Shown here: positions 1 to 64,000 of the stretch, one piece after another
How positions within the stretch are numbered: position 1 is the first letter of the stretch
How the letters are laid out: each line of letters begins with the position of its first letter
From: Chloracidobacterium sp. N
GTDB taxonomy: Bacteria; Acidobacteriota; Blastocatellia; Chloracidobacteriales; Chloracidobacteriaceae
Assembly: GCF_018304765.1 (NCBI RefSeq)
Contig: NZ_CP072642.1
Coordinates: forward strand, 1,161,501 to 1,225,500
Direction of reading: 5' to 3'
DNA length: 64,000 nucleotides
Position numbers and translations under genes: made by a program
The notes under the pieces: model-generated
Database searches by the model: none
Told to the model about the DNA's origin: nothing
Seen by the model: the letters and a program-made list of their open reading frames with translations, nothing else

Positions 1-1941
1 GGACTGCACCAGCTCGCCCACCCACCGCAGGAGTTCATCGCCGGCCACGTGACCGCGGGTGTCGTTGAAGCGTTTGAAGCCGTCCAGGTCGAAGTAGCAC
101 AGGGCGAAGGTGGAATCCCGGCGCTGCGCGCGCGCAATCTCGCGGGGCAGCAGGTCCTGGTAGTAGCGTTTGTTGTACAGCCCGGTCAGTTCGTCCGTGA
201 TGCTCAGTTTGAGGAGCTGTTCCTGCTGGGCGCGGCGTTCGGTGACATCGGTCAACACGAACAAAAAGCCCTCGCTGCGTTTGGCGCGGAGGGGATGGAC
301 GGACAGGCTGGCATAGAACATGCCACCGTGACGACGCTTGAGGGCAATGTCCGTTTCGCCGAAGTGCACCTGCCGCCCGGCCAGAAGCTTCTCAATGCTG
401 GTGGCGAGACTGGAATCCTGGAACAGAGGCAGAATGGGCGTGCCGACAACTTCCTTGTCGTCGTAGCCGAACATCATTTCGGCGCCCCGGCTGAAGGTCA
501 CAATGTTGCCGGCCGGGTCGGTGGAGATGATGGCCATATCCACGGCAACATCGAGAACGGTTTGCAGGTATTCGTGTTCAGCCTGGGCGTTGCGGTACAG
601 CCGGGTGTTCCGAATGGCAACCGACACTTGCAGCGCCAGGTCTTCTGCAATGGCGCAGTCATCGTCGTCGAACGCCCCCGGACGGACGCTTTCAAACTCC
701 AGCACCCCCTCAATCGTGCCATCGAGCCAGATGGGCGTTGCGATTTTGGAGCGCGACAGGGTGGAGTGTCCACGCCATTCAGGCAACTGCCGCAGGTCCC
801 GGCACAGAATCGTCTCGCCGCCTTCCATGGTTTCCCGGATGAGACCGGAGTCGCGTTGCAGCGTCGTGGCGATGACGCTGGTGCGGTTGGCAAGTGTTGA
901 GGCGATGTGGAAGTTCTCTCCCTGCGGGCCGGTCATGTGTGGGGTGTAAATCGCCACGACCTCGCACTCCATGTAGCGTTGCAGGTGTTCGACGATGTCG
1001 GCGATGACCGTTTCCAGATCGAGGCTGCGCGTCATCTGGCGCGTCACTTCGTTGATGAGAAAGACCTGCTCCCGCTTGCGCTGGACGAAGCGGTACTGGA
1101 GTGCATTGCGGAAGGCATGGTCAAGGTGACGCGACAGCAGCCCCAGTCCCTCGATTTCGACATCGGTCAGTTTGATTCTTCGTGGATAGCCGAGAATGGC
1201 GACGCCGCTGCGCTGTGAACCATGCCGCAACTGAAGGTGGAGTTGATGGCCGTCCACGTGGGTCAGCGTGTCCGGGGCTTCCGGCAGGTTGGCCAGTTCG
1301 ATGGCGGCGGCCTCGGAGGACATTTTCTGGATGACCGGCTCGCCCTGGGGGGAGAGGCTGCCTTCATATCCGAAGTTCCCCCCTTCGCCGGTGATGAGCA
1401 GCCGACCGGTGATGCAGGGGGTCAGGTGGAACAGGGTGCGGAAGGCGGTTTCCACCAGTTCGTCGAGGTCGAGGCTGGCATGCAGGTGGAGCGCAATTTC
1501 GTGCAGGGTTTGTGCAGAAAGCGGAGATGCCGTGACTTCGGTCGCCCGTTCGGCGCGGGCAATGGCCCGGCGCAGACGTTCGCCGGTCAGCGGTGGCGCC
1601 AGCACCAGCGTGACCCCTTCGGCTTTGGCCTTGGCCGCCAAAGCCGTGTCGTCATTGAAGAGACATCCGATGATGGGGAGTTTGGGATTGACCTGATGGA
1701 TGTAGGCCAGATGGCCCCACGTGGCAGGGTCATCTTCCAGGGCCAGCAGGACGACATCAAACTCATACTCGGCCATCAGCGCAATGAGGGAAGTGCCATC
1801 GGCGGCTACGGTGAGTTGCAGGGTGCGACTCCGCTGAAGCAGCGCTTCGATTTCCTGTCCGGCCATGGTCGGGGAAGCTACGAACAGGACCTGCTTCCTG
1901 AACTCTACACGCGACATCTGAATGGTGGCAGGCGCGGGCAT
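1..1941 (-). CDS. GAF-GAF-PAS-GGDEF signalling protein (3' end outside window)
   Basis: Reading the minus strand from an ATG at 1941 (alternative ATG at 1917) gives an open frame that runs off the left edge, so the C-terminus is missing. The first ~115 residues look like a degenerate receiver domain (FDVVLLALEDD, no clear phospho-acceptor context). Two GAF-like regions follow (one contains LHLHASLDLDELVETAFRT, the next VTRQMTRSLDLETVIADIV), then a PAS domain (STDPAGNIVTFSRGAEMMFGY), then the start of a GGDEF domain (SITDELTGLYNKRYY and YFDLDGFKRFNDTRGH). The GGDEF signature itself lies beyond the visible part, so cyclase activity cannot be judged. Expected role: a cytoplasmic c-di-GMP synthase or degenerate relative responding to ligands. 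No signal peptide or membrane segment is seen. It is monocistronic as far as visible. Confidence 0.88.
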   Translation of the reverse strand, partial: MPAPATIQMSRVEFRKQVLFVASPTMAGQEIEALLQRSRTLQLTVAADGTSLIALMAEYEFDVVLLALEDDPATWGHLAYIHQVNPKLPIIGCLFNDDTALAAKAKAEGVTLVLAPPLTGERLRRAIARAERATEVTASPLSAQTLHEIALHLHASLDLDELVETAFRTLFHLTPCITGRLLITGEGGNFGYEGSLSPQGEPVIQKMSSEAAAIELANLPEAPDTLTHVDGHQLHLQLRHGSQRSGVAILGYPRRIKLTDVEIEGLGLLSRHLDHAFRNALQYRFVQRKREQVFLINEVTRQMTRSLDLETVIADIVEHLQRYMECEVVAIYTPHMTGPQGENFHIASTLANRTSVIATTLQRDSGLIRETMEGGETILCRDLRQLPEWRGHSTLSRSKIATPIWLDGTIEGVLEFESVRPGAFDDDDCAIAEDLALQVSVAIRNTRLYRNAQAEHEYLQTVLDVAVDMAIISTDPAGNIVTFSRGAEMMFGYDDKEVVGTPILPLFQDSSLATSIEKLLAGRQVHFGETDIALKRRHGGMFYASLSVHPLRAKRSEGFLFVLTDVTERRAQQEQLLKLSITDELTGLYNKRYYQDLLPREIARAQRRDSTFALCYFDLDGFKRFNDTRGHVAGDELLRWVGELVQS

Positions 1942-2080
1942 GAGGACAACCGGAGGAGCAAAGGTGAACCGGGCTGTGAGTGATGACGGAGCGAAACCCC
2001 AGTGTAGGCGAAGTTAGCGGGCGGGTACAGCCTTTTGCTCGGTCTGTCAGGGGCGGTGGGGCGCAAAACCGGTGCAAACA

Positions 2081-2112
2081 GCACAGCACGGTCAGTGACG
2101 ACCGTGCTGTGC
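2081..2112 (-). terminator. Rho-independent-type terminator of the RNase P RNA gene
   Basis: A perfect 13-bp inverted repeat, GCACAGCACGGTC at 2081-2093 and GACCGTGCTGTGC at 2100-2112, has a 6-nt loop. It lies about 15 bp beyond the 3' end of rnpB on the minus strand and is followed there by TGTTTG, a weak U-tract. Confidence 0.75.
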
Positions 2113-2126
2113 GTTGATTGGGAACG

Positions 2127-2556
2127 GATGTGTAAGCCGAATTCTGTTCCGTCACGGGGACGGCGACGGTCATTCATCTAGGCTGCCGGTTACCCGGCAG
2201 CTCAAGCGACCTACCCGGAGATGTGCCTGCCGGAGCAGGACTCGGACGAGCAGCCCTTGGACATCCCCATATTTGGTCTTGCACCACGAGGAGTTTACCT
2301 AGCCGAACGTGTTACCACGTCCGCTGGTGCGCCTTTACCGCACCGTTTCACCATCGCCACTCGCACGCCCGGCGAGGGCGTGTAAGTCAGGCTGTCTGTT
2401 CTCTGTTGCACTTGTCGTCGCGCCCGACGGGTCGTTGCCGACGCTTCGGACGCGCCCGGCCGTTAGCCGGCTCGCTGCTCTGCGGTGTTCGGACTTTCCT
2501 CTCCCCGGTTTGCCGCTGAGGGCGACAAACGGGCAGCGACCGTCCCATCCGCTCCC
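2127..2556 (-). ncRNA. rnpB: RNase P RNA (bacterial type A)
   Basis: This is the catalytic RNA of ribonuclease P, which trims tRNA 5' leaders. On the minus strand the conserved 5' core GAGGAAAGTCCGAACACCGC is present near 2490-2510. It is followed by GGTGAAACGGTGCGGTAAAG and GGTAAACTCC, then CTAGATGAATGACCG, and finally the universal 3' block ACAGAATTCGGCTTAC ending at about 2132. Ends are estimated from pairing of the terminal P1 strands and could be off by 5-10 nt. The gene lies directly downstream of two tRNA-Ser genes on the same strand and is followed by a strong hairpin. Confidence 0.95.
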
Positions 2557-2598
2557 AAGGTCACAAAAGGCGAAAACCGGAAGGCGTCCTCAGAAGAC

Positions 2599-2688
2599 TG
2601 GCGGAGGAGGAGGGATTCGAACCCTCGATACAGTTTCCCGTATACAGCATTTCCAATGCTGCGCCTTCAGCCACTCGGCCACCCCTCC
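2599..2688 (-). tRNA. tRNA-Ser (anticodon GGA)
   Basis: This is a 90-nt class II tRNA with a long variable arm. The acceptor stem is GGAGGGG with CTCCTCC, the T-arm is GAGGG-TTCGAAT-CCCTC, and the anticodon loop TTGGAAA gives GGA (reads UCC/UCU). The discriminator is G, and the CCA end is encoded in the DNA. It is co-directional with tRNA-Ser(CGA), tadA and rnpB. Confidence 0.95.
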
Positions 2689-2832
2689 GACAACGAATCC
2701 AACAGCCACAGCGGACAGCCACAGCGGAACTCACCCGGATTTACGCAGGTCAACCCACCAGCCAGCCCAAATGGACTGGCCGGATTCAGGTGCCATGACC
2801 GGCAGGAAACTATCCAGCCGGTCCAGCCAAAC

Positions 2833-2922
2833 TGGCGGTGAGGGTGGGATTCGAACCCACGGTACAGTTACCCGTACATCGGTTTTCGAGACCGACCGAT
2901 TCAGCCACTCTCGCACCTCACC
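2833..2922 (-). tRNA. tRNA-Ser (anticodon CGA)
   Basis: This is a 90-nt class II tRNA with a long variable arm. The acceptor stem starts GGTGAGG and ends CCTCACC. The anticodon loop CTCGAAA gives CGA (reads UCG), and the T-loop is TTCGAAT. The discriminator G and an encoded CCA are visible. It sits 22 bp downstream of tadA on the same strand. Confidence 0.95.
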
Positions 2923-2944
2923 AGAAAACCTTTTCAAACATCCT

Positions 2945-3430
2945 TCAGGGTCCAACGGCACCACGGCGCTGCCGAAAAAAATCACGGAGCAGATCGCCAC
3001 ACGTTTCAGCCAGAACCCCGCCCGTCACCAGCAGGCGGTGGTTGAGCACGTCCGTTGTGCACAGCCCGAAGTGACTCACCACCGCACCGGCCTTGGGGTC
3101 AGTTGCCCCAAAAACCAAACGCTGAATGCGGGCCTGCACCAGGGCCCCCGCGCACATTGCGCAGGGTTCGAGCGTCACATAGAGCGTCGCTCCGGTCAAG
3201 CGATAATTGCCCACCTGCCGGGCTGCGGCCCGCAGGGCGAGAATTTCAGCGTGAGCCGTCGGGTCACAGCCGGTACGCATGCGGTTGCCCGCCTGGGCAA
3301 CAAGCTGACCGTTGATGATGACTACGGCCCCCACCGGGACTTCATCCACTTCAAGGCAGGTGCGGGCTGCCTCCAGAGCCAAACGCATCCAGCACTCATC
3401 ATCCGGCATCTCCACGGCTGCATACCTCAT
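2945..3430 (-). CDS. tadA: tRNA adenosine(34) deaminase TadA
   Basis: It deaminates the wobble adenosine of tRNA-Arg(ACG) to inosine. The zinc-dependent cytidine-deaminase fold is shown by HAEI (catalytic Glu and first zinc ligand) in the first half and PCAMCAGA (two zinc Cys) about 30 residues later. The tail FFRQRRG is also typical. The ATG at 3430 is chosen because GAGG precedes it at about 7 nt. A longer frame to 3496 exists but adds residues outside the family, and an ATG at 3409 would also keep the whole domain. It is the first gene of a minus-strand block with two tRNA-Ser genes and rnpB, so the block may be one RNA-metabolism transcript. Its start is divergent from topA. Confidence 0.93.
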   Translation of the reverse strand: MRYAAVEMPDDECWMRLALEAARTCLEVDEVPVGAVVIINGQLVAQAGNRMRTGCDPTAHAEILALRAAARQVGNYRLTGATLYVTLEPCAMCAGALVQARIQRLVFGATDPKAGAVVSHFGLCTTDVLNHRLLVTGGVLAETCGDLLRDFFRQRRGAVGP

Positions 3431-3608
3431 CCGCTGCCTCGGCACCCGGTGCGGGCCACCCGGCGGGATGCTAGTCAGGGCAGGCAGCAGCATCAATCTT
3501 CGACGGCCGCCGTCCCCGGAGTCCCTCCACAGGCTGCCGCGTGTCAGGTCTGCCGGTGCAAGGCTTGTAGTCCACTGAACGGGTTGCCAACCTCCCGGCT
3601 GCGGATGC

Positions 3609-3640
3609 TTGACAAGTCAGGCTGGCGGGCTACTCATGAT
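3609..3640 (+). promoter_or_regulatory. Possible sigma70-type promoter upstream of topA
   Basis: A consensus TTGACA sits at 3609-3614, with TACTCA at 3631 or CATGAT at 3635 in the -10 position (16-20 bp spacing). It lies in the 363-bp gap between tadA and topA, the only large gap in this part. The -10 match is poor. Nothing else is recognised in the gap. Confidence 0.3.
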
Positions 3641-3793
3641 TTGAAAGGGCATCCAGCGGACGGTCCGGCTGACTTTGGCCACATGTCACTTGCCAAATGG
3701 CTGCGTGATGCTCACAATCGCGCTTTTTCCCACCACGGACGTTGGACAGTCCCCAGAGCCACAGTGGAATCCCTTGGTTTAGGTCAGGGCATC

Positions 3794-6325
3794 ATGACAA
3801 AAGGATTGGTCATTGTTGAGTCTCCGGCAAAGGCCAAAACGATTACGAAGTATCTCGGCAAGGACTTTACCGTGCTGGCCTCGTATGGTCACATCAAGGA
3901 CCTGCCCGAAAAGGAACTTGGTGTGGATGTCGCGCATGGTTTCGAGCCGACCTACGAGATCATTCCCGACACGAAAAAGCGCAACAACTCCAAGACCGTA
4001 CGGGAGCTGAAGTCTGCTGCCCGGAAAGCGGAGTCCATCTACCTGGCGGCTGACCCCGACCGCGAAGGCGAGGCCATCTGTCAGCACCTGCGCGAAGAGT
4101 TGGTGGGCGACAAGGCACAAAAGCCGGTCTATCGTCTGCTGTTCAACGAAATCACCAAGGACGCCATTCAGGCTTCATTGCAGTCGCCGCGGCAAATCAA
4201 CCAGGCGCTGGTGGAAGCCCAGCAGGCGCGGCGCGTGCTCGACCGGCTCGTGGGGTACGAAGTCAGCCCCATGCTCAACCGTGGGCTTGGCGGCGGCAAG
4301 GTGGCGCTCTCGGCCGGACGGGTGCAATCGGTGGCCCTGCGCCTCGTCGTTGAGCGCGAGCGCGAGATTCTGGCTTTTCAGCCAACCGAATACTGGACCT
4401 TTGACGCGCGTTTCGCCGCCGCACTCCCACCGGAGTTTACGGCCAGGTTGTTTTCCATTCACGGCGCAACGCTCAAAACCGGCGACTTTGACAAGCAGCG
4501 CAGGAACGAGCGCCACGTCCGTACCGAAGCTGAAGCCCGCGACCTCGAACGCCAGCTCCGCGAAGTTGCGGAATGGCACGTGGCTGCGGTGACGACCAGG
4601 GAAAAGAAACGCCATCCCGTCGCACCCTTCATTACTTCGACCCTTCAGCAGGAAGCGGCCCGGAAACTTTCCTTCCCGGTCAAGAAAACCATGTCGCTGG
4701 CGCAAAAGCTGTACGAAGGCGTCGAGCTGGGGCCGGAAGGCAGCGTCGGGCTGATTACCTACATGCGGACGGATTCGACCCGAATTGCCGATTCCGCCAT
4801 AACCGAAGTACGTGACTTCATCACGGCGCAGTACGGCACCAACCGGCTTCCGGCCAAGCCCAACCAGTACAAAAACAAAAAAGGCGCCCAGGATGCCCAC
4901 GAGGCCATTCGTCCGACATCGGTCTGGCGCACGCCGGAAAAGGTCGCCCCTTACCTCGAAGCCGATGAGCTGGCCCTGTACCGGCTGATCTGGCAGCGCT
5001 TTGTGGCCTCCCAGATGACACCAGCCCTCTTTGACGCCACAACGATTGACATCGAAGGTGGCCCGGGCTTTGTCTTCCGGGCAACCGGGGCGGTGCTCCG
5101 TTTCGATGGTTTTCTAGCGGTCTATGAGGAAGGAAAGGACGAACGCGATACCGACGACGAGGCCTTGGCGCTCAAGCTGCCGCGCGTCACGGAAGGGGAG
5201 CGCGTCGAATGCCGTGAACTTCAGGTCAACCAGAGTTTTACCCGTCCACCGGCCCGCTACACGGAAGCCACTCTGGTCAAAACCCTTGAGGAGCGGGGCA
5301 TCGGGCGCCCCTCGACCTATGCCCAGACGCTGTCGGTCATTCAGTCCCGCAACTACGTCGAGAAACGTGACGGGCGGTTTCATCCCACGCCCCTTGGGAT
5401 GGTGATTGCCGACGTCCTCACGGAAAATTTCGCCGACCTTTTTGACCCGGGCTACACAGCGGTGCTGGAGACCCAGCTCGATGAAATCGAGGAAGGCAAA
5501 CTCAACTGGCGGGAAGCGCTCGAAGAGTTTTACCGGAAGTTTCGCGCCGACCTGGAAGCCGCCAAAATCAACCTCAAAAAAGCCAAGGATGGCGTGGCTA
5601 CCGACGAACGCTGCCACAAATGCGGGTCTGCCATGGTGCTCAGGCTGGGGCGCTTTGGAAAGTACCTGTCATGTACCAACCCGGAGTGCAAGGCCACCCG
5701 GGATTATGGCACGCCACCGGCGGCGACCGCTGAGCAGGTCACGTCTGCCGAGGTGGCCGGGGAAATTGCCTGTGACGCCTGCGGGCGTCCGATGGTGCGC
5801 AAACGGGGACGCTGGGGTGAGTTTCTCGCCTGCACGGGCTACCCGGAGTGCAAAACGACCCGCAATCTCACCAAGACCGGCGCTCCCAAGCCTGCCCCTG
5901 TCCAGCTTGATGAAGCCTGTCCAACCTGTGGCCAGCCACTGGCCGTCCGGCAGGGACGCTATGGCGAATTCATCGGCTGCTCAAACTATCCGAAATGCAC
6001 GTATATCAAGCGTGAAGCCATCATGCCCTGTCCGCGGCCGGGCTGCGGCGGCGACATCACCGAACGCCGGTCCGGGCGTGGCCGGGTGTTCTACAAGTGC
6101 ACCAATACAGCCTGTGATGTGGTCTATTGGGACAAGCCGGTAACTCACCCCTGCCCAAGCTGCGGGGCGCCCTTTACCCTCCAGAAAACGAATGCCCAGG
6201 GGGAGACGTACCATTACTGCGCCGACAAGGAACATTGCGGCTGGACGGAACTTCCCGCTGACAGGCGAAAGAAAAAAGACACACCGCCGTCATCCAAAAA
6301 GCGGTCTGCCTCTGAGGCAGCGTGA
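3794..6325 (+). CDS. topA: DNA topoisomerase I
   Basis: This is a type IA topoisomerase that relaxes negative supercoils through a 5'-phosphotyrosine intermediate. The 843-residue protein starts MTKGLVIVESPAKAKTI, the standard N-terminus. The TOPRIM motif DPDREGEAI is near residue 95 and SAGRVQSVALRLV near 175. The catalytic tyrosine lies in ITYMRTDSTRI near residue 320. The C-terminus carries five Cys-rich zinc-ribbon modules (CHKCGS, CDACGR, CPTCGQ, CPRPGCG and CPSCGA, each with a later Cys pair) rather than the three or four of many homologues. The tail is Lys-rich. The reading frame is open upstream to 2309, but that part crosses rnpB and both tRNAs, so the ATG at 3794 is the real start. 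Confidence 0.97.
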   Translation: MTKGLVIVESPAKAKTITKYLGKDFTVLASYGHIKDLPEKELGVDVAHGFEPTYEIIPDTKKRNNSKTVRELKSAARKAESIYLAADPDREGEAICQHLREELVGDKAQKPVYRLLFNEITKDAIQASLQSPRQINQALVEAQQARRVLDRLVGYEVSPMLNRGLGGGKVALSAGRVQSVALRLVVEREREILAFQPTEYWTFDARFAAALPPEFTARLFSIHGATLKTGDFDKQRRNERHVRTEAEARDLERQLREVAEWHVAAVTTREKKRHPVAPFITSTLQQEAARKLSFPVKKTMSLAQKLYEGVELGPEGSVGLITYMRTDSTRIADSAITEVRDFITAQYGTNRLPAKPNQYKNKKGAQDAHEAIRPTSVWRTPEKVAPYLEADELALYRLIWQRFVASQMTPALFDATTIDIEGGPGFVFRATGAVLRFDGFLAVYEEGKDERDTDDEALALKLPRVTEGERVECRELQVNQSFTRPPARYTEATLVKTLEERGIGRPSTYAQTLSVIQSRNYVEKRDGRFHPTPLGMVIADVLTENFADLFDPGYTAVLETQLDEIEEGKLNWREALEEFYRKFRADLEAAKINLKKAKDGVATDERCHKCGSAMVLRLGRFGKYLSCTNPECKATRDYGTPPAATAEQVTSAEVAGEIACDACGRPMVRKRGRWGEFLACTGYPECKTTRNLTKTGAPKPAPVQLDEACPTCGQPLAVRQGRYGEFIGCSNYPKCTYIKREAIMPCPRPGCGGDITERRSGRGRVFYKCTNTACDVVYWDKPVTHPCPSCGAPFTLQKTNAQGETYHYCADKEHCGWTELPADRRKKKDTPPSSKKRSASEAA

Positions 6326-6407
6326 TGGACAATCGCCGGGTTGCTGACCCAGGGTGGGTGTGCGGCGCATTGCCTTGGCTTCGGGAACTGTCCTACAACA
6401 TGTCGCC

Positions 6408-6992
6408 ATGCACGGTCAGGGGCTGCGGCGACGACAATTTCTTCGGTATGCCACATCCGGTGCCTGTGGCGGTGTCTTTGGGCTGCTGGCCGCCGGTCTG
6501 CCCAACACAGGTCTGGCGGAAGCTGGCGTCCTTCCCGCGACCGATGAAGGGAAGCTGCCCAAAGGCTTTCGTGAGCCGACCCTGACGCTCGACGAACTCG
6601 AAGTCCAGCAGGTGGACTATCCGCTTGCCGATGTGCTGGCCCGCGTCACGATTGACAATCCCAACCAGGCGCTCACCCTGAGCAAACTGACCTACCGGAT
6701 TGTGCTCAATGGCGTCGAGTGTGGGACAGGCGAGCATCCCGAAAAGCTGACGCTACCCAAAAAGGCTGCCCTGGCCCTGTCATTGCCGATAACCGCCGAT
6801 CTTTCCTCGGTGCCGCACCTTGGGATCAACACCCTGTTGCAGACCCGCCTGGGCGAGGGCGTTTTCATCAACTACGTCATCCACGTGGCCTTTGAGGTGA
6901 GCGTGCTCTGGCTCTTCAAACGCCAGATCAAGGCCAAACTCGCCGGGCGGTTGCCCCTGCGCGATGTTCTGGGCAAGCTATCCCTACCGTAA
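6408..6992 (+). CDS. LEA type 2 / WHy-domain protein with probable Tat signal
   Basis: The ~194-residue protein begins with GLRRRQFLRYATSG followed by a hydrophobic stretch, a twin-arginine-type export signal. The mature part (LTLDELEVQQVDYPLADVLARVTIDNPN) matches the LEA_2 (WHy) fold: an N-terminal beta strand, the NPN turn, and a second half with the LPKKAALALSLPITADL pattern of alternating strands. These domains occur in small periplasmic or lipid-associated bacterial proteins; the biochemical role is unknown. The ATG at 6408 is preferred over a GTG at 6354 because it places the RR motif close to the N-terminus. The stop TAA shares one base with the start of the restriction enzyme gene. 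Confidence 0.7.
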   Translation: MHGQGLRRRQFLRYATSGACGGVFGLLAAGLPNTGLAEAGVLPATDEGKLPKGFREPTLTLDELEVQQVDYPLADVLARVTIDNPNQALTLSKLTYRIVLNGVECGTGEHPEKLTLPKKAALALSLPITADLSSVPHLGINTLLQTRLGEGVFINYVIHVAFEVSVLWLFKRQIKAKLAGRLPLRDVLGKLSLP

Positions 6993-7957
6993 TGACTGAT
7001 ATGCATCTTTTCGAAAAGTTTCTGAGCGTCAGCGCTGAAGACATTGGTTTGAGGCTTTTGGGTTGTACCGTTGTTGAGTGGCTTGACTTCTTACTAAATC
7101 CTCGACGTTTACGTGGCAGTGATTTCTTGATGCGTTGGTCACAGGGTGTGTGGAGTGAGGAACGTATTGTTCAAGCCATCAACGACACGACTGAATTCTT
7201 TGCAATTCCCTATGGCCCAAGTGGAGCTGCTCCCGATAAAGACATTAGATCATTTGAACTTTACTTTGAACGGCTCGAAAAAGCAGGCTTTGGGAAAAAC
7301 AAACGCCCCGATCTGTTGATTTTCAAAAACTCATCACGAGAAACTATATGTAATATTGTTAATTCCTTTGGCGGAATAAACGAGCTGCCTTTTATCCCAG
7401 AAAGCGATGACAAAGTACGAAAACTCTTGGATAGAGCGATACTTGCAGTAGAATGTGAGAATAGTCTTTGGAAAGGTAAACTTATGCCAGACTATGGCAA
7501 AGAGTTGAAGCCCCAAAAACGGTTAGGCGGCAAACTCGGTTTAAAGAAAAATGCCGTCTTGCCGACCCTAATACTCAAAGAAGAAGATCGCAAGCCATTG
7601 CAAGAATGGCAAAACATGAATAATGTTCCTATTCATATATGGCATGCTTTTTACGATATAGCTTTTGGTATCTCTTTCAGTGAAGTTCAGAAGCTTATTA
7701 ACGAAGGATTTATTTTGCCTACAGAGCAAGTTTTTCAATCCCCCGGAGGTGTCATTACAAAAAAGCTCATTTACAAAATCTACTATCATCATGCTTACCC
7801 TCTCGACAGTACAATCGAAGAACCAAGATTGCAGGCCAGGTTTCTTGAAGATAAGAACGGGCATATCTTACCTTATGTCCACTTTGAGGGTGGCAAGATG
7901 ACTTTGAGCGAAGAAGCACTGTCGGTTTTGCGAAAGGCTGGAAATGCTAAAAACTAG
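6992..7957 (+). CDS. Type II restriction endonuclease, possibly AccI family
   Basis: This is a 321-residue soluble protein in an AT-rich stretch. A PD-(D/E)xK-like set of residues is visible: RPDLLIF near residue 105 and AVECENSLWKGK near residue 150. The overall pattern (FAIPYGPSG, FELYFERLEKAGFG, then the Glu-containing ENSLW motif) resembles what I recall of AccI-type enzymes, which cut GTMKAC. This family call is from memory and not verified. The start ATG overlaps the preceding stop (TAATG), and a second ATG lies three codons later. The last 14 bp overlap the methyltransferase gene, so the two are translationally coupled. The marked drop in GC against both flanks indicates recent transfer. 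Confidence 0.7.
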   Translation: MTDMHLFEKFLSVSAEDIGLRLLGCTVVEWLDFLLNPRRLRGSDFLMRWSQGVWSEERIVQAINDTTEFFAIPYGPSGAAPDKDIRSFELYFERLEKAGFGKNKRPDLLIFKNSSRETICNIVNSFGGINELPFIPESDDKVRKLLDRAILAVECENSLWKGKLMPDYGKELKPQKRLGGKLGLKKNAVLPTLILKEEDRKPLQEWQNMNNVPIHIWHAFYDIAFGISFSEVQKLINEGFILPTEQVFQSPGGVITKKLIYKIYYHHAYPLDSTIEEPRLQARFLEDKNGHILPYVHFEGGKMTLSEEALSVLRKAGNAKN

Positions 7958-9467
7958 TAACCACAAACTTTCATCATCATGGAAAACTAGAGAGCTCTTG
8001 AGGAGCAAGGGGCAATTTTGGACACCCGATTGGGTCGCTGAGCCAATGGTTGAATATGTTCTTGCCGAAAAAGGCGGCCTTCTCTTTGACCCAGCAGTTG
8101 GGGCAGGAGCATTCTTCCGTGCTGCGAAAGTAGTAGCTAGTGAAAAAGGTCTCTCCGTTAGATTTGCCGGAATGGAAATTGACCCAGTAACACTATCTCA
8201 AGCCCAAGAGAATGGCCTAACTAAAGATGATATTGCTTTGGTAGAAATTGCTGATTTTGTACTCCAAGCACCCTGTAAGAAATTTCACGCCATTGTAGCT
8301 AATCCTCCATACATTCGGCATCACCGAATCACTCCAGAGAAAAAAGTACAACTTAGGCGTTTGAGCATTCAAACAATTGGCAAAGCACTTGATGGACGAG
8401 CAGGGCTACATGTGTATTTCTTGATGCGTGCTTTGTCACTACTTGAAGAAAATGGAAGATTAGCATTTATTGTACCTGCTGACGTATGTGAAGGTAAATT
8501 CGCCTCTGAGTTATGGACTTGGATTACAGCAAATTTTACTTTAGATGCCATTATAACCTTTTCTCCAGAAGCATCACCATTTCCTCAAATTGATGTAAAT
8601 CCAATTATTTTACTTATTCGCAGATCAGCGCCGAGAGAGAGATTTCTGTGGGCCAAGTGCTGCTTTCAGGCAACCAGCTCATTCAAATATTGGGTGAGGT
8701 CTCAATTTAGGGATACATCTAAACGAGACTTGATTGTAATTGAACGAGACTTGAAAGAAGGATTATCTGAAGGATTTTCAAGGGAACCTACTTTATGTAA
8801 AGGAAAAAGTAGATACGTTCTTGGTGATTTTATTTCGGTTAAGCGTGGCATTGCAACAGGAGCAAATGACTTTTTCTTTATGACTGCCGAGAAAGTAAGA
8901 GAATTAAGAATACCTGAAAAGTATCTCACTCAAGCAATTGGCCGCACAAGAGACGTTGTAGGAGACGAAATTACTTATCGAACACTTGAAGAAATTGAGA
9001 AAAAGGGAAGGCCCACTCTACTACTATCGCTCAATGAGGATAACTTAGAAAATTTTCCAGAATCTGTTAAACAATACCTCAGCAAAGGTGAAGAACTAGG
9101 ATTGCCTAACCGTCCTTTGATTTCACAGCGCAATCCTTGGTATAAAATAGAAACCCGTATTCCACCACCTTTTTTATTTGCTTATTTGGGCCGTCGTAAC
9201 TCAAGGTTTATTCGAAATTACGCTTACGTTGTTCCATTGACAAGCTTCCTGTGCATATATCCAAAGAGGAATGATAAAAAAAACATAGACCAAATTTGGA
9301 AAATCCTCACTCATCCAGATGTGTTAGCAGGTCTTTCAATGGTTGGGAAAACTTATGGTGACGGCGCAATAAAGGTTGAGCCTAGATTTTTAGAGAAGCT
9401 TCCTATTCCAGACCATGTTGTTGAACTGTCGGGCCTTTCGATGCAGATGTGTCTATTTGAGCGATAA
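7944..9467 (+). CDS. Type II N6-adenine DNA methyltransferase (gamma class)
   Basis: It should methylate adenine within the recognition site of the partner nuclease. Motif I is FDPAVGAGAF near residue 48, the acidic strand of motif II is GMEID, and motif IV is NPPYIRHH near residue 120, the N6-adenine signature. The motif order I...IV and a C-terminal target-recognition half (residues ~270-490, ISVKRGIATGANDFFF) fit the TaqI/AccI-type methyltransferases. The C-terminus (LEKLPIPD) also fits that family. The 507-residue length is normal. Composition is as AT-rich as the nuclease gene, and the two form an operon with 14-bp overlap. Confidence 0.88.
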   Translation: MLKTSNHKLSSSWKTRELLRSKGQFWTPDWVAEPMVEYVLAEKGGLLFDPAVGAGAFFRAAKVVASEKGLSVRFAGMEIDPVTLSQAQENGLTKDDIALVEIADFVLQAPCKKFHAIVANPPYIRHHRITPEKKVQLRRLSIQTIGKALDGRAGLHVYFLMRALSLLEENGRLAFIVPADVCEGKFASELWTWITANFTLDAIITFSPEASPFPQIDVNPIILLIRRSAPRERFLWAKCCFQATSSFKYWVRSQFRDTSKRDLIVIERDLKEGLSEGFSREPTLCKGKSRYVLGDFISVKRGIATGANDFFFMTAEKVRELRIPEKYLTQAIGRTRDVVGDEITYRTLEEIEKKGRPTLLLSLNEDNLENFPESVKQYLSKGEELGLPNRPLISQRNPWYKIETRIPPPFLFAYLGRRNSRFIRNYAYVVPLTSFLCIYPKRNDKKNIDQIWKILTHPDVLAGLSMVGKTYGDGAIKVEPRFLEKLPIPDHVVELSGLSMQMCLFER

Positions 9468-9483
9468 GATTTAAATAAGGCCT

Positions 9484-9516
9484 ATGAAGTGTGCTGAAAG
9501 TAGCTGCATACTTCAT
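9484..9516 (+). terminator. Terminator-like hairpin after the restriction-modification pair
   Basis: ATGAAGTGTGC at 9484-9494 pairs with GCATACTTCAT at 9506-9516 (11 bp, one G-U) and is followed by a pyrimidine-rich run, GCTTGCTATTTCTTTTC. It separates the AT-rich island from dtd. Confidence 0.5.
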
Positions 9517-9544
9517 GCTTGCTATTTCTTTTCTGAAATTTGCC

Positions 9545-10012
9545 ATGCGGCTTGTTATCCAGCGTGTGACTCAGGCTTCCGTGACCGTCGGGGGAAAGCT
9601 CGTCGGGCGCTGCGGTCGCGGTTTGTGCATTCTCGTCGGCATCACACACCGGGATACCGCCGCCGATGCCGACTGGCTGGCCGAAAAAACAGCCAATCTG
9701 CGCATTTTTGAGGATGAAAACGGGAAGATGAACCGCTCGCTGCTCGACATCGGTGGCGAGGCGCTGGTGGTTTCCCAGTTCACCCTCTACGGCGATGCGC
9801 GCAAGGGCCGCCGCCCTTCGTTTACCGCCGCGGCTCCCCCGGAGACCGCTGAACCACTCGTGACGCGCTACGCTGACGCCCTCCGGCTGCTGGGCATTCC
9901 GGTTGGGACCGGTGTCTTTGGCGCCATGATGCAGGTCGAAATCCACAACGACGGCCCGGTGACACTCATTCTGGAGCGGGGCGGAATATCAGTCAGCGCG
10001 GAGGTCGAGTAA
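9545..10012 (+). CDS. dtd: D-aminoacyl-tRNA deacylase
   Basis: It hydrolyses D-aminoacyl-tRNAs (and Gly-tRNA-Ala), a translation quality-control step. The 155-residue protein starts [15 protein letters not shown]. It contains the two cross-subunit motifs, SQFTLYGD near residue 78 and NDGPVTL near the C-terminus; a longer upstream frame is disregarded because it adds non-family residues. GC content is back to the chromosomal level. The last 24 bp overlap the convergent gene on the other strand. Confidence 0.95.
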
Positions 10013-11413
10013 GTACGTGTCTGAAACATACCCGTCCGGGTTCATCACCTGGACGCTGACGTAACGCTCGCGCAGGACTTCCGCCGGAAGCCGGAAGTAC
10101 ACCCGCTGGTTGAACAACCCACGGAGAGACTTCTTGACGCTGGCCTGTGTCTCAATGCCGTTGACGATGAGGGTTGGAGTATCACCCAGCCCCTGACCGC
10201 GTACAAACAACCCGACCGTCGGTACAGATGACCGGCCGGGCAGGTGAACCCGCGCCACGTTGGTGACTTGGATATTGTGGCAAACCACGGTGTGCGTATC
10301 GGTAAGCTGCTGCCCCTGCTCATCGGACAACCAGACGGTGTAGCGTCCCACGCGCGGCGGTAACTCAAACAGCCCCAGCCGCCCCGACCAGGCACGGAAG
10401 GGAAGGCTCAGAAAAGTTCCGTCTTCGGCGAGCAGCGAAACCTGTGAGGCCCGTTCCAGATGGTCGCCCAGCACCATGACGCGCCGGTTCTTGAGCGTGA
10501 CGAAGTTGTTGACGAAGCCGCGCAGACGTGGCTCGGTGGCTGTCGGGCCTGCTGAAACCTCGACGGTGGTCACAAATGGCTTCCAGGCCTGTTCGTCGCC
10601 AAGCGCGCCGACCAACAGTGCGCGCCCAACCGCGTTGCCCTGTATTACCAGGGTACTGTTGGAAAAACTGCCTTGGATACAGCCTGAATCCAGACTAAGA
10701 ACGGCGAAATCAAAGACCGGCAGCCGTCCCGCAAGGGACTGGGCAAAACCACTCCAGGTCATCCGTTCGCCGACGTACAGGGGCAAAAACGCCGGCGGCG
10801 GCTCGGCTTTGACGCTGGATGGCGGCAGGCTGCCGGCGGCGGTGGCGTCCAGGACGCGGATGGCCGCAACCTGGGAAACGACTTCGCCTTCCGGTGTGCG
10901 GTTGGCGCAGACCGCCAGAACTCCGGCCATCCCGGCGTGGCGCGCTGTCACCCGCCAGACGACTTCATGTGGGGTCGGACTCGGAAGCACATCAATGTCG
11001 AGGACGGCCGACAGGCGGCTGCGATCAGCCAGGATGCGCCCGGCCGAGTAGTAAATGGCATCCCGTACCGGATGGGATTCAAAGGCCACTGCGCCGGCCA
11101 GTCGTGCCGAGACGCCATCGCCAGCAAAACGAAACGTCACCGTCCGCGTATCGCCGACGCGCATCAACTCCGGCAGCCCGTCAATCACTATCGGCGTGTC
11201 GCCTTTCGGCAGAGCTGTCATGAGGCGGAGGTCGGCCAGCGTGCGCATCGAACTCGTGCTGGACAGGGTGTAGCCAGGATACAGCGCCACCTGCCGCTCA
11301 ACGGCAATATCAGCCTGGGCCGTCAAAAGGCCACCAAAGAAGAGAAGCAGTGCCAGTGGAAGTACTGATGGCTTCAAAAGGTATGTCCGGTAGGTTGCGG
11401 CGGCCCTGCCCAT
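9989..11413 (-). CDS. Secreted protein of unknown function with Ig/IPT-like C-terminal half
   Basis: This is a 474-residue protein with an N-terminal signal sequence ([23 protein letters not shown]), so it is exported. The body is beta-rich and has no catalytic motif I recognise. The last ~90 residues ([25 protein letters not shown] ... [14 protein letters not shown]) resemble an IPT/TIG-type Ig domain. A similar pattern ([18 protein letters not shown]) sits about 80 residues earlier, so there may be two such domains. It is monocistronic and convergent with dtd by 24 bp. A role as a surface or periplasmic structural protein is a guess. Confidence 0.7.
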
Positions 11414-11551
11414 GGCAAATTACCTCGGCATCAAGGAGAGTTTGTGGACATCCGGTGGTATCCGGTTATGTAACACAGTGCCTGCCAACAACGGAAAGGC
11501 TTTTCATGGCAACAGAAAGCGGACTACAGTGCCGTATCACACGCAGAAGCC

Positions 11552-12394
11552 ATGGCTAAACCATCTCAAAACGGCACTTCCAGAGGTGCCGACGGTCCGG
11601 TGCACGTCCTTCACGTCACGGACAGCCATCTGTTTGCCCAGCGCACCGGTCGCCTGCTTGGCCTGGTGACGTATGATTCCCTGACGGCCGTGCTCGCCGC
11701 TGCGGCTGCCGAACCACCCGATATGGTCTTGGCGACGGGCGACCTGGCGCAGGACGGCACGGCGCAGGCCTACGCGCACCTGGCCGAAGCCTTCTCCGGC
11801 TTTGCCGCTGCCTGTCCGCTCCCGCCGCCAGTCTATTGGTTGCCCGGCAACCACGACGAGCCGGCAGTGATGCGCGCAACGCTGACCTGTGCGCCACTGC
11901 GCCCGGAGACGGAGGTCGTCGTAGGCGGGTGGTACATCATTCTGCTGGATTCAACCGTTCCCGGCGAGGTTGGCGGCGCCTTGTCCGAAGATGAGCTGGC
12001 GCGTCTTGATGCCGGCCTCCGCGCCCATGCCGATTGCCCGGCGCTGGTCTGCCTGCATCACAACCCCGTGGTGACAAGCGCCCGGTGGATGGATGACATC
12101 GGGCTGGCCAATGCCGATGCCTTTTTTGCCGTTCTCGACCGCCATCCCCAAGTGCGTGGCGTGCTGTGGGGGCATGTTCACCAGGCAATAGACCTGGAGC
12201 GCCAAGGCGTCCGGCTGATGGCCTCACCTTCAACCTGCATTCAGTTCAAACCGGAAACAGTCGAATTTGGTCTTGACCCGTCAGCGCCGGGCTACCGGCG
12301 GCTGTGGTTGTATCCCGATGGCCGGCTGGAAACCCGGGTGTTTCGGATCAGCAATTTTGCCGGTTGCGCCGATCCTGACGCAACCGGCTACTAG
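11552..12394 (+). CDS. cpdA: 3',5'-cyclic-nucleotide phosphodiesterase, CpdA-like
   Basis: This is a 280-residue calcineurin-like metallophosphoesterase. Metal-binding motifs appear in order: TDSH (DxH) near residue 24, TGDLAQDG near 62, PGNHDEP near 96, LHHNP near 166 and WGHVHQ near 204. This arrangement and the family's cAMP phosphodiesterase members suggest it lowers cellular cAMP, but other small phosphodiesters are possible substrates. There is no signal peptide, so it is likely cytoplasmic. The gene stands alone, with a hairpin embedded in its final codons and a convergent His-rich gene beyond. Confidence 0.85.
   Translation: MAKPSQNGTSRGADGPVHVLHVTDSHLFAQRTGRLLGLVTYDSLTAVLAAAAAEPPDMVLATGDLAQDGTAQAYAHLAEAFSGFAAACPLPPPVYWLPGNHDEPAVMRATLTCAPLRPETEVVVGGWYIILLDSTVPGEVGGALSEDELARLDAGLRAHADCPALVCLHHNPVVTSARWMDDIGLANADAFFAVLDRHPQVRGVLWGHVHQAIDLERQGVRLMASPSTCIQFKPETVEFGLDPSAPGYRRLWLYPDGRLETRVFRISNFAGCADPDATGY
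12359..12388. terminator. Terminator-like hairpin spanning the end of cpdA
   Basis: GCCGGTTGCG at 12359-12368 pairs with CGCAACCGGC at 12379-12388 (10-bp stem, 10-nt loop) just before the cpdA stop. It lies between convergent genes and has no T-run, so function is tentative. Confidence 0.4.
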
Positions 12395-12415
12395 ATGTTC
12401 AGGTGGTTTCAGTCG

Positions 12416-12751
12416 TTACAGCACGGTGACAGGGCCGTGATCGTCACAGTGCCCGTCGTGGACGTGATGCAGCCGCCCGTCCACGAGGTAATCCACATGG
12501 TCACCGTGCGGAACGGCCTCATGTCCGCAGCCCGGGCCGTGGACGTGCGCGCACGCCGTGGGGTATGGCGCACAGCCATCGGGGTTCGTGCTGCTGACGG
12601 CAATGCAGTGTTCGTCGTAGTGGTCGCCGTGCGGAGAGTGCAGGTGGCCATCGTGGAGGTAGTCCACGTGATCATCGTGCTGAATGCGTGTATGCCCGCA
12701 GGCGGCGTCATGGGTGTGGGCGTGGTCGGGGTGGGTTGTGCAGCTCGTCAT
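12416..12751 (-). CDS. Histidine-rich metal-binding protein
   Basis: This is a 111-residue protein starting MTSCTTHPDHAHTHD. The start is supported by AAAGGAG about 8 nt upstream. Roughly a quarter of the residues are His, and there are many Asp and a few Cys. Two imperfect repeats are visible: CGH....HDDHVDYLHDGHLHSPHGDHYDEH and CGH....HGDHVDYLVDGRLHHVHDGHCDDH. No signal peptide or membrane segment is seen, so it is probably a cytoplasmic metal buffer or chaperone for Zn, Ni or Co. It is the second gene of an operon with an ArsR/SmtB-type regulator 60 bp upstream, which supports metal-controlled expression. Confidence 0.8.
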   Translation of the reverse strand: MTSCTTHPDHAHTHDAACGHTRIQHDDHVDYLHDGHLHSPHGDHYDEHCIAVSSTNPDGCAPYPTACAHVHGPGCGHEAVPHGDHVDYLVDGRLHHVHDGHCDDHGPVTVL

Positions 12752-12811
12752 TGGATGACTCCTTTCAGGTGGATAGGGTGGTGAGACCGTTCCGCCGGAT
12801 GCCTTCATGCG

Positions 12812-13162
12812 TTACGCATCATCGTGAATGATGTCGTGCCGCGCATGGGCCAGCCCCTGGTGGAACAGATGCCGGACGTGTTCATCTGCCAGGCGGTAGT
12901 AGGCGTGCTTGCCTTCGCGGCGAACGGAGACAATCCCCAGCGTACGCAGCAAACGGAGCTGGCTGGAAATCGCCGGCTGCGACATCCCCAGCGTCAGGCA
13001 CATTTCGCCGACACACATTTCGCCGGCATCGAGCAGAGCGATGATTTTCACCCGGGTCGGATCGCCGAGCGCCTTGAACATATCGGCAACGCGCCAGGCC
13101 AGCGGGGCCGTGAGCACTTCCCGTTCGGCTGGTTGGTGTTGATTGCTACATGGGGAGGCCAT
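12812..13162 (-). CDS. ArsR/SmtB-family metal-sensing repressor
   Basis: This is a 116-residue winged-helix repressor. The core is MFKALGDPTRVKIIALLDAGEMCVGEMCLTLGMSQPAISSQLRLLRTLGIV, with the recognition helix SQPAISSQLRLL. Two possible metal sites are visible: Cys residues in EMCVGEMC near the recognition helix (alpha-3N type), and an Asp/His set in the last helix (DEHVRHLFHQGLAHARHDIIHDD), like the alpha-5 zinc site of SmtB/CzrA. The His-rich C-terminus favours zinc sensing. It leads an operon with the His-rich protein, and an AT-rich inverted repeat lies just upstream. Confidence 0.9.
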   Translation of the reverse strand: MASPCSNQHQPAEREVLTAPLAWRVADMFKALGDPTRVKIIALLDAGEMCVGEMCLTLGMSQPAISSQLRLLRTLGIVSVRREGKHAYYRLADEHVRHLFHQGLAHARHDIIHDDA

Positions 13163-13175
13163 AGATTACCGCTAA

Positions 13176-13206
13176 CAGATAAGCATTTGATTATGTGTTT
13201 TATCTG
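13176..13206 (-). promoter_or_regulatory. Candidate operator/promoter of the ArsR-family operon
   Basis: CAGATAA at 13176-13182 and TTATCTG at 13200-13206 form an inverted repeat with a 17-bp spacer. Inside it, ATAAGCATTTGATTAT (13179-13194) is an imperfect palindrome (6 of 8 pairs) like SmtB/ArsR boxes. The position 14-44 bp upstream of the regulator start is right for autorepression. Confidence 0.5.
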
Positions 13207-13212
13207 AAAGCC

Positions 13213-13240
13213 CCCCCGGCGTCAAGCGGGAAGCCGGGGG
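13213..13240 (-). terminator. Terminator-like hairpin after the hisIE/TrpE-like operon
   Basis: CCCCCGGC (13213-13220) pairs with GCCGGGGG (13233-13240) across a 12-nt loop. On the minus strand it is followed by GGGGCTTTC. It sits between the TrpE-like gene and the ArsR regulator. Confidence 0.45.
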
Positions 13241-13357
13241 CTGCCGGTTGGGAAGCGCCGGATTCAGTGCACCTCATTCAGTGCACCTCCGGCGCGATGG
13301 CAGGCTGACGCGGCGGTTACGGGGGCTGCTGGTTGGGAAGCGCCGGATTCAGTGCAC
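13236..13357. repeat. Direct repeat: duplicated 3' end of the TrpE-like gene plus 14-bp tandem
   Basis: A 37-bp sequence at 13236-13272 recurs at 13321-13357 with one mismatch, an 85-bp period. The second copy contains the last codons and stop of the TrpE-like gene, so the first is a duplicate of that gene end. Inside the interval, ATTCAGTGCACCTC is perfectly repeated in tandem at 13262-13275 and 13276-13289. Confidence 0.85.
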
Positions 13358-14836
13358 GGCCTGGGCTTCAGCCTGTTCCATCAGGGCTGCGATGTGCTGG
13401 GCTGTTTTGGCCCCTTTGACCAAGGCTTCGCCGAGGTTGGTATCGCCAGTCAACGTGGCAAAGGCATAGAACCGCGCAACCTGGTTGGTCACTTCGAGGA
13501 CGTGACAGGTTTCGCAGGACAGCAACTCCACCTGTGGGACAAGCAGGCAGAACTGGCTTCCGAAGTGATGCCGCCGGACGGGTTCAAGGGCCGTCGTCAG
13601 GCGCAGGGCAGGGCGTTTGGGGAGTCCGGTCCACTGGGCGCTGGGCAGGCGCGCGGCGAGAACATCCAGATAATCGCGTCCCGACGCGATTCGGGCCTGG
13701 AGCGTTGAAATGAGTTGCACCTGTTGCGAGGCGGCTTCCGCCTGGGCAAGAATTTCCAGTTCCAGCGAGCCGTAGCCGGCAACCTGTCCGAGGTCGTTGC
13801 GCAGCGCATCCACGAAACCGATGTGCTGACCCATTGCCGACTCGGCGCTGGCCAGTTCGGCCAGGGCCAGGGAGAGTTCGGCCTCGGTACTTCCGGCCGG
13901 GCGCTCATGAGTCGCCAGATAGGCGCGGAGGTGTTCTCCCTGTCCCTGAACGACGTTGTGGGCAATGCCGCCAAGAACCGCCGTGCCACCGGCAGAGAAG
14001 AAGAACGTGCCCAACAGGGAGGGGGTCGCCCGCAGCAGCCGGTAGATCGAAAAGGGATGGGCGGCCGTCGGACGTTCCAGGCGCTGCGCCAGCGTGGCCA
14101 CGTGAAGCTCACCGGCGGCAATGCACTGTTCCGTGTGTTCAACGGCCTGCCGGAACTGCTCCGGTGTCATGGGGGTGACGATGGAACGCGACGTTGGGCG
14201 TGGCAGCGCCGGTAACACCGGGAATGGGCCGTCGAGTTGTTGCGCCACGGACTGGAGGCGCTGTTGCGCGGCGGCGTAGTCGGCTTCGAGCCGTTCAGTC
14301 CGTCCGTCGGTCGGGACATTGACAACGATATGCAGGCGCTGGTGGGCATGGTCAAACACGATGACCGTGCCAAAAGCGGCGAGGACCCCTTCCACGGTCG
14401 GCGGTACGCGGGGCGGTACGCCGTGAAGCTGGTGGGACGCTTCGTGCGCCAGATAGCCAAAGGCGGCACTGGCCAGCGCCGGTATATCCGCTACGGGCGC
14501 GAGGATGTCGGCCCGAAGCCGCCGCCGGACGGCTTGCAGCAGCGTTTCCGTGCGTTCGAGCGTGGCGTGCGGGGTGCGTAGCTCAACCTTTCCATCCCTG
14601 CCGGTGATGATCCAGCGTGGGTCGAGACCGATGAGGGTATAGGGGGGGAGATGGCGTTCGAGGCGTTGATTCTCGAACAGGCCGACATCGCCGGATTGAC
14701 CGGCCACTTTCAGAAAGACCCCAACCGGTGTGTGAACGTCCGCCGGCAGGGTCACGGCCACGGGAACGACGGTTGCTTCCTGGGCCAGCGCCAGGAAGGC
14801 ATCGTATGTTGCCGGCTGAAATTGCAGCGTGGACAC
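13349..14836 (-). CDS. TrpE-like chorismate-binding protein with eroded active site
   Basis: This is a 495-residue protein with the fold pattern of anthranilate synthase component I. The N-terminal half has the family's GLDPRWII...GYLAHEA layout, and the C-terminal half follows with PFSIYRLLRATPS near residue 265. The catalytic signatures are altered. The PIAGTRPRG block reads ATHERPAGS (~305). The helix DLxRNDLGRV reads DALRNDLGQV (~345) without the usual Glu-His pair. The His of VMHIVS is Gln-Leu (~375), the PAGTVSGAPK block is AQWTGLPKRP (~400), and the metal-binding Glu residues near the C-terminus are not evident. It starts 20 bp after hisIE ends, in the same operon. It may be a pseudoenzyme or have changed function; an intact trpE would have to be elsewhere. 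Confidence 0.75.
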   Translation of the reverse strand: MSTLQFQPATYDAFLALAQEATVVPVAVTLPADVHTPVGVFLKVAGQSGDVGLFENQRLERHLPPYTLIGLDPRWIITGRDGKVELRTPHATLERTETLLQAVRRRLRADILAPVADIPALASAAFGYLAHEASHQLHGVPPRVPPTVEGVLAAFGTVIVFDHAHQRLHIVVNVPTDGRTERLEADYAAAQQRLQSVAQQLDGPFPVLPALPRPTSRSIVTPMTPEQFRQAVEHTEQCIAAGELHVATLAQRLERPTAAHPFSIYRLLRATPSLLGTFFFSAGGTAVLGGIAHNVVQGQGEHLRAYLATHERPAGSTEAELSLALAELASAESAMGQHIGFVDALRNDLGQVAGYGSLELEILAQAEAASQQVQLISTLQARIASGRDYLDVLAARLPSAQWTGLPKRPALRLTTALEPVRRHHFGSQFCLLVPQVELLSCETCHVLEVTNQVARFYAFATLTGDTNLGEALVKGAKTAQHIAALMEQAEAQAVH

Positions 14837-14855
14837 GGTGGACTCGCTCCGGGGC

Positions 14856-15596
14856 TTACTCCGTGGGAAGAGGTCGGCGTTTGCCGGCGCGGCTGCGCAG
14901 AATTTCGGCCACGTCGTGGGGTGTCACATCCCGCGCCACCATCAGGACGAGCAGGTGGTAGAGCAGGTCGGCCATTTCAGCGGCCAATTCCGTGCGGGGT
15001 TCATTTTTGGCGGCAATGATGGTTTCGGCCGCTTCCTCGCCGACCTTTTTGAGAATCTTGTCCAGCCCGGCCGTAAACAGATAGGTGGTGTAAGCGCCTT
15101 CCGGCCGTTTTGCCTGGCGTTCCTGGATCAGGGCATACAGCTCATCAAGCAGAATGCCCAGTTCGAGCGCGCTGTGGGGGACGAGTTTAACTTCCGGCGG
15201 GGCAATGGACGGCGTTCCATCGGGGGCGTGGGCCGCTGGTATCGGGGGGGCACTGTCGGTTTGGGCGGTAGTCGCGTTGCATGGGAGCAGGGATTGGAAA
15301 AAGCAACTCGTGGCGCCGGTGTGACAGGCCGGCCCACGCGGTTCAACTCTGACGACAAGGGCATCGCCGTCGCAATCCAGCCGTATGTCCACAACCCGTT
15401 GGGTGTGGCCCGACGTGGCCCCCTTGTGCCACAGGGATTGACGCGAGCGGCTCCAGAGCCAGACCTCGCCGGTTTCGCAGGTGAGTTGGTAACTGGCAGC
15501 ATTCATGTAGGCCAGGGTGAGCACCTCGTTGGTCGTGGCATCCTGAATGACGACCGGCACGAGGCCGTTGGCATCGAAACGAATCGCTTCCGTCAT
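14856..15596 (-). CDS. hisI: Bifunctional phosphoribosyl-AMP cyclohydrolase / phosphoribosyl-ATP pyrophosphatase
   Basis: HisIE catalyses steps 2 and 3 of histidine synthesis. The HisI domain (residues ~1-105) shows [25 protein letters not shown] and the metal-binding region [11 protein letters not shown] with [13 protein letters not shown] ~35-residue Pro/Ala linker follows. The HisE domain (~135-246) shows [14 protein letters not shown] and [16 protein letters not shown] with a D-LLYH helix. The two domains being fused is common. It forms an operon with the downstream TrpE-like gene. The 99-bp gap from the lasso kinase upstream holds nothing I recognise. Confidence 0.95.
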
Positions 15597-15694
15597 GGCT
15601 TGGTTACGGCAACACGTTACCGGCGTTGTAGCACAGTTGAATGGTTTCCTGACACCCTGCTGGCAACTCCCGTCGCAAACCGGGGCACAACCGT

Positions 15695-16645
15695 CTAACT
15701 GTGGCGCGCCAGGACGTAATCACAAACCTCGTCCAGTCGGGAAAAACTATGTGGAATCGAAAGGCGGCTGACGCGAACCGCCGTGACCAGTTGGGTCAGG
15801 GTATCCAGAATGGCAACCCGCGCTTCCGGCAGGGGAAGCCAGTCGGGATAGATGTTGGGCAGGAGCTGCATTACAGCCTGCATCGGAGGGAGTTGCGTAC
15901 TGCTGACCGGAGCCTCCGCCGGAACGACCTCCAAGAGGTACACGGCCGTGAGCCGTGCCGGCCGGTGTTGTTCATGGGTATCGAGAGGCAGGTAGCGTTT
16001 TTCCCAGTGCCTGGAGATGCAGGGAAGTGCGTCGGGGCGGCCGTAAAGGGCTGTGACAGAAGGGTCCCACAAGCGGATGGCGCGCGGCCCCAGATGGACC
16101 ACAAAGCCATCCGTCTGCTGTTCAACAGCAGCGACATCCTCGGCGATAATCTCCGCGCCGCGCCGGAGCAGCGCCGCTGCAAGGGTGGATTTGCCGGTAC
16201 CGTTCGGTCCCACAAAGGCCACGGCTGAGGCACCTATGGCTACTGTGCTGGCGTGCAGACACACCCGCTGCTGAATCTGGAGAACAAAACCAAGGATGGG
16301 GCCGGTCAGGTAGGTACAGGTATCCTCAAACGTCTGCGGCGGTGACCAGAGCGCCGTGATACGGCGTTGAGGGTGGTCGTAGGTGAAAGCCGTGCCGACG
16401 TTATAGCAAAAGTGAAACAGACCGCGCTCCGGCTCATGGTAGCCAATGAGTTCGGGGCCCTGCCTGGCGTCCACAATTTGCCCCTGATACCACGGTGCAC
16501 ACGCCGGGGGGCGTGGTGGCGTGGGATTTTCCTCAAAGGCGAGAAAGCCATCGGCGGTGTCTTCACCAAGGTGCACCGGCTGGAGAAAAGGAACCGGGCG
16601 GGTTGTCGTCAGTCGCCGTCCATAAACCATCTGCGCTGATGCCAT
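15695..16645 (-). CDS. HprK-like kinase of the lasso-peptide cluster
   Basis: This is a ~316-residue protein with a Walker A motif [19 protein letters not shown] near the middle and [10 protein letters not shown] after it, the HPr-kinase/phosphorylase-like P-loop fold. Such kinases are found in lasso clusters; paeninodin's kinase phosphorylates the C-terminal Ser of the precursor. Both precursors here end in Ser-Arg, so phosphorylation of that Ser is a possible role. The start is uncertain: GTG 16657 directly abuts the precursor stop, and ATG 16645 and 16630 also fit. It is the last gene of the minus-strand lasso operon. A decayed copy of its 5' end follows the other precursor gene. The C-terminal half is less conserved. 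Confidence 0.8.
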
Positions 16646-16657
16646 CTGGGGAGACAC

Positions 16658-16843
16658 TCACCGTGAGAGACGGTTTGGGGGGGGGCCAACCCGGTCACGC
16701 ACGGTTATGCCAAAAGCGGCCCAAGTACATTCAACAAGTGACCCGTAATCGGCGAGCATCGGCGACTGGTATGCCTTTTTGGCAGACCGCCCGGCTTGTG
16801 AAGAGGTGGCCGGTTGTTTGTATGGCAATGATGGTCTTTTCAT
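16658..16843 (-). CDS. Lasso peptide precursor 1
   Basis: This is a 61-residue precursor. The leader has the lasso recognition motif: Tyr25-x-x-Pro28-x-Leu30, Gly34, Leu36 and Thr40, with Thr at position -2. Predicted cleavage after Trp41 leaves a 20-residue core starting AAFGITVRD and ending NRLSR. Core residue 9 is Asp50, which suits a macrolactam to the amino group of Ala1 (9-residue ring, 11-residue tail containing three Pro). The start ATG has a GGAA sequence upstream. The kinase gene follows immediately. The N-terminal part (MKRPSLP) is alike in both precursors. Function of the mature peptide is unknown. Confidence 0.85.
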   Translation of the reverse strand: MKRPSLPYKQPATSSQAGRSAKKAYQSPMLADYGSLVECTWAAFGITVRDRVGPPPNRLSR

Positions 16844-16914
16844 AAATTGGTTTCCAAAAAGCGAAAAACTGTGACGGGATCGAAGCTATAAATCCTTGAA
16901 ACGCTGTCACTTAT

Positions 16915-17062
16915 GTGGAACTTATACAAGCCTGGCGGGCTGGGAATCAACAAATTCATGTCCCTGCCGCGCACTTCACACGAGGGCACGCGTCAGGGCT
17001 TCGACATGTGTGAAACAGGCAGCGTGGTGGTCTGTTTTCAGAGGGGAGTCAGGACTGGAAGG
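16915..17062 (-). pseudogene. Remnant of the 3' end of a lasso cyclase gene
   Basis: On the minus strand this stretch reads HHAACFTHVEALTRALV, stop, then SARQGHEFVDSQPARLV. It matches the C-terminus of the intact cyclase (HHLACFVNVEALVIPLVW... SFVDLSPLSLYKW) with a premature TGA in place of Trp and a frameshift just upstream. It precedes precursor 1 in the same relation as the intact cyclase precedes precursor 2. No start or remaining domain is present. Confidence 0.8.
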
Positions 17063-17194
17063 CTTGCTCCACTACCCATCAGCCCCAAATGACAAGTGAT
17101 CTTGCATCTGGCAGCCGACCAGTCCTGTCCCTTGCTCGGTTTCTGCCGGCTATCCTGAATACCCGACACTTGCTGCCGATTGGCCGATGCAGCA

Positions 17195-17339
17195 GCGTCA
17201 GGAAACCTTCCTTGAGGGGCAAAAAGGCTGTTTGGCTCTGTCTTCAACAAGGCACACTGGCTGGAGGAAGGTCACCGGGAGGGGCGTCACCAGTCGCCCC
17301 ATCCGTACGCTGCCTGCGCCAGTGTCCTTTGTGAAGAAT
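17195..17339 (-). pseudogene. Remnant of the 5' end of a lasso kinase gene
   Basis: The minus strand directly after precursor 2 encodes MGRLVTPLPVTFLQPVCLVEDRAK. It is homologous at DNA and protein level to the start of the intact kinase ([25 protein letters not shown]). The similarity ends after about 35 codons, after an apparent 1-nt shift. The stretch from 17063 to 17194 shows no recognisable gene. Confidence 0.8.
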
Positions 17340-17522
17340 TTACCGTGAAGCACGAGAGGTTCTGAGAGCGCGATCGACACGGAATCCCGTACCAGAGGCA
17401 CGGGTGAAATCAATGAGTGAGCCGTAACCCATAAGGGTTGGTGGTTGGTATGCCTTTCTGTTGGGTTGCCGGACCTGTGATGGGCTTGCAGTTTGTTCAC
17501 GTGGCAGTGAAGGCTGTTTCAT
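17340..17522 (-). CDS. Lasso peptide precursor 2
   Basis: This is a 60-residue paralogue of precursor 1. The leader has Tyr25-x-x-Pro28-x-Leu30, Gly34, Leu36 and Thr40 at exactly the same positions. Predicted cleavage after Arg41 gives a 19-residue core beginning ASGTGFRVD and ending SRASR. Asp50 is core position 9, matching Ala1 for a 9-residue ring. The core has five Arg, one in the ring and four in the tail. ATG 17522 is preferred over an ATG at 17549 because GGAG lies about 8 nt upstream and the resulting N-terminus matches precursor 1. It follows the cyclase stop by 42 bp. Confidence 0.85.
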   Translation of the reverse strand: MKQPSLPREQTASPSQVRQPNRKAYQPPTLMGYGSLIDFTRASGTGFRVDRALRTSRASR

Positions 17523-17564
17523 AAGTTGGTCTCCAAACGGCGAAAGCACAATAGTTCTGGAAGT

Positions 17565-19394
17565 CTATACAACCTTGGATTGCAACCATTTGTATAGGCT
17601 CAGCGGGCTGAGGTCAACAAAAGATTTGGCCTCGTGCTGTGCATCCCACACGAGAGGAATAACCAAGGCTTCGACGTTCACGAAGCAAGCCAAGTGATGG
17701 CGGGCTTCCGGGGGAAGTTCCGCCCAGCCTGTGCCATGCCGCCTGATGTAGCCGGTGACGGGAAACTGAGGAAGGGGAGACTTGGCGCGCCGGACGACAG
17801 CGCGTGGGAGCCGGTCCTTGAGCAGTTCCCGGAAAAGCCACTTGTCCAGGCAAAGGGGAACCGTTGGCGCCGCCAGGAGAAATCTGATGATGCGCTGGTC
17901 AAGCAACGGGGAGCGCGTTTCCATCAAAGCGCCGGTAAATGACAGGTCGCTGTATTCATTGTCGTTGGCCAGGTGAACCCGACTCATCGCCTGCAGCATA
18001 AGCCGCCGGTAGGGGTGCTGTGGTGGACTGGGTTGCATGCGCTCGAAATAGCCAGCCCGACGCAGGCGCGTCACAAAGTCTGTTGCCAGCCAGCGGGGGA
18101 TTTCTGACCGGGTTGGGTGTTTTCGTCCAAGTATCCGCCCAAACTGACGCCGAAGTGAAAAGAAGCCATTGCGGACGTCAGCTACAAAGTACGCCACAAG
18201 AGCCTCGCCCAAGCGGAGTAACTGCCGCCGGGCAACGAGATCGCGCAGGTAGGGTGCTGTTTCCTGAAGCATGACTTCATCGCCCCACTGCCCGGTCAGG
18301 ACAATGCGGGCGTGGCTGCCCACCTGGCGGTAACTTTCCATGATGCCATTCCAGAAGGGTTCGTGAACCGGCTCAGGTGGTGGGGGAACGCCGGCCGGGG
18401 GGGGCGCATACGGCTGCCAGTGGTCCTGCTCAATGAAGGTAATGGGAATACCGTGACCCCGGGCGGCCAGACCGGCAAAATGCCGCTCGCAGTCGGGAAT
18501 GAGTGTGTTGAAAACACAAGTAAAAGCGTGGAGGTCTGTCGTTGGGCAGGCGCGCCGCGCGGCAGCCGTCACAACGTTGGAATCCAGCCCGCCGCTGAGA
18601 AGAACAGATGCACGTGGTGCGCGCAGCCGGTCAGCTACAGCCTGTTCCAGAAGCGCCTGAAAATGCTCAACGTAATCACTCGTGCGGGCATAGCGGAGAT
18701 ACCCATTGGTCGGCCAGTCCCAGTAACGCCATTGCCGCTGTGCGCCCCCTTCAAGGCACAGCGCCGTAGCCCGTGGCAGGCGGCGGATGGCGCGGTAAAA
18801 CGTGCCGTCTTCGTCCAGCTTCATCCCTTCGATGAGAAAATCGGCAACGGCAAAGTCGTCCAAATCGGTTGGGATGGAGGTGGGAATCTGCGGGTGGGCG
18901 CAGATGGTCGCAAGGTCGCTGGAGGCAACAAACAGCCCCGGCTGATAGCTGTAATAGAGCGGCTTGACGGCGAACGGGTCGCGCGCGCAGAACAGCCGTC
19001 GGCGACGGGCATCCCACAGGGCAAAGGCAAAGTCGCCCTGAAGGTAGTGCAGGCAATCCAACTCCCACAGGTGGTACGCCTGCCAGAGCAGTCTGGCATC
19101 CGGCATATCTTGGTCGGCCTCCCCGCCAGCCGTCTGGATGGCACGGCAGAGTCCTTCGCGCGCATCCAGCCGGATGTCAGCCGCAAGCCATACCTGTCCG
19201 TCGAATGTCAGCGGCGGTGGGATGCGCGTCAGGTTATCTACCCAGAGATGGGCGTACCCCAATGCAACATTTGCCCCCAGCCAGTGGGATTGACCATCAG
19301 GGCCGCGCCAGGCCATCTGCTGAAGCAACCGTGCGACAAGCGGCGGCTCAACCAGCCGGCCGTCGGGATGGAAGATAACGAAAAAGCTGCTCAC
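17565..19394 (-). CDS. Lasso peptide cyclase (asparagine synthetase-like)
   Basis: This is a 609-residue AsnB homologue of the macrolactam-forming (C protein) type. The N-terminal glutaminase-like domain (~1-190) lacks the nucleophile Cys2 (the sequence begins MSSFFVIF), as expected for a cyclase that takes no ammonia from glutamine. The synthetase domain has the PP-loop SVLLSGGLDSNVV near residue 240 and TGQWGDEVM near 365. It should adenylate the Asp9 side chain of the core and join it to Ala1. It overlaps the preceding B2 peptidase gene by 4 bp and is followed at 42 bp by precursor 2. Confidence 0.9.
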   Translation of the reverse strand: MSSFFVIFHPDGRLVEPPLVARLLQQMAWRGPDGQSHWLGANVALGYAHLWVDNLTRIPPPLTFDGQVWLAADIRLDAREGLCRAIQTAGGEADQDMPDARLLWQAYHLWELDCLHYLQGDFAFALWDARRRRLFCARDPFAVKPLYYSYQPGLFVASSDLATICAHPQIPTSIPTDLDDFAVADFLIEGMKLDEDGTFYRAIRRLPRATALCLEGGAQRQWRYWDWPTNGYLRYARTSDYVEHFQALLEQAVADRLRAPRASVLLSGGLDSNVVTAAARRACPTTDLHAFTCVFNTLIPDCERHFAGLAARGHGIPITFIEQDHWQPYAPPPAGVPPPPEPVHEPFWNGIMESYRQVGSHARIVLTGQWGDEVMLQETAPYLRDLVARRQLLRLGEALVAYFVADVRNGFFSLRRQFGRILGRKHPTRSEIPRWLATDFVTRLRRAGYFERMQPSPPQHPYRRLMLQAMSRVHLANDNEYSDLSFTGALMETRSPLLDQRIIRFLLAAPTVPLCLDKWLFRELLKDRLPRAVVRRAKSPLPQFPVTGYIRRHGTGWAELPPEARHHLACFVNVEALVIPLVWDAQHEAKSFVDLSPLSLYKWLQSKVV

Positions 19395-19852
19395 AAGGCG
19401 TTGAGAGGCGTATCAAAGACGGCATATCGCTGCCGTACGTCCGGGGATTCCATCACCGGCTGGCCGCACCATTCCACCCATGCATGGGCTTCAAACGTCT
19501 GGGCGTCTTTCTCAACACCCAGCCGGAGGTCACAGACAATGCCGCGTCGCGCCAGCAGAAACCACAGCACCAGCGCGCGGATGAGGCAGGTTGGCGACCG
19601 GGGACAATACCGGGCCGCCCAAGCGACAAGAACACCTTGGTGATCCACCCAATCCGCCGGGCAGGTTGCGGATGACACCGGTGGCGGCTGACGGCCAACC
19701 ATCCACCGCATCCACCGCAGGCAGGCGCGTACACCGACGAGGCGGCACAGTCCGGGCAAACCCAGCAACAAAAGCCAGGCTGTTACCAGGTTCGCCCGGT
19801 CTTCCGATGGAAGACGGCAGAAGATATGCAGTCGGTACAGCCAACGTTTCAT
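19391..19852 (-). CDS. Lasso peptide B2 protein (transglutaminase-like leader peptidase)
   Basis: This is a 153-residue protein with the Cys-His dyad of the lasso leader peptidase. The Cys is in SPTCLIRALVLWFLLARRG (~residue 90) and the His is in FEAHAWVEWCGQP (~122). It should cut the leader after position -1 when the precursor is presented by the RRE protein. The N-terminal ~50 residues are hydrophobic in part (ALWLLLLGLPGL-like run), common in B2 proteins. Overlaps of 4 bp with both the RRE gene and the cyclase gene indicate coupled translation. Confidence 0.9.
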   Translation of the reverse strand: MKRWLYRLHIFCRLPSEDRANLVTAWLLLLGLPGLCRLVGVRACLRWMRWMVGRQPPPVSSATCPADWVDHQGVLVAWAARYCPRSPTCLIRALVLWFLLARRGIVCDLRLGVEKDAQTFEAHAWVEWCGQPVMESPDVRQRYAVFDTPLNAL

Positions 19853-20175
19853 GAGATTGGAGCTGCCGCTGGCGGCGAATCTGAAGAAACCGGGTCAGGC
19901 GGAACAATCTCGATGAGATCAGCTTGTCGAAGCTGCTCCAGCAGGCTGTCGAAATCCCGCTGAAGCCGTTCCGGTTCGACTTCATATTCGTCCAGCAGAG
20001 CCGCCAAAGCGTCTTGCAACGTCGGGCAACTGGTGGCTTGCCGCAGCATGCTGTAAGCCACACTGTCCAGGCCGTAGTAATGCTCTGTGACCAGATTGAG
20101 CAGGATGGCTTCATCCGCAACAGAGCGCACAATGACATGCTTGGGAATCAGGGCACGGTTCATAAGAGAAAGCAT
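19849..20175 (-). CDS. PqqD-like RiPP recognition element (lasso B1)
   Basis: This is a 108-residue protein with the PqqD fold pattern: three N-terminal strands (VIVRSVADEAILLNLVTEHYYGLDSVAYSML), then helices. The C-terminal winged-helix part contains LQDALAALLDEYEVEPERLQRDFDSLLEQL. It binds the leader motif of the precursors. A short Pro-rich tail follows. The start could be ATG 20175 or 20160; neither has a good ribosome-binding site, but the second gives the typical length. It is the first gene of the minus-strand lasso operon, divergent from the PRMT-like gene. No ABC exporter or isopeptidase gene is adjacent. Confidence 0.88.
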   Translation of the reverse strand: MLSLMNRALIPKHVIVRSVADEAILLNLVTEHYYGLDSVAYSMLRQATSCPTLQDALAALLDEYEVEPERLQRDFDSLLEQLRQADLIEIVPPDPVSSDSPPAAAPIS

Positions 20176-20210
20176 CGTTGCGTCAGGCAGGTGCGGGATT
20201 GGGAATAGTT

Positions 20211-20244
20211 GATAGGCACTTGTTCATCAGGAACAACTGCTATC
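20211..20244. promoter_or_regulatory. Inverted repeat in the lasso/PRMT divergent promoter region
   Basis: GATAG at 20211-20215 and CTATC at 20240-20244 flank TTGTTC (20220-20225), spacer ATCAG and GAACAA (20231-20236), giving a long nested dyad. It is centred between the divergent starts at 20175 and about 20338. It could be a shared operator or an RNA hairpin in a leader. Confidence 0.45.
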
Positions 20245-20337
20245 ACGGGTTAAATGTGCAAGCCAATATACTTGTTCGCTGCTCAGAGCGCACGTACTAT
20301 CGGGTAACATTTTCACTCCGGGTTGAGACAACAGCCA

Positions 20338-21498
20338 ATGTACCCTGATTATGCAGCCCTAACCTACCATGCTTCACTGATTGCTGATGAGCGTCGGGTG
20401 CAACCCTTTCAGTCTGCCATCGAGTCTGTCGTACGCCCCGGCGATGTCGTTGCCGACGTTGGCTGCGGAACAGGGATTCTGACGCTTCTGGCATGCCGGG
20501 CCGGCGCCCGGCACACCTATGCCATTGATGAAGGCCCCATCATTGAACTTGCCAGGCTGATTATTGAGCAGAATGGTTATGCTGACCGCGTGACATTCAT
20601 CAATCACCTGTCCACCCGCGCCCGGCTGCCAGAGCCGGTGGATGTCATCGTCTCTGAGACGATAGGCAACTATGGCGCAGAGGAGCTTATTCTCCCGACG
20701 CTCCGGGATGCCTGTCGCCGCTGGCTGAAGCCAGGCGGAAAGCTCATTCCGCAGGCACTCGAACTGTACTGCGCACCGATCACCTGGCCGGAAGCCAAGC
20801 CAGATTTGTCCGTCTGGCGTGAGCCGGTGTGTGGTTTTGATTTTTCGTCTGCGTTGTCCTTTGCCGTCAACCAGCAGTATCCACGCCGGTTGAGTCCGCA
20901 GCACGTGCTGGCCGAAGGGCGCTGCTACTGCCGGGTTGACCTGACCCCCGCCGCGCTGGATGGTGATGCCCTGCCTAGAATAGCCGGGACAGCATGCTTT
21001 CGGGTGGCGCAGCCGGGGGTGATGCATGGCATCGGCGGGTGGTTCAAGGCGTGGCTTACGGAAGACATCACGCTGACGAACAGCCCCCTTCTTGAGTCTC
21101 CAACCAGTTGGGGACACGTGTGTTTACCGATTGCCGAGCCGCTGCCGGTGGCCGTTGGGGATGAAGTCGAAGTGACGCTCCGGGCGGTTGGCGGCGGCGG
21201 TGTGTTGTGCTGGGACGTGACCTGGCGCAGTGTTGGGGGGGAATCCAAAACGTTCCGCCATTCGGACTTCGAGGGCTGGCTGGCAACACCGGAACGCCTG
21301 CGTCCGCTGTCGCCCACGGCGGCGCCGGGGCTGGGAGTGGAAGGCAAAATGCAACTCTTTCTGCTGACAAAGCTCGACGCCGGCTGGACAGTTGAGCAGG
21401 TCGCCCGTGGGCTACGCGAAAGCTTTTCTTCCGAGTTTCCTACGGATGAGGATGCTCTGGTCTATGTGAAAAGGCAGGCACTGAAGTTCGCTCGTTGA
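20338..21498 (+). CDS. PRMT-like protein arginine methyltransferase, possibly with PqqD-like tail
   Basis: This is a ~386-residue protein with the PRMT Rossmann fold: VADVGCGTGILTLLACRAGARHTYAID (motif I and post I), then DVIVSETIGNYGAEE near residue 105, which supplies two acidic residues like the PRMT double-E loop. The beta-barrel half includes PTSWGHVCLPIAEPLPV near residue 255, with Ser in place of His of the THW loop. The last ~50 residues (LLTKLDAGWTVEQVARGLRE ... ALVYVKRQALKFA) resemble a PqqD-like segment; this is weak evidence. An ATG at 20338 is chosen (a TTG at 20323 is possible). It is divergent from an Arg-rich lasso peptide operon, so peptide arginine methylation is a plausible role, unproven. 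Its end overlaps the convergent FGE-like gene by 59 bp. Confidence 0.75.
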   Translation: MYPDYAALTYHASLIADERRVQPFQSAIESVVRPGDVVADVGCGTGILTLLACRAGARHTYAIDEGPIIELARLIIEQNGYADRVTFINHLSTRARLPEPVDVIVSETIGNYGAEELILPTLRDACRRWLKPGGKLIPQALELYCAPITWPEAKPDLSVWREPVCGFDFSSALSFAVNQQYPRRLSPQHVLAEGRCYCRVDLTPAALDGDALPRIAGTACFRVAQPGVMHGIGGWFKAWLTEDITLTNSPLLESPTSWGHVCLPIAEPLPVAVGDEVEVTLRAVGGGGVLCWDVTWRSVGGESKTFRHSDFEGWLATPERLRPLSPTAAPGLGVEGKMQLFLLTKLDAGWTVEQVARGLRESFSSEFPTDEDALVYVKRQALKFAR

Positions 21499-22681
21499 GG
21501 CGTAGGGAGCCGGAAGTGCGTCCAGACTCTCCGTTATCCAGTTCGATCGGTTGACCTTCTCCGTAGCGGTCGCTGAGAACAACGCGAAAGCCAAGCGTCG
21601 TCAGCAGTTCTTCACGGTGCAGCCCCTCGCGGATTGAGCAGCGGCAGCCATCCGGGAGTGAGGCCCACGAGCCGCCCCGGATGGTGCGGTGTTGCGCCCA
21701 TTCTTCCTGGCGGATGTTGCGCACCGGCGCGCCCTGCGCCTGAATTCCCGTCAGGCGGGAAGTATAGGTGTCCAGACACCACTCCCGTACGTTGCCGTGC
21801 ATATCGGCCAGTCCGAAGGGATTGACCCCCAGCGATCCGGCCGGCGTTGGCTTCTTGCGTGGCGGGGCGGCTGGCTCGCCCCGGTAGGGCAGAGACCCGT
21901 CGTAGTTTTCAAGCGTCGGCAGCAGGACAGCACCGTAGGCAAACAATCCGATGGCGCCGGCCCGGCAGGCATATTCCCATTCGGCTTCGGTTGGCAGCCG
22001 GTAGGGGCGGCCGGTTCTTTTGGTCAGCCGCCGGCAGAACTCGACGGCTTCATCCCAGGTGATGCTGTCCACGGGGAGGTCGTCGCCGGTGTACTTCGAT
22101 GGGGAAGGCGGTAGGTCACGTTCGACTTTGGGCCAGGACGCGACTTCCCGCCATTGCGCCTGGGTGACTTCGGTCCGCCCCATGTAGAACCCGAAGACCC
22201 GCGCGCGCATCGGCGGACGCTCGTTGTCATAGCTTTCGGTTTCATCGGAGACCGTGTTGCCCATGGTAAAACAGCCGCCCGGTACGGCGACCAATTCCAG
22301 CGTCACCTGGTTGCCCAGGTTTTCGACAAACCGTTGCGTTTCGCCTTTGACGGTCTCGACGGTGTTGCCTTTGTCGTCCAGTCTGGGAGATTCAAAGGTG
22401 ACGGTGGAAAGCTGTTCGGCTGGAAGGGCCACGGTTGGCGCCAGCGGCCCGGACGGGCAGGGAACTGCCGGTGGACGTGCCCCCTTGCTGCTGCTGCGTC
22501 CACGCCCGCTGCCAGGTGAGGATGTCGTTTCACCGCCACCGGCTTTTCCCCCGCCCACACTCGTGCTGCGTTCCTGGGCAGCAACCTGGGTCACAGGCAG
22601 GTTTGGCATGGTCATCGCCCAAAGAAATCCCAGCGCCAGACCAGCCGGCCAGATATGCCAACCTGTTTTCCGTTGCGCCAT
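21440..22681 (-). CDS. Formylglycine-generating-enzyme-like (SUMF1) exported protein
   Basis: This is a 413-residue protein with an N-terminal hydrophobic signal (WHIWPAGLALGFLWAMTM) and a Gly/Ser/Pro-rich linker. The FGE-sulfatase domain starts near residue 130 with LVAVPGGCFTMGNTVSDE and continues with EVTQAQWREVASWP, RPYRLPTEAEWEYACRAG, GNVREWCLD and RTIRGGSWASLPDGCRC. Members act as sulfatase-activating oxidases, but many bacterial members only share the fold. The copper-binding Cys pair of true FGE cannot be placed with confidence. The gene is convergent with the PRMT gene (59-bp overlap), and both stop codons lie inside the other frame. The 131-bp gap to cobU contains no gene. Confidence 0.8.
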   Translation of the reverse strand: MAQRKTGWHIWPAGLALGFLWAMTMPNLPVTQVAAQERSTSVGGGKAGGGETTSSPGSGRGRSSSKGARPPAVPCPSGPLAPTVALPAEQLSTVTFESPRLDDKGNTVETVKGETQRFVENLGNQVTLELVAVPGGCFTMGNTVSDETESYDNERPPMRARVFGFYMGRTEVTQAQWREVASWPKVERDLPPSPSKYTGDDLPVDSITWDEAVEFCRRLTKRTGRPYRLPTEAEWEYACRAGAIGLFAYGAVLLPTLENYDGSLPYRGEPAAPPRKKPTPAGSLGVNPFGLADMHGNVREWCLDTYTSRLTGIQAQGAPVRNIRQEEWAQHRTIRGGSWASLPDGCRCSIREGLHREELLTTLGFRVVLSDRYGEGQPIELDNGESGRTSGSLRLNERTSVPAFSHRPEHPHP

Positions 22682-22812
22682 GCTTTGTCCCTCGGAGCCG
22701 CGTTGTCTCGGCCGTCAACGTGCAGTGTAGCAGCTTTGGGATTGCCTGAAGAATGCCCCTGTTGGCTGAACAGACATTTTCATTGGCATTGTGGATGCCG
22801 TGTGAAACGGAC

Positions 22813-23358
22813 TCACTTGATGCGCCAGGGAAGTCCGGCCACGACGAAATAGACTTCCGTTGCCGCTGCGGCCACCGACTGGTTGACATTGCCCAGCAGG
22901 TCCCGGTAGCGCCGCGCCAGAGCATTGTCGGGAACAATCCCCAGCCCGACTTCATTGGACACGACGATAACCGTCTGCTCACGGCGCGAAAAGGTCTGCA
23001 AAAAGGCCGCCAGCGTGGTTTCCAGCGCATTGAGGCACTGCGCCTCATCGTGTGGCATAGCCAGCAGCCAGTTCGAGACGAGCAGCGTCAGGCAGTCCAC
23101 CACCACGACACCGGCTTCCGCCGCCTGGGCGTAAGCCGCCGCCAGCGCGCGCGGCTCCTCAATGGTACGCCACTCCGGCGGGCGTTCCGCCCGGTGGCGC
23201 AGAATCCGCCCCTGCATGTCTTCGTCGAGGGCTTCCGCCGTGGCAATGAAACACACGGCTGCGCCGGTGGTATCAGCTTTCGTCTGGGCAAGCTGCTGGG
23301 CAAACCGGCTTTTGCCGGCCCGTGCGCCGCCCAGTACCAGAATGAGTTCGCGCGTCAT
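22813..23358 (-). CDS. cobU: Adenosylcobinamide kinase / adenosylcobinamide-phosphate guanylyltransferase
   Basis: It phosphorylates adenosylcobinamide and adds GMP in the late steps of cobalamin assembly. The 181-residue protein begins [20 protein letters not shown], whose Walker A is GGARAGKS. Further motifs are VVVDCLTLLVSNW and VVSNEVGLGIVPDNALARRYRDLLGNVNQ, the CobU/CobP signatures. The start ATG shares its A with the hutU stop (TGATG), so the gene is translationally coupled to hutU; a longer frame to 23409 overlaps hutU and is not preferred. No other cobalamin gene is visible in the window. Confidence 0.92.
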   Translation of the reverse strand: MTRELILVLGGARAGKSRFAQQLAQTKADTTGAAVCFIATAEALDEDMQGRILRHRAERPPEWRTIEEPRALAAAYAQAAEAGVVVVDCLTLLVSNWLLAMPHDEAQCLNALETTLAAFLQTFSRREQTVIVVSNEVGLGIVPDNALARRYRDLLGNVNQSVAAAATEVYFVVAGLPWRIK

Positions 23359-25034
23359 CAGGCATCCGTATCCAGCATGGGAAGCCACAGCCCCTGCGCC
23401 CTGGCACACTCCACGGCATCGGCATAGCCGGCATCAGCGTGCCGCATCACACCGGTTGCCGGGTCATTCCACAGCACCCGTTCCAGACGCCGTTCAGCGG
23501 CTTCCGTACCATCACACACGATGACCATCCCGGCATGCTGCGAATAGCCCATGCCAACGCCGCCCCCGTGGTGGAGTGAAACCCACGTCGCGCCGCTGGC
23601 CGTGTTGAGCAGGGCATTGAGCAGCGGCCAGTCGGAAACCGCATCCGAGCCATCCCGCATCTGCTCGGTTTCCCGGTTGGGGGAAGCCACCGAACCCGCA
23701 TCCAGGTGATCGCGGCCGATGACAACGGGCGCTTTGAGTTCGCCCTTGCGGACCATCTCGTTGAACGCCAGTCCCGCCCGGTGGCGTTCACCCAGACCCA
23801 GCCAGCAGATGCGCGCTGGCAGCCCCTGAAAAGCAATCCGCTGCTCAGCCATGGTCAACCAGCGATGCAGGTGGTCGTTGTCAGGAAACAGCTCCATCAG
23901 ACGCCGGTCGGTGCGGTAAATGTCTTCCGGGTCGCCCGACAGCGCCACCCACCGGAACGGCCCCTTGCCACGGCAAAACAGCGGGCGGATGTAGGCCGGG
24001 ACGAAGCCCGGAATCATGAAGGCATCCGTCACGCCTTCGTCAAAAGCGACTTGGCGCAGGTTGTTGCCGTAATCCACTACCCTGGCGCCCAGGGCCTGAA
24101 AGTCGAGCATGGCCCGGACATGCCGCGCGCAGCTTTCCGCCGCTGCCCGGCGCAGCGTCCCGTGCTGTGCCGGATCGCGTTGGGCCGCCTGCCACTGCTC
24201 AACCGTCCAGCCCACCGGCAGGTAGCCGTGAATCAGGTCGTGCGCGGCTGTCTGGTCGGTCACGATGTCAGGACGTAGCCCCCCCTGCCGGGCGCGTTCC
24301 ACCAGCGCCGGGAGGATTTCCGCCGCATTGCCGAGCAGGCCGACGGAAACCGCCTTGTTCTCCGCCGTGTAGCGTTCGATGCGCCGGAGGGCGTCGTCGA
24401 GGTTGTCCGTCCACTCATCGAGGTAGTGCGTCCGGCAGCGGGCTTCCATCCGGCTGACCTGGCACTCGATGACCAGCGCCGCCGCCCCGGCAAACACCGC
24501 CGCCAACGGCTGTGCCCCGCCCATGCCGCCCAGCCCGGCCGTGAGCACCCAGCGCCCGCGCAGGTCGCCGCCGTAGTGCTGGCGGCCCATTTCGGCAAAG
24601 GTCTCGTACGTGCCCTGCACAATGCCCTGCGTACCGATGTAAATCCACGAACCGGCCGTCATCTGCCCGTACATCATCAGGCCGCGCCGGTCGAGTTCGT
24701 CGAAGTGTTCCCACGTAGCCCAGCGGGGTACGAGGTTCGAGTTGGCCAGCAACACCCGTGGGGCGTCCGGGTGCGTACGAAAGACGCCCACCGGCTTGCC
24801 CGACTGGATGAGCAGGGTTTCATCTTCTCCCAACCGGCGCAGGGTGTCGCAGATGGCTTCAAAACACGCCCAGTTGCGGGCGGCTTTGCCGGCCCCGCCA
24901 TACACGACCAGGTCTTCCGGTCGTTCGGCAACTTCCGGGTCAAGGTTGTTGTGCAGCATGCGGTACGCCGCTTCAATCTGCCAGTTGCGGCAGGAAAGCT
25001 CCGTTCCGCGTGGTGCGCGAAGAATTCTGGACAT
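23358..25034 (-). CDS. hutU: Urocanate hydratase
   Basis: This is the second step of histidine degradation, converting urocanate to imidazolonepropionate with tightly bound NAD+. The 558-residue length and the motifs are standard: [32 protein letters not shown] at the N-terminus, [47 protein letters not shown] and [12 protein letters not shown], which holds the NAD-binding Gly cluster. [17 protein letters not shown] lies near the C-terminus. It is divergent from hutI (157-bp gap) and leads an operon with cobU. hutH (histidine ammonia-lyase) is not in the window. Confidence 0.97.
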
Positions 25035-25191
25035 GGCAAGGCTTCGCTATACGGGAATCCGATGCGCCAAGACGCGCTGCCAGCGACGTTAGTGGGGTGG
25101 GCCAGTGGCGTCAAGCCACGGCTTTTCACCACACACCACGCACGGTAGGATGTTGGCTTACGCACAACGGCGCTGGGGGCAGGCAGGGGAA

Positions 25192-26415
25192 ATGTTGGCA
25201 TTGTGGCGCAACGCGCGATTGGCGACGTTGGCAGACGCGGCCGCCTGGGGCTGGATTGAAGACGGCGCCCTGGTCGTTGCCGGTCAATACCTGCACTGGG
25301 TTGGCGATGCGCGCCACCTGCCCCGCAGCCTGCCCATTGCCGAAGAACATGACCTGGGCGGTGCACTGGTGACGCCGGGACTGGTGGATTGCCACACGCA
25401 CCTGGTCTATGGCGGAACACGCGCCGATGAGTTTGAAGCCCGGCTGCACGGCGCAACCTATGCCGACATGGCGCGGCAGGGCGGCGGCATTCTCTCCACC
25501 GTAAGGGCAACCCGCGCGGCTTCTGACGACGAACTTCTGGCCGCCGCCATCCGCCGCGCCCGCGCACTTCTGGCAGAAGGCGTCACGACGGTCGAAATCA
25601 AGTCCGGGTATGGGCTGACCTGTGCTGATGAAGCCCGCTGCCTGCGCATTGCCCGCCAACTGGCGCAGCGCCTGCCGCTGACGGTCTGCACGACTTACCT
25701 GGCTGCGCACGCCCTGCCGCCGGAGTTTGCCGGTCGCCCGGATGACTACATTGCCGAAGTCTGCGCCTGGCTGCCGGAGTTGCACGCCGCTGGCCTGGTG
25801 GATGCTGTGGATGCCTTCTGCGAAACCATCGGGTTTTCGGTCGAACAAACGCGGCGCATCTTTGAAACAGCCCGGCAGTTGGGGCTGCCGGTCAAACTCC
25901 ACGCTGAACAGTTGAGTGACCAGGGCGGAGCGTTGCTGGCGGCTGAGTTTGGCGCGCTTTCCTGTGACCACCTGGAATATGTCAACCCGGCTGGCATCCG
26001 CGCCATGGCGCAGTCCGGCACAGTGGCCGTCCTGTTGCCGGGAGCCTTCTACTTTCTGCGTGAAACACAACGTCCGCCGGTGGCCGCGCTGCGGGCCGCC
26101 GGTGTTCCGCTGGCGGTAGCGACCGACCACAATCCGGGTTCGTCACCGACACTCTCCCTGCTGCTGATGCTCAATCTGGCCTGTACGCTCTTTCAGCTTA
26201 CGCCGGAAGAAGCCCTGCGTGGCGTTACGGTCCATGCCGCGCGGGCGCTGGGACTTGCCGACCGGGGCATCCTGGCGGCCGGCAGGCGGGCGGATTTCGT
26301 CGTCTGGCCGCTGGAACATCCCCGTGAACTGGCCTACTGGTTCGGTGGCTGTCATCCGCAGCAGGTGATCGTGGGAGGCAAAGAGGTGGTGCGTCATGGC
26401 GTCATCGTCGGTTGA
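25192..26415 (+). CDS. hutI: Imidazolonepropionase
   Basis: It hydrolyses imidazolonepropionate to N-formimino-glutamate. This is an amidohydrolase-superfamily metalloenzyme with [22 protein letters not shown] (metal His pair), [26 protein letters not shown] and [13 protein letters not shown]. The start at 25192 gives [15 protein letters not shown], the usual HutI N-terminus; it has an AGGGGA sequence close upstream. In-frame starts at 25150 and 25105 would add non-family residues. It is first in a tight operon, hutI-hutG-hutF, with a 20-bp overlap to hutG. Confidence 0.95.
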
Positions 26416-27208
26416 ACCGGTATTTGAACTCCATCCGGGTGATGTTCCCGTGCTGATCAGCCTGCCGCACGTGGGGACGGTTGTGCCGCCGGAGATTGCC
26501 GCCGACTGGACTGACGAAGCGAGAACCCTGCCCGATACTGACTGGCATCTGGGTGAACTCTACGCCTTCGCCCGCCAACTGGATGTCGGCATCCTGCAGG
26601 CGCGGCTGTCACGGTACGTCGTGGATGTCAACCGTCCGCCCGACGACCTGCCGCTCTATCACGGCAAGCACTACACGGAGCTTTGCCCGACGCGCATGTT
26701 CACCGGAGAACCCATTTACTGCGAAGGGAAGACACCGGATGCAATGGAAATTGCCCGACGGCGCGCACATTACTGGCAGCCGTATCATGACGCGCTCGAA
26801 CAAGAGTTGACGCGCCTTCAGGCGCGTCATGGTTATGTCATCCTGTGGGAAGGCCACAGCATCAAGTCCCGGTTGCCGTGGCTTTTCGAGGGAACGCTGC
26901 CGGATTTCAACCTTGGCACAGCCAGTGGTGCAAGCTGCGCACCAGAGCTGCGCCAGGCGCTGTGTGCTGCGCTGGCTGCGCAAAAGGAACTGACCTACGT
27001 GGCTGATGACCGCTTCAAAGGTGGCTACATTACGCGCCATTACGGCCGGCCGGAGCAGGGACGCCACGCCGTCCAACTGGAAATGGCCTGGTCCTGTTAC
27101 ATGCGCGACGAAGCGCCGCCCTATCGGATTGACCCGGAACGCGCCGGGCGTCTGCTCCCGATTTTGGAGAAACTCATCATTACGGCGCTCGCCTGGAGTC
27201 CGTCATGA
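26396..27208 (+). CDS. hutG: N-formylglutamate deformylase
   Basis: It hydrolyses N-formyl-L-glutamate to glutamate and formate, the last step of the five-step hut pathway. The 270-residue protein contains [32 protein letters not shown] and [30 protein letters not shown], matching the N-formylglutamate amidohydrolase family. Glu/His residues in GHS and the C-terminal [12 protein letters not shown] probably bind metal. Its 5' end overlaps hutI by 20 bp and its 3' end overlaps hutF by 4 bp. Confidence 0.93.
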
Positions 27209-28671
27209 CGCTTGAGCCGGTCCCGCCCAAAGCTCTGTGGACACCCTTGGCTTGGCTGCCCCACGGCTGGCAACGCCACGTCCTGCTGACCATTGGACAG
27301 GATGATTGCTGGGCGGATGTGGAAACAAATGTGCTGACGCCTCCGCCCGAAGCTGTGCCACTTGCAGGCGCTTTGCTGCCGGGTCTTGTCAATGCCCACA
27401 GCCATGCGTTTCAGCGTGCCTTTGCCGGACTGGCCGAAACCACCACGGGCGAACAGGATGATTTCTGGTCCTGGCGAAGCCGCATGTACCACCTTGCGGC
27501 GCGCATCACACCCGAACTTCTGCGCGCCATCGCAGCACAACTTTACCTGGAACTGCTCCGGGGCGGATATACCCAGGTTTGCGAGTTTCACTATCTCCAC
27601 CGCGATGTATCCAGCGAACCTTATCCCGAACCGCTGACGATGCTGGAAGCTCTCATTCATGCTGCCGAAGACGTTGGGATCGGGTTGACGCTGCTGCCCA
27701 CCGTGTATGAGCGGGCCGGGTTCGGACAGCCTGACCTGCTGCCAGAGCAACGCCGTTTTTTTGCCACACCTGATTTCGTATGGGAGGTGGTCAAAGCTGT
27801 GGAGGCAGGCAATCGTCCCGTCATCCATGTCGGTCTGGCGCTACATTCCGTCCGGGCGGTGCGCCCGGAAAGTTTCGACCACCTGCGGCGGCTGGCTGAG
27901 GATTTTACCGGGCCTATTCACATCCATGTGGCCGAGCAGGTGGCGGAAGTCGAAGCCTGCCTGCGCGCAACGGGTGCACGTCCGGTCGCCTGGCTGGCGC
28001 GTGAGGGGTATCTCGATCCCCGCTGGCAGCTTGTGCATGCCACGCATACCGATGCCGCCGAACGCGAGGCCATTGCCCGGAGCGGGGCCGGTGTGGTGGT
28101 CTGCCCGACGACCGAAGCCAATCTGGGTGACGGTTTCGTGGACCTGCCGGCCTGGGCGGAACTTGGCGTACCGCTGGCCATCGGCTCAGACAGCCACGTA
28201 AACCGCGACTGGCGCGAGGAACTGCGCTGGTTGGTGTACAGCACGCGCCTGTTGACGCAGCGCCGGGGGATTGCCGGACTGCCGTCGCCGGCGGCCAGCC
28301 TTTTTACCGGCGCACAACTTGCTGGCGGTGATGCTGCCGGCCAGCCGACTTGGGGACTGACACCCGGCGCGCGTGCCGATGCGCTGGTATTGGCAACAGA
28401 CACCCCAACCCTGCTCGGCGCAACACCCGAACACCTGCTGGAAGCGGTGGTGTTTTCAAGTCCGGGGCCGGCCTGGTCTGATGTGCTCGTCGCCGGTCGC
28501 TGGTGGCTGCAACGCGGACGCCATCCCCGCCAGGGACGGATTCATGCGCGTTTCAAGGCGGCTATGGAAACGCTGTGGGAAACGGCCCGGCTGAATGTGC
28601 CAGTCAACGGGCTGCTGGTTTCCCAGAACGCTGAACCAACTGAGCCGTCAGCAGACGATGACCGCCCGTGA
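27205..28671 (+). CDS. hutF: Formimidoylglutamate deiminase
   Basis: It converts N-formimino-L-glutamate to N-formyl-glutamate plus ammonia, feeding HutG. This is a 488-residue amidohydrolase with LLPGLVNAHSHAFQRAFAGLAE (metal-binding His pair), FHYLHRD, HIHVAEQVAEVEAC and AIGSDSHVNRDWREELRWL, typical of HutF. HutF plus HutG indicate the route that releases formate rather than the direct formiminoglutamase (HutE-type) route. It is last in the hutIGF operon, and its stop lies 2 bp from the stop of the convergent acyltransferase gene. Confidence 0.95.
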   Translation: MTLEPVPPKALWTPLAWLPHGWQRHVLLTIGQDDCWADVETNVLTPPPEAVPLAGALLPGLVNAHSHAFQRAFAGLAETTTGEQDDFWSWRSRMYHLAARITPELLRAIAAQLYLELLRGGYTQVCEFHYLHRDVSSEPYPEPLTMLEALIHAAEDVGIGLTLLPTVYERAGFGQPDLLPEQRRFFATPDFVWEVVKAVEAGNRPVIHVGLALHSVRAVRPESFDHLRRLAEDFTGPIHIHVAEQVAEVEACLRATGARPVAWLAREGYLDPRWQLVHATHTDAAEREAIARSGAGVVVCPTTEANLGDGFVDLPAWAELGVPLAIGSDSHVNRDWREELRWLVYSTRLLTQRRGIAGLPSPAASLFTGAQLAGGDAAGQPTWGLTPGARADALVLATDTPTLLGATPEHLLEAVVFSSPGPAWSDVLVAGRWWLQRGRHPRQGRIHARFKAAMETLWETARLNVPVNGLLVSQNAEPTEPSADDDRP

Positions 28672-28673
28672 CA

Positions 28674-30566
28674 CTAACTAGCCCGCGTTTTCGGGCAGGA
28701 AAGGACTTCAGCGTGGTAGGCCCGAAAAGCCGCTGCTTCGGCGCGCCCCATGTAGCGCTCCAGCGTGCGGAGGTCACTGTCGAGCAAATCCACCATGATG
28801 AGGCCGTCCAGCGCATCGCCAAAGTCCGGATCAATGTTGAAGGCCAGCACCTTTCCACCCAGTTTGAGGTACTGCCGTAGCAGCACCGGGACGCCTTTGG
28901 CATCCGGCTCGATGTCAGCCACAAAGGCCGAGACTTCTTCAATGTCAGCCGCCGGAATCGGGGACGGCTTGAGTCCAAGCAGGGTCTGGGTGATGGCCAG
29001 GGTACGCGACTCGAAAGGCATCCGTGGACGGACCAGCCGGGCCAGTTGCGGCTGAAAGCTGTTGGCCTTGAGAAACTCCACGATCAAGCGCCGGGAAGCC
29101 GTGCGGTACTCGTTGGTAATGCTCACCGGGCCGAACAGCACCCGGTAGCGTGGATGCTGGGCAATGTAGCGCCCAATACCTTTCCACAACAGCATCAGCG
29201 GCGCGTAGCTTTTCTGATACTCCGGGCGGACGAACGAACGTCCCAGTTCGAGCGCCGGCCCGATGCTGTGCAGAAAGGCCGTGCGGTAGGCAAACAAAGT
29301 GTGAGTGTAGAGTCCACGTTTGCCAAAGCGCGCCAGAATCTCATCCGTTTGCCCGAAGCGGTAGCCGCCAACGATTTCCTGCCGTTCCTGGTTCCAGACA
29401 AAAAGGTGCTGGTAGCAGGCATCAAAGCTATCTATGTCAAGGGCCTTGCCGGTGCCTTCTCCGGCGGCCCGGAAAGTGATTTCGCGCAGGCGTCCAATCT
29501 CGTGAAGCACGTGCGGAATGTGCTCGGCGCCCGCGCACCAGACCGTCAGTTCGCCCTGTCTGACCAGGCAGGCGGTTTCGGGAAGCGCCTTGATTTCAGC
29601 CTCCAGCAGGGCAGCCGCACGTGGCGGCGCAATGGCCGCCGGCACAGGTTGCGGGCGTTGCAATGACGGCATCGGGAGTTTCGGAAAGCTTTTTGGAAAG
29701 CGCAGTGGAGCGGCCAGCGCCCGTGGCAGCCGTGAGGCCGGTTCCGTACGCGAAGCCAGCAGGTAGGTGCGCTGCCGCAGGTGCTCGGTCAGGGCTTCAT
29801 CATCCAGGAGCTTGAGCTTCGACCAGGGAATCGGGTGCCCGATGCGCACTTCAATCTCCCGATTCCGCTTGTTGAGAAACTCATAGGGCAGCATGGCCGT
29901 GCGCAGGCGTGGATGAACAAAGCCGGCCATCTGGAAGAGCGCGCCATTTCTGCCGTCAAAATACACCGGCACAACGGTTGCCTTGCTGGCGCGTACCAGC
30001 CGCGCCAGCGTGGGTTTCCAGGCCGGATCGGTAACGACGCGCTTGCCGGCCTGCCAGTGGGCCACCTCACCGGCCGGGAACAGTCCAATCGCACCACCCT
30101 GGGCAAGGAAGCGGAGTGCCGCCCGGAGAGGGCGGAGATTGGCCTGTGGCGAGTTTGGACGCTCAAACGGGTCAACGAGAATGAAGTAGTCGTGCGCTTC
30201 AGGAATGCATCCGAGCAGGTAGTTCGCCATCACTTTGGCGTCAGGTCGCACTGAGCGGAGCAGGGAAGTCAGGATGATGCCTTCAATGCCCCCGAAGGGA
30301 TGGTTGGCCACCACAATGACCGGCCCTGCAGCCGGCAGCCGCGCCACATCGCTTTCCAGCACGTGATAGCGGACGTTGAGCGCCGCCAGAACCGCCTCAA
30401 AAAAGGCATGCCCATCGCTGCCCGTGGCAGCCAGGGCTTCCTGGTAAAGCTCATCGAGTTGGTGAAACAGAAGCCAGCGTTCGAGCAGACTTTTGATGGG
30501 GGCAAACATCCGTTGCCGCAGCGGATCACGAAACGGCGTCGGAAGTTGAAAGATGCGACCGGACAT
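28674..30566 (-). CDS. Bifunctional acyltransferase, OlsF-like (ornithine lipid synthesis)
   Basis: The ~630-residue protein joins two acyltransferase domains. The N-terminal ~280 residues are PlsC-like: VIVVANHPFGGIEG has the NHxxxG region, and GLFPAGEVAHW is the FPEG-type substrate site. The C-terminal ~280 residues are a GNAT/hemolysin-type N-acyltransferase (YQHLFVWNQERQEIVGGYRFGQTDEI ... LELGRSFVRPEYQKSYAPLMLLWKGIG). This order matches OlsF, which makes ornithine lipids by O-acylation (N-terminal) and N-acylation (C-terminal). Substrate cannot be read from sequence. The start is uncertain: ATG 30566 with AAGGAG 14 nt upstream, or TTG 30578. It is convergent with hutF. Confidence 0.85.
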   Translation of the reverse strand: MSGRIFQLPTPFRDPLRQRMFAPIKSLLERWLLFHQLDELYQEALAATGSDGHAFFEAVLAALNVRYHVLESDVARLPAAGPVIVVANHPFGGIEGIILTSLLRSVRPDAKVMANYLLGCIPEAHDYFILVDPFERPNSPQANLRPLRAALRFLAQGGAIGLFPAGEVAHWQAGKRVVTDPAWKPTLARLVRASKATVVPVYFDGRNGALFQMAGFVHPRLRTAMLPYEFLNKRNREIEVRIGHPIPWSKLKLLDDEALTEHLRQRTYLLASRTEPASRLPRALAAPLRFPKSFPKLPMPSLQRPQPVPAAIAPPRAAALLEAEIKALPETACLVRQGELTVWCAGAEHIPHVLHEIGRLREITFRAAGEGTGKALDIDSFDACYQHLFVWNQERQEIVGGYRFGQTDEILARFGKRGLYTHTLFAYRTAFLHSIGPALELGRSFVRPEYQKSYAPLMLLWKGIGRYIAQHPRYRVLFGPVSITNEYRTASRRLIVEFLKANSFQPQLARLVRPRMPFESRTLAITQTLLGLKPSPIPAADIEEVSAFVADIEPDAKGVPVLLRQYLKLGGKVLAFNIDPDFGDALDGLIMVDLLDSDLRTLERYMGRAEAAAFRAYHAEVLSCPKTRAS

Positions 30567-30667
30567 AGGCGTGCGCAAAGCTCCTTTGGCAGGGCGGATG
30601 GCATCGCTTATCCGCAGTCTGTAACACTGCTATGAACACTGTTCGTCCGGGATGTTGCCGGGCCAGG

Positions 30668-31768
30668 TCAGGCGAAAAAGTCCTTCACCGCCTGGATGAC
30701 GTAGTCCTGCTGCTCAGCCGTCAGTTCAGCGTACATCGGAAGCGACAGAATCTCATCCGAAAGCCGTTCGGTGATGGGAAATGCCCCGCGACCGTAACCC
30801 AGGTCGGCATACGCCGCCTGCAGGTGCATCGGTACGGGATAGTGGATGACCGTCGCAATGCCGCGCTGGTTGAGGTGTGTCTGGAGGGCGTCGCGCCGTT
30901 GCGTACGGATGACGTAGAGGTGAAAGACGTGATCGCCGGTGACAACACGCGGAAGCTGCAAGTCTCCCACGCCTTCGAGCGCGTGCGTGTAGGCGGCCGC
31001 ATGCGCCGCCCGGCGGGCATTCCAGGTATCGAGATGCCGGAGTTTCACGCCAAGTACGGCGGCTTGCAGCGTGTCGAGCCGCAGGTTGTATCCTTTGACG
31101 ACGTGCTTGTACTTGACCTCCTGCCCGTAGTTGCGCAGGAAGCGGACTTTCTCAGCCAGTCCGGTGTCGTTGGTGACGAGTCCGCCGGCATCACCGTACG
31201 CGCCCAGATTCTTGCCGGGATAAAAACTGAAGCAGCCGGCATCGCCGAACGTGCCAACCCGCTGCCCCCGGTAGCGTGCGCCATGCGCCTGGGAAGCATC
31301 CTCGATGACGCGCAGATTGTGCTGCCGGGCAATGTCGAGAATGGGGGCCATATCGGCTGGTTGCCCGTAGAGGTGAACCGGCATGATGGCTTTCGTGCGG
31401 GGGGTGATGGCGGCTTCGATACGTGCCGGGTCAAGGTTGAAACTGGCTTCATCCACTTCGACGAGCACCGGACGCGCCCCAACGGCCGATACGGCCAGCG
31501 CCGAAGCAATGAAGGTGTGCGCCGGCACGATGACTTCATCCCCCGGGCCGATACCAAAGGCTTCCAGCGCAAGCTTGAGCGCATCCAGTCCGCTGGCCAC
31601 CCCGACACAGTGCCGGGCGCCGACGTAATCGGCAAAGGCCTGCTCAAAATCACTCACTTCCTTGCCCAGAATGAAGTTGCACTGCCGCATGACGGTCAGT
31701 ACGGCCGTGTCGAGTTCGTCTTTGAGCGACTGGTACTGCGCCTGTAGGTCAACGAAGGGAATCTGCAT
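30668..31768 (-). CDS. DegT/DnrJ/EryC1/StrS-type sugar aminotransferase
   Basis: This is a 366-residue PLP-dependent enzyme that aminates a keto group of a nucleotide sugar. Motifs are [17 protein letters not shown] at the start, [50 protein letters not shown], and [15 protein letters not shown]. The PLP lysine is in [17 protein letters not shown], and [14 protein letters not shown] is typical. It follows a glycosyltransferase and a hexapeptide acetyltransferase, resembling WbpE next to WbpD in diacetamido sugar pathways. It is the last gene of this minus-strand operon, which ends 90 bp before the OlsF-like start. Confidence 0.93.
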
Positions 31769-31792
31769 GCCCCGCCCCTTTCTGCTTTGCGG

Positions 31793-32506
31793 TTACTTTT
31801 TCAAACCCAGCCCCAGGTAAATGATGGGGCGAAGAATGCTCCACCAGCCGGTAAACGGCTTCATTTTGGTGTAGCCCAGTTCTTTTGGGGGATAAATCTT
31901 GGTGACGGGCACCTCTTTGAACCGGTAGCCCAGCCGGATGGCCTTGAACATGATGTAAGGCTCCAGCTCGTACTTGTCGAGCCAGTCCTGGTCAATGTCT
32001 ATGCGCGGATCGTCAAAAAGCGAAAGGCGGATGGCGCGAAAGCCGTTGGTGCTGTCGGTGACGCGCCGCCGTGCGGCCAGCGAAAACAGCAGCGGGTGGA
32101 CGAAGCGCGTCGCCAGTTGGCGATACAGCGGCATGTTGCCGAAGTCGCCACCCGGCAGATAGCGTGACCCCTGCACAAAGTCATACCCTTCGTTGACAAT
32201 CGGCTCGACCAGCCGGGGGATTTCGGCCGGGCGGTCCTTGTCGTTTCCGGCCAGAATGACGATGACATCGTAGCCCTGTTCGCGGGCGTAGCGAATCGCC
32301 GTGCGGATGGCGGCTCCGGCACCCGACTGCCGCTCATGACGCAGATGAATCGCGCCCTTTTCACAGATGACCTGGGGCGTGCCGTCCGTCGAGGCATCAT
32401 CCACAACGGCAATGGCATCCACGACATTCGGTGGAAAGCGGTCCAGGACGCGCCCGATTTTCTTTTCCTCGTTGAAGGCAATCGGTACGGCCAGCACCTT
32501 CAACAT
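31793..32506 (-). CDS. Family 2 glycosyltransferase (dolichol-phosphate mannosyltransferase-like)
   Basis: This is a ~237-residue GT-A-fold enzyme: VLAVPIAFNEEKKIGRVLDRFPP at the N-terminus, VVDDASTDGTPQVI (nucleotide-sugar binding), and VIVILAGNDKDRP in place of the usual DxD. VQGSRYLPGGDFGNMPLYRQLATRFVHPLL follows. No C-terminal multi-span membrane domain is present. The longer frame to 32599 would overlap the acetyltransferase by 80 bp, so the ATG at 32506 is used; its GAGG is directly adjacent and the choice is not firm. It is second in a three-gene glycan operon. Confidence 0.88.
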   Translation of the reverse strand: MLKVLAVPIAFNEEKKIGRVLDRFPPNVVDAIAVVDDASTDGTPQVICEKGAIHLRHERQSGAGAAIRTAIRYAREQGYDVIVILAGNDKDRPAEIPRLVEPIVNEGYDFVQGSRYLPGGDFGNMPLYRQLATRFVHPLLFSLAARRRVTDSTNGFRAIRLSLFDDPRIDIDQDWLDKYELEPYIMFKAIRLGYRFKEVPVTKIYPPKELGYTKMKPFTGWWSILRPIIYLGLGLKK

Positions 32507-32519
32507 CCTCTGTGGTGCG

Positions 32520-33104
32520 TCAGACGATGCGGATGATGCCGCCTGGTGTTTGGCGGTATTGGTCGCCACATTCACGGCAGGTCGTTTCCTCTCCCTCAAA
32601 GGTCAAACGTGCGGCGCAGCGGCAGACCCAGCCGCGGACGGCGGCCGGATTGCCGAAACAGAGTGCGTGGGCCGGGATGTCTTTCGTGACCACGGAGCCG
32701 GCCCCGACCAGGGCGTATTCGCCAATCCGTACCCGGCAGACAATCGTGGCATTGGCGCCAATCGTCGCCCCGCGCTCGATGTAGGTTGGATGACAGACCC
32801 AATCGGGCTTGCGGCTGCGTGGCAGCAGATCATTGGTCAGGGCCACGTTGGGGCCCAGGAACACGTCGTCGCCGAGATGAACCCCTTCCCACACGGCGAC
32901 GCCGTTTTTGATCGTGACGCGGTTGCCGACCACGGCGCCCGACTCGATGTAGCAGTGATCGCCAATGTTGCAGTCTTCGCCAATGATGGCGCCGGGAAGC
33001 ACGTGGACGAAGGCCCAGATGCGCGTCCCGCGTCCGATATGTTCGCTTTCGACCAGCGCCGTCGGGTGTTTGCGGTAGGGCAGGGCTTCGGTCATGTCGG
33101 TCAT
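32520..33104 (-). CDS. Left-handed beta-helix acyltransferase with Cys-rich tail (WbpD-like)
   Basis: This is a 194-residue hexapeptide-repeat protein (rows such as AIIGEDCNIGDHCYIES, AVVGNRVTIKNGVAVW and ATIGANATIVCRVRIGEYALVGAGSVVTKDIPAHALCFGNPAAVRG), matching N-acetyltransferases of nucleotide-sugar pathways. The last 30 residues have CRCAARLTFEGEETTCRECG, a Cys4 pattern that may bind zinc. It acts with the downstream aminotransferase in making an amino sugar donor, probably in the cytoplasm. The glycosyltransferase follows 13 bp later. A 79-bp gap separates it from the upstream membrane protein gene. Confidence 0.9.
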   Translation of the reverse strand: MTDMTEALPYRKHPTALVESEHIGRGTRIWAFVHVLPGAIIGEDCNIGDHCYIESGAVVGNRVTIKNGVAVWEGVHLGDDVFLGPNVALTNDLLPRSRKPDWVCHPTYIERGATIGANATIVCRVRIGEYALVGAGSVVTKDIPAHALCFGNPAAVRGWVCRCAARLTFEGEETTCRECGDQYRQTPGGIIRIV

Positions 33105-33183
33105 GCCGGCGATACCAGACTCGTCAAGTGTCGGACAATGCTACGCCAACGGTCTCTCACCTGCCAAGCCGGTCACGGGACGG

Positions 33184-34968
33184 TCACGGTTTGTCCGGCC
33201 CTGTGACGAAACCGCCGGACAGTCCCCGCTGTGGGTCACGCAGCCGAAAACCTGTTTTGTGGTAGGGCGGCGAGCACGGGAGCGGCAGGTCCCAGCAGAT
33301 GGCGTGGGGGACAGTCACTTCAATGCCGTTGATAAGTTGCCGCTTCACCGTCGTGTCAGCCACCGGTGGCTCACTTTCCAGATACTCGATGCGGCGGACA
33401 CGCGGCGGCCATATCCATCCGGGCGCGTGGTCAGGTGTGTTGGAGACCTTCCCGGCAGCAATAGCCCGTTGGATGAGGCACTCCGTCTTGGATGAGATCA
33501 GGGATAGTCCTGTGAGGGCCGCCGTCAGGAAGCCAGCGAGGATGAAAATACCGACGTGCCCCGTGTGTTTCCACTGCATTCTGGTTGTACCAAGCTGCCA
33601 GCGCGCGGCAAGGCGCGGAACGAAGTCAGCAAGTCCAAGACTGATGGCAATGACCGGGTAGCCCAGCAGAAAGCGCAGTGATGGCGCAGCGGCCATGACG
33701 TAGAGTGTGCCTGCCGTTGACAGTACCAATGCCCACCGGAAGGCAGGTGTCCACTGCCGCCAGTGTCGCCAGCCCCAAACAAGAACGCCAAGCTGTATCA
33801 GCAGCAGCCCGGTTGCCAGCCGTTCGTGGGCAAGCCAGTGCGGAAGCCACCGGAGCGGGTAATCCGGGCCCGGCGGAACAGGCTGCCCTGACCACTGCGC
33901 AAACACCCGAATGGCATTGGTCGTAAAGACCGGGTTTTCATACTGCCAGGGCAATCCCAATCCAAAGGCCCGTGAAGGGAAAAAGGGGTAGCCGGACATC
34001 GCAACGCGCGCCACGACGCCGGGGGCAAGCAACAGGCTGCCAAGCAGACCGGCCCGCAGAAGGTATCCAGGTTGCCGGCTGGCGGCAAAAACAAAGCATC
34101 CGCCGATGATGACCACCGGCAGGGCATTGAGTTTGACACCGGCCAAACCAAGCGCCATCAGCCAGACCAGAAGACGTGCATTGCCGGCGTCCTGAGTGGA
34201 TGCCGGTGTTGTCGTGAGAAAAAACATCCAAGCTACGATGATCACGCCGAAAATCACCGGAATATCCGGTGACGGCGAAACGATGATGGCTCCCAGAAAG
34301 CGTGCCGCCAACAGCCACGTCAGCCCGGAGGCTATCAGTAAAAACCAATCGGCAGGTTGTTCTGTCCGTCGCCAGATGCGGCTGCCGGCGAGTAAGAGAT
34401 GCAGGGTCAGCAGGGCATAAGCAACGCTGTTGGCAACGTTGTAGGCGCGTCCCGCCAACGGCCCGGCATTGAACGGCGCTGCCAGCGCAAACCAAGTCGA
34501 ACCGTAACCAAGCGTCAAGTTGAGCAAGGCCAGGCCGGGAACCGTACCGTAGTGTGACAGCCATTCAATGCTCCCGATGTGATAAACGCCGGCATCAATG
34601 ATGAAACTGGGACGATTGAAAAACGCCCCGTTGCTGACCGCAATGGCTGCCAGGGCCACAATCCACGCTGGTTGTCGCCGAAGCCGTTGATATATTTCCA
34701 GCCACCGTAGGTGCACCCGGCCTGTCGTCAGTGCCGGAAGACAGAGCACAAGTGCCAGCAGCGCCCCGGAAAGAGGCGTAAGCGGCATCAGCAACGACAG
34801 CGCCAGCAAGGCATTGCCAAGAGTCAACAGCCCAATCCAGATGGCGGCCAACCAGTAATCCCCAAGGCGGTATGCGGGAGACAGCGCCCGTGACACATAC
34901 CCGACGCTGACCCCGACGAGGTAGCTGGTCAGGGCGAGAAGGCCAAAGGCAAAGGCGAAAAACAGCAT
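33184..34968 (-). CDS. Polytopic membrane protein of unknown function (GT-C-like layout)
   Basis: This is a 594-residue protein with about 12-14 hydrophobic segments (MLFFAFAFGLLALTSYLVGVSVG; LAAIWIGLLTLGNALLALSLLM; LGAIIVSPSPDIPVIFGVIIVAWMFF and others) and a hydrophilic C-terminal ~90 residues. The polytopic layout with a periplasmic C-terminal part is like lipid-linked-sugar glycosyltransferases of the GT-C class. No catalytic acidic motif of that class is clear in the first loop (RPSFIIDAGVYHIGSIEW is a candidate). Its position upstream of a glycan operon supports an envelope glycan role. It lies 28 bp from the secreted-protein gene upstream. Confidence 0.75.
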   Translation of the reverse strand: MLFFAFAFGLLALTSYLVGVSVGYVSRALSPAYRLGDYWLAAIWIGLLTLGNALLALSLLMPLTPLSGALLALVLCLPALTTGRVHLRWLEIYQRLRRQPAWIVALAAIAVSNGAFFNRPSFIIDAGVYHIGSIEWLSHYGTVPGLALLNLTLGYGSTWFALAAPFNAGPLAGRAYNVANSVAYALLTLHLLLAGSRIWRRTEQPADWFLLIASGLTWLLAARFLGAIIVSPSPDIPVIFGVIIVAWMFFLTTTPASTQDAGNARLLVWLMALGLAGVKLNALPVVIIGGCFVFAASRQPGYLLRAGLLGSLLLAPGVVARVAMSGYPFFPSRAFGLGLPWQYENPVFTTNAIRVFAQWSGQPVPPGPDYPLRWLPHWLAHERLATGLLLIQLGVLVWGWRHWRQWTPAFRWALVLSTAGTLYVMAAAPSLRFLLGYPVIAISLGLADFVPRLAARWQLGTTRMQWKHTGHVGIFILAGFLTAALTGLSLISSKTECLIQRAIAAGKVSNTPDHAPGWIWPPRVRRIEYLESEPPVADTTVKRQLINGIEVTVPHAICWDLPLPCSPPYHKTGFRLRDPQRGLSGGFVTGPDKP

Positions 34969-34995
34969 AAGGTGCGCTTGAACCAGACCGTGACG

Positions 34996-35592
34996 TTATG
35001 GCAGGCGCTCAAAGCGGTTGCCGGACCAACCGAGCCGGTAGCGTTCCCGTCCCGCGCCATCTTTGACCACAACCGTCGTCCCATAGCGCGGTAGTTCATA
35101 CACGTGGCAGTCCGCCGCCTCGAAATCCTCACAGCGGCGATAGTCAGGGATGAGGTTCCGGGTCACGTCCACGAAGCCGGCCGGTTGCTCGTCCAGCAGC
35201 CAGCACTCTGAACCCATTTCGTAGTCGGCGGTGACCGCGATCAGGTACGTCCCATCGCTCCGGCGGAACTTGGCCACCGTGACCGTCGGCCGTGCGCCGT
35301 CGCCGGCAATTTCCAGATAGCCGTTGCGCTCGTCGCGGACGATGACATGCTCCGGGCGCAGCAGCGCCCGCCGGCGCGCGCGCGGTATGCCGGGCAGATA
35401 GCTGTCGGGAATGGCCAGAAAATACTCGTCCAGGGTGCGCCCCCGGCTGGGGCGCGAAGCGCGGTTTTTCAGTGCGGCTTTCTGTTCGGCAGTGTCCTGC
35501 CCGGCAACGTCCGGCGACCACAGCCAGACACCCAGCAACAACCCTACCCCGGTGACAAACCAGGGCGGGAACCTTTCCGTCATCCAAAACAT
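34996..35592 (-). CDS. Exported protein of unknown function
   Basis: This is a 198-residue protein with an N-terminal signal sequence (PPWFVTGVGLLLGVWLWSPDVAG). The mature part is Arg/Asp rich with PSRGRTLDEYFLAIPDSYLPGI, EHVIVRDERNGYLEIAGDGARPTVTVAKFRRSDGTYLIAV and four Cys (SECWLLDEQ, RRCEDFEAADCHVYE). I do not recognise a family. It is the first gene of a probable minus-strand operon with the membrane protein 28 bp downstream. It is divergent from the TolB-like gene with about 100 bp between starts. Confidence 0.65.
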   Translation of the reverse strand: MFWMTERFPPWFVTGVGLLLGVWLWSPDVAGQDTAEQKAALKNRASRPSRGRTLDEYFLAIPDSYLPGIPRARRRALLRPEHVIVRDERNGYLEIAGDGARPTVTVAKFRRSDGTYLIAVTADYEMGSECWLLDEQPAGFVDVTRNLIPDYRRCEDFEAADCHVYELPRYGTTVVVKDGAGRERYRLGWSGNRFERLP

Positions 35593-35696
35593 AACCAGTC
35601 CTCTCGCACAGCTTGCCCAACCGGAAACCGTGAGGCGATGATAGATGATTCGGGTTGGAAAACGTTCAATACCTGCAAGGAGATTGACAGCCTTTG

Positions 35697-36812
35697 ATGC
35701 ACTCTGCCAAGCCCTGGACGGCCCTGTTCCAGCCGGTTCGATGGATGGCCGTCCTGTTCCTGTCGTTTCTGGCGATAACCTGGCCCGGCGCAGCCCAGCA
35801 GCCGCGCCTTGGTGAACAAGGTTCGCCCAAAACCTATCCGCCGCCCAGACTCAACCCGCGTGAAACACACCTTGCCAACCTGCGCCAACTCACCTTCGGC
35901 GGCGAAAACGCCGAAGCCTACTTTTCCTTCGATGGCAAACAGCTTGTCTTTCAGTCCACCCGCGACGGCCGCGCCTGCGACCAGATTTACGTGATGGACG
36001 CGACCGGCGCACGCCAGCGGATGGTCAGCACCGGTCTTGGGCGTACGACCTGCGCCTATTTTCTCCGCGACGGCCGGCATATCATCTATTCCTCCACACA
36101 TTTGGCCCAGCGCGAGTGTCCGCCCCGGCCCGACTTCTCGCGCGGCTACGTATGGGCGCTCTACCCAGGCTACGACATTTTCAAGGCCAGCCTGGACGGG
36201 AAGCGTCTGGTACGTCTGACCGACGCGCCCGGCTACGACGCCGAAGCCACTGTGTCACCTGACGGTAAGCACATCGTGTTTACTTCTGACCGCTCCGGCG
36301 ATCTGGAGCTGTACATCATGGACACCGACGGCAAAAACCTCCGGCAGTTGACCCATACGCCCGGCTACGACGGCGGCGCGTTCTTTTCGCACGACGGGAA
36401 GCAGATCGTCTGGCGGGCCAGCCGGCCCGAAGGCGCAGAACTGGAGGAATACCGGGCGCTGCTCAGGGAGCATCTCATCCGTCCTTCCCGGCTCGATATT
36501 TACGTCATGAATGTGGACGGCTCGAACGTGCGCCGCCTGACCAACAACGGCAAGGCCAACTTTGCCCCGTTCTTTACGCCGGATGACCGGAAGGTGATCT
36601 TCTCGTCGAACATGGATGATCCGCAGGGACGCAACTTCGAGCTGTATCTCATCAACCTGGATGGCACCGGGCTGGAGCGCGTCACCTACGAGGAGACCTT
36701 CGACGGCTTTCCGATGTTTTCACCCGACGGGAAAAAACTGGTCTTTGCCTCGAACCGCAACGGACGGGCACGCGGCGAGACCAACATCTTCATGGCTGAC
36801 TGGATTCCATAA
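35697..36812 (+). CDS. Exported TolB-like beta-propeller protein (PD40 repeats)
   Basis: This is a ~371-residue protein with a signal sequence (FQPVRWMAVLFLSFLAITWPGAAQQ). The rest is a beta-propeller of PD40 repeats: AYFSFDGKQLVFQSTRDG, CAYFLRDGRHIIYSST, ATVSPDGKHIVFTSDRSGDLELYIMDTDG, AFFSHDGKQIVWRASR, PFFTPDDRKVIFSSN and PMFSPDGKKLVFASNRNG. It resembles TolB-type periplasmic proteins and WD40-like peptidase propellers but lacks the peptidase domain and a Tol-Pal neighbourhood, so a protein-interaction role is likely. The ATG at 35697 has AAGGAG 14 nt upstream; a TTG at 35694 is adjacent. Confidence 0.87.
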   Translation: MHSAKPWTALFQPVRWMAVLFLSFLAITWPGAAQQPRLGEQGSPKTYPPPRLNPRETHLANLRQLTFGGENAEAYFSFDGKQLVFQSTRDGRACDQIYVMDATGARQRMVSTGLGRTTCAYFLRDGRHIIYSSTHLAQRECPPRPDFSRGYVWALYPGYDIFKASLDGKRLVRLTDAPGYDAEATVSPDGKHIVFTSDRSGDLELYIMDTDGKNLRQLTHTPGYDGGAFFSHDGKQIVWRASRPEGAELEEYRALLREHLIRPSRLDIYVMNVDGSNVRRLTNNGKANFAPFFTPDDRKVIFSSNMDDPQGRNFELYLINLDGTGLERVTYEETFDGFPMFSPDGKKLVFASNRNGRARGETNIFMADWIP

Positions 36813-36842
36813 GCCGGCCGGCCCACCACCCGGCCCGCCACC

Positions 36843-38069
36843 TCACAACAGCCGGGCGGCCAGGGCATCGAGGGAAGCCTGGAGGCGCGATACGTCGCGG
36901 TCCGATCTGAATGCCGGTGCACGCGGCGGCGCCGGGCGGTGGGCTGGTACTGAAAGCGGGATGCGTCGCCCCGGCCGAACCATCTGAATGCCGTGGTGGG
37001 CAAACAGGGAAGCGTATTCGTCGAAGTGTTCCGCCAGATGCGCCATGGCTGTGTCACAACCATGCTTGGCCATAGGGACACGCGCTTCGTAGTCCATGAT
37101 GTTGTGGAAAAACATCCGGTAATCGTCCATCCGTGGCTCGATGAGGATGATGTCCACATCCGGGTGCAGGCGTTTGTAGCGTTCCAGCCCCAGCTCGATG
37201 CGCGAGTGCAGCAAGACCCGCAGCATCTGCCACGCAATGTAGCCAAAGCCTTTTTCCCGCAAATAGCGCCCCTTACCCTCGAACAACGGGACGGCTTCCC
37301 GCTCGATGTCGTTCCGCAGGGGAACAACGGGGTTGATGCAGACGATGAGTTTCGCCCCCTTGGCAATGGCAATGTCGGCGTGCAGTGTTTTGCGCATGGC
37401 GCCATCCACGTAGTCGCGCCGTCCGATCCGCACCGGGCGGTAAAACAACGGGATGGCCGTCGAAGCCTGGACGGCTTTCGAGATGGGCACGTGATCGTGG
37501 CCTTCGTCGCCAAAAACGATGCGGTCGCCGGTGTCGAGTTCCGTGGCGATGACGTAAAGCCGACGCCGCAGTTGGCGAAAGTCATTCGTGCGTCCCAGCC
37601 GGTGAAGACTGTGCCGCAGATAGCTTTCCACCCGGTCGTTGACAAAGATTCCCGAAGGCAGCACTTCGTCAAAGACACTCACGTAGGGATTGCCACCGGC
37701 CACCTTGCGCAGCTTTTTGAAAGCGTTGAGCGCCAGCGTGCGGGGCAGCGCCAGGGCGCGCTCGAAAAACTCGCCAAAGTTGGGGCGGAACACATCCCAT
37801 TTGGGGAAGGGCGCAATGGGGGCGGTTGGGTCCTGGCGCAGCGCGGCAAACATGGCTTCCGGCGTGATGCCATTGGCCAGAAACGAACCGACAAACGCCC
37901 CGGCCGACAGGCCGATGATCATATCGAAGTCAGCGATGGTAAACCCTTCGCCAAGGTACTGATCAAGTGCGTGCAGGGCGCCAATCTCATAGACGACGCC
38001 GGTGATACCGCCCCCGGCCAGGATGAGCGCCGTCTTGCTGCGGGCTGTGGGTGGCTTTGATTTGGGCAT
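36843..38069 (-). CDS. Patatin-like phospholipase
   Basis: This is a 408-residue serine lipid hydrolase. The oxyanion-hole stretch is LILAGGGITGVVYEIGAL near residue 17. The nucleophile elbow is IIGLSAGAFVG near residue 55 (GxSxG), and the catalytic Asp lies in RRDYVDGAMRKTL (DGA) near 215. No signal peptide is seen. It probably cleaves phospholipids or other lipid esters in the cytoplasm or at the membrane. It follows a 221-residue protein of unknown function on the same strand by about 105 bp. A GC-rich Pro/Ala tail ends the protein, and its stop is near the convergent TolB-like gene. Confidence 0.9.
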   Translation of the reverse strand: MPKSKPPTARSKTALILAGGGITGVVYEIGALHALDQYLGEGFTIADFDMIIGLSAGAFVGSFLANGITPEAMFAALRQDPTAPIAPFPKWDVFRPNFGEFFERALALPRTLALNAFKKLRKVAGGNPYVSVFDEVLPSGIFVNDRVESYLRHSLHRLGRTNDFRQLRRRLYVIATELDTGDRIVFGDEGHDHVPISKAVQASTAIPLFYRPVRIGRRDYVDGAMRKTLHADIAIAKGAKLIVCINPVVPLRNDIEREAVPLFEGKGRYLREKGFGYIAWQMLRVLLHSRIELGLERYKRLHPDVDIILIEPRMDDYRMFFHNIMDYEARVPMAKHGCDTAMAHLAEHFDEYASLFAHHGIQMVRPGRRIPLSVPAHRPAPPRAPAFRSDRDVSRLQASLDALAARLL

Positions 38070-38173
38070 AGGTGAGAGAAGCGAAGGGGGTGTCGTCCAC
38101 GGCTTCCAATCGGCGGCCGGTCAGCCGGCGGAGGACAAACCACCGGCCAACCAACCCGCTGAAACCCCAACCG

Positions 38174-38839
38174 TCAGGATGACGCCACGCGCTGGCTGTA
38201 GAAGTCGTAAATGCGGTTCAGGCGCTTGAGTTCACGCTCGTAAATCGTATCCGTGAACGGCTTGATGCTTTTGACCGGCCGCAGCGCCTGGTAGCCCCGT
38301 TCAAGCATGTCCACGATGCTGTCCTTCGATGAGCTGAAAAGATGGGAGGTCATCCGGGCCGTTTTGAGGATCATCCCGATGAAGCGGTACTGGCAGAGAC
38401 TGTGGGTGAAGTGAAAACACTCCACGATGAGGTCAAGCTGCTCGACGCGCTCATCGTAGTTGTCGCACCGGTAGTAGGCTTCATCGTACTGTTCCTGTGA
38501 AATGTCCTTCCTGACCCCCATCTTCTCCAGCGTCACCACCATGAGATTGTCCATGGCGTCGGACATTTCGTAGAGGTCGAGCAGGCGGATGAGTCCGTGG
38601 AAGAACCGTTCACCGAGCGCATTGCGGAAGTAACCCGAAATTTGCTCGAAGCTGCGGTTGCGCTCCTCGAAGTCACGGGGGGCATAGATGTCCTGAGCAA
38701 AGAACTCACACAGTTGCCCGTAATCCTTCGAGGCGTAGAGGTCGCTGAAGTTTCTTTTGAGTTGTCTGACTTGAAAATCCTGGAGTTCACGCTTGAGGGC
38801 CAGGTTGACCTTGGGTTTCGCTGACGCTTTCTTGGGCAT
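38174..38839 (-). CDS. Conserved-looking protein of unknown function, upstream of patatin
   Basis: This is a 221-residue charged, mostly alpha-helical protein starting MPKKASAKPKVNLALKRELQDFQVRQLKRNFSDLY. Motifs worth noting are EFFAQDIYAPRDFEERNRSFEQI, FFHGLIRLLDLYEMSDAMDNLMVVTLEKMG and YDEAYYRCDNYDERVEQLDLIVECFHFTHSL. No signal peptide, membrane segment or known catalytic motif is evident. The operon with patatin suggests a partner or regulator of the lipase. Its start is only 26 bp from the divergent propeller-ATPase gene, and no clear ribosome-binding site is visible before it. Confidence 0.65.
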   Translation of the reverse strand: MPKKASAKPKVNLALKRELQDFQVRQLKRNFSDLYASKDYGQLCEFFAQDIYAPRDFEERNRSFEQISGYFRNALGERFFHGLIRLLDLYEMSDAMDNLMVVTLEKMGVRKDISQEQYDEAYYRCDNYDERVEQLDLIVECFHFTHSLCQYRFIGMILKTARMTSHLFSSSKDSIVDMLERGYQALRPVKSIKPFTDTIYERELKRLNRIYDFYSQRVASS

Positions 38840-38865
38840 GGTTGTGGGGTGACAGAGGGAGAGCG

Positions 38866-41800
38866 ATGAAAAGTGGGCGTGATAGTTCCATCACACAATA
38901 CGCAATTATACTTCGCCAGGGCAAAGCTGAAAGAGGGGGAATACCCGGCTTTTCAGGCTGGATTGGTTGGCTCTGGCTCGGTCTGGTTCTCGCCCTGCCG
39001 GGCGGATGGCTTGCCGCCCAGTCGCCGCCGCCGGGCCCTGCCATCAGTGGCGTGGTGGTTGGTGAGTCCGGCACACCGCTGTCCGATGCCAAGGTGGTCT
39101 GTACCGGACCCGCTGCGCCGTCAACCTCACTCCTGACGGCCGGAGATGGCAGGTTCACCTTTCCGCTCCCGCGCGTTGGCAAATACACCCTCACGGCGAC
39201 GGCCAGCGGCTACCGCCCACAGACCCAGACCATCACCCTGAATCGCCTGGATGAAACTCCAGCCGACATCAAACTCCAGCTCTCACCCAGTTCCCTGCGC
39301 GTTCTGGTGCGGGACGAACGGGTCGGTACGCCCATGGCCGGCGCCGTGGTGACCGCGCGGCTGCGGGAATCTTCCCGCCGGGAAGTCAGCGCCCTGCGCG
39401 CCCTTGAAAGCCGGCGGGGCGAATACTTCTTTGGGCGGATGGAAGCTGGTGTCTATGAGGTCACGGCGGTGGTGACCGGCTACGAAGCCAAAACGTCCGA
39501 GGTTGTTGTCACCGGTGAGCGGACGACGCTTGAAGTGACCCTCCTGCTTAGCCGGGTTTCGACCATTCCGCTTGGCATCCGCAGTCTGGACCGTTCCTTC
39601 GTCGCACCACGGTTGCCCTCCAACGACGTGCAGACGGTTTTCCCCGACCGTGACGGGAGCGTGTGGTTTGGCACGGCGGCCGGCGTGTGCCGTTTCGACG
39701 GGCAGCAGTTCTGGTCATCGGAAACGCCGGAGTCGCTGCTGTCTCCGCTGGCTGGCAAATCGGTGACGGCGCTGGCGCGGACGGCGGACGGCACCCTGTG
39801 GTTTGGGCTGCCGACCGGGCTGGCCGCTTTGGGGCCAACGTCAACGACCGTGACGGCCCTCAGTGAACCGGCCGTGGCCGTCACCTGTCTGCTGCCCGGT
39901 CCGTCCGAAGACCTGTGGGTGGGCACCGGGCAGGGCCTGTACCGCTACTGGCCGTCGCCACCGCGCTGGGACTTCATCCGGGAAATCGGCAACACGCGCA
40001 TCCGCGCCTTGCTGGCTGTTTCCGGCGGCCTTGTGGTGGCGACCGACCGGGGATTGTTCCGGTGGCCATCGGGGCCGGGTTGGGAGCCGGTGCTGTCCGT
40101 CGCCCAGGCTGGAGAGAGCGCCGCGTATGGCCTGACCGCTGATCCACAGTCGCTGACCGTGTGGTGCACTACGGCTGCCGGGCTTTACACTCTGACACCC
40201 GATGGCCAGCTTCTGCCGGTTTCCGGCTCTATGTTGCAGCGTCCACTGGGGGCCTGCCACGTGGATAGTGAGGGGCATGTGTGGTGCGCCCGCGCCGACG
40301 GGCCCGGTGTGGTGGTCTATGACCCACGTCGCCAGGAAACCGCCGAAGTGCTGACCGACACCGAAGTGACCGCTGTGGCCGGTGATCCCGACCAGAATGT
40401 GTGGCTGGCCACCCGCAAGGGGGCGCTGCGGTACGATGCCTACAGTTTCGTCGTCTTTGATACCAGTCGCGGGTTGCCGGACAGTGACGTGCAGGCCATG
40501 GCTCCGCGGGCCGAAGGTGGGCTGTGGGTCGGTACGTCGCGGGGGGTCTATGCCTTTGACGGGATTCGCTTCCAGCGCGTGCACCCTGAGCTGGACAAAA
40601 TACCCGTGCGGGCCCTGCTGGCGGTAGAGAACCGTCTGTGGGTTGGGGCGGAAAACGGTCTCTGGCTGTGGGATGGGAACACGGTGCAGAGCATCCCGGC
40701 GGGTGAGGGGGCGTTTTCCAGGGTGCGCTCGCTGCTGTTTGACGGTTCGCGCCAGACACTCTGGGTGGCCACGGCCAAGGCCCTGTTCAAGGTGGACAGC
40801 CAGACCCTGAAACTCGACAGCGAGGCCATTCCACTGGATGGCGAAGTGCGGATGGCGCTGCTGTCACGTTCCGGCACGGTCTGGCTGGCGACGAACGATG
40901 GCGTGTATCGCTACGAGCCGGGCACGGCAGAACTCGTCGTCATTGGAACGACGCTGGGGCTGGAAAGCCTCGATGTGCGCACCATCGTCGAGCAGCCCCA
41001 GTCGGGGCGCTTCTGGCTGGCGACCGGACGCGGTATCGAAACCTTCGATGGTGTCAGTTTTGTCTCTGATGAATTCCGCGCGGCCGTGCAGGGCGGCGAT
41101 GTCCAGACCCTCTACGTCGAGCAACATCCCTCCGGGGGCTTTCTGTGGGTGGGATTGGGCGACGGCAGCCTGCGCAAGTTCCTGCTCGATGGCAACGGTG
41201 TGGCCCAGACCTACCGGCGCGACCGCTATGACCTGGGCGGGCTGCGCTTCCGGGCCATGGTCGCAACCCCGGACGGCCACCTCTGGCTGGCGACTGATGC
41301 CGGTCTCGTGCGCCACCGTCCCAACGTGCGGGCGCCGGTCATTGACATCCGTCTGGAGGCCGATGGCGCCGAACTGCCGGGGACGGCCGAGGCTTCACTG
41401 CGCGCCGGTTTTCACCGGTTGAAATTCCGTTTCACGGCCCTCAGCCAGACCGGCCCCGTGACGTACTTTTACCGCCTGTCGGGCCGGGATGCGAAATGGC
41501 GCATCCTTTCACCCGAACGGACCGCCATGACGACGGCCGAGTATGCGGTCGCCGGACTTCCAGCCGGTGAACACGTCTTTGAAGTGCGGGCGCTCAACCG
41601 CGACCTCTACGGCCAGCAGGCTCCGGTGCAGCGGTATGTCGTGCGGATTGCCGCTCCGTTTTACCTCCGGGGATGGTTCTGGGCGCTCTGCGTTCTGGTG
41701 ATGACCGGCGGCGGAACCGGCGTCTGGTTCGTTCAGCGCGCACGCAGCCGGGAGTACGTCCTGCCGCCAGCCCTGCGCCGGTTCACGCCCATCCAGCCCA

Positions 41801-42990
41801 ATCCCTATGTTGTGGGCAACCCGATTCGCTCCCAGACGATGTTTTTCGGGCGGGAAGACGACTTCCACTACGTTGCCCGCAAGCTCGAAGGCACCCCCCA
41901 GGGGCTGGTCATCGTGTTCTGCGGCGAGCGCCGGACGGGGAAAAGCTCCATCCTGTACCAGATGGCCAACGGCCGGTTGGGCGCGGCTTTCGTTCCGGTG
42001 TTCATTGACATGCAGGAAATGCTCGTCCACAGCGACCGGGAGTTTTTCAGCCGGGTCGCCCGCCTCGTGGTCGAGGCGGTTGCCAAAGCGACGGCCACGC
42101 CGGTCAGCCTGGCGGCGGACCCGCTCTCCACCTGGGCCGAAGGGACGGTTGTGAAAGCGGCCGCCGGGAACGGGCAGGCGAATGTGTATGACCACGTACG
42201 GGATTTCGTCGGGCGGGCCCTGCAGCAGATTGGCGACCGGCAGATGGTCTGGCTGGTGGATGAATACGAGCTGTTTGAGACCAAAATCGAGGAAGACAAG
42301 CTTTCACGCGACCTGCTGCCATTTCTGGCCAGCCTGCTGGACCGTTACGAGCGCCTGTCGTTTGTTTTTACCGGCTCACGCCGTCTCGAAGAACGTGACA
42401 AGCGGTTGTGGCGTGATTTGTTGCGGCGCTCACTCTTTCGCAAGGTGTCCTACCTGACGCCGAACGACACCCGCCGGCTCATTACGGAGCCAGTCCGGGA
42501 GCGGGTCGTGTACGGGCGGGGCGTCGTGGAGGCCATCGTGCGGCTGACAGCCGGGCAGCCGTTTTACACCCAGGTGATTTGTCAGAACATCGTGGATTTT
42601 CTCAATGAGCAGAAGCGCCACTATGTCCTGCGGGCTGATGTGCTGGCCATCGTCGAGGAAGTCGTCAACAACCCCCTCCCCCAGATGATCTACTTCTGGG
42701 AGGCGCTGAGTGACGATGAAAAGCTCGTTCTGGCGCTGGTTGCCGATACGCTGGTGGATGAGCAGGATGTCGTCTCCTCGACGCGCCTGGCCGCGCGGAT
42801 TACGGAGTGCAACTATCCCCTGACGCTTTCCGAAGCCACGATCCGCCTCACCCTCGAAGAACTGTTCCGCAGTGAGCTGCTGGAAAAATACGGCGCCGAT
42901 ACCTTTGCCTATCGCGTGGATTTGCTCCGCCACTGGATTCGGCGCAGTCACAGCGTCTGGCAGGTGGTGGGCGAAGTCCGTTCGCGGTAG
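38866..42990 (+). CDS. Exported beta-propeller sensor with single membrane span and cytosolic P-loop ATPase
   Basis: This is a 1374-residue protein. A signal/anchor is at residues ~28-52. Two carboxypeptidase-regulatory-like Ig modules come first (AISGVVVGESGTPLSDAKVVC; VRDERVGTPMAGAVV). At ~235-830 there are Reg_prop repeats such as VWFGTAAGVCRFDG and LWVGTSRGVYAFDG. A Y_Y_Y domain follows (~845-925: YFYRLSGRDAKWR), then one membrane span (~933-957: GWFWALCVLVMTGGG). The cytosolic part begins near 985 (MFFGREDDF) with Walker A CGERRTGKSS (~1021) and Walker B-like MVWLVDEYELFE (~1127), like STAND/AAA NTPases. Usually such propellers precede a histidine kinase, so this is an unusual fusion. 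ATG 38866 is chosen for its GGGAG site at -8. Confidence 0.88.
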   Translation: MKSGRDSSITQYAIILRQGKAERGGIPGFSGWIGWLWLGLVLALPGGWLAAQSPPPGPAISGVVVGESGTPLSDAKVVCTGPAAPSTSLLTAGDGRFTFPLPRVGKYTLTATASGYRPQTQTITLNRLDETPADIKLQLSPSSLRVLVRDERVGTPMAGAVVTARLRESSRREVSALRALESRRGEYFFGRMEAGVYEVTAVVTGYEAKTSEVVVTGERTTLEVTLLLSRVSTIPLGIRSLDRSFVAPRLPSNDVQTVFPDRDGSVWFGTAAGVCRFDGQQFWSSETPESLLSPLAGKSVTALARTADGTLWFGLPTGLAALGPTSTTVTALSEPAVAVTCLLPGPSEDLWVGTGQGLYRYWPSPPRWDFIREIGNTRIRALLAVSGGLVVATDRGLFRWPSGPGWEPVLSVAQAGESAAYGLTADPQSLTVWCTTAAGLYTLTPDGQLLPVSGSMLQRPLGACHVDSEGHVWCARADGPGVVVYDPRRQETAEVLTDTEVTAVAGDPDQNVWLATRKGALRYDAYSFVVFDTSRGLPDSDVQAMAPRAEGGLWVGTSRGVYAFDGIRFQRVHPELDKIPVRALLAVENRLWVGAENGLWLWDGNTVQSIPAGEGAFSRVRSLLFDGSRQTLWVATAKALFKVDSQTLKLDSEAIPLDGEVRMALLSRSGTVWLATNDGVYRYEPGTAELVVIGTTLGLESLDVRTIVEQPQSGRFWLATGRGIETFDGVSFVSDEFRAAVQGGDVQTLYVEQHPSGGFLWVGLGDGSLRKFLLDGNGVAQTYRRDRYDLGGLRFRAMVATPDGHLWLATDAGLVRHRPNVRAPVIDIRLEADGAELPGTAEASLRAGFHRLKFRFTALSQTGPVTYFYRLSGRDAKWRILSPERTAMTTAEYAVAGLPAGEHVFEVRALNRDLYGQQAPVQRYVVRIAAPFYLRGWFWALCVLVMTGGGTGVWFVQRARSREYVLPPALRRFTPIQPNPYVVGNPIRSQTMFFGREDDFHYVARKLEGTPQGLVIVFCGERRTGKSSILYQMANGRLGAAFVPVFIDMQEMLVHSDREFFSRVARLVVEAVAKATATPVSLAADPLSTWAEGTVVKAAAGNGQANVYDHVRDFVGRALQQIGDRQMVWLVDEYELFETKIEEDKLSRDLLPFLASLLDRYERLSFVFTGSRRLEERDKRLWRDLLRRSLFRKVSYLTPNDTRRLITEPVRERVVYGRGVVEAIVRLTAGQPFYTQVICQNIVDFLNEQKRHYVLRADVLAIVEEVVNNPLPQMIYFWEALSDDEKLVLALVADTLVDEQDVVSSTRLAARITECNYPLTLSEATIRLTLEELFRSELLEKYGADTFAYRVDLLRHWIRRSHSVWQVVGEVRSR

Positions 42991-43043
42991 CCGCCCTGCC
43001 CACGCGCCCGGATGACGTGGGCCGCAGGCGCGGACTGCCCACG

Positions 43044-43084
43044 TCAAAGCGCCTCACCTGCAAGGGGCAGATGAGGCGCTTTGA
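43044..43084. terminator. Bidirectional hairpin between convergent genes
   Basis: TCAAAGCGCCTCA (43044-43056) pairs with TGAGGCGCTTTGA (43072-43084), a 13-bp stem with a 15-nt loop. It lies between the stops at 42990 (+) and 43111 (-). It has no long T-run, so it is a candidate terminator rather than a canonical one. Confidence 0.6.
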
Positions 43085-43110
43085 CATCCGGGGCTTCCGA
43101 CCATGTCTTT

Positions 43111-44217
43111 TCAGGAAGGCTGGCGAAACTTGTCCATCGGAAAGTTGACGCCCAGCACAGAGGGGTCGCCGTTGCACAGCGACTTGACAATGTACTCGTA
43201 AAGATAGTTCGACTCAGCGCGCACCTGTGGATCAGCCCGGTCCTCGTAGGTCTTGATGCTGCTGTCAAACTCTTTCTTGAGCAGGTCATAGAGGTTTTTC
43301 TGGGCGATGCCCTGCTCGATTTTCTGTGGGTTGTAGATTTTGATGTCACTGACAATGGTGCGGGCCACACGCTGCGCGACCTTGTGCAGTTCTTCGCTGG
43401 CCTTGAATTGCGTCGGTTGGGCGGCTGGTTTGGGAGAGCCAAGCGCCACCGTCTCTCCGCCGGGGGGCACGAAATAGGCCGGAATTTCGGTTTCCGCGGT
43501 GGTGGGGTCCGGTGGGGTTGGATCGGGCGCTGAGTTGACATCAAACTCCGGCAGTTGTTGGGCGCGCTGCTGGGCCTCCAGCGCCCGGCGGGCTTCTTCG
43601 GCGCGCCGCTGTTCTTCGGCGGCCAACCGGGCGGCTTCTTCGGCGCGCCGCTGTTCTTCCAGCCGCCGTTGTTCTTCGGCCCGGCGGGCCTCTTCGGCAG
43701 CCAGCCGCGCGGCTTCTTCCGCACGCCGGCGCTCTTCCTCGGCGCGGCGCTGTTCTTCAAGGCGGCGTTGCTCTTCCAGCCGCCGTTGTTCTTCGGCCCG
43801 GCGGGCCTCTTCGGCAGCCAGCCGCGCGGCTTCTTCCGCGCGCCGGCGCTCTTCCTCGGCGCGGCGCTGTTCTTCAAGGCGGCGTTGCTCTTCCAGCCGC
43901 CGTTGTTCTTCAGCCCGGCGGGCCTCTTCGGCCCGCCGCTGTTCTTCGGCCGCCCGCTGAGCAGCTTCTGCCTGGCGTTGGGCTTCGGCGCGGCGTTGTT
44001 CTTCAAGGCGTCGGGCTTCAGCTTCGCGCTGGGCCGCTGCGGCCAAGGCCGCGGCCTGCCCATCGTCCCGGGCCGCCGGGGCGGCAAAGGTTCCGCCCGT
44101 CAGCCCGAGCCCGGCTTCGTCAGCCTTTTTGCCTTTGAACACAAAGAACCACACGGCTGGAGCGGCGACAACGGCGACAACGAAGACCGCAATACCAATC
44201 AAAATGTATGACGACAT
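43111..44217 (-). CDS. Membrane-anchored coiled-coil/charged-helix protein downstream of bchB
   Basis: This is a 368-residue protein with an N-terminal membrane span (YILIGIAVFVVAVVAAPAVWFFVF). About 170 residues of Arg/Glu/Ala-rich sequence follow (RRAEEQRRLEEQRR repeats), predicted to be a long single helix or coiled coil. After a Pro-rich linker comes a ~95-residue C-terminal domain (KVAQRVARTIVSDIKIYNPQKI ... MDKFRQPS) with no family I recognise. The layout resembles TolA or other periplasm-spanning rods, or a cytoplasmic spacer. It is third in the bchN-bchB order on the minus strand, 61 bp after bchB, so co-expression is likely. The 117-bp tandem repeat makes its length variable. Confidence 0.85.
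   Translation of the reverse strand: MSSYILIGIAVFVVAVVAAPAVWFFVFKGKKADEAGLGLTGGTFAAPAARDDGQAAALAAAAQREAEARRLEEQRRAEAQRQAEAAQRAAEEQRRAEEARRAEEQRRLEEQRRLEEQRRAEEERRRAEEAARLAAEEARRAEEQRRLEEQRRLEEQRRAEEERRRAEEAARLAAEEARRAEEQRRLEEQRRAEEAARLAAEEQRRAEEARRALEAQQRAQQLPEFDVNSAPDPTPPDPTTAETEIPAYFVPPGGETVALGSPKPAAQPTQFKASEELHKVAQRVARTIVSDIKIYNPQKIEQGIAQKNLYDLLKKEFDSSIKTYEDRADPQVRAESNYLYEYIVKSLCNGDPSVLGVNFPMDKFRQPS
43659..43930 (-). repeat. 117-bp tandem repeat inside the coiled-coil gene
   Basis: Units starting at 43659, 43776 and 43893 (the last partial) are nearly identical and encode the 39-residue RRAEEQ-RRLEEQ-RRLEEQ-RRAEEE-type block. The reading frame is kept (117 is divisible by 3). Confidence 0.9.
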
Positions 44218-44278
44218 TACCGAACAGGCTCCTTAGGGTGTCTCTCGGTTGGTGCGCATACAAAGCGTTGGTGTCATC

Positions 44279-45961
44279 TCACTTGCGCGACAGCTCATCC
44301 CGCGTGGCATGGATCGTTTGGGGAAGAATTTCACGAAGGCCATGCTCACGTGCATATTTTTCAGTGTTGTGCATCGCCTTCTTGCGAACAAAGAAGGGGA
44401 TTTTTTTCAACTCCGCGAGAGCTTCGTCCGTCCACCGTGGCTCACCTGACCACTCGCCACCAGGCGCTTCGGTTGCCGGGGGAGTCACAACAGCGGCGGC
44501 TGCCGGTGTGGAAACCGCTGCCGGTGTGGAAGCCATCGCCGACGTTGCCCCACGCTGTTCCGTCCGTGGTTCAGCCGGGATGCCCTCATCCCGGCTCATC
44601 GGTGAGGGGGAAGGGGGCAGGTCTGGCAACCTCACGGCACCGAGTACCGAGTCATGCTCTATGCCCGGCAATTCGCGGAACATGTCAATCAAGTGCGATT
44701 CCAAACCAAGCGTCAATGTATGCGTTACCGCGTCGAAGATTACATTAGCCCCTTCCCAACCTGCAAATGGAGAATAGCGGGCAGGAAAATCCGTGACGTG
44801 GGCTGGACAACTGATGACCGTCGCCGGCAGCTCATGCCGCCGGGCGGAGTGCCGCTCCATCTGGGTGCCCAGCACAATGTCCGGCATGGCATCCGCGATC
44901 CGGCGCTCCACTTCCTTGAAGTCATCGGAGTAAAAGCCGGCCCAGCCGCGCCGGGTACATTCATCGAGAAACGCCGGGGCATGTTCGTAAGAGAACGTGC
45001 CGACGGCCAGCGGGCGCATGCCGATTTCTTCTTCCATCATCCGCGCCACGGCCAGCGCGTGCGAGGCCACGCCGAAGACGAATGACCGCTTGGGCGTCAG
45101 GTAGTGGCTGTCGGCCGAACGCGAGTACCACGGCACCCGGCTCATCGTTTCCGGGCGTGGATGGAAGCGGGCCGGGCGGCCGCCCAGTTCCCCGACCCTG
45201 GCCTGCACCAACTCGATGAATTCCTGTGTGGCCTGAATCCCAATCGGCGCATGCACCAGGTAAGGTTGCCCAAAGCGGTTTTCGAGAACTTTGGCCGCCC
45301 GCAGCCCGATTTCGGCGTAGGGCACGACGTTGAACCAGGCCTGTCCAAGGCGCTGGAAGTCAGCCGCCGTACCGCCAAAGGGAAGGGCGGCATTGACCCG
45401 CACTCCACACTGATTCAAAAGCTGTGTGATTTCACGCAGGTCGTCCCGGTGGCGAAAGCCCAGGCTGGTGAGACCCAGAATGTTGGCCGTGGGTTCGGGC
45501 GTCCGCTCGCCCGTGCCGGTGGCCAGGTGTTCGACGAGACCGGCAAAGGTCATGTCCGCCCCCTGGTCTTCTTTTTCGCAGAAGGCATTGAGCTGCAAAA
45601 ACAGCAGCTTGGCGTCGCACGTCGTTTGCAAGCGGTTGAGCGCACCGCCCACGTCTTCCCTGAGCAGGTTGGACGTGCAGGTGGGGATGACTTGGATGAC
45701 ACGTGGTTTGTGTGTCCGCTCGACCTGTTCCACGACGGTCATCATCCGGTCCACGCCCGTCGTGGAGACTTCCTTCCGCCCGTAACTGACGTTCGTCACA
45801 CTCGGAAAGCCACACTGCCGGTCAATCATCGTAAACAGCACGCTGGTGTAGGAATCGCCACCGGGAGCGTGCAGCACCGTGTGTACGCCGGGGATGGAGG
45901 TGCCGACCCGGCACGCGCCGACGTGGGCGGGGCCTTCGTACGTCCAATAGTGAAGTCGCAT
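44279..45961 (-). CDS. bchB: Light-independent protochlorophyllide reductase subunit B
   Basis: BchB with BchN forms the catalytic NB tetramer that reduces the D-ring double bond of protochlorophyllide without light, using electrons from BchL. The N-terminus MRLHYWTYEGPAHVGACRV is typical. Asp36 in APGGDSY matches the cluster-ligand Asp of BchB. VIPTCTSNLLREDVGG and SSFGVASHALAVAR-type segments follow. After an unusually long Ala/Thr/Pro-rich linker (~residues 435-505) comes the short protochlorophyllide-reductase C-terminal domain (WTDEALAELKKIPFFVRKKAMHNTEKYAREHG). It is co-directional with bchN (112 bp upstream). bchL is not in the window. Confidence 0.97.
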   Translation of the reverse strand: MRLHYWTYEGPAHVGACRVGTSIPGVHTVLHAPGGDSYTSVLFTMIDRQCGFPSVTNVSYGRKEVSTTGVDRMMTVVEQVERTHKPRVIQVIPTCTSNLLREDVGGALNRLQTTCDAKLLFLQLNAFCEKEDQGADMTFAGLVEHLATGTGERTPEPTANILGLTSLGFRHRDDLREITQLLNQCGVRVNAALPFGGTAADFQRLGQAWFNVVPYAEIGLRAAKVLENRFGQPYLVHAPIGIQATQEFIELVQARVGELGGRPARFHPRPETMSRVPWYSRSADSHYLTPKRSFVFGVASHALAVARMMEEEIGMRPLAVGTFSYEHAPAFLDECTRRGWAGFYSDDFKEVERRIADAMPDIVLGTQMERHSARRHELPATVISCPAHVTDFPARYSPFAGWEGANVIFDAVTHTLTLGLESHLIDMFRELPGIEHDSVLGAVRLPDLPPSPSPMSRDEGIPAEPRTEQRGATSAMASTPAAVSTPAAAAVVTPPATEAPGGEWSGEPRWTDEALAELKKIPFFVRKKAMHNTEKYAREHGLREILPQTIHATRDELSRK

Positions 45962-46073
45962 GCGTTTTTCTCCTGAGCAAAGTCAACCACTGGGTGATGT
46001 CCGGCGTGCGGCCGTTTCTCGTAAGAGGCCGACAACCAGCTAACTGGTTCGGGCAGCCGGGTGAGCCTGTCCG

Positions 46074-47363
46074 TCATGCGGTGGCGCTACCGGCCCGGGC
46101 GGCATCCGTTGGCTGGTTGACGTACCAGCCACGCTGGGCCATCAGATTCCCGCGCCGGACGGGTCGGGCGATGATTTCCGCCAGGTCTTTGGCGTGCTTG
46201 AAGCCGTGAATGGGCGTGAAGGTAAACTCGATGGACCACTTCGTGGGCAGCCCACGCGATTCAAACGGGTTGGCCAGCCCCAGCCCGCAGATGGTCAGGT
46301 CGGGCTTGAGGGCAATGACCCGTTCCGCCTGCGCGATGACATCGGGTTTTTCGTAAAGCGTCAGGCCTTCGGGCAGGCAGGCGACATCGGCTGCCATGGC
46401 CTTGCGGTTGAAATAGGGTGTGGACAGTTCGACGATTTCAGCCCCCATCTCGTGGAGCAGGTTGGCAATGGGGAGTTCCAGCAGGTTGTCGCCGATGATG
46501 GCCACCCGCTTGCCGATGAGCATTTCCCGTTCGGGTCCGATGCGTTCCCAGGCTTCGGCTTCGAGTGTGGCCAGGCTGGCCGGTGGTTCTTTCCCAAAGG
46601 CGCGGCAGATGGCCTCGTAAAACTGGCGGGTGGCAGTTGGCCCAATCGGAGTCCGGCAGGCAAGCACTTCCACGCCACGGCGCTTGAGGGCGTTCATCGT
46701 CATCGAGAGGTAGGGCTGCAGGGCCACGGCCACCGTGTTGGGTCCGATGGCCGGCAACCGGCGGGGATCACGCGCCGGCAGCACACCCCGCACGGGAATC
46801 TCCAGCGCCGCAAGCTGTTCGAGAATTTCATCCTCGACGAGATCGCCCACCGCGCCGACGAGCAGCAGTTCCCGTGGGGTTCCGGGCGCTTCTTCCGGGG
46901 AGATCGTCAGGAGCGCCTGCAAAACGCCGTCTTCGCCCTGCGTGAAGGTGTGCTCCAGACCGGAAACCGGCGCAAACATCACCGGGCGCGCGTATTTCTG
47001 CGTCAGCATTTCCCCGATGTTTTGCAGGTCAACCTTGATGATCTCTGCCGGACATGTCCCCACGAGGAAGATAATCGTCGGGTTGTATTCCCGCACGATG
47101 TCGCCCACGATACGGTCAAGTTCGAGGTGGGCAAAATCGGCCGTTTTGGCGGCGAGGTCACTTTCCTCGATGATGGCCGTGGCAAAGCGCGGCTCGGAAA
47201 AAATCATCACGCTCAGGGCCGATTGCATGAAGTACTGACAGGTGTGACTTCCGACAATGAGGAAAAACGACCCACGAATCTTGCGGTAGAGCCAGGCAAT
47301 ACAGCCCAGCGAGCAGAAGCCTTCGGCACAGCTCGCCTCGCGGATGACATTCAACGACGCCAT
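46074..47363 (-). CDS. bchN: Light-independent protochlorophyllide reductase subunit N
   Basis: This is the partner subunit of BchB. The 429-residue protein from ATG 47363 starts MASLNVIREASCAEGFCSLGCIAWLYRK; a longer frame from 47447 adds a non-family leader. GGAG lies about 9 nt upstream of the chosen start. Conserved Cys in EGFCSLGC, GSHTCQYFM and LVGTCPAEI fit the three Cys that bind the 4Fe-4S cluster together with Asp36 of BchB. PVSGLEHTFTQGEDGVL and CRTPIGPTATRQFYEA are also family features. It is first in the bchN-bchB-coiled-coil order and divergent from ruvA with a 255-bp gap in which I find no other gene. Confidence 0.97.
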   Translation of the reverse strand: MASLNVIREASCAEGFCSLGCIAWLYRKIRGSFFLIVGSHTCQYFMQSALSVMIFSEPRFATAIIEESDLAAKTADFAHLELDRIVGDIVREYNPTIIFLVGTCPAEIIKVDLQNIGEMLTQKYARPVMFAPVSGLEHTFTQGEDGVLQALLTISPEEAPGTPRELLLVGAVGDLVEDEILEQLAALEIPVRGVLPARDPRRLPAIGPNTVAVALQPYLSMTMNALKRRGVEVLACRTPIGPTATRQFYEAICRAFGKEPPASLATLEAEAWERIGPEREMLIGKRVAIIGDNLLELPIANLLHEMGAEIVELSTPYFNRKAMAADVACLPEGLTLYEKPDVIAQAERVIALKPDLTICGLGLANPFESRGLPTKWSIEFTFTPIHGFKHAKDLAEIIARPVRRGNLMAQRGWYVNQPTDAARAGSATA

Positions 47364-47590
47364 AGGGGGATTCTCCAGAAAAAGGGTTGGTGCAGCTTGC
47401 GCCGCCACGATGCGGTACACCGGAAGGGTGCACAAAACACCTTGCACTCAACTTCGTTCATAAAAACACATTGCGCAACCCGGAAAGCAAGCAGGCTTCC
47501 GTATGCGCCGCGCGGCGGGAGGGTGTCGCCACCCGGCGCGCCAGGCTGCATCAGCCTTCCGGTGGCATCGGCGGCTTGCGGGGAAGTACA

Positions 47591-47634
47591 GGGCTTGTGA
47601 TTACGCATCTGAGGGCTTGTGATTACGCATCTGA
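47591..47634 (+). repeat. 22-bp perfect tandem duplication over the ruvA start
   Basis: GGGCTTGTGATTACGCATCT plus GA occurs at 47591-47612 and again at 47613-47634. Each copy contains the GTGATTACGCATCTG start region. The first copy is out of frame with ruvA because 22 is not divisible by 3. Confidence 0.95.
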
Positions 47635-48218
47635 CAGGGACACTGCTGGAGAAAAGCTCGGCATCGGTTGTGGTCGGGGTCGGCGGCATCGGCTTCGGCG
47701 TGGGGGTCTCGCTCTACACCTATGACCGTCTGCCGGAGGTCGGGAACACCGTGTCCCTGCACACCTACCTGCTCGTCCGCGAGGACGCCTTGTTGCTGTA
47801 TGGTTTTTGTGACCGGGTCGAACGGGAGTTCTTCCTGCGCCTGCTGGCCATTGCTGGGGTGGGCGCACGGACGGCGCTGGCCGTGCTGTCCGGCTTTAGT
47901 CCGGCGGACCTCGCGCAGGTTATCCTTGCTGGTGATGGCAGGCGGCTGTCCGGTGTGCCGGGTATCGGAAAGAAGATGGCCGAGCGTATCATCATCGAGT
48001 TGCGCGACAAGCTCCCGGATGTCCCGCTCCCCCACGTGGCCACCCAGTCCCCGGTCAATGGCGATGAACCCCTCAAGCGGGATGTCGTTTCGGCGCTCAT
48101 CAACTTTGGCTGGTCGCCCGCGGTCGTGGAAAAGGCCGTGGCGCAGACACTGGCCGAGGAAACAAGCCGGGATTTGAGCCACCTCATCAAGCAGACCATG
48201 AAGCGACTCTACCGCTAG
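47619..48218 (+). CDS. ruvA: Holliday junction branch migration protein RuvA
   Basis: RuvA tetramers bind Holliday junctions and load RuvB helicase. The 199-residue protein starts with GTG: MITHLTGTLLEKSSASVVV, an OB-fold domain. The helix-hairpin-helix pair is FFLRLLAIAGVGARTALAVLSG and LSGVPGIGKKMAERIIIELRDKL. The C-terminal RuvB-interacting domain contains DVVSALINFGWSPAVVEKAV. The GTG is the second copy of a duplicated 22-bp start region, so translation from the first copy would be a short dead-end frame. The redoxin-like gene follows at 36 bp. Confidence 0.95.
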   Translation: MITHLTGTLLEKSSASVVVGVGGIGFGVGVSLYTYDRLPEVGNTVSLHTYLLVREDALLLYGFCDRVEREFFLRLLAIAGVGARTALAVLSGFSPADLAQVILAGDGRRLSGVPGIGKKMAERIIIELRDKLPDVPLPHVATQSPVNGDEPLKRDVVSALINFGWSPAVVEKAVAQTLAEETSRDLSHLIKQTMKRLYR

Positions 48219-48254
48219 CTTTTCTACAGGAGCCCCCCATACCCTGGTTGGTCT

Positions 48255-48749
48255 TTGGCTGAACACGTGTCTGTGACGATACCCACTTCCGCACCGGCCT
48301 TTTCGCTCGACGATCACCATGGCCGGACCCACACCTACCGGTTTCCACGCCCGCTGGTGACGGTGCTGTGCTTTGGCGACATGGTGAGCGCCTTTCAGTT
48401 GGCAAGCTGGATTGAGCCCCTGTACCTGAAGTTTCGCGACCAGATTGACATCGTCGGCATTGCCGCATTCCGGGGCGTGCCGGACATCTTCCGGGAATTG
48501 GTGCGCACGAGCATCGAGAAGCTTTCCCCCAAGGAAGTGCTCATTGACTGGGATGGCGAGGTCTCCCGCGCCTACGGTCTCACCTTCGGGCAGTGCCGCG
48601 TCGTGGTCGTCGCGCCCGATGGAACGGTGGTGCAGGCCGTGAACGGGACGGCCACCCCCGCTACCTTCCGCCGTGTCACCGACAGCATTGCCGGTGCGAT
48701 GCCGGAGTCCACCGCCACCCGGTCGGCGTCTGACGCGAACCTGGCCTGA
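48255..48749 (+). CDS. Thioredoxin-fold protein lacking the redox Cys pair
   Basis: This is a 164-residue redoxin/peroxiredoxin-like protein: FSLDDHHGRTHTYRFPRPLVTVLCFGDMVSAFQLASWIEP, with DIVGIAAFRGVPD, VLIDWDGEVSRAYG and VVVVAPDGTVVQAVNGTATPATF in the right order for an AhpC/TSA-type fold. At the position of the CxxC or peroxidatic Cys it has FGDMVS, so it is unlikely to be a classical oxidoreductase. Start codons are non-ATG (TTG 48255, GTG 48267 or 48273), and none has a strong ribosome-binding site. It may be cotranscribed with ruvA. Confidence 0.65.
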   Translation: MAEHVSVTIPTSAPAFSLDDHHGRTHTYRFPRPLVTVLCFGDMVSAFQLASWIEPLYLKFRDQIDIVGIAAFRGVPDIFRELVRTSIEKLSPKEVLIDWDGEVSRAYGLTFGQCRVVVVAPDGTVVQAVNGTATPATFRRVTDSIAGAMPESTATRSASDANLA

Positions 48750-48853
48750 CCGGGGCACGCGCCGGAAGGGAAGCGGACTTCACCCCCCGGTGATATATCT
48801 TGTGAACAAGTCGTGCCGCAGCGTCCCAGAGCACCTGCGGTGTGGTCGAACCT

Positions 48854-50434
48854 ATGGCAGATACAGCAGCTTGCTATGATGTTGCCGTTGTCGGTGGCGG
48901 GCACAACGGCCTGATCTGTGCCGCCTACCTGGCCAAGGCCGGACGTTCGGTTCTGGTCCTGGAGCGCCGTCCGGTTGTGGGCGGCGCCGTTTGTACGGAA
49001 GAAATCATTCCGGGCTACAAGTTCGACATCGGTTCCTCGGCGCACATCATGATTCATGGCACGCCGGTGATTGCCGAGCTGGAGTTGGGTAAGTACGGTC
49101 TCGAATACATCGAGATGGACCCGTGGGCCTTTTACCCCATCCTGGGGACGCCCCACGGCATTGCCTTTCACCGGGACATCGAGAAAACCTGCGCCAGCAT
49201 TGCCCAAATTTCGCCGGCCGATGCCGAGCAGTACCGCAAGTTTGTGGCGCACTGGGGCGAACTCAACGAGGCGATTTTTGAGGTGTTTCTCAATGCGCCG
49301 GACCCGCAGAAAATTCTCTGGACGGCGCTCAAGCGCAGTGTCACCAGTTTCCGGTCACGCAAGGCGTGGGGATCGCTCGAAACGGCGCGGCAACTGATGG
49401 CGCCCTACGGGCAGGTCATCCGGGAGACCTTCCAGAACGAGCATCTGCGGGCGGCCATGCTCTGGTTGGCCGCACAGTCAGGGCCGGCGCCAAGTGAAGT
49501 GGCCAGCGGGGATATGTTCGGCTGGAACGCCATGATCCACCAGACCGGCGCCAAACGCGCCAAGGGCGGCTCCGGGGCGTTGACGCAGGCACTGGCGAAG
49601 TGTTTTCTCGCCCACGGCGGAACGTTACACCTTGAGGCGGAAGTGTCGGCCATTGCGCGTCTGGCCGACGGCACGTTCAAAATCAAACTCGTCGGTGGTG
49701 AGGCTTTCCATGCGCGGCGGGTCGTCAGCGCCTGTCACGTGCAGACGACGTTCCTCAAGTTGCTGGAGGATTGCCCCACCGAACTCCGGCAGCGCGTCGC
49801 CAACATCCGGGTTGGCAACGGCTTTGGGATGATCGTGCGCCATGCCGTCGAGGAACTGCCCCAGTACGAGGGGATCGCCAGTGATGAACGTGGTGTGGCG
49901 GCCTGTCACAGCGCGCTGCAACTGTTGTGCCCGTCGGCGGCCTACCTGGAAAGCAGCTTTCGGGACTTCCTGCTGGGGCGTCCGCCGGAGCAGCCGAGCG
50001 TTGTGGCCATGACGTTCTCGGCCATTGACCCCACACTGGCCCCACCCGGCAAGCACACCCTGTTTACCTGGGCCCAGTATCACCCCTACGAGCTTTCCAA
50101 CGGTGAGCAGTGGGATGACATTGCCGAGCGCGAGGCCGACAAAATCTACGAGGTCGTTTGCCGTTATGCGCCCAACATGCGCGGCAAGATCATCGGGCGC
50201 TACATTCAGACACCGGTCGAGATTGAGCGGAAGCTGGGGCTGTTGCGCGGCAATGTCATGCACGTCGAGATGTCGCTCGACCAGATGTTTTTCTTCCGCC
50301 CATTACCGGAACTGGCTTCCTACAAAACGCCGATTCCGGGGCTGTACCTGACGGGAGCGAGTACCCATCCCGGCGGCGGCGTTTTTGGGGCGAGTGGCTA
50401 CAACACGGCGCGGGTGGTGTTGTCCGACCGGTGA
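48854..50434 (+). CDS. crtO: FAD-dependent CrtO-type carotenoid ketolase homologue
   Basis: This is a ~526-residue FAD enzyme: dinucleotide-binding DVAVVGGGHNGLICAAYLAKAGRSVLVLERRPVVGGA at the N-terminus, RAKGGSGALTQALAKCFLAHGG in the middle, and GLYLTGASTHPGGGVFGASGYNTARVVL at the end. From memory, segments such as KYGLEYIEMDP, HRDIEKTCASIAQISPADAEQYRKFV and HVEMSLDQMFFFRPLPELASYKTPI closely resemble cyanobacterial CrtO (beta-carotene 4-ketolase making echinenone). The substrate is inferred. ATG 48854 is used; GTG 48842 is an alternative. It follows the redoxin-like gene by about 100 bp and precedes an MFS transporter. Confidence 0.8.
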   Translation: MADTAACYDVAVVGGGHNGLICAAYLAKAGRSVLVLERRPVVGGAVCTEEIIPGYKFDIGSSAHIMIHGTPVIAELELGKYGLEYIEMDPWAFYPILGTPHGIAFHRDIEKTCASIAQISPADAEQYRKFVAHWGELNEAIFEVFLNAPDPQKILWTALKRSVTSFRSRKAWGSLETARQLMAPYGQVIRETFQNEHLRAAMLWLAAQSGPAPSEVASGDMFGWNAMIHQTGAKRAKGGSGALTQALAKCFLAHGGTLHLEAEVSAIARLADGTFKIKLVGGEAFHARRVVSACHVQTTFLKLLEDCPTELRQRVANIRVGNGFGMIVRHAVEELPQYEGIASDERGVAACHSALQLLCPSAAYLESSFRDFLLGRPPEQPSVVAMTFSAIDPTLAPPGKHTLFTWAQYHPYELSNGEQWDDIAEREADKIYEVVCRYAPNMRGKIIGRYIQTPVEIERKLGLLRGNVMHVEMSLDQMFFFRPLPELASYKTPIPGLYLTGASTHPGGGVFGASGYNTARVVLSDR

Positions 50435-50479
50435 CGGGCGTTCCCGGCCATCCGGGCCAGGGCCACCCGCCACTCACCC

Positions 50480-50508
50480 GTACGGGCGGGTTCGGAACCC
50501 GCCCGTAC
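50480..50508. repeat. 13-bp palindrome (REP-like) between crtO-like and MFS genes
   Basis: GTACGGGCGGGTT (50480-50492) and AACCCGCCCGTAC (50496-50508) form a near-perfect hairpin with loop CGG. It could end transcription of the crtO-like gene or belong to a dispersed palindromic family. Confidence 0.6.
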
Positions 50509-50587
50509 CACTCGCCACTAGCCAACGCGAGCGGTGTCCTCTACTATCGCGCCGCACTACCCACTTCATTGCAGACAACCCTGACTT

Positions 50588-51985
50588 ATGAGCACTGCCG
50601 CCCTGCCGCTGTCGTCAAGGCAAGCGACGACGTACGCCTATTTCGTGCTGGCGATGCTGACGCTGCTCAACCTGCTCAACTACATTGACCGGTACATCTT
50701 TTCGGCGCTGGTGCCGTACATCAAGGCGGACACCGGCTACACCGATGCGCAACTGGGACTGATCGGCAGTGCCTTCACCTGGGTCTATACGCTCTGCTCG
50801 CCGCTGTTCGGCTATCTGGGCGACCGGTATCACCGGGGGCGTCTGATTGCCGTGGGCATTTTTGTGTGGAGCCTGGCCACGGCCGGGGCCGGGCTCGCCC
50901 GCAGCCTGTGGCAGTTGCTGGTGGCGCGGGCGGCCGTGGGGGTGGGGGAGGCCAACTACGCCACCATTGCCCCCAGCTTGCTGGCCGATTACTTCCCCAA
51001 AGCCCGGCGCGGACTGGCGATGAGCATCTTTCAGGCGACAATTCCGATTGGTGCGGCGGCCGGCTTCGTTCTGGGCGGCTATCTCGGTGCACCGGACACG
51101 TTTGGCTGGCGCTATGCCCTTCTGATCGTGGGGGTGCCGGGGCTGCTGGCGGCGTTCACGATGGTTTTTATCCGCGAACCCCAGCGCGGCATCATGGATG
51201 AGCCGCCGGTGCAGCCGGGCCCGCCGTTACCTGATGCGCCATCCCAGCCGGCGACGGTCGGGTGGCTGGAAGGCTACCGGCGGCTGCTGGTGAACCGTGG
51301 CTACCTGCTGACCTGTCTGGGATATGCCGCCGTGACATTTGCGCTTGGGGCGCTGGTGTTCTGGGCCCCGGAGTGGATGAAAGCCGACAAGGGGCTGAGT
51401 GAAAAAGAAGCCAACCTGGTGCTGGGGATTTGCGCGGTCGTGGGGGGGACGCTGGGGAGTCTCATCGGCGGCCTGCTCGGCGATGCCCTCAACCGGCGGT
51501 TGCGCGGTGTACGCGGCTACTTTCTCGTCTGCGCCGTCAGTGCTGGCTTGGCGAGTGTGCCGATGTTCATAGCACTGGTGGCTACAACGCCGCTTGTCTA
51601 TCAGGTCTGTACATTTATCACGCTGCTTCTGGTGTATCTGGGAAATGGCCCGGCCAACACGCTGGTCGTCAGTCTCGTCGCGCCCAACCTGCGCACGACG
51701 GCAACCGGCTTTCTGGTGGTGGCCATTCACGTTTTTGGAGATGGCATTTCACTGGCACTGGTGGGGTGGATTTCGACCCATCTGCGGGAACTGGCACAGG
51801 CGGGGCAGTCACCGCCGGCTTTTGTCGTCACCCTGGCCACACTCTGCGGGTTGTCACCGGCGGCCCAGACCCTTTCGGTCGCCCTGCTGCTGATGCCGGT
51901 GGCGCTGGTGGTTGCCGGCCTGCTGTACGGGCTGGGCACCATCACCCCGGAAGCCACCAGGGACAACCCCGCCTCGCCGGCCTAG
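50588..51985 (+). CDS. Major facilitator superfamily transporter (Spinster-like)
   Basis: This is a 465-residue membrane protein with 12 predicted spans. MFS signatures are NYIDRYIFSALVPYIKADTGYTDAQLGLIGSAF at the N-terminus, GYLGDRYHRGRLIAVGIFVWS (motif A), and ARAAVGVGEANYATIAPSLLADYFPKARRGLAMS, which is typical of the Spns/MFS_1 group. A charged central loop separates the two halves. Substrate cannot be read from sequence. It starts 153 bp after the crtO-like gene, with a palindrome in the gap, and ends 40 bp before the convergent ftsB-like gene. Confidence 0.9.
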   Translation: MSTAALPLSSRQATTYAYFVLAMLTLLNLLNYIDRYIFSALVPYIKADTGYTDAQLGLIGSAFTWVYTLCSPLFGYLGDRYHRGRLIAVGIFVWSLATAGAGLARSLWQLLVARAAVGVGEANYATIAPSLLADYFPKARRGLAMSIFQATIPIGAAAGFVLGGYLGAPDTFGWRYALLIVGVPGLLAAFTMVFIREPQRGIMDEPPVQPGPPLPDAPSQPATVGWLEGYRRLLVNRGYLLTCLGYAAVTFALGALVFWAPEWMKADKGLSEKEANLVLGICAVVGGTLGSLIGGLLGDALNRRLRGVRGYFLVCAVSAGLASVPMFIALVATTPLVYQVCTFITLLLVYLGNGPANTLVVSLVAPNLRTTATGFLVVAIHVFGDGISLALVGWISTHLRELAQAGQSPPAFVVTLATLCGLSPAAQTLSVALLLMPVALVVAGLLYGLGTITPEATRDNPASPA

Positions 51986-52024
51986 CCGCTTGTGTCGGCT
52001 GACTGTCGTCAGATGGGGCTCCAG

Positions 52025-52423
52025 TTACCGGTCGGCTCCGTGACCCATGGTGGGGGTAGGACGGGATTCGTCCACGACCAGAATGGTCTCATTCTGTCGG
52101 ACGAGTCCCATTTCCCGTGCTGAACGCTCGATAGTCCGTGGGTCCGTGTCGAGTTGGCGCAGTTCCTGCTGAAGGCGCTGGTTTTCAGCGGTCTGCCGGG
52201 CAATCTGCGCCTGCAGGCGGTTGTGAGCGGATGTGGCGTTCTGGAGTTCACTGTGCGTACGGAGCGTGACCGTGATGCACACCCCGGTCAGTCCGATGAC
52301 GACCATGGCGACGAGGGCATAGAGGGGAATCCCCAGCGTCAGGACGCGCGGTTTGGGAAGGGACAGAACCTGCTCACGGCGCAGTTGGTACTCATTGATG
52401 AATGAAACTCTTGCCTGACTCAA
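52025..52423 (-). CDS. FtsB/DivIC-like septum formation initiator
   Basis: This is a ~132-residue protein with one membrane span (ILTLGIPLYALVAMVVIGLTGVCITVTL-like) and a following coiled coil (SELQNATSAHNRLQAQIARQTAENQRLQQELRQLDTDPRTIERSAREMGLVRQNETI), the FtsB/DivIC layout. It would act at the division septum. The likely start is the TTG at 52423, because GGAGG lies 6 nt upstream and the frame starts inside the 3' end of the phosphohexomutase gene; ATG 52462 further in is possible but has no such site. The RxxAREMGL motif near the C-terminus is typical. Confidence 0.75.
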   Translation of the reverse strand: MSQARVSFINEYQLRREQVLSLPKPRVLTLGIPLYALVAMVVIGLTGVCITVTLRTHSELQNATSAHNRLQAQIARQTAENQRLQQELRQLDTDPRTIERSAREMGLVRQNETILVVDESRPTPTMGHGADR

Positions 52424-53792
52424 GCAACACCTCCACGTCAGCTTCCGTTTGCGCCTCGGCATAGCACCGGGCCAGCGGCTCCGTCCCTGACAGGCGAATC
52501 AACACCCAGGCTTCATCTTCCAGAAAAAACTTCACCCCGTCGGTGCGATCAATGCGCGTCACCTGCTTGCCGCCAAAGGACTCCGGTGGCGTGGCTTCCA
52601 GGGTCTGGCGGAGTTGCTGCTGCTTTTCCGGGGTGAGGCGCACGCCGATGCGCCGGTTGACGAGGGTTCCGACGCTCCGGGACAGCTCGGCCAGCAGTTC
52701 CCGAATGGACTGCCCCCGCTGCGCCACCATTTCCGCCACGAGCAGACACGCCAGAATACCGTCTTTTTCCGGGATGTGACCGTGGATGGACAGCCCGGCG
52801 CTTTCCTCTCCGGCGAGAAATATCTTTTCCTCCAGAATCAGCTCGCCGAGAAACTTGAAACCGACCGGGGTTTCGTACACCGGAATGCCGTGCTGGTTCG
52901 CCACCCGGTCAAGCCAGTGCGAGGTGGCCACGCTGCGCCCGACGCCTTGCTTCCAGCCACGTGACCGGTACAAATAGTCGGTGAGCAGTGCCAGAATGGC
53001 ATTCGCCGGGATAAAACTGCCGTCCCGGTCTATGATCCCGAAGCGGTCGGCATCGCCATCCGTGGCAAGTCCCAGATCAAGGCCATCGCGCCGGACGACT
53101 TCCCGAAGTTCAGCCAGGTTCGGTTCTGAAGGTTCGGGGCTGCGTCCCCCAAAGTACGGATCGCGCCAGTCGTGGAGGGTCGTCACCTCCCAGCCGTAAG
53201 ACCTGAGAAACACATCGAGGTAGCCGCGTCCGGTGCCCCAGAGGGCATCGTAGGCCACACGCAGCGGGCGGTGGTGCAGGGCATCGCCGTTGACCTTCCC
53301 GGCCAGCACGGCCAGGTACATCTCGCGCAGGTCCACGGTTTCGATACGGCCGGGCGGCATCATGGGGATGGCCAGGGTGCTGTCATCCACCCGGCGCTGG
53401 ATGAGCGTCTCGATACGTCTGGTAACTTCCGGCAGCGCCGGTGCGCCATTGGCCGTCGAAAACTTCATGCCGCCATACTCCGGCGGATTGTGGCTGGCCG
53501 TGAAGTTGATGCCACCACGCGCGCCCGTGGCGCGAATGGCCACCGAAAGCGTAGGCGTTGGGGTATCGCGGTCCGTTATCTGCACATCAAAGCCGCGGCG
53601 CGAGAGTTCCTCCGCACAGGCCGCAACGAATTTTTCAGCCATGAAGCGCGGATCGTAACCCACCAGGACCAGCCCGCCGGTGCTGGTGTTTTGCAGTTCG
53701 TCGGCAATGGCGTGGGTGACAAGCCGGACATTGGCAAAGGTAAAGTCATCGGCCAGAATGGCGCGCCAACCTGATGTGCCGAATGCAATCAT
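52392..53792 (-). CDS. Phosphoglucomutase/phosphomannomutase family enzyme
   Basis: This is a ~466-residue alpha-D-phosphohexomutase. FGTSGWRAILADDFTFANV is at the N-terminus. The phosphoserine loop is NFTASHNPPEYGGMKF (Ser in TASHNP), the metal site is LATDGDADRFGIIDRDG, and the sugar-binding loop is GEESAGLSIHGHIPEKDGIL. A phosphate-binding RLSGTEP sits near the C-terminus. Substrate (glucose or mannose phosphate, or a glucosamine phosphate) cannot be settled by sequence alone. ATG 53792 is used (TTG 53798 adjacent). The next gene, ftsB-like, starts inside its 3' end, so the two are probably coupled. Confidence 0.92.
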   Translation of the reverse strand: MIAFGTSGWRAILADDFTFANVRLVTHAIADELQNTSTGGLVLVGYDPRFMAEKFVAACAEELSRRGFDVQITDRDTPTPTLSVAIRATGARGGINFTASHNPPEYGGMKFSTANGAPALPEVTRRIETLIQRRVDDSTLAIPMMPPGRIETVDLREMYLAVLAGKVNGDALHHRPLRVAYDALWGTGRGYLDVFLRSYGWEVTTLHDWRDPYFGGRSPEPSEPNLAELREVVRRDGLDLGLATDGDADRFGIIDRDGSFIPANAILALLTDYLYRSRGWKQGVGRSVATSHWLDRVANQHGIPVYETPVGFKFLGELILEEKIFLAGEESAGLSIHGHIPEKDGILACLLVAEMVAQRGQSIRELLAELSRSVGTLVNRRIGVRLTPEKQQQLRQTLEATPPESFGGKQVTRIDRTDGVKFFLEDEAWVLIRLSGTEPLARCYAEAQTEADVEVLLESGKSFIHQ

Positions 53793-54136
53793 GGACAATC
53801 TGCCGCCCCCCGAAGCGTGCTTCGAGACTTTTCAGAAAAGATGGGAATGAACCGCTTGTTACCGTGGGAATGTTATTTCGGAAAGATGCGCCCACGCTAC
53901 CATGTGTTGGGATGTGCCGACAATGACTTTTCTGTTGCCGGTGCGGTTGGCTGTGTGCGAGACGGGTTTTTGCAGCCCGGTGGCTTGCTCTTCGGGCGTC
54001 ATCCTGACTTGCAGAGGATGAAAACGCCGTGAATACTCACGGGTCAGCCCCAACGACATTGGCGCCGAAATCACATCCCACCAGAGCCGCTTTCGCTGTC
54101 GCCGGTCAGTTCCCATGCACCTGCTGAGGTGTCCCC
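53793..54136. other. Intergenic region between divergent genes
   Basis: This 344-bp region separates the phosphohexomutase (-) and the HD-GYP gene (+). I looked for a riboswitch (including c-di-GMP type), small frames and repeats and see nothing convincing. It should hold both promoters. Confidence 0.5.
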
Positions 54137-55963
54137 ATGCAGCCCAGGAAGCCCACCAAAATTCTCTACACATTTCTGGCGGTCATTCTGTCCCTGACCA
54201 TCCTTCCGCTGATGACCATAAGCTGGAAGCTGATTGGTATCGGACGGGAGTCCATGCGGTTGAACGAGCGCGCCGAACAGCTCCGCTCGGTGGTGCTGGT
54301 GGCCAACGAACTGCGTACCTACGTGGGTGGCTATCGTCACCAGATCGCCGGCATGGCGCGCACGCTCGAAGCCATCGGGGGCGCTGAAGTGCTGCTTCGG
54401 CAGGAAGAAAGCGCGCGCAATCGGCAACTCGCCCAGTTTCTTGAAGATGACGCCAATCTCATCCTGCTGGGGATTGCGCCGCGCAGCAGCGAAGCCGACA
54501 CCCGGCTGGTGGCGCAGTGGGACTCCAAAAAAATTCTGGGTGAGGAAGTCCGGGATACCGTCGGTGAGGCGCTCAAGGCGGTGAGCCGCCGGCTCGACCG
54601 CACCTATGTCAGCACGCCCCGCTACATCCGTTCGAGCAACGAGTTTGCCATCGTGCTGGCACATCCCCTTCACAAGGCAGATACCACCCCTGACCAGCCG
54701 GAAGTCGTTCTGGCGGTGGTGAGCCTCGAACCCATTTTCAATCTCGTCAACGTGACCTCCGCCAGCGGCAACCTCAATCACGAAGCGTTGCTGCGCAACG
54801 GCAGCCGCGTGGTGTTTCTGGTTGACCAGCAGGGACGCATCCTGGCGCATCCCGACCGGGCGCTGGTCTATACGCCGACGAACGTGAGCGACTGGGGGAT
54901 TGTCGCCAAGTGGCAGGACACGATTGCCATTGATGTGTCCGCGCCGCTGGCCGAGCCGTTCGAGATTCGCTTGGGCAATGATCGGCTCCCGATGCTTGGC
55001 AGTTGCGCCACGGCGCTGATTGCGCCGGAGTTGCCGCTGGGGGTAATTGCCGTCATCAACGAGGAAGCGGCCTACTCATCCGTGACGACCATGATCTGGC
55101 AGGCGTCCATTTTGACAGTGGTGACCGCGCTCGTCGCCGCCGGGGTGGGTCTCCTGCTGGCCTACTGGGTGACCTCGCCGATTGCCGCCGTGGCCCACGG
55201 GGCGCGGGCCATTGCCGGGGGCGACTTCGCGCGGCGGATCGCCGTCCGCAGCCGCTCCGAGATCGGACAGCTTGCCGAAGATTTCAATGCCATGGCCGAG
55301 CAAATCCAGCGGTACATCACCGACCTGCGCTTTGCTGTCAACGAAAACCGGGAGTTGTTCCTGGGAACGGTCAAGGCGCTGGCCGAAGCCATTGACGGCA
55401 AAGACCCCTACACCCGCGGACATTCCGAACGGGTGAAAATGTACTCCGTGCTCATGGCGGAACACATGGGACTGAATGCGGAAGAAATCGAGGATATCCG
55501 GGTTGCGGCGCTGCTGCACGATGTCGGCAAGATTGGCATCGAGGACCGGATTCTGAAGAAACCGGCGGCGTTGACCGAGGAAGAGTACACCATCATGAAG
55601 ACGCACCCGGAAAAGGGCGCGAAGATCATGGCGGAAATCCCGCAGATGAAAAAGTACGTGCCGGGGATGTACTACCATCACGAATGCATGGATGGGCGGG
55701 GCTATCCCATCGGTCTGAAGGGCGACCAGATACCGCTGATGGCGCGCATCATCAGCGTGGCCGATACTTTCGATGCCATGACGACCAATCGCCCGTACCA
55801 GCGGGCCATGACGCCGGAAGTGGCCGTTCAGAAGATTTGGTCCTTTGCCGGAACACGCTATGACCCGAATGTGGTGGCGGCCCTGGAAAGTGCGCTGAAG
55901 GCCGGCAAGCTGGATGAGGTCATTCATGGCTACCAGATGACCCTGGCGGCCGGAAAAGCCTGA
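54137..55963 (+). CDS. Membrane HD-GYP c-di-GMP phosphodiesterase with Cache-like sensor and HAMP
   Basis: This is a 608-residue protein. An N-terminal span (ILYTFLAVILSLTILPLMTISW) is followed by a ~290-residue extracytoplasmic sensor region with DQQGRILAHPDRALVYTPTNV, a Cache-like motif. A second span lies at ~315-345, then a HAMP linker (GARAIAGGDFARRIAVRSRSEIGQLAEDFNAMA). The HD-GYP domain has GHSERVKMYSVLMAEHMGL, AALLHDVGKIGI, YHHECMDGRGYPIGLKGDQIPLMARIISVADTFDAMTT and RYDPNVVAAL. The HD and GYP signatures are both intact, so c-di-GMP hydrolysis is likely. It is followed about 60 bp later by the protease gene. Confidence 0.93.
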   Translation: MQPRKPTKILYTFLAVILSLTILPLMTISWKLIGIGRESMRLNERAEQLRSVVLVANELRTYVGGYRHQIAGMARTLEAIGGAEVLLRQEESARNRQLAQFLEDDANLILLGIAPRSSEADTRLVAQWDSKKILGEEVRDTVGEALKAVSRRLDRTYVSTPRYIRSSNEFAIVLAHPLHKADTTPDQPEVVLAVVSLEPIFNLVNVTSASGNLNHEALLRNGSRVVFLVDQQGRILAHPDRALVYTPTNVSDWGIVAKWQDTIAIDVSAPLAEPFEIRLGNDRLPMLGSCATALIAPELPLGVIAVINEEAAYSSVTTMIWQASILTVVTALVAAGVGLLLAYWVTSPIAAVAHGARAIAGGDFARRIAVRSRSEIGQLAEDFNAMAEQIQRYITDLRFAVNENRELFLGTVKALAEAIDGKDPYTRGHSERVKMYSVLMAEHMGLNAEEIEDIRVAALLHDVGKIGIEDRILKKPAALTEEEYTIMKTHPEKGAKIMAEIPQMKKYVPGMYYHHECMDGRGYPIGLKGDQIPLMARIISVADTFDAMTTNRPYQRAMTPEVAVQKIWSFAGTRYDPNVVAALESALKAGKLDEVIHGYQMTLAAGKA

Positions 55964-56024
55964 TATACTCCAGGTCCTATTCCCGTTTGGCGTGCTTTGG
56001 CACAGCCCTCAGTGGTGTGTACCT

Positions 56025-57677
56025 ATGTTTTTCCATCGCCATTTCGCCCGCCTGGCCCTGCTGTTGATGGTCGTTTCCGCCGTCTTTGGGGGACTGTTGA
56101 TGCGCTGGACGGCCTCCGGCTGGGGGGGCCGGCTTGGTCCGCCGGAACAGCAGCAGCGTGCTGAACTCGAGCGTTCCATCCGGGAAGCGCAGGAGGTGGT
56201 TGTGGAGAACTATGTAGCCGAAACGCCGCCGGATCAGCTCACCAAGGCCGCCATCCAGGGCATGCTCCGGGTTCTGGACCCACACTCGAACTTCTTTGAC
56301 AGCAAAGAGTTCCAGGAGATGCGCACGGAGCAGCACAGCCGCTTCTACGGCATCGGGGTCTCGATTGCGCGCCGCCACGACCGCGTGTACATCCTGGCGA
56401 CCATCGAAAACACGCCAGCGGCGCGCGCCGGGCTGCGGGCCGGCGATGCCATCATCAAGGTGGATGACGAACCGGCAACCGACTGGACGACCCGGCAGGT
56501 GCTTGAAAAAGTCCGTGGCGAGCGGGGCGAGCCGGTTTCCATCACCGTCGAGCGGCTGGGCGTCCCCAAACCGCTCACCTTTTCCATCGTCCGTGATGCT
56601 GTGCCGCTGCCTTCGATTCGCACGGCATTCATAGCTCGTCCCGGCATTGGCTACATTGCGCTTTCCGGCGGGTTCAACACCACAACAGAAGATGAGCTGC
56701 GGCGGGCCATGAATGAACTCACGGCGCAGGGGATGCAGTCCCTGCTGCTTGATCTGCGGGGCAATCCGGGCGGTCTGCTTCCCCAAGCGGTAAGTGTGGC
56801 GGATATGTTTCTGCGTCGGGATCAGAAAATTGTCGCTGTCCGGGGGCGCCAGGGCTACAGTGGCGAGGAAGCACGGGAATATCGGGCAAAGAATACGGCT
56901 CCGTTTGAGAAGCCAGTGGTTGTGCTCATCGATCGCAACTCGGCTTCGGCCTCTGAAATCGTTTCCGGCGCATTGCAGGACCATGACCGTGCACTTATCG
57001 TCGGCGAACCGAGTTTTGGCAAGGGACTGGTTCAGCGCGTGTTTGAGCTGTCTTTCGGAGCAGGGCTGACGCTGACCACGGCCAAGTACTACACCCCCAG
57101 CGGACGCTGCATCCAGCGTTCCTACACCAGCGGCCTGCTCTATGCCTACTATGCGCACCAGTCCCCGGAAGAGACGCCAACGGGCGAGGCCGTAGCCACG
57201 GATGCCGGGCGGACGGTCTATGGCGGCGGCGGCATCACCCCGGACATCATCGTCAAGCCACAAACCTTCTCCGCTGTGCAGTCCAGACTTTCCGACGCCA
57301 CCTTTGCCTTTGCCCGGCATCTGGCGGCGGGCCTCGTGCCAGAGCTGGTGAACTACCGCATCGAGCGGACGGACTACCGCCATCAGTTGCGGGACAGCGA
57401 CTTCCCCATCACCGACAAGGTGGTGGCGGCCTTTCGGGAATTTCTGAAAACCGATGCCGGGTTTGCTACGCTTGAAAGCGCCGTCACGCCCAATCTGGAT
57501 TTCGTCAGGAACCAGATTCGGCAGCATCTGGCCACGGCCGCCTATGGCACGGAAGCCGGTTTTCGCGTCCAGCTTATGACGGATCCGCAGTTTCTGCGGG
57601 CAATAGAGTCCGTGCCCCAGGCCGTCGAGCTGGCCCAGCGGGCCTGGCTTGCCACCGGAACCGGACAGCGCCGTTAG
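56025..57677 (+). CDS. S41 family C-terminal processing protease
   Basis: This is a ~550-residue protein with an N-terminal membrane signal (FARLALLLMVVSAVFGGLLM). The PDZ domain contains FYGIGVSIARRHDRVYILATIENTPAARAGLRAGDAIIKVDDEPATDW. The catalytic region contains LLLDLRGNPGGLLPQAVSVAD, the Ser in RNSASASEIVSGALQDHDRALIVGEPSFGKGLVQ, and the Lys in GKGLVQ. It cleaves C-terminal ends of periplasmic proteins. The ATG at 56025 starts MFFHRHFARLALLLM; GTG 55992 lies further upstream. It is followed by a hairpin and the acyl-CoA dehydrogenase gene. Confidence 0.93.
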   Translation: MFFHRHFARLALLLMVVSAVFGGLLMRWTASGWGGRLGPPEQQQRAELERSIREAQEVVVENYVAETPPDQLTKAAIQGMLRVLDPHSNFFDSKEFQEMRTEQHSRFYGIGVSIARRHDRVYILATIENTPAARAGLRAGDAIIKVDDEPATDWTTRQVLEKVRGERGEPVSITVERLGVPKPLTFSIVRDAVPLPSIRTAFIARPGIGYIALSGGFNTTTEDELRRAMNELTAQGMQSLLLDLRGNPGGLLPQAVSVADMFLRRDQKIVAVRGRQGYSGEEAREYRAKNTAPFEKPVVVLIDRNSASASEIVSGALQDHDRALIVGEPSFGKGLVQRVFELSFGAGLTLTTAKYYTPSGRCIQRSYTSGLLYAYYAHQSPEETPTGEAVATDAGRTVYGGGGITPDIIVKPQTFSAVQSRLSDATFAFARHLAAGLVPELVNYRIERTDYRHQLRDSDFPITDKVVAAFREFLKTDAGFATLESAVTPNLDFVRNQIRQHLATAAYGTEAGFRVQLMTDPQFLRAIESVPQAVELAQRAWLATGTGQRR

Positions 57678-57701
57678 CGCCGGCCCGGAACCGGGCCGGC
57701 G
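57678..57701 (+). terminator. GC-rich hairpin after the protease gene
   Basis: CGCCGGCCCGG and CCGGGCCGGCG (57678-57688 and 57691-57701) form an 11-bp stem directly after the protease stop, with a very tight loop. There is no U-run; it is a possible terminator or processing site. Confidence 0.45.
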
Positions 57702-57767
57702 AAACCGGAAGCTGGCGCGGACGGCTTGCGATGGGCGCCACGTTTTGAAAGGAGTCATACCGAACCC

Positions 57768-58937
57768 ATGCCAAAAGAGGATTTTTTGAACATTGACAGC
57801 CTGCTCTCCCCCGAAGAACTGCAAATCCGGGATGTGGCCCGGCAGTTCGTTCGCGAGCGGGTCCTGCCCATCATCGAGGACTGCTACGAACAGGGCGTCT
57901 ATCCGCAGGAACTCATCAAGCCCATGGGAGAACTGGGCTTTTATGGCTGCACGTTGCCGGAAGAATATGGCTGCGCGGGCCTCAACAGCATTGCCTACGG
58001 CCTCATCACGCAGGAACTGGAGCGGGGTGACTCCGGTATCCGCAGCTTTGCTTCCGTACAAAGCTCGCTGGTGATGTATCCGATTTACACCTACGGTACG
58101 GAGGAGCAGAAGCGGAAATGGCTGCCGGCGCTGGCCAAGGGCGAGAAAATCGGCTGTTTCGGTTTGACGGAACCGGACTACGGCTCGAATCCCAGCGACA
58201 TGGTCACGCGCGCGGAGCGCACCAAATACGGCTGGAAGCTCAACGGGGCCAAGATGTGGATTACCAACGGCTCCATTGCCGACGTCGCCGTGGTATGGGC
58301 CAAGACCGGCGCGGATGCCCGCAGCATCCGGGGCTTTCTGGTCGAGAAGGGAACGCGGGGTTTCAGCGCGCCGGAAATCAGGAAGAAGCACTCCCTGCGG
58401 GCCTCCATCACTTCCGAGCTGATTTTCCAGGACTGCGAAATCCCGGAGGAAAACCTGCTGCCCAATGTGGAAGGGCTGCGGGGGCCGCTGTCGTGTCTCA
58501 ATCAGGCGCGCTATGGCATCGCCTGGGGCGCGGTGGGGTCGGCGCTGGCCACCTACACGACGGCGCTGGACTATTCGCTGTCGCGCATCCAGTTCGGCCG
58601 TCCGATTGCGGCTTTCCAGCTTACGCAGCGGAAGCTGGCCGACATGATCACCGAAATTTCCAAAGCCCAGCTTTTGGCCTATCACGTCGGCAAACTCAAG
58701 GATGCCGGCAAGGTGACGCCGGCGCAGATTTCCATGGCCAAGCGCAACAACGTCGCCATGGCGCTCGATGTGGCGCGCGAAGCCCGCACCATCCTGGGGG
58801 CCAATGGCATCAGTGCCGAATATCCGGTCATGCGCCACATGAACAACCTGGAATCTGTCCTGACCTACGAGGGAACGCACGACATCCACACACTGATCAT
58901 CGGCGCCGAAGTGACCGGCATCCAGGCTTTCAAGTAA
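57768..58937 (+). CDS. Glutaryl-CoA dehydrogenase-type acyl-CoA dehydrogenase
   Basis: This is a ~389-residue flavoprotein that oxidises acyl-CoA; glutaryl-CoA to crotonyl-CoA plus CO2 is the closest match. Motifs are RQFVRERVLPIIEDCYEQGVYP, YGCAGLNSIAYGLITQELERGDSGIRSFASVQSSLVMYPIYTYG, KIGCFGLTEPDYGSNPSDM, ISFGRP-type FAD contact (SRIQFGRPIAAFQLTQRKLADM), and the C-terminal YEGTHDIHTLIIGAEVTGIQAF with the expected catalytic Glu. ATG 57768 is preferred over 57726 because it gives the family N-terminus; AAAGGAG sits about 14 nt upstream. Confidence 0.92.
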   Translation: MPKEDFLNIDSLLSPEELQIRDVARQFVRERVLPIIEDCYEQGVYPQELIKPMGELGFYGCTLPEEYGCAGLNSIAYGLITQELERGDSGIRSFASVQSSLVMYPIYTYGTEEQKRKWLPALAKGEKIGCFGLTEPDYGSNPSDMVTRAERTKYGWKLNGAKMWITNGSIADVAVVWAKTGADARSIRGFLVEKGTRGFSAPEIRKKHSLRASITSELIFQDCEIPEENLLPNVEGLRGPLSCLNQARYGIAWGAVGSALATYTTALDYSLSRIQFGRPIAAFQLTQRKLADMITEISKAQLLAYHVGKLKDAGKVTPAQISMAKRNNVAMALDVAREARTILGANGISAEYPVMRHMNNLESVLTYEGTHDIHTLIIGAEVTGIQAFK

Positions 58938-58956
58938 GGGGTTTTAACCCGGTTTC

Positions 58957-58994
58957 ACGTGGAGACGCACCCCGCTGGCGGTGTGTCTCCACGT
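58957..58994. terminator. Hairpin between glutaryl-CoA dehydrogenase and uvrB
   Basis: ACGTGGAGACGCAC (58957-58970) pairs with GTGTGTCTCCACGT (58981-58994) with one G-U, around a 10-nt loop. It follows the dehydrogenase stop by about 20 bp. It could terminate that transcript before uvrB starts at 59016. Confidence 0.55.
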
Positions 58995-59015
58995 CGTGGT
59001 GCAACGTTTCCGTCC

Positions 59016-61010
59016 ATGCCGTTTGAACTCGTCGCCCCTTATGTCCCCTGTGGCGACCAGCCAGCCGCCATCGAAACGCTGACGAACAACTTTCGCGCTG
59101 GCGCCAAGTACCAGACGTTGCTGGGGATCACGGGGTCGGGCAAGACGTTTACCGTGGCCAATGTCATTGCCCGGCTCCAGCGTCCGGCGCTCGTCATGGC
59201 GCACAACAAGACGCTGGCGGCGCAGCTCTACCAGGAATTCAAGGGTTTTTTCCCCCACAACGCCGTCGAGTATTTCGTCAGCTACTACGACTACTATCAG
59301 CCGGAGGCCTACGTGCCTTCCACCGACACCTACATCGAGAAGGAAGCGACCATCAACGATGAAATTGATCGCCTGCGGCTGGCGGCCACCCGGGCGGCGT
59401 TCGAGCGCCGGGACTTCATCATCGTCACTTCGGTCTCCTGCATTTATGGGATTGGCGACCCGGATGCCTACTTCGGGATGATCTGCTTCGTCGAGCCGGG
59501 GCAGCCACTGCGGCGCAACAAGCTCATCGAGCGCCTGGTCGAGTTGCAGTATGACCGGGACGACGAAGACTTTGCACGCGGCACATTTCGCGTCCGGGGC
59601 GACACGGTGGAAGTCCATCCCAGCTATACCGAACAGGCGCTCCGCATCGCTTTCTGGGGAGACGAAGTGGATACGCTGGAGCTGTTTGACCCGCTGCTGG
59701 GCGAAACCCTGGAGCGGATTGAGCACAAGTATCCCATCTATCCCAAGTCGCACTACGTGACGCCCAAGGCGATTGTGCAGCGCGCCGTCGGGACCATCCG
59801 GCAGGAACTCGACGAGTGGGAAGCCGTTCTGCTGGCCCAGGGGAAGACCATGGAAGCCCAGCGGTTGCGCCAACGGACGATGTACGACCTGGAAATGATG
59901 AAGGCGCTGGGTTTTTGTCGCGGCATCGAGAACTACTCCCGGCATTTGACCGGGCGGCCGCCGGGTGCGCCACCGCCGACGCTGTTTGACTACCTTCCCG
60001 AAGATACGCTGATCGTCGTGGATGAAAGCCACCAGACCATCCCGCAGGTACGCGGGATGTACGCCGGCGACCGCTCGCGGAAGCAGACCCTGGTGGATTT
60101 TGGCTTCCGGCTTCCCAGTGCTTTGGACAACCGGCCGCTGAATTTTGCCGAGTGGGAACAGCAGGTGGGACAGGTGCTGTTTGTTTCGGCGACGCCCGGC
60201 CCCTACGAGCTCGCCTGCACGGGTGGGGAAGTCGTCGAACAGATCATCCGCCCGACCGGGTTGCTCGATCCCCTCATCACCGTGCGTCCGGTACGGGGGC
60301 AGATTGACGATCTGCTGGGTGAAATCCGCCAGCGAATTGCGCGTGGTGAGCGGTCACTGGTGATGACGCTCACCAAGAAAATGGCCGAAGACCTGACGGA
60401 CTACTACACCGAAGTGGGCCTCAACGTCCGGTATCTCCATTCAGACATCGAGACGCTGGAACGCATCAAAATCATCCGCGATCTGCGCCGGGGGGATTTC
60501 GATGTGCTCGTCGGCGTCAACCTGCTCCGCGAGGGGATGGACCTGCCGGAAGTGTCCCTCGTGGCCATTCTCGATGCCGACAAGGAAGGTTTCCTCCGCA
60601 GTGAGGCGTCCATCATTCAGATCATCGGGCGGGCGGCGCGTCATGTCCACGGGCAGGCGATGCTCTACGCCGACCGTGTGACCGAATCCATGCGCCGCGC
60701 CATGGAGATTACCGCCCGCCGCCGGCAGCTTCAGGAAACTTACAACCGGGAGCACGGCATCACGCCGCGTACGGTCATCAAGCCGGTCGAGGCCACGCTG
60801 GTGACGGCCCACGAAGCGGCGTATTTCAAAACGCCGCCTGATCTTTCCGCTTTTGAGGCGTACACGCCGGAAAACCTGGCGGCCACCCTGGTCCAGCTCG
60901 AAACCGAGATGCGTGCCGCGGCCAAGGCGCTTGAGTTTGAAAAAGCTGCGGCGCTGCGGGACAAGATCAAGTACCTCAAGTCAAAACAACTGCTCGCCGC
61001 CGAAAGTTAG
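59016..61010 (+). CDS. uvrB: UvrABC excision nuclease subunit B
   Basis: UvrB verifies damage and nicks DNA with UvrC in nucleotide excision repair. The 664-residue protein starts [20 protein letters not shown]. Walker A is [17 protein letters not shown]. The beta-hairpin is [22 protein letters not shown], and DESH helicase motif II is [43 protein letters not shown]. Motif VI is [23 protein letters not shown]-terminal UVR motif ([32 protein letters not shown]) is present. A longer frame from 58959 overlaps the hairpin and is rejected. Confidence 0.97.
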
Positions 61011-61097
61011 CCTCCGGGTGGCCCCTGGGCCGTGCTTCGGCCAGTGCTTTTCGCCAGAGCAGGGAATGGCGGATGCTTTCTGCGAGGTCGGCTGAAC

Positions 61098-61131
61098 GAA
61101 AAAAGCGGAGCCACCGCGTGGGTGGCTCCGC
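61098..61131 (-). terminator. Rho-independent terminator of the truncated secreted-protein gene
   Basis: On the minus strand GCGGAGCCACC and GGTGGCTCCGC (61105-61115 and 61121-61131) form an 11-bp stem with a 5-nt loop followed by TTTTTT (61099-61104). It lies about 30 bp after the stop at 61161. Confidence 0.85.
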
Positions 61132-61160
61132 CAGCTTCGGCTGCCCGGTGGGCAGGCCGG

Positions 61161-64000
61161 TCAGTTCGGATTGTTTTCGAGGAAGACCTGCCGGTAGCTG
61201 CCGTTCTTGTAGAAGAAGAAGAACGGTGTTCCGGCCGGCACCCCGGTTGGCACCAGGAAGGCCGTATCGAAGTTCCAGTTACGCGGATTGGGCGGTGTGT
61301 AGTTGCCGTCTCCGCCGATGAGGAACGGACCATTCCCCTGGTGGCTGAAGAACTGGAAGATGAACGAGCCGTTGTAGTTGAAGTTGCGGCTGTGTGGATC
61401 ACCCCCGAAATCTTCGGCAAACCGCGGGAAGTTGTGGAGACCGCCGTCGGTGTTGTTGTCAAAATCTGCACCTGTGGCGCCTGGAGGGTCAGGGGCATCA
61501 TTGTTGCTGGTCTGCACCTGTCCGGTCAGGTTGTTGTTGCCGGAGCCGGTACGTGGCGCGCCAGTCAACCAGGCTGCCTTGATGGTGGTGCGGACAGCAA
61601 TACGTTTGAGGGAGTTTTGTGGTCGGTAGAGATAGTTCAATCCGGTGATGAACATCCTGCCGTCCGACCAGCCGTTCGAGTGAATGGAAGTCGCATCGGA
61701 GTAAATCCCCATCGAGCCGTGCAGCAACGGATCATTGGGTTCGAGTGGGTTGGCGCACCAGTCCCCGGGCGGCGGCGTGGCCAGGTTGGCATTGCCGGTC
61801 TGGGCATAGTTCTCCGACGGTGTCGGACCGCCACGCGGGATACGGCTGTTGAGGCACTCGTTGGCGTTCTGGAAGTTTTCCGTCACCCCGATGGCATTGA
61901 TGTTGCCATAAAGGTACGACGGGTTTTCCGTCGCCACCGTCAGACCCGTGAAACCACGTCCGTTGCCGGTCGGGCGATCAACGAAGAAACGTGGGATGTC
62001 CATGGCATTGACAATCCGTAGTGCCCGCCGGAAAGCCCGGATACGGCCGGTCTTGGCGCTGTCCACGATGCGCCACGTACGCATGCCGTCGCCTCCGTTG
62101 ACCGCAGGGGTCAATGAAGTCGGAAAAACAGCGGAGGGATAGGCAATGCCGGAGAGGGTGCTGGCAATGGTGCGGGTTCCATCCGGGTTGGGGGTGTAGG
62201 TGTAGCGGGTAAACTGCGCCACGACGCCATGCCCGGTCCCGGCCGTGGCCGCGTTCGGATTGGCGGAGCCGCCGAAGTATTCGTACCCGTCGTTGACCGG
62301 CACGGCGCCATGGGGGGCTTCCCCGGAGCGGGCCGGCTGACTCAGCGTGGGTTTAAAGTTGGGCTGGGTTTCACATTCCACATCGCGCCGGAGGCGTCCG
62401 TCGCCCGGTTTGGGTCCGGGGCCGTTGGCGACGTTGGCATAGCTGACCGTGATGCCACCCTGTTGCGGATCGCTGACCGTCCCCGGATCGGTTTCACAAC
62501 TGTCATCCAGGGCATTGAGGACGTTGTTTTCACCAAAGACATCGTTGAAGTCATAGATGCCGTCGTTGTTGAAGTCGCCCCGCCGGTCGGAGAAATAGAC
62601 GACAAAGCCGTTGTCTGAGACATCAATCTTCCCGCCAAGCTGAAGGGGTTTCCCGGAGGTAAACCCGCCACTTGGGTTCGCGGTCAGTCCTGACGTTGCC
62701 GCTTCGACGTTGGCCAGGTAGGTATCGAAGTCCCCCCGGAAGAGGCGTTTGAGGTTACCGACGTTGAGATCGGTCAGGTTCATCACTCCCCGCCGCTCAT
62801 AGGCGATGGGGCTGGGCATCGGCAGCCGATAAACCATGTTGGCCAGAATTCTCTGGTCATCAGGAAGCTGTCCGCCGCCGGGCCAGACCGGCCAGACCGT
62901 TCCCACAATCCCATTGGGGCCGCTGGTATTGCCGAGGTCACCGTTATAGTAATCCGATGCCGTTGCAATGCCCTGGAGGCTGTAGCGACGGTTGACGTGC
63001 CGCCCCTCGCGCTGGTCATAGACATTGATGGGGAAGGCGCGGTCCATCTCGATGCGTATTCGCGGGGTGAGCGTCGCCGTGCTTTCCGGTGGCAGCAGCG
63101 GGTTGCCTGGGTTGGGCTGGAAGGCGATGTAGGCGTGGCCGGGGAAGGCGTAGTTGGCATCACCAAGGCCCAAGCGGCGCCCAATCTGGGTTTCGAGGTT
63201 GAGGTTCTGGGTGCCGGAGCCGGGGCCAATCGGAGACGGCACCCCATCCAGCACCGGCGTGGTTGCACCAATACCGGCCGTGTCAATCCCCGGTGCACCG
63301 GGATAAACCCGTGAAGCCAGAGGATGCTGAAAGATAATCCCGACGGCCTCACGGACATTGAACCGGACGTTCACAAGGTTTAGTGGTGCACCCAAATTTA
63401 CCGGCAGCGTTTTGCCGAGGAAGGTGTTGAACGGCACCTTGATGCGGAAGCAGTTCTGAAACTCCCCGGTTTCCGTGAAGCCGGCAGAGGGTGGGAAGGC
63501 AGCCGCCGTGCTGCCGGGGTCTGATTGTCCAAGTATGTCATCCCGGCCGTTTTCGGGATCGGGCAGTGGCGCAAAGTTGGGGTCCGGGTCATTCTGCGCC
63601 GCTTCCCAGAAGATGATCTCGATGGGCATTGAAGTGACCCGCCGGGCCATCCGGTTGAGGTTGTTCACTGCCGGCGGCGTGTGGAGCACCCGCAGGGTTG
63701 AAGGCAGCAGCGAGTTGACATTGCTTTCCGGGGAGTAGCCCATGCGGGCCACTCCCTGGTCCCCCGGGTTGGTGGTGGCGACAAGACGGGGCAGGGCGCT
63801 CATCTGCTCGCCAAGGTCATCGGTATCACCATCCCCAAAGAACCACTCACCGTTCTCATTGTTGGGAATCCGGCGGACGCCGTTCAGGTCCACCCGCTGG
63901 TTCTCAAACGGATAGTGGGGCGGCTCGATGAGGCCGTCGCCATTCCAGTCAAAAGTGAGGTTTTCGCGCGCGATTTCCGGTGTACCCAGAATCTGGGCCG
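61161..64000 (-). CDS. Large exported-type protein with Asp/Asn-rich repeats (5' end outside window)
   Basis: The minus-strand frame is open from the right edge to a stop at 61161, at least 945 residues; the N-terminus and any signal peptide lie outside. It is rich in Asn, Gly, Pro and Asp. It contains possible EF-hand/dockerin-like calcium loops such as DWNGDGLIEPPHY and RGDFNNDGIYDFNDVFGENNV. Other features are WPVWPGGGQLPDDQRILANMVYRLP and a tail FFFFYKNGSYRQVFLENNPN. I recognise no catalytic domain. Composition suggests an extracellular surface or matrix protein. A canonical terminator follows. Confidence 0.75.
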   Translation of the reverse strand, partial: AQILGTPEIARENLTFDWNGDGLIEPPHYPFENQRVDLNGVRRIPNNENGEWFFGDGDTDDLGEQMSALPRLVATTNPGDQGVARMGYSPESNVNSLLPSTLRVLHTPPAVNNLNRMARRVTSMPIEIIFWEAAQNDPDPNFAPLPDPENGRDDILGQSDPGSTAAAFPPSAGFTETGEFQNCFRIKVPFNTFLGKTLPVNLGAPLNLVNVRFNVREAVGIIFQHPLASRVYPGAPGIDTAGIGATTPVLDGVPSPIGPGSGTQNLNLETQIGRRLGLGDANYAFPGHAYIAFQPNPGNPLLPPESTATLTPRIRIEMDRAFPINVYDQREGRHVNRRYSLQGIATASDYYNGDLGNTSGPNGIVGTVWPVWPGGGQLPDDQRILANMVYRLPMPSPIAYERRGVMNLTDLNVGNLKRLFRGDFDTYLANVEAATSGLTANPSGGFTSGKPLQLGGKIDVSDNGFVVYFSDRRGDFNNDGIYDFNDVFGENNVLNALDDSCETDPGTVSDPQQGGITVSYANVANGPGPKPGDGRLRRDVECETQPNFKPTLSQPARSGEAPHGAVPVNDGYEYFGGSANPNAATAGTGHGVVAQFTRYTYTPNPDGTRTIASTLSGIAYPSAVFPTSLTPAVNGGDGMRTWRIVDSAKTGRIRAFRRALRIVNAMDIPRFFVDRPTGNGRGFTGLTVATENPSYLYGNINAIGVTENFQNANECLNSRIPRGGPTPSENYAQTGNANLATPPPGDWCANPLEPNDPLLHGSMGIYSDATSIHSNGWSDGRMFITGLNYLYRPQNSLKRIAVRTTIKAAWLTGAPRTGSGNNNLTGQVQTSNNDAPDPPGATGADFDNNTDGGLHNFPRFAEDFGGDPHSRNFNYNGSFIFQFFSHQGNGPFLIGGDGNYTPPNPRNWNFDTAFLVPTGVPAGTPFFFFYKNGSYRQVFLENNPN

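Follow-up and report, generated by a model that had tools for sequence, protein, structure and literature searches.

A PRMT-type methyltransferase beside a Chloracidobacterium lasso peptide operon, probably an arginine N-methylating tailoring enzyme

Introduction

In reviews to 2026, the products of lasso peptide methyltransferases are C-terminal methyl esters and aspartimides made by protein isoaspartyl methyltransferases (PIMT), and the deimination of arginine is also known. The methyltransferase tailoring known for lasso peptides is O-methylation. The carboxyl methyltransferases of the StspM and lassomycin type are cluster-encoded, SAM-dependent tailoring enzymes (PMC8498205, PMC9266682), and both StspM and known lasso kinases take the linear precursor as their substrate (PMC8498205). 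LihM and TceM are also methyltransferases of lasso clusters, and a peptidyl arginine deiminase modifies lasso-peptide arginine in citrulassin (PMC9266682).

The window analysed here is a 64,000-nucleotide stretch of Chloracidobacterium sp. N (contig NZ_CP072642.1, positions 1,161,501 to 1,225,500), in which a PRMT-type protein is encoded next to a lasso operon. This protein can be set apart from the above systems in several respects. StspM, by its description, is a non-PRMT O-methyltransferase modelled on mitomycin 7-O-methyltransferase that yields a C-terminal methyl ester, LihM and TceM are members of the PIMT family that convert an Asp of the formed lasso to aspartimide, and the citrulassin enzyme catalyses deimination, is encoded outside the cluster, and is unrelated to PRMTs. 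Over residues ~2-281, the window enzyme resembles eukaryotic type I PRMTs (PRMT6, PRMT1, and CARM1) in sequence and predicted fold, and it shares with them motif I, the Glu pair of the double-E loop, and the combination of a Rossmann domain and a beta-barrel; unlike them, it is bacterial, has TSW for THW, carries a C-terminal helical tail, and is linked to a RiPP operon. Enzymes of the SznE type, from the streptozotocin pathway, use free arginine and not a ribosomal peptide as substrate. They resemble the window enzyme in being bacterial and encoded in a biosynthetic cluster, and are mentioned as arginine methyltransferases of such clusters (PMC12637814).

In the open-access literature searched, no paper was found on a lasso peptide and a PRMT, and the papers retrieved for lasso peptide and methylarginine did not join the two. 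Methylarginine in lasso peptides is unreported in those papers, and the original prediction, too, knew of no described case. Among the lasso clusters that were cloned in a metagenome study, together with 'phospho- or methyltransferases, where present' (PMC12670498), there may be PRMT-lasso clusters that went unrecognised.

The PRMT-Type Protein

The gene and its elements are as follows.
20338-21498, plus strand: PRMT-type SAM methyltransferase, 386 aa, ATG ORF with PRMT homology (Rossmann domain, residues ~1-140; beta-barrel, ~141-311; helical tail, 334-385)
20653-20685, plus strand: intact double-E loop SETIGNYGAEE, residues 106-116, with catalytic-type Glu107 and Glu116
21103-21111, plus strand: TSW replacing THW, residues 256-258
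21337-21495, plus strand: C-terminal three-helix tail, residues 334-386, kept in most lasso-linked relatives

The ORF runs from ATG over exactly the interval originally predicted, and the motifs by which it had been called PRMT-like (VADVGCGTG as motif I, SETIGNYGAEE, and TSW) are all present. In phmmer searches, mouse PRMT6 was matched at 2.3e-32 over residues 2-277 and CARM1 at 2e-24, with the region of PRMT homology spanning residues 2-281. Pfam PRMT_C (7e-7) and PRMT5_C (2e-7) both scored above cut-off, and no PIMT match was obtained among the Pfam/NCBIfam families listed at E <= 0.1. The AlphaFold model (14 sequences) has a mean pLDDT of 78.6, and all of its top Foldseek matches are PRMTs (best 2e-28). 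Judged by sequence, the protein is a true PRMT homologue, far beyond chance, and its gene is the only PRMT found in its own genome at E <= 1e-8.

PRMTs hold the guanidinium group by means of the Glu pair of their double-E loop (PMC12153873). Glu107 and Glu116 of the window protein are in register with those of PRMTs and kept in all congeners. In TSW, the Trp is retained and Ser takes the place of His; TSW/SSW is also found in non-lasso bacterial homologues with an intact double-E loop.

The Lasso Operon and Its Conservation in the Genus

A complete lasso operon, encoded on the opposite strand and containing B1, B2, a cyclase, two precursors, and an HprK-like kinase, lies 162 bp from the start of the PRMT gene.
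19849-20175, minus strand: lasso B1, a PqqD-family RRE (PqqD 2.4e-14)
19391-19852, minus strand: lasso B2 leader peptidase, Transglut_core3/lasso_biosyn_B2 (lasso_biosyn_B2 3.7e-23)
17565-19394, minus strand: lasso cyclase C, asparagine-synthase type (2.5e-78 to the lasso cyclase model)
17340-17522, minus strand: lasso precursor 1, predicted core ASGTGFRVDRALRTSRASR, with five Arg and Asp9
16658-16843, minus strand: lasso precursor 2, predicted core AAFGITVRDRVGPPPNRLSR, with four Arg and Asp9
15695-16657, minus strand: HprK-like kinase

The divergent lasso operon of the original prediction is thus confirmed by the profile matches of B1, B2, and the cyclase, and it is the joint occurrence of B1 (RRE), B2, and an asparagine-synthase-type cyclase that marks a lasso cluster. 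B1 could also start at an internal ATG a few codons into its ORF. Both precursors fit a leader with the motif Y..P.L..YG, Thr at -2, a small residue at position 1, and Asp/Glu at 8-9 (YQPPTLMGYGSLIDFTR before A...D9 and YQSPMLADYGSLVECTW before A...D9). With core boundaries placed by Thr at -2 and an Ala1-Asp9 ring, the two cores have the four and five Arg that had been claimed for them. Elsewhere in the window, 38842-42990 (plus strand) encodes a 1,382-aa protein weakly similar to models of S-layer proteins and of PorZ from type IX secretion. The genome carries an FMO gene and is in two contigs, both in keeping with Chloracidobacterium, a genus with two chromosomes.

The PRMT was found in six of seven congeneric genomes (the window's own counted) at 70-98% identity, and the same lasso operon adjoins it in all five of the other congeneric loci fetched. 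In two of them, ~3 kb with an ORF of 938-940 aa bearing an apparent signal peptide lies between B1 and the PRMT (L034:6488-9307 and L036:10312-13125). In the PRMT-less congener (genome 85% complete), the sole B2 is of a second, weaker-scoring kind, which in congeners is part of a second locus. The window's own genome has a locus with B1-like, HprK-like, and B2-like genes and no lasso cyclase match (L224, G000:C1:2336500-2349500), and loci of this type are also present in congeners (L225-L228). In type-2 Chloracidobacterium cores, Asp9, Arg10, Gly-Pro, Asn16-Arg17, and Ser19-Arg20 are kept in 5/5 species compared.

On the other side of the PRMT, a gene with an FGE/sulfatase-modifying-factor domain and an apparent signal peptide (window 21440-22681, minus strand) is convergent with it and overlaps its 3′ end by 59 bp. 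A homologue adjoins the PRMT convergently in 5/5 congeneric loci fetched, and it could be argued that the PRMT belongs with this exported protein, or merely hitch-hikes, so that its linkage to the lasso genes is incidental. This is very improbable, since an FGE query matched no gene beside the PRMT in the other lineages compared, where the pairing of PRMT and lasso genes recurs. As a partner of the PRMT, the FGE-domain gene was rejected because it adjoins the PRMT only within the genus.

PRMTs in Other Lasso Clusters

The original prediction could be examined by the co-occurrence of PRMTs and lasso clusters in other genomes, and the outcome was strongly positive, with PRMTs inside lasso clusters of many phyla. 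Elsewhere in the class, other families have the genes in the order B1-B2-C-A-HprK-PRMT, all on one strand (L038 and L041, and on the other strand in L039). A contig scan detected PRMTs beside lasso genes in Nitrospira (L063), Acidobacteriota (L064, L065, and L073), Gemmatimonadota (L066), contigs of Deltaproteobacteria and Gammaproteobacteria (L067 and L110), Acidimicrobiia (L089 and L094), Anaerolineae of the Chloroflexota (L095), and myxobacterial contigs (L105 and L115). Later loci were drawn from two other acidobacterial classes, and of the 29 that are not duplicates about 20, by our count, have lasso genes alongside the PRMT; the loci were sampled by PRMT similarity, and such fractions are not population frequencies. 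An HprK-like gene adjoins most lasso-PRMT clusters.

That PRMT and lasso genes are linked by chance across so many phyla is not credible. Because its relatives recur in lasso clusters of many phyla, the PRMT probably decorates the lasso peptide, and a lasso-tailoring role of the window protein is well supported.

Some clusters have additional features. One lasso cluster has two PRMTs (L298:6869-13066), namely a tailed enzyme with an intact double-E loop, transcribed divergently from B1 like the PRMT of the window, and a second one with a decayed loop located after HprK. In two others, the PRMT is joined by another SAM methyltransferase, which is of a different type (L219:9368-12137 and L253:1721-4201), and ORFs 8832-9377 and 14536-15162 of L219 appear by eye to be 2-oxoglutarate oxygenase-like. 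In two genomes, a PRMT-like domain forms part of an ORF of ~1,870-1,880 aa, and the gene that comes after it is asparagine-synthase-like (L046:6542-12175 and L048:7682-13492).

Double-E Loop and Core Arginine

The lasso-linked PRMTs fall into three loop states. In state 1, the double-E loop is intact (Chloracidobacterium, L219 and L253, L110, and one of the two PRMTs of L298); in state 2, it reads xDQxGxFGFEAG, and the paired cores end in Cys-Leu in 17/19 cases; in state 3, it reads xDxRG, often with DGG...K-T cores. By lineage, the mean number of Arg per core is 3.1 for the intact state and 1.1 and 0.2 for the decayed groups (exact permutation p 0.002, or 0.004 with L298 scored as intact), the intact-loop sample comprising only three to four independent lineages. 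The test follows a pattern that had emerged from these very data; loci drawn afterwards made the pattern weaker without removing it. A strict rule by which an intact loop means an Arg-rich core, suggested by the first set, was broken by two later-drawn loci: in L280, the loop has decayed and yet the cores carry 2-5 Arg, and in L298 a tailed PRMT with an intact loop is paired with a core that has a single Arg.

In L219/L253, a second independent intact lineage, Arg4, Arg8, and Arg16 are kept against variation at roughly half of the remaining positions. Arg is present near the C-terminus in all intact-loop lineages (-NRxSR, -RT, -RR, and -PRLKT), and Lys is absent from their cores except in L298. 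In the majority of lasso-linked relatives, the double-E residues have been lost, and the corresponding cores are often devoid of Arg. Arginine methylation is therefore not a shared function of the family, and it was ruled out as a family-wide activity by this loss together with the Arg-poor cores.

A Cys-Leu end is not known from characterised lasso peptides. The precursors paired with xDQxGxFGFEAG enzymes, nearly all of which have this end, are those of L063, L064, L065, L067, L072, L209, L210, L278, and L280-L286.

Decayed-loop relatives that stay in lasso clusters with Arg-poor cores indicate that the family can act on something other than Arg, so the precursor might be tailored on another group, such as the carboxylate of the C-terminus, the side chain of an Asp/Asn, or a C-terminal phospho-Ser made by the HprK-like kinase, which adjoins lasso-PRMT genes nearly always. 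Known lasso methyltransferases are indeed carboxyl or Asp O-methyltransferases (PMC8498205, PMC9266682). For the window's genus, such a target is unlikely, though it is the strongest competitor: both double-E Glu are kept there, and the cores are unusually Arg-rich compared with those of PRMT-less lasso clusters of the same class (mean 0.33 Arg per core). Another reading makes a protein the substrate in place of the peptide, whether B1, the cyclase, an immunity/target protein, or general RNA-binding proteins, as characterised PRMTs methylate proteins and the PRMT gene is divergent from the lasso operon. The genus-wide linkage to one lasso operon, the repeated placement within lasso operons of unrelated phyla, and the covariation of loop and Arg all speak for a peptide instead, and a protein substrate is rather improbable.

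The C-Terminal Tail

The end of the protein had been proposed to be a PqqD-like segment. What stands is a helical tail of ~52 residues, with weak Pfam PqqD matches from 6/27 homologous tails (best 0.0023); the beta-sheet and any significant match do not. In the AlphaFold model of an 87-residue piece, residues 35-48, 53-63, and 71-86 form helices with pLDDT above 90, and no beta strands are predicted, so that the three-stranded sheet of an RRE is absent. The window's own tail has no Pfam PqqD match, its comparison with the B1 alignment gave an hhalign probability of 3.5%, and comparison of the modelled tail with known structures, which had been suggested as a check on the PqqD assignment, went against it: the best Foldseek E was 2.2, and B1/PqqD chains were only among the non-significant matches. 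A tail profile found nothing significant among 22,344 ORFs of the loci or in the PDB. The tail was accordingly not accepted as a PqqD/RRE domain, which, as in B1 proteins, is built on a beta-sheet, although the helix spacing of the model suggests a resemblance to the helical half of PqqD/RRE.

With regard to its distribution, 107 PRMT-like rows comprise 26 with tail and lasso genes, 9 with lasso genes and no tail, 60 with neither, and 12 with a tail and no lasso genes, several of which are on short contigs, near only HprK or a cyclase, or beside a PqqD-like ORF. The association of tail and lasso genes over these rows is strong (Fisher 1e-8, relatedness uncorrected). Tailed proteins are spread over several clades of a tree built without the tail and loop columns, in which many branches are weak; that tail gain independently tracks lasso linkage was dropped as a claim, as a phylogenetic independent-pairs test gave too few pairs. 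The tail is genuine and occurs mainly in lasso-linked PRMTs, and a role as a docking domain is plausible.

Tailed PRMTs also occur without lasso genes (L043:9559-11366, L044, and L045:9362-11093). Those of L043 and L044 adjoin an ORF that is PqqD-like by eye, with a best profile match of only 0.008 (L043). Next to the PRMT of L045 is a small Cys-rich ORF that has a Tat-like signal and might represent another RiPP type.

Proposed Function

We infer that the window protein is a PRMT-type tailoring methyltransferase of the lasso pathway that probably N-methylates Arg of the core peptides, a reading to which we assign a probability of roughly 60% and which is derived from sequence comparison. Briefly, the Rossmann domain would bind SAM, the double-E loop would hold the guanidinium group, and one or more Arg in the two Arg-rich cores would be N-methylated, most likely near the C-terminus. 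By analogy, the linear precursor would be modified before B1/B2/C form the lasso; this timing is assumed because the lasso kinases and StspM act on the linear precursor. The helical tail would probably dock the precursor or a partner protein.

Arg N-methylation is the most economical reading because both Glu are kept, Lys is absent (L298 excepted), and Arg is found near the C-terminus. Points that count against it include the TSW in place of THW and the position of the PRMT, which is divergent from the window operon, not inside it, and in two congeners is separated from it by ~3 kb and an ORF. As to arginine methylation as a lasso tailoring, which had originally been proposed, the tailoring part is upheld by co-occurrence and, for the window's genus, the intact double-E loop and its covariation with core Arg make Arg the likely target; the proposal does not extend to the whole family. 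More broadly, and tentatively, at somewhat less than even odds, the PRMT fold may have been recruited for lasso tailoring in many phyla, with methylarginine lassos in Chloracidobacterium and a few other lineages and another substrate in the decayed-loop majority, which comprises the -CysLeu and DGG...KT groups.

Implications

If a PRMT-type enzyme acts on a short ribosomal peptide, it would constitute a compact system in which to study arginine methylation and, if true, would allow the genetically encoded placement of methylarginine in stable lasso scaffolds. The combination of PRMT, HprK-like kinase, and B1/B2/C offers a handle for genome mining. In addition, the decay of the loop across clusters provides a natural series on the substrates of the PRMT fold after loss of the double-E residues, and if the decayed-loop enzymes methylate a non-guanidinium substrate, this would be a new chemistry for the PRMT fold.
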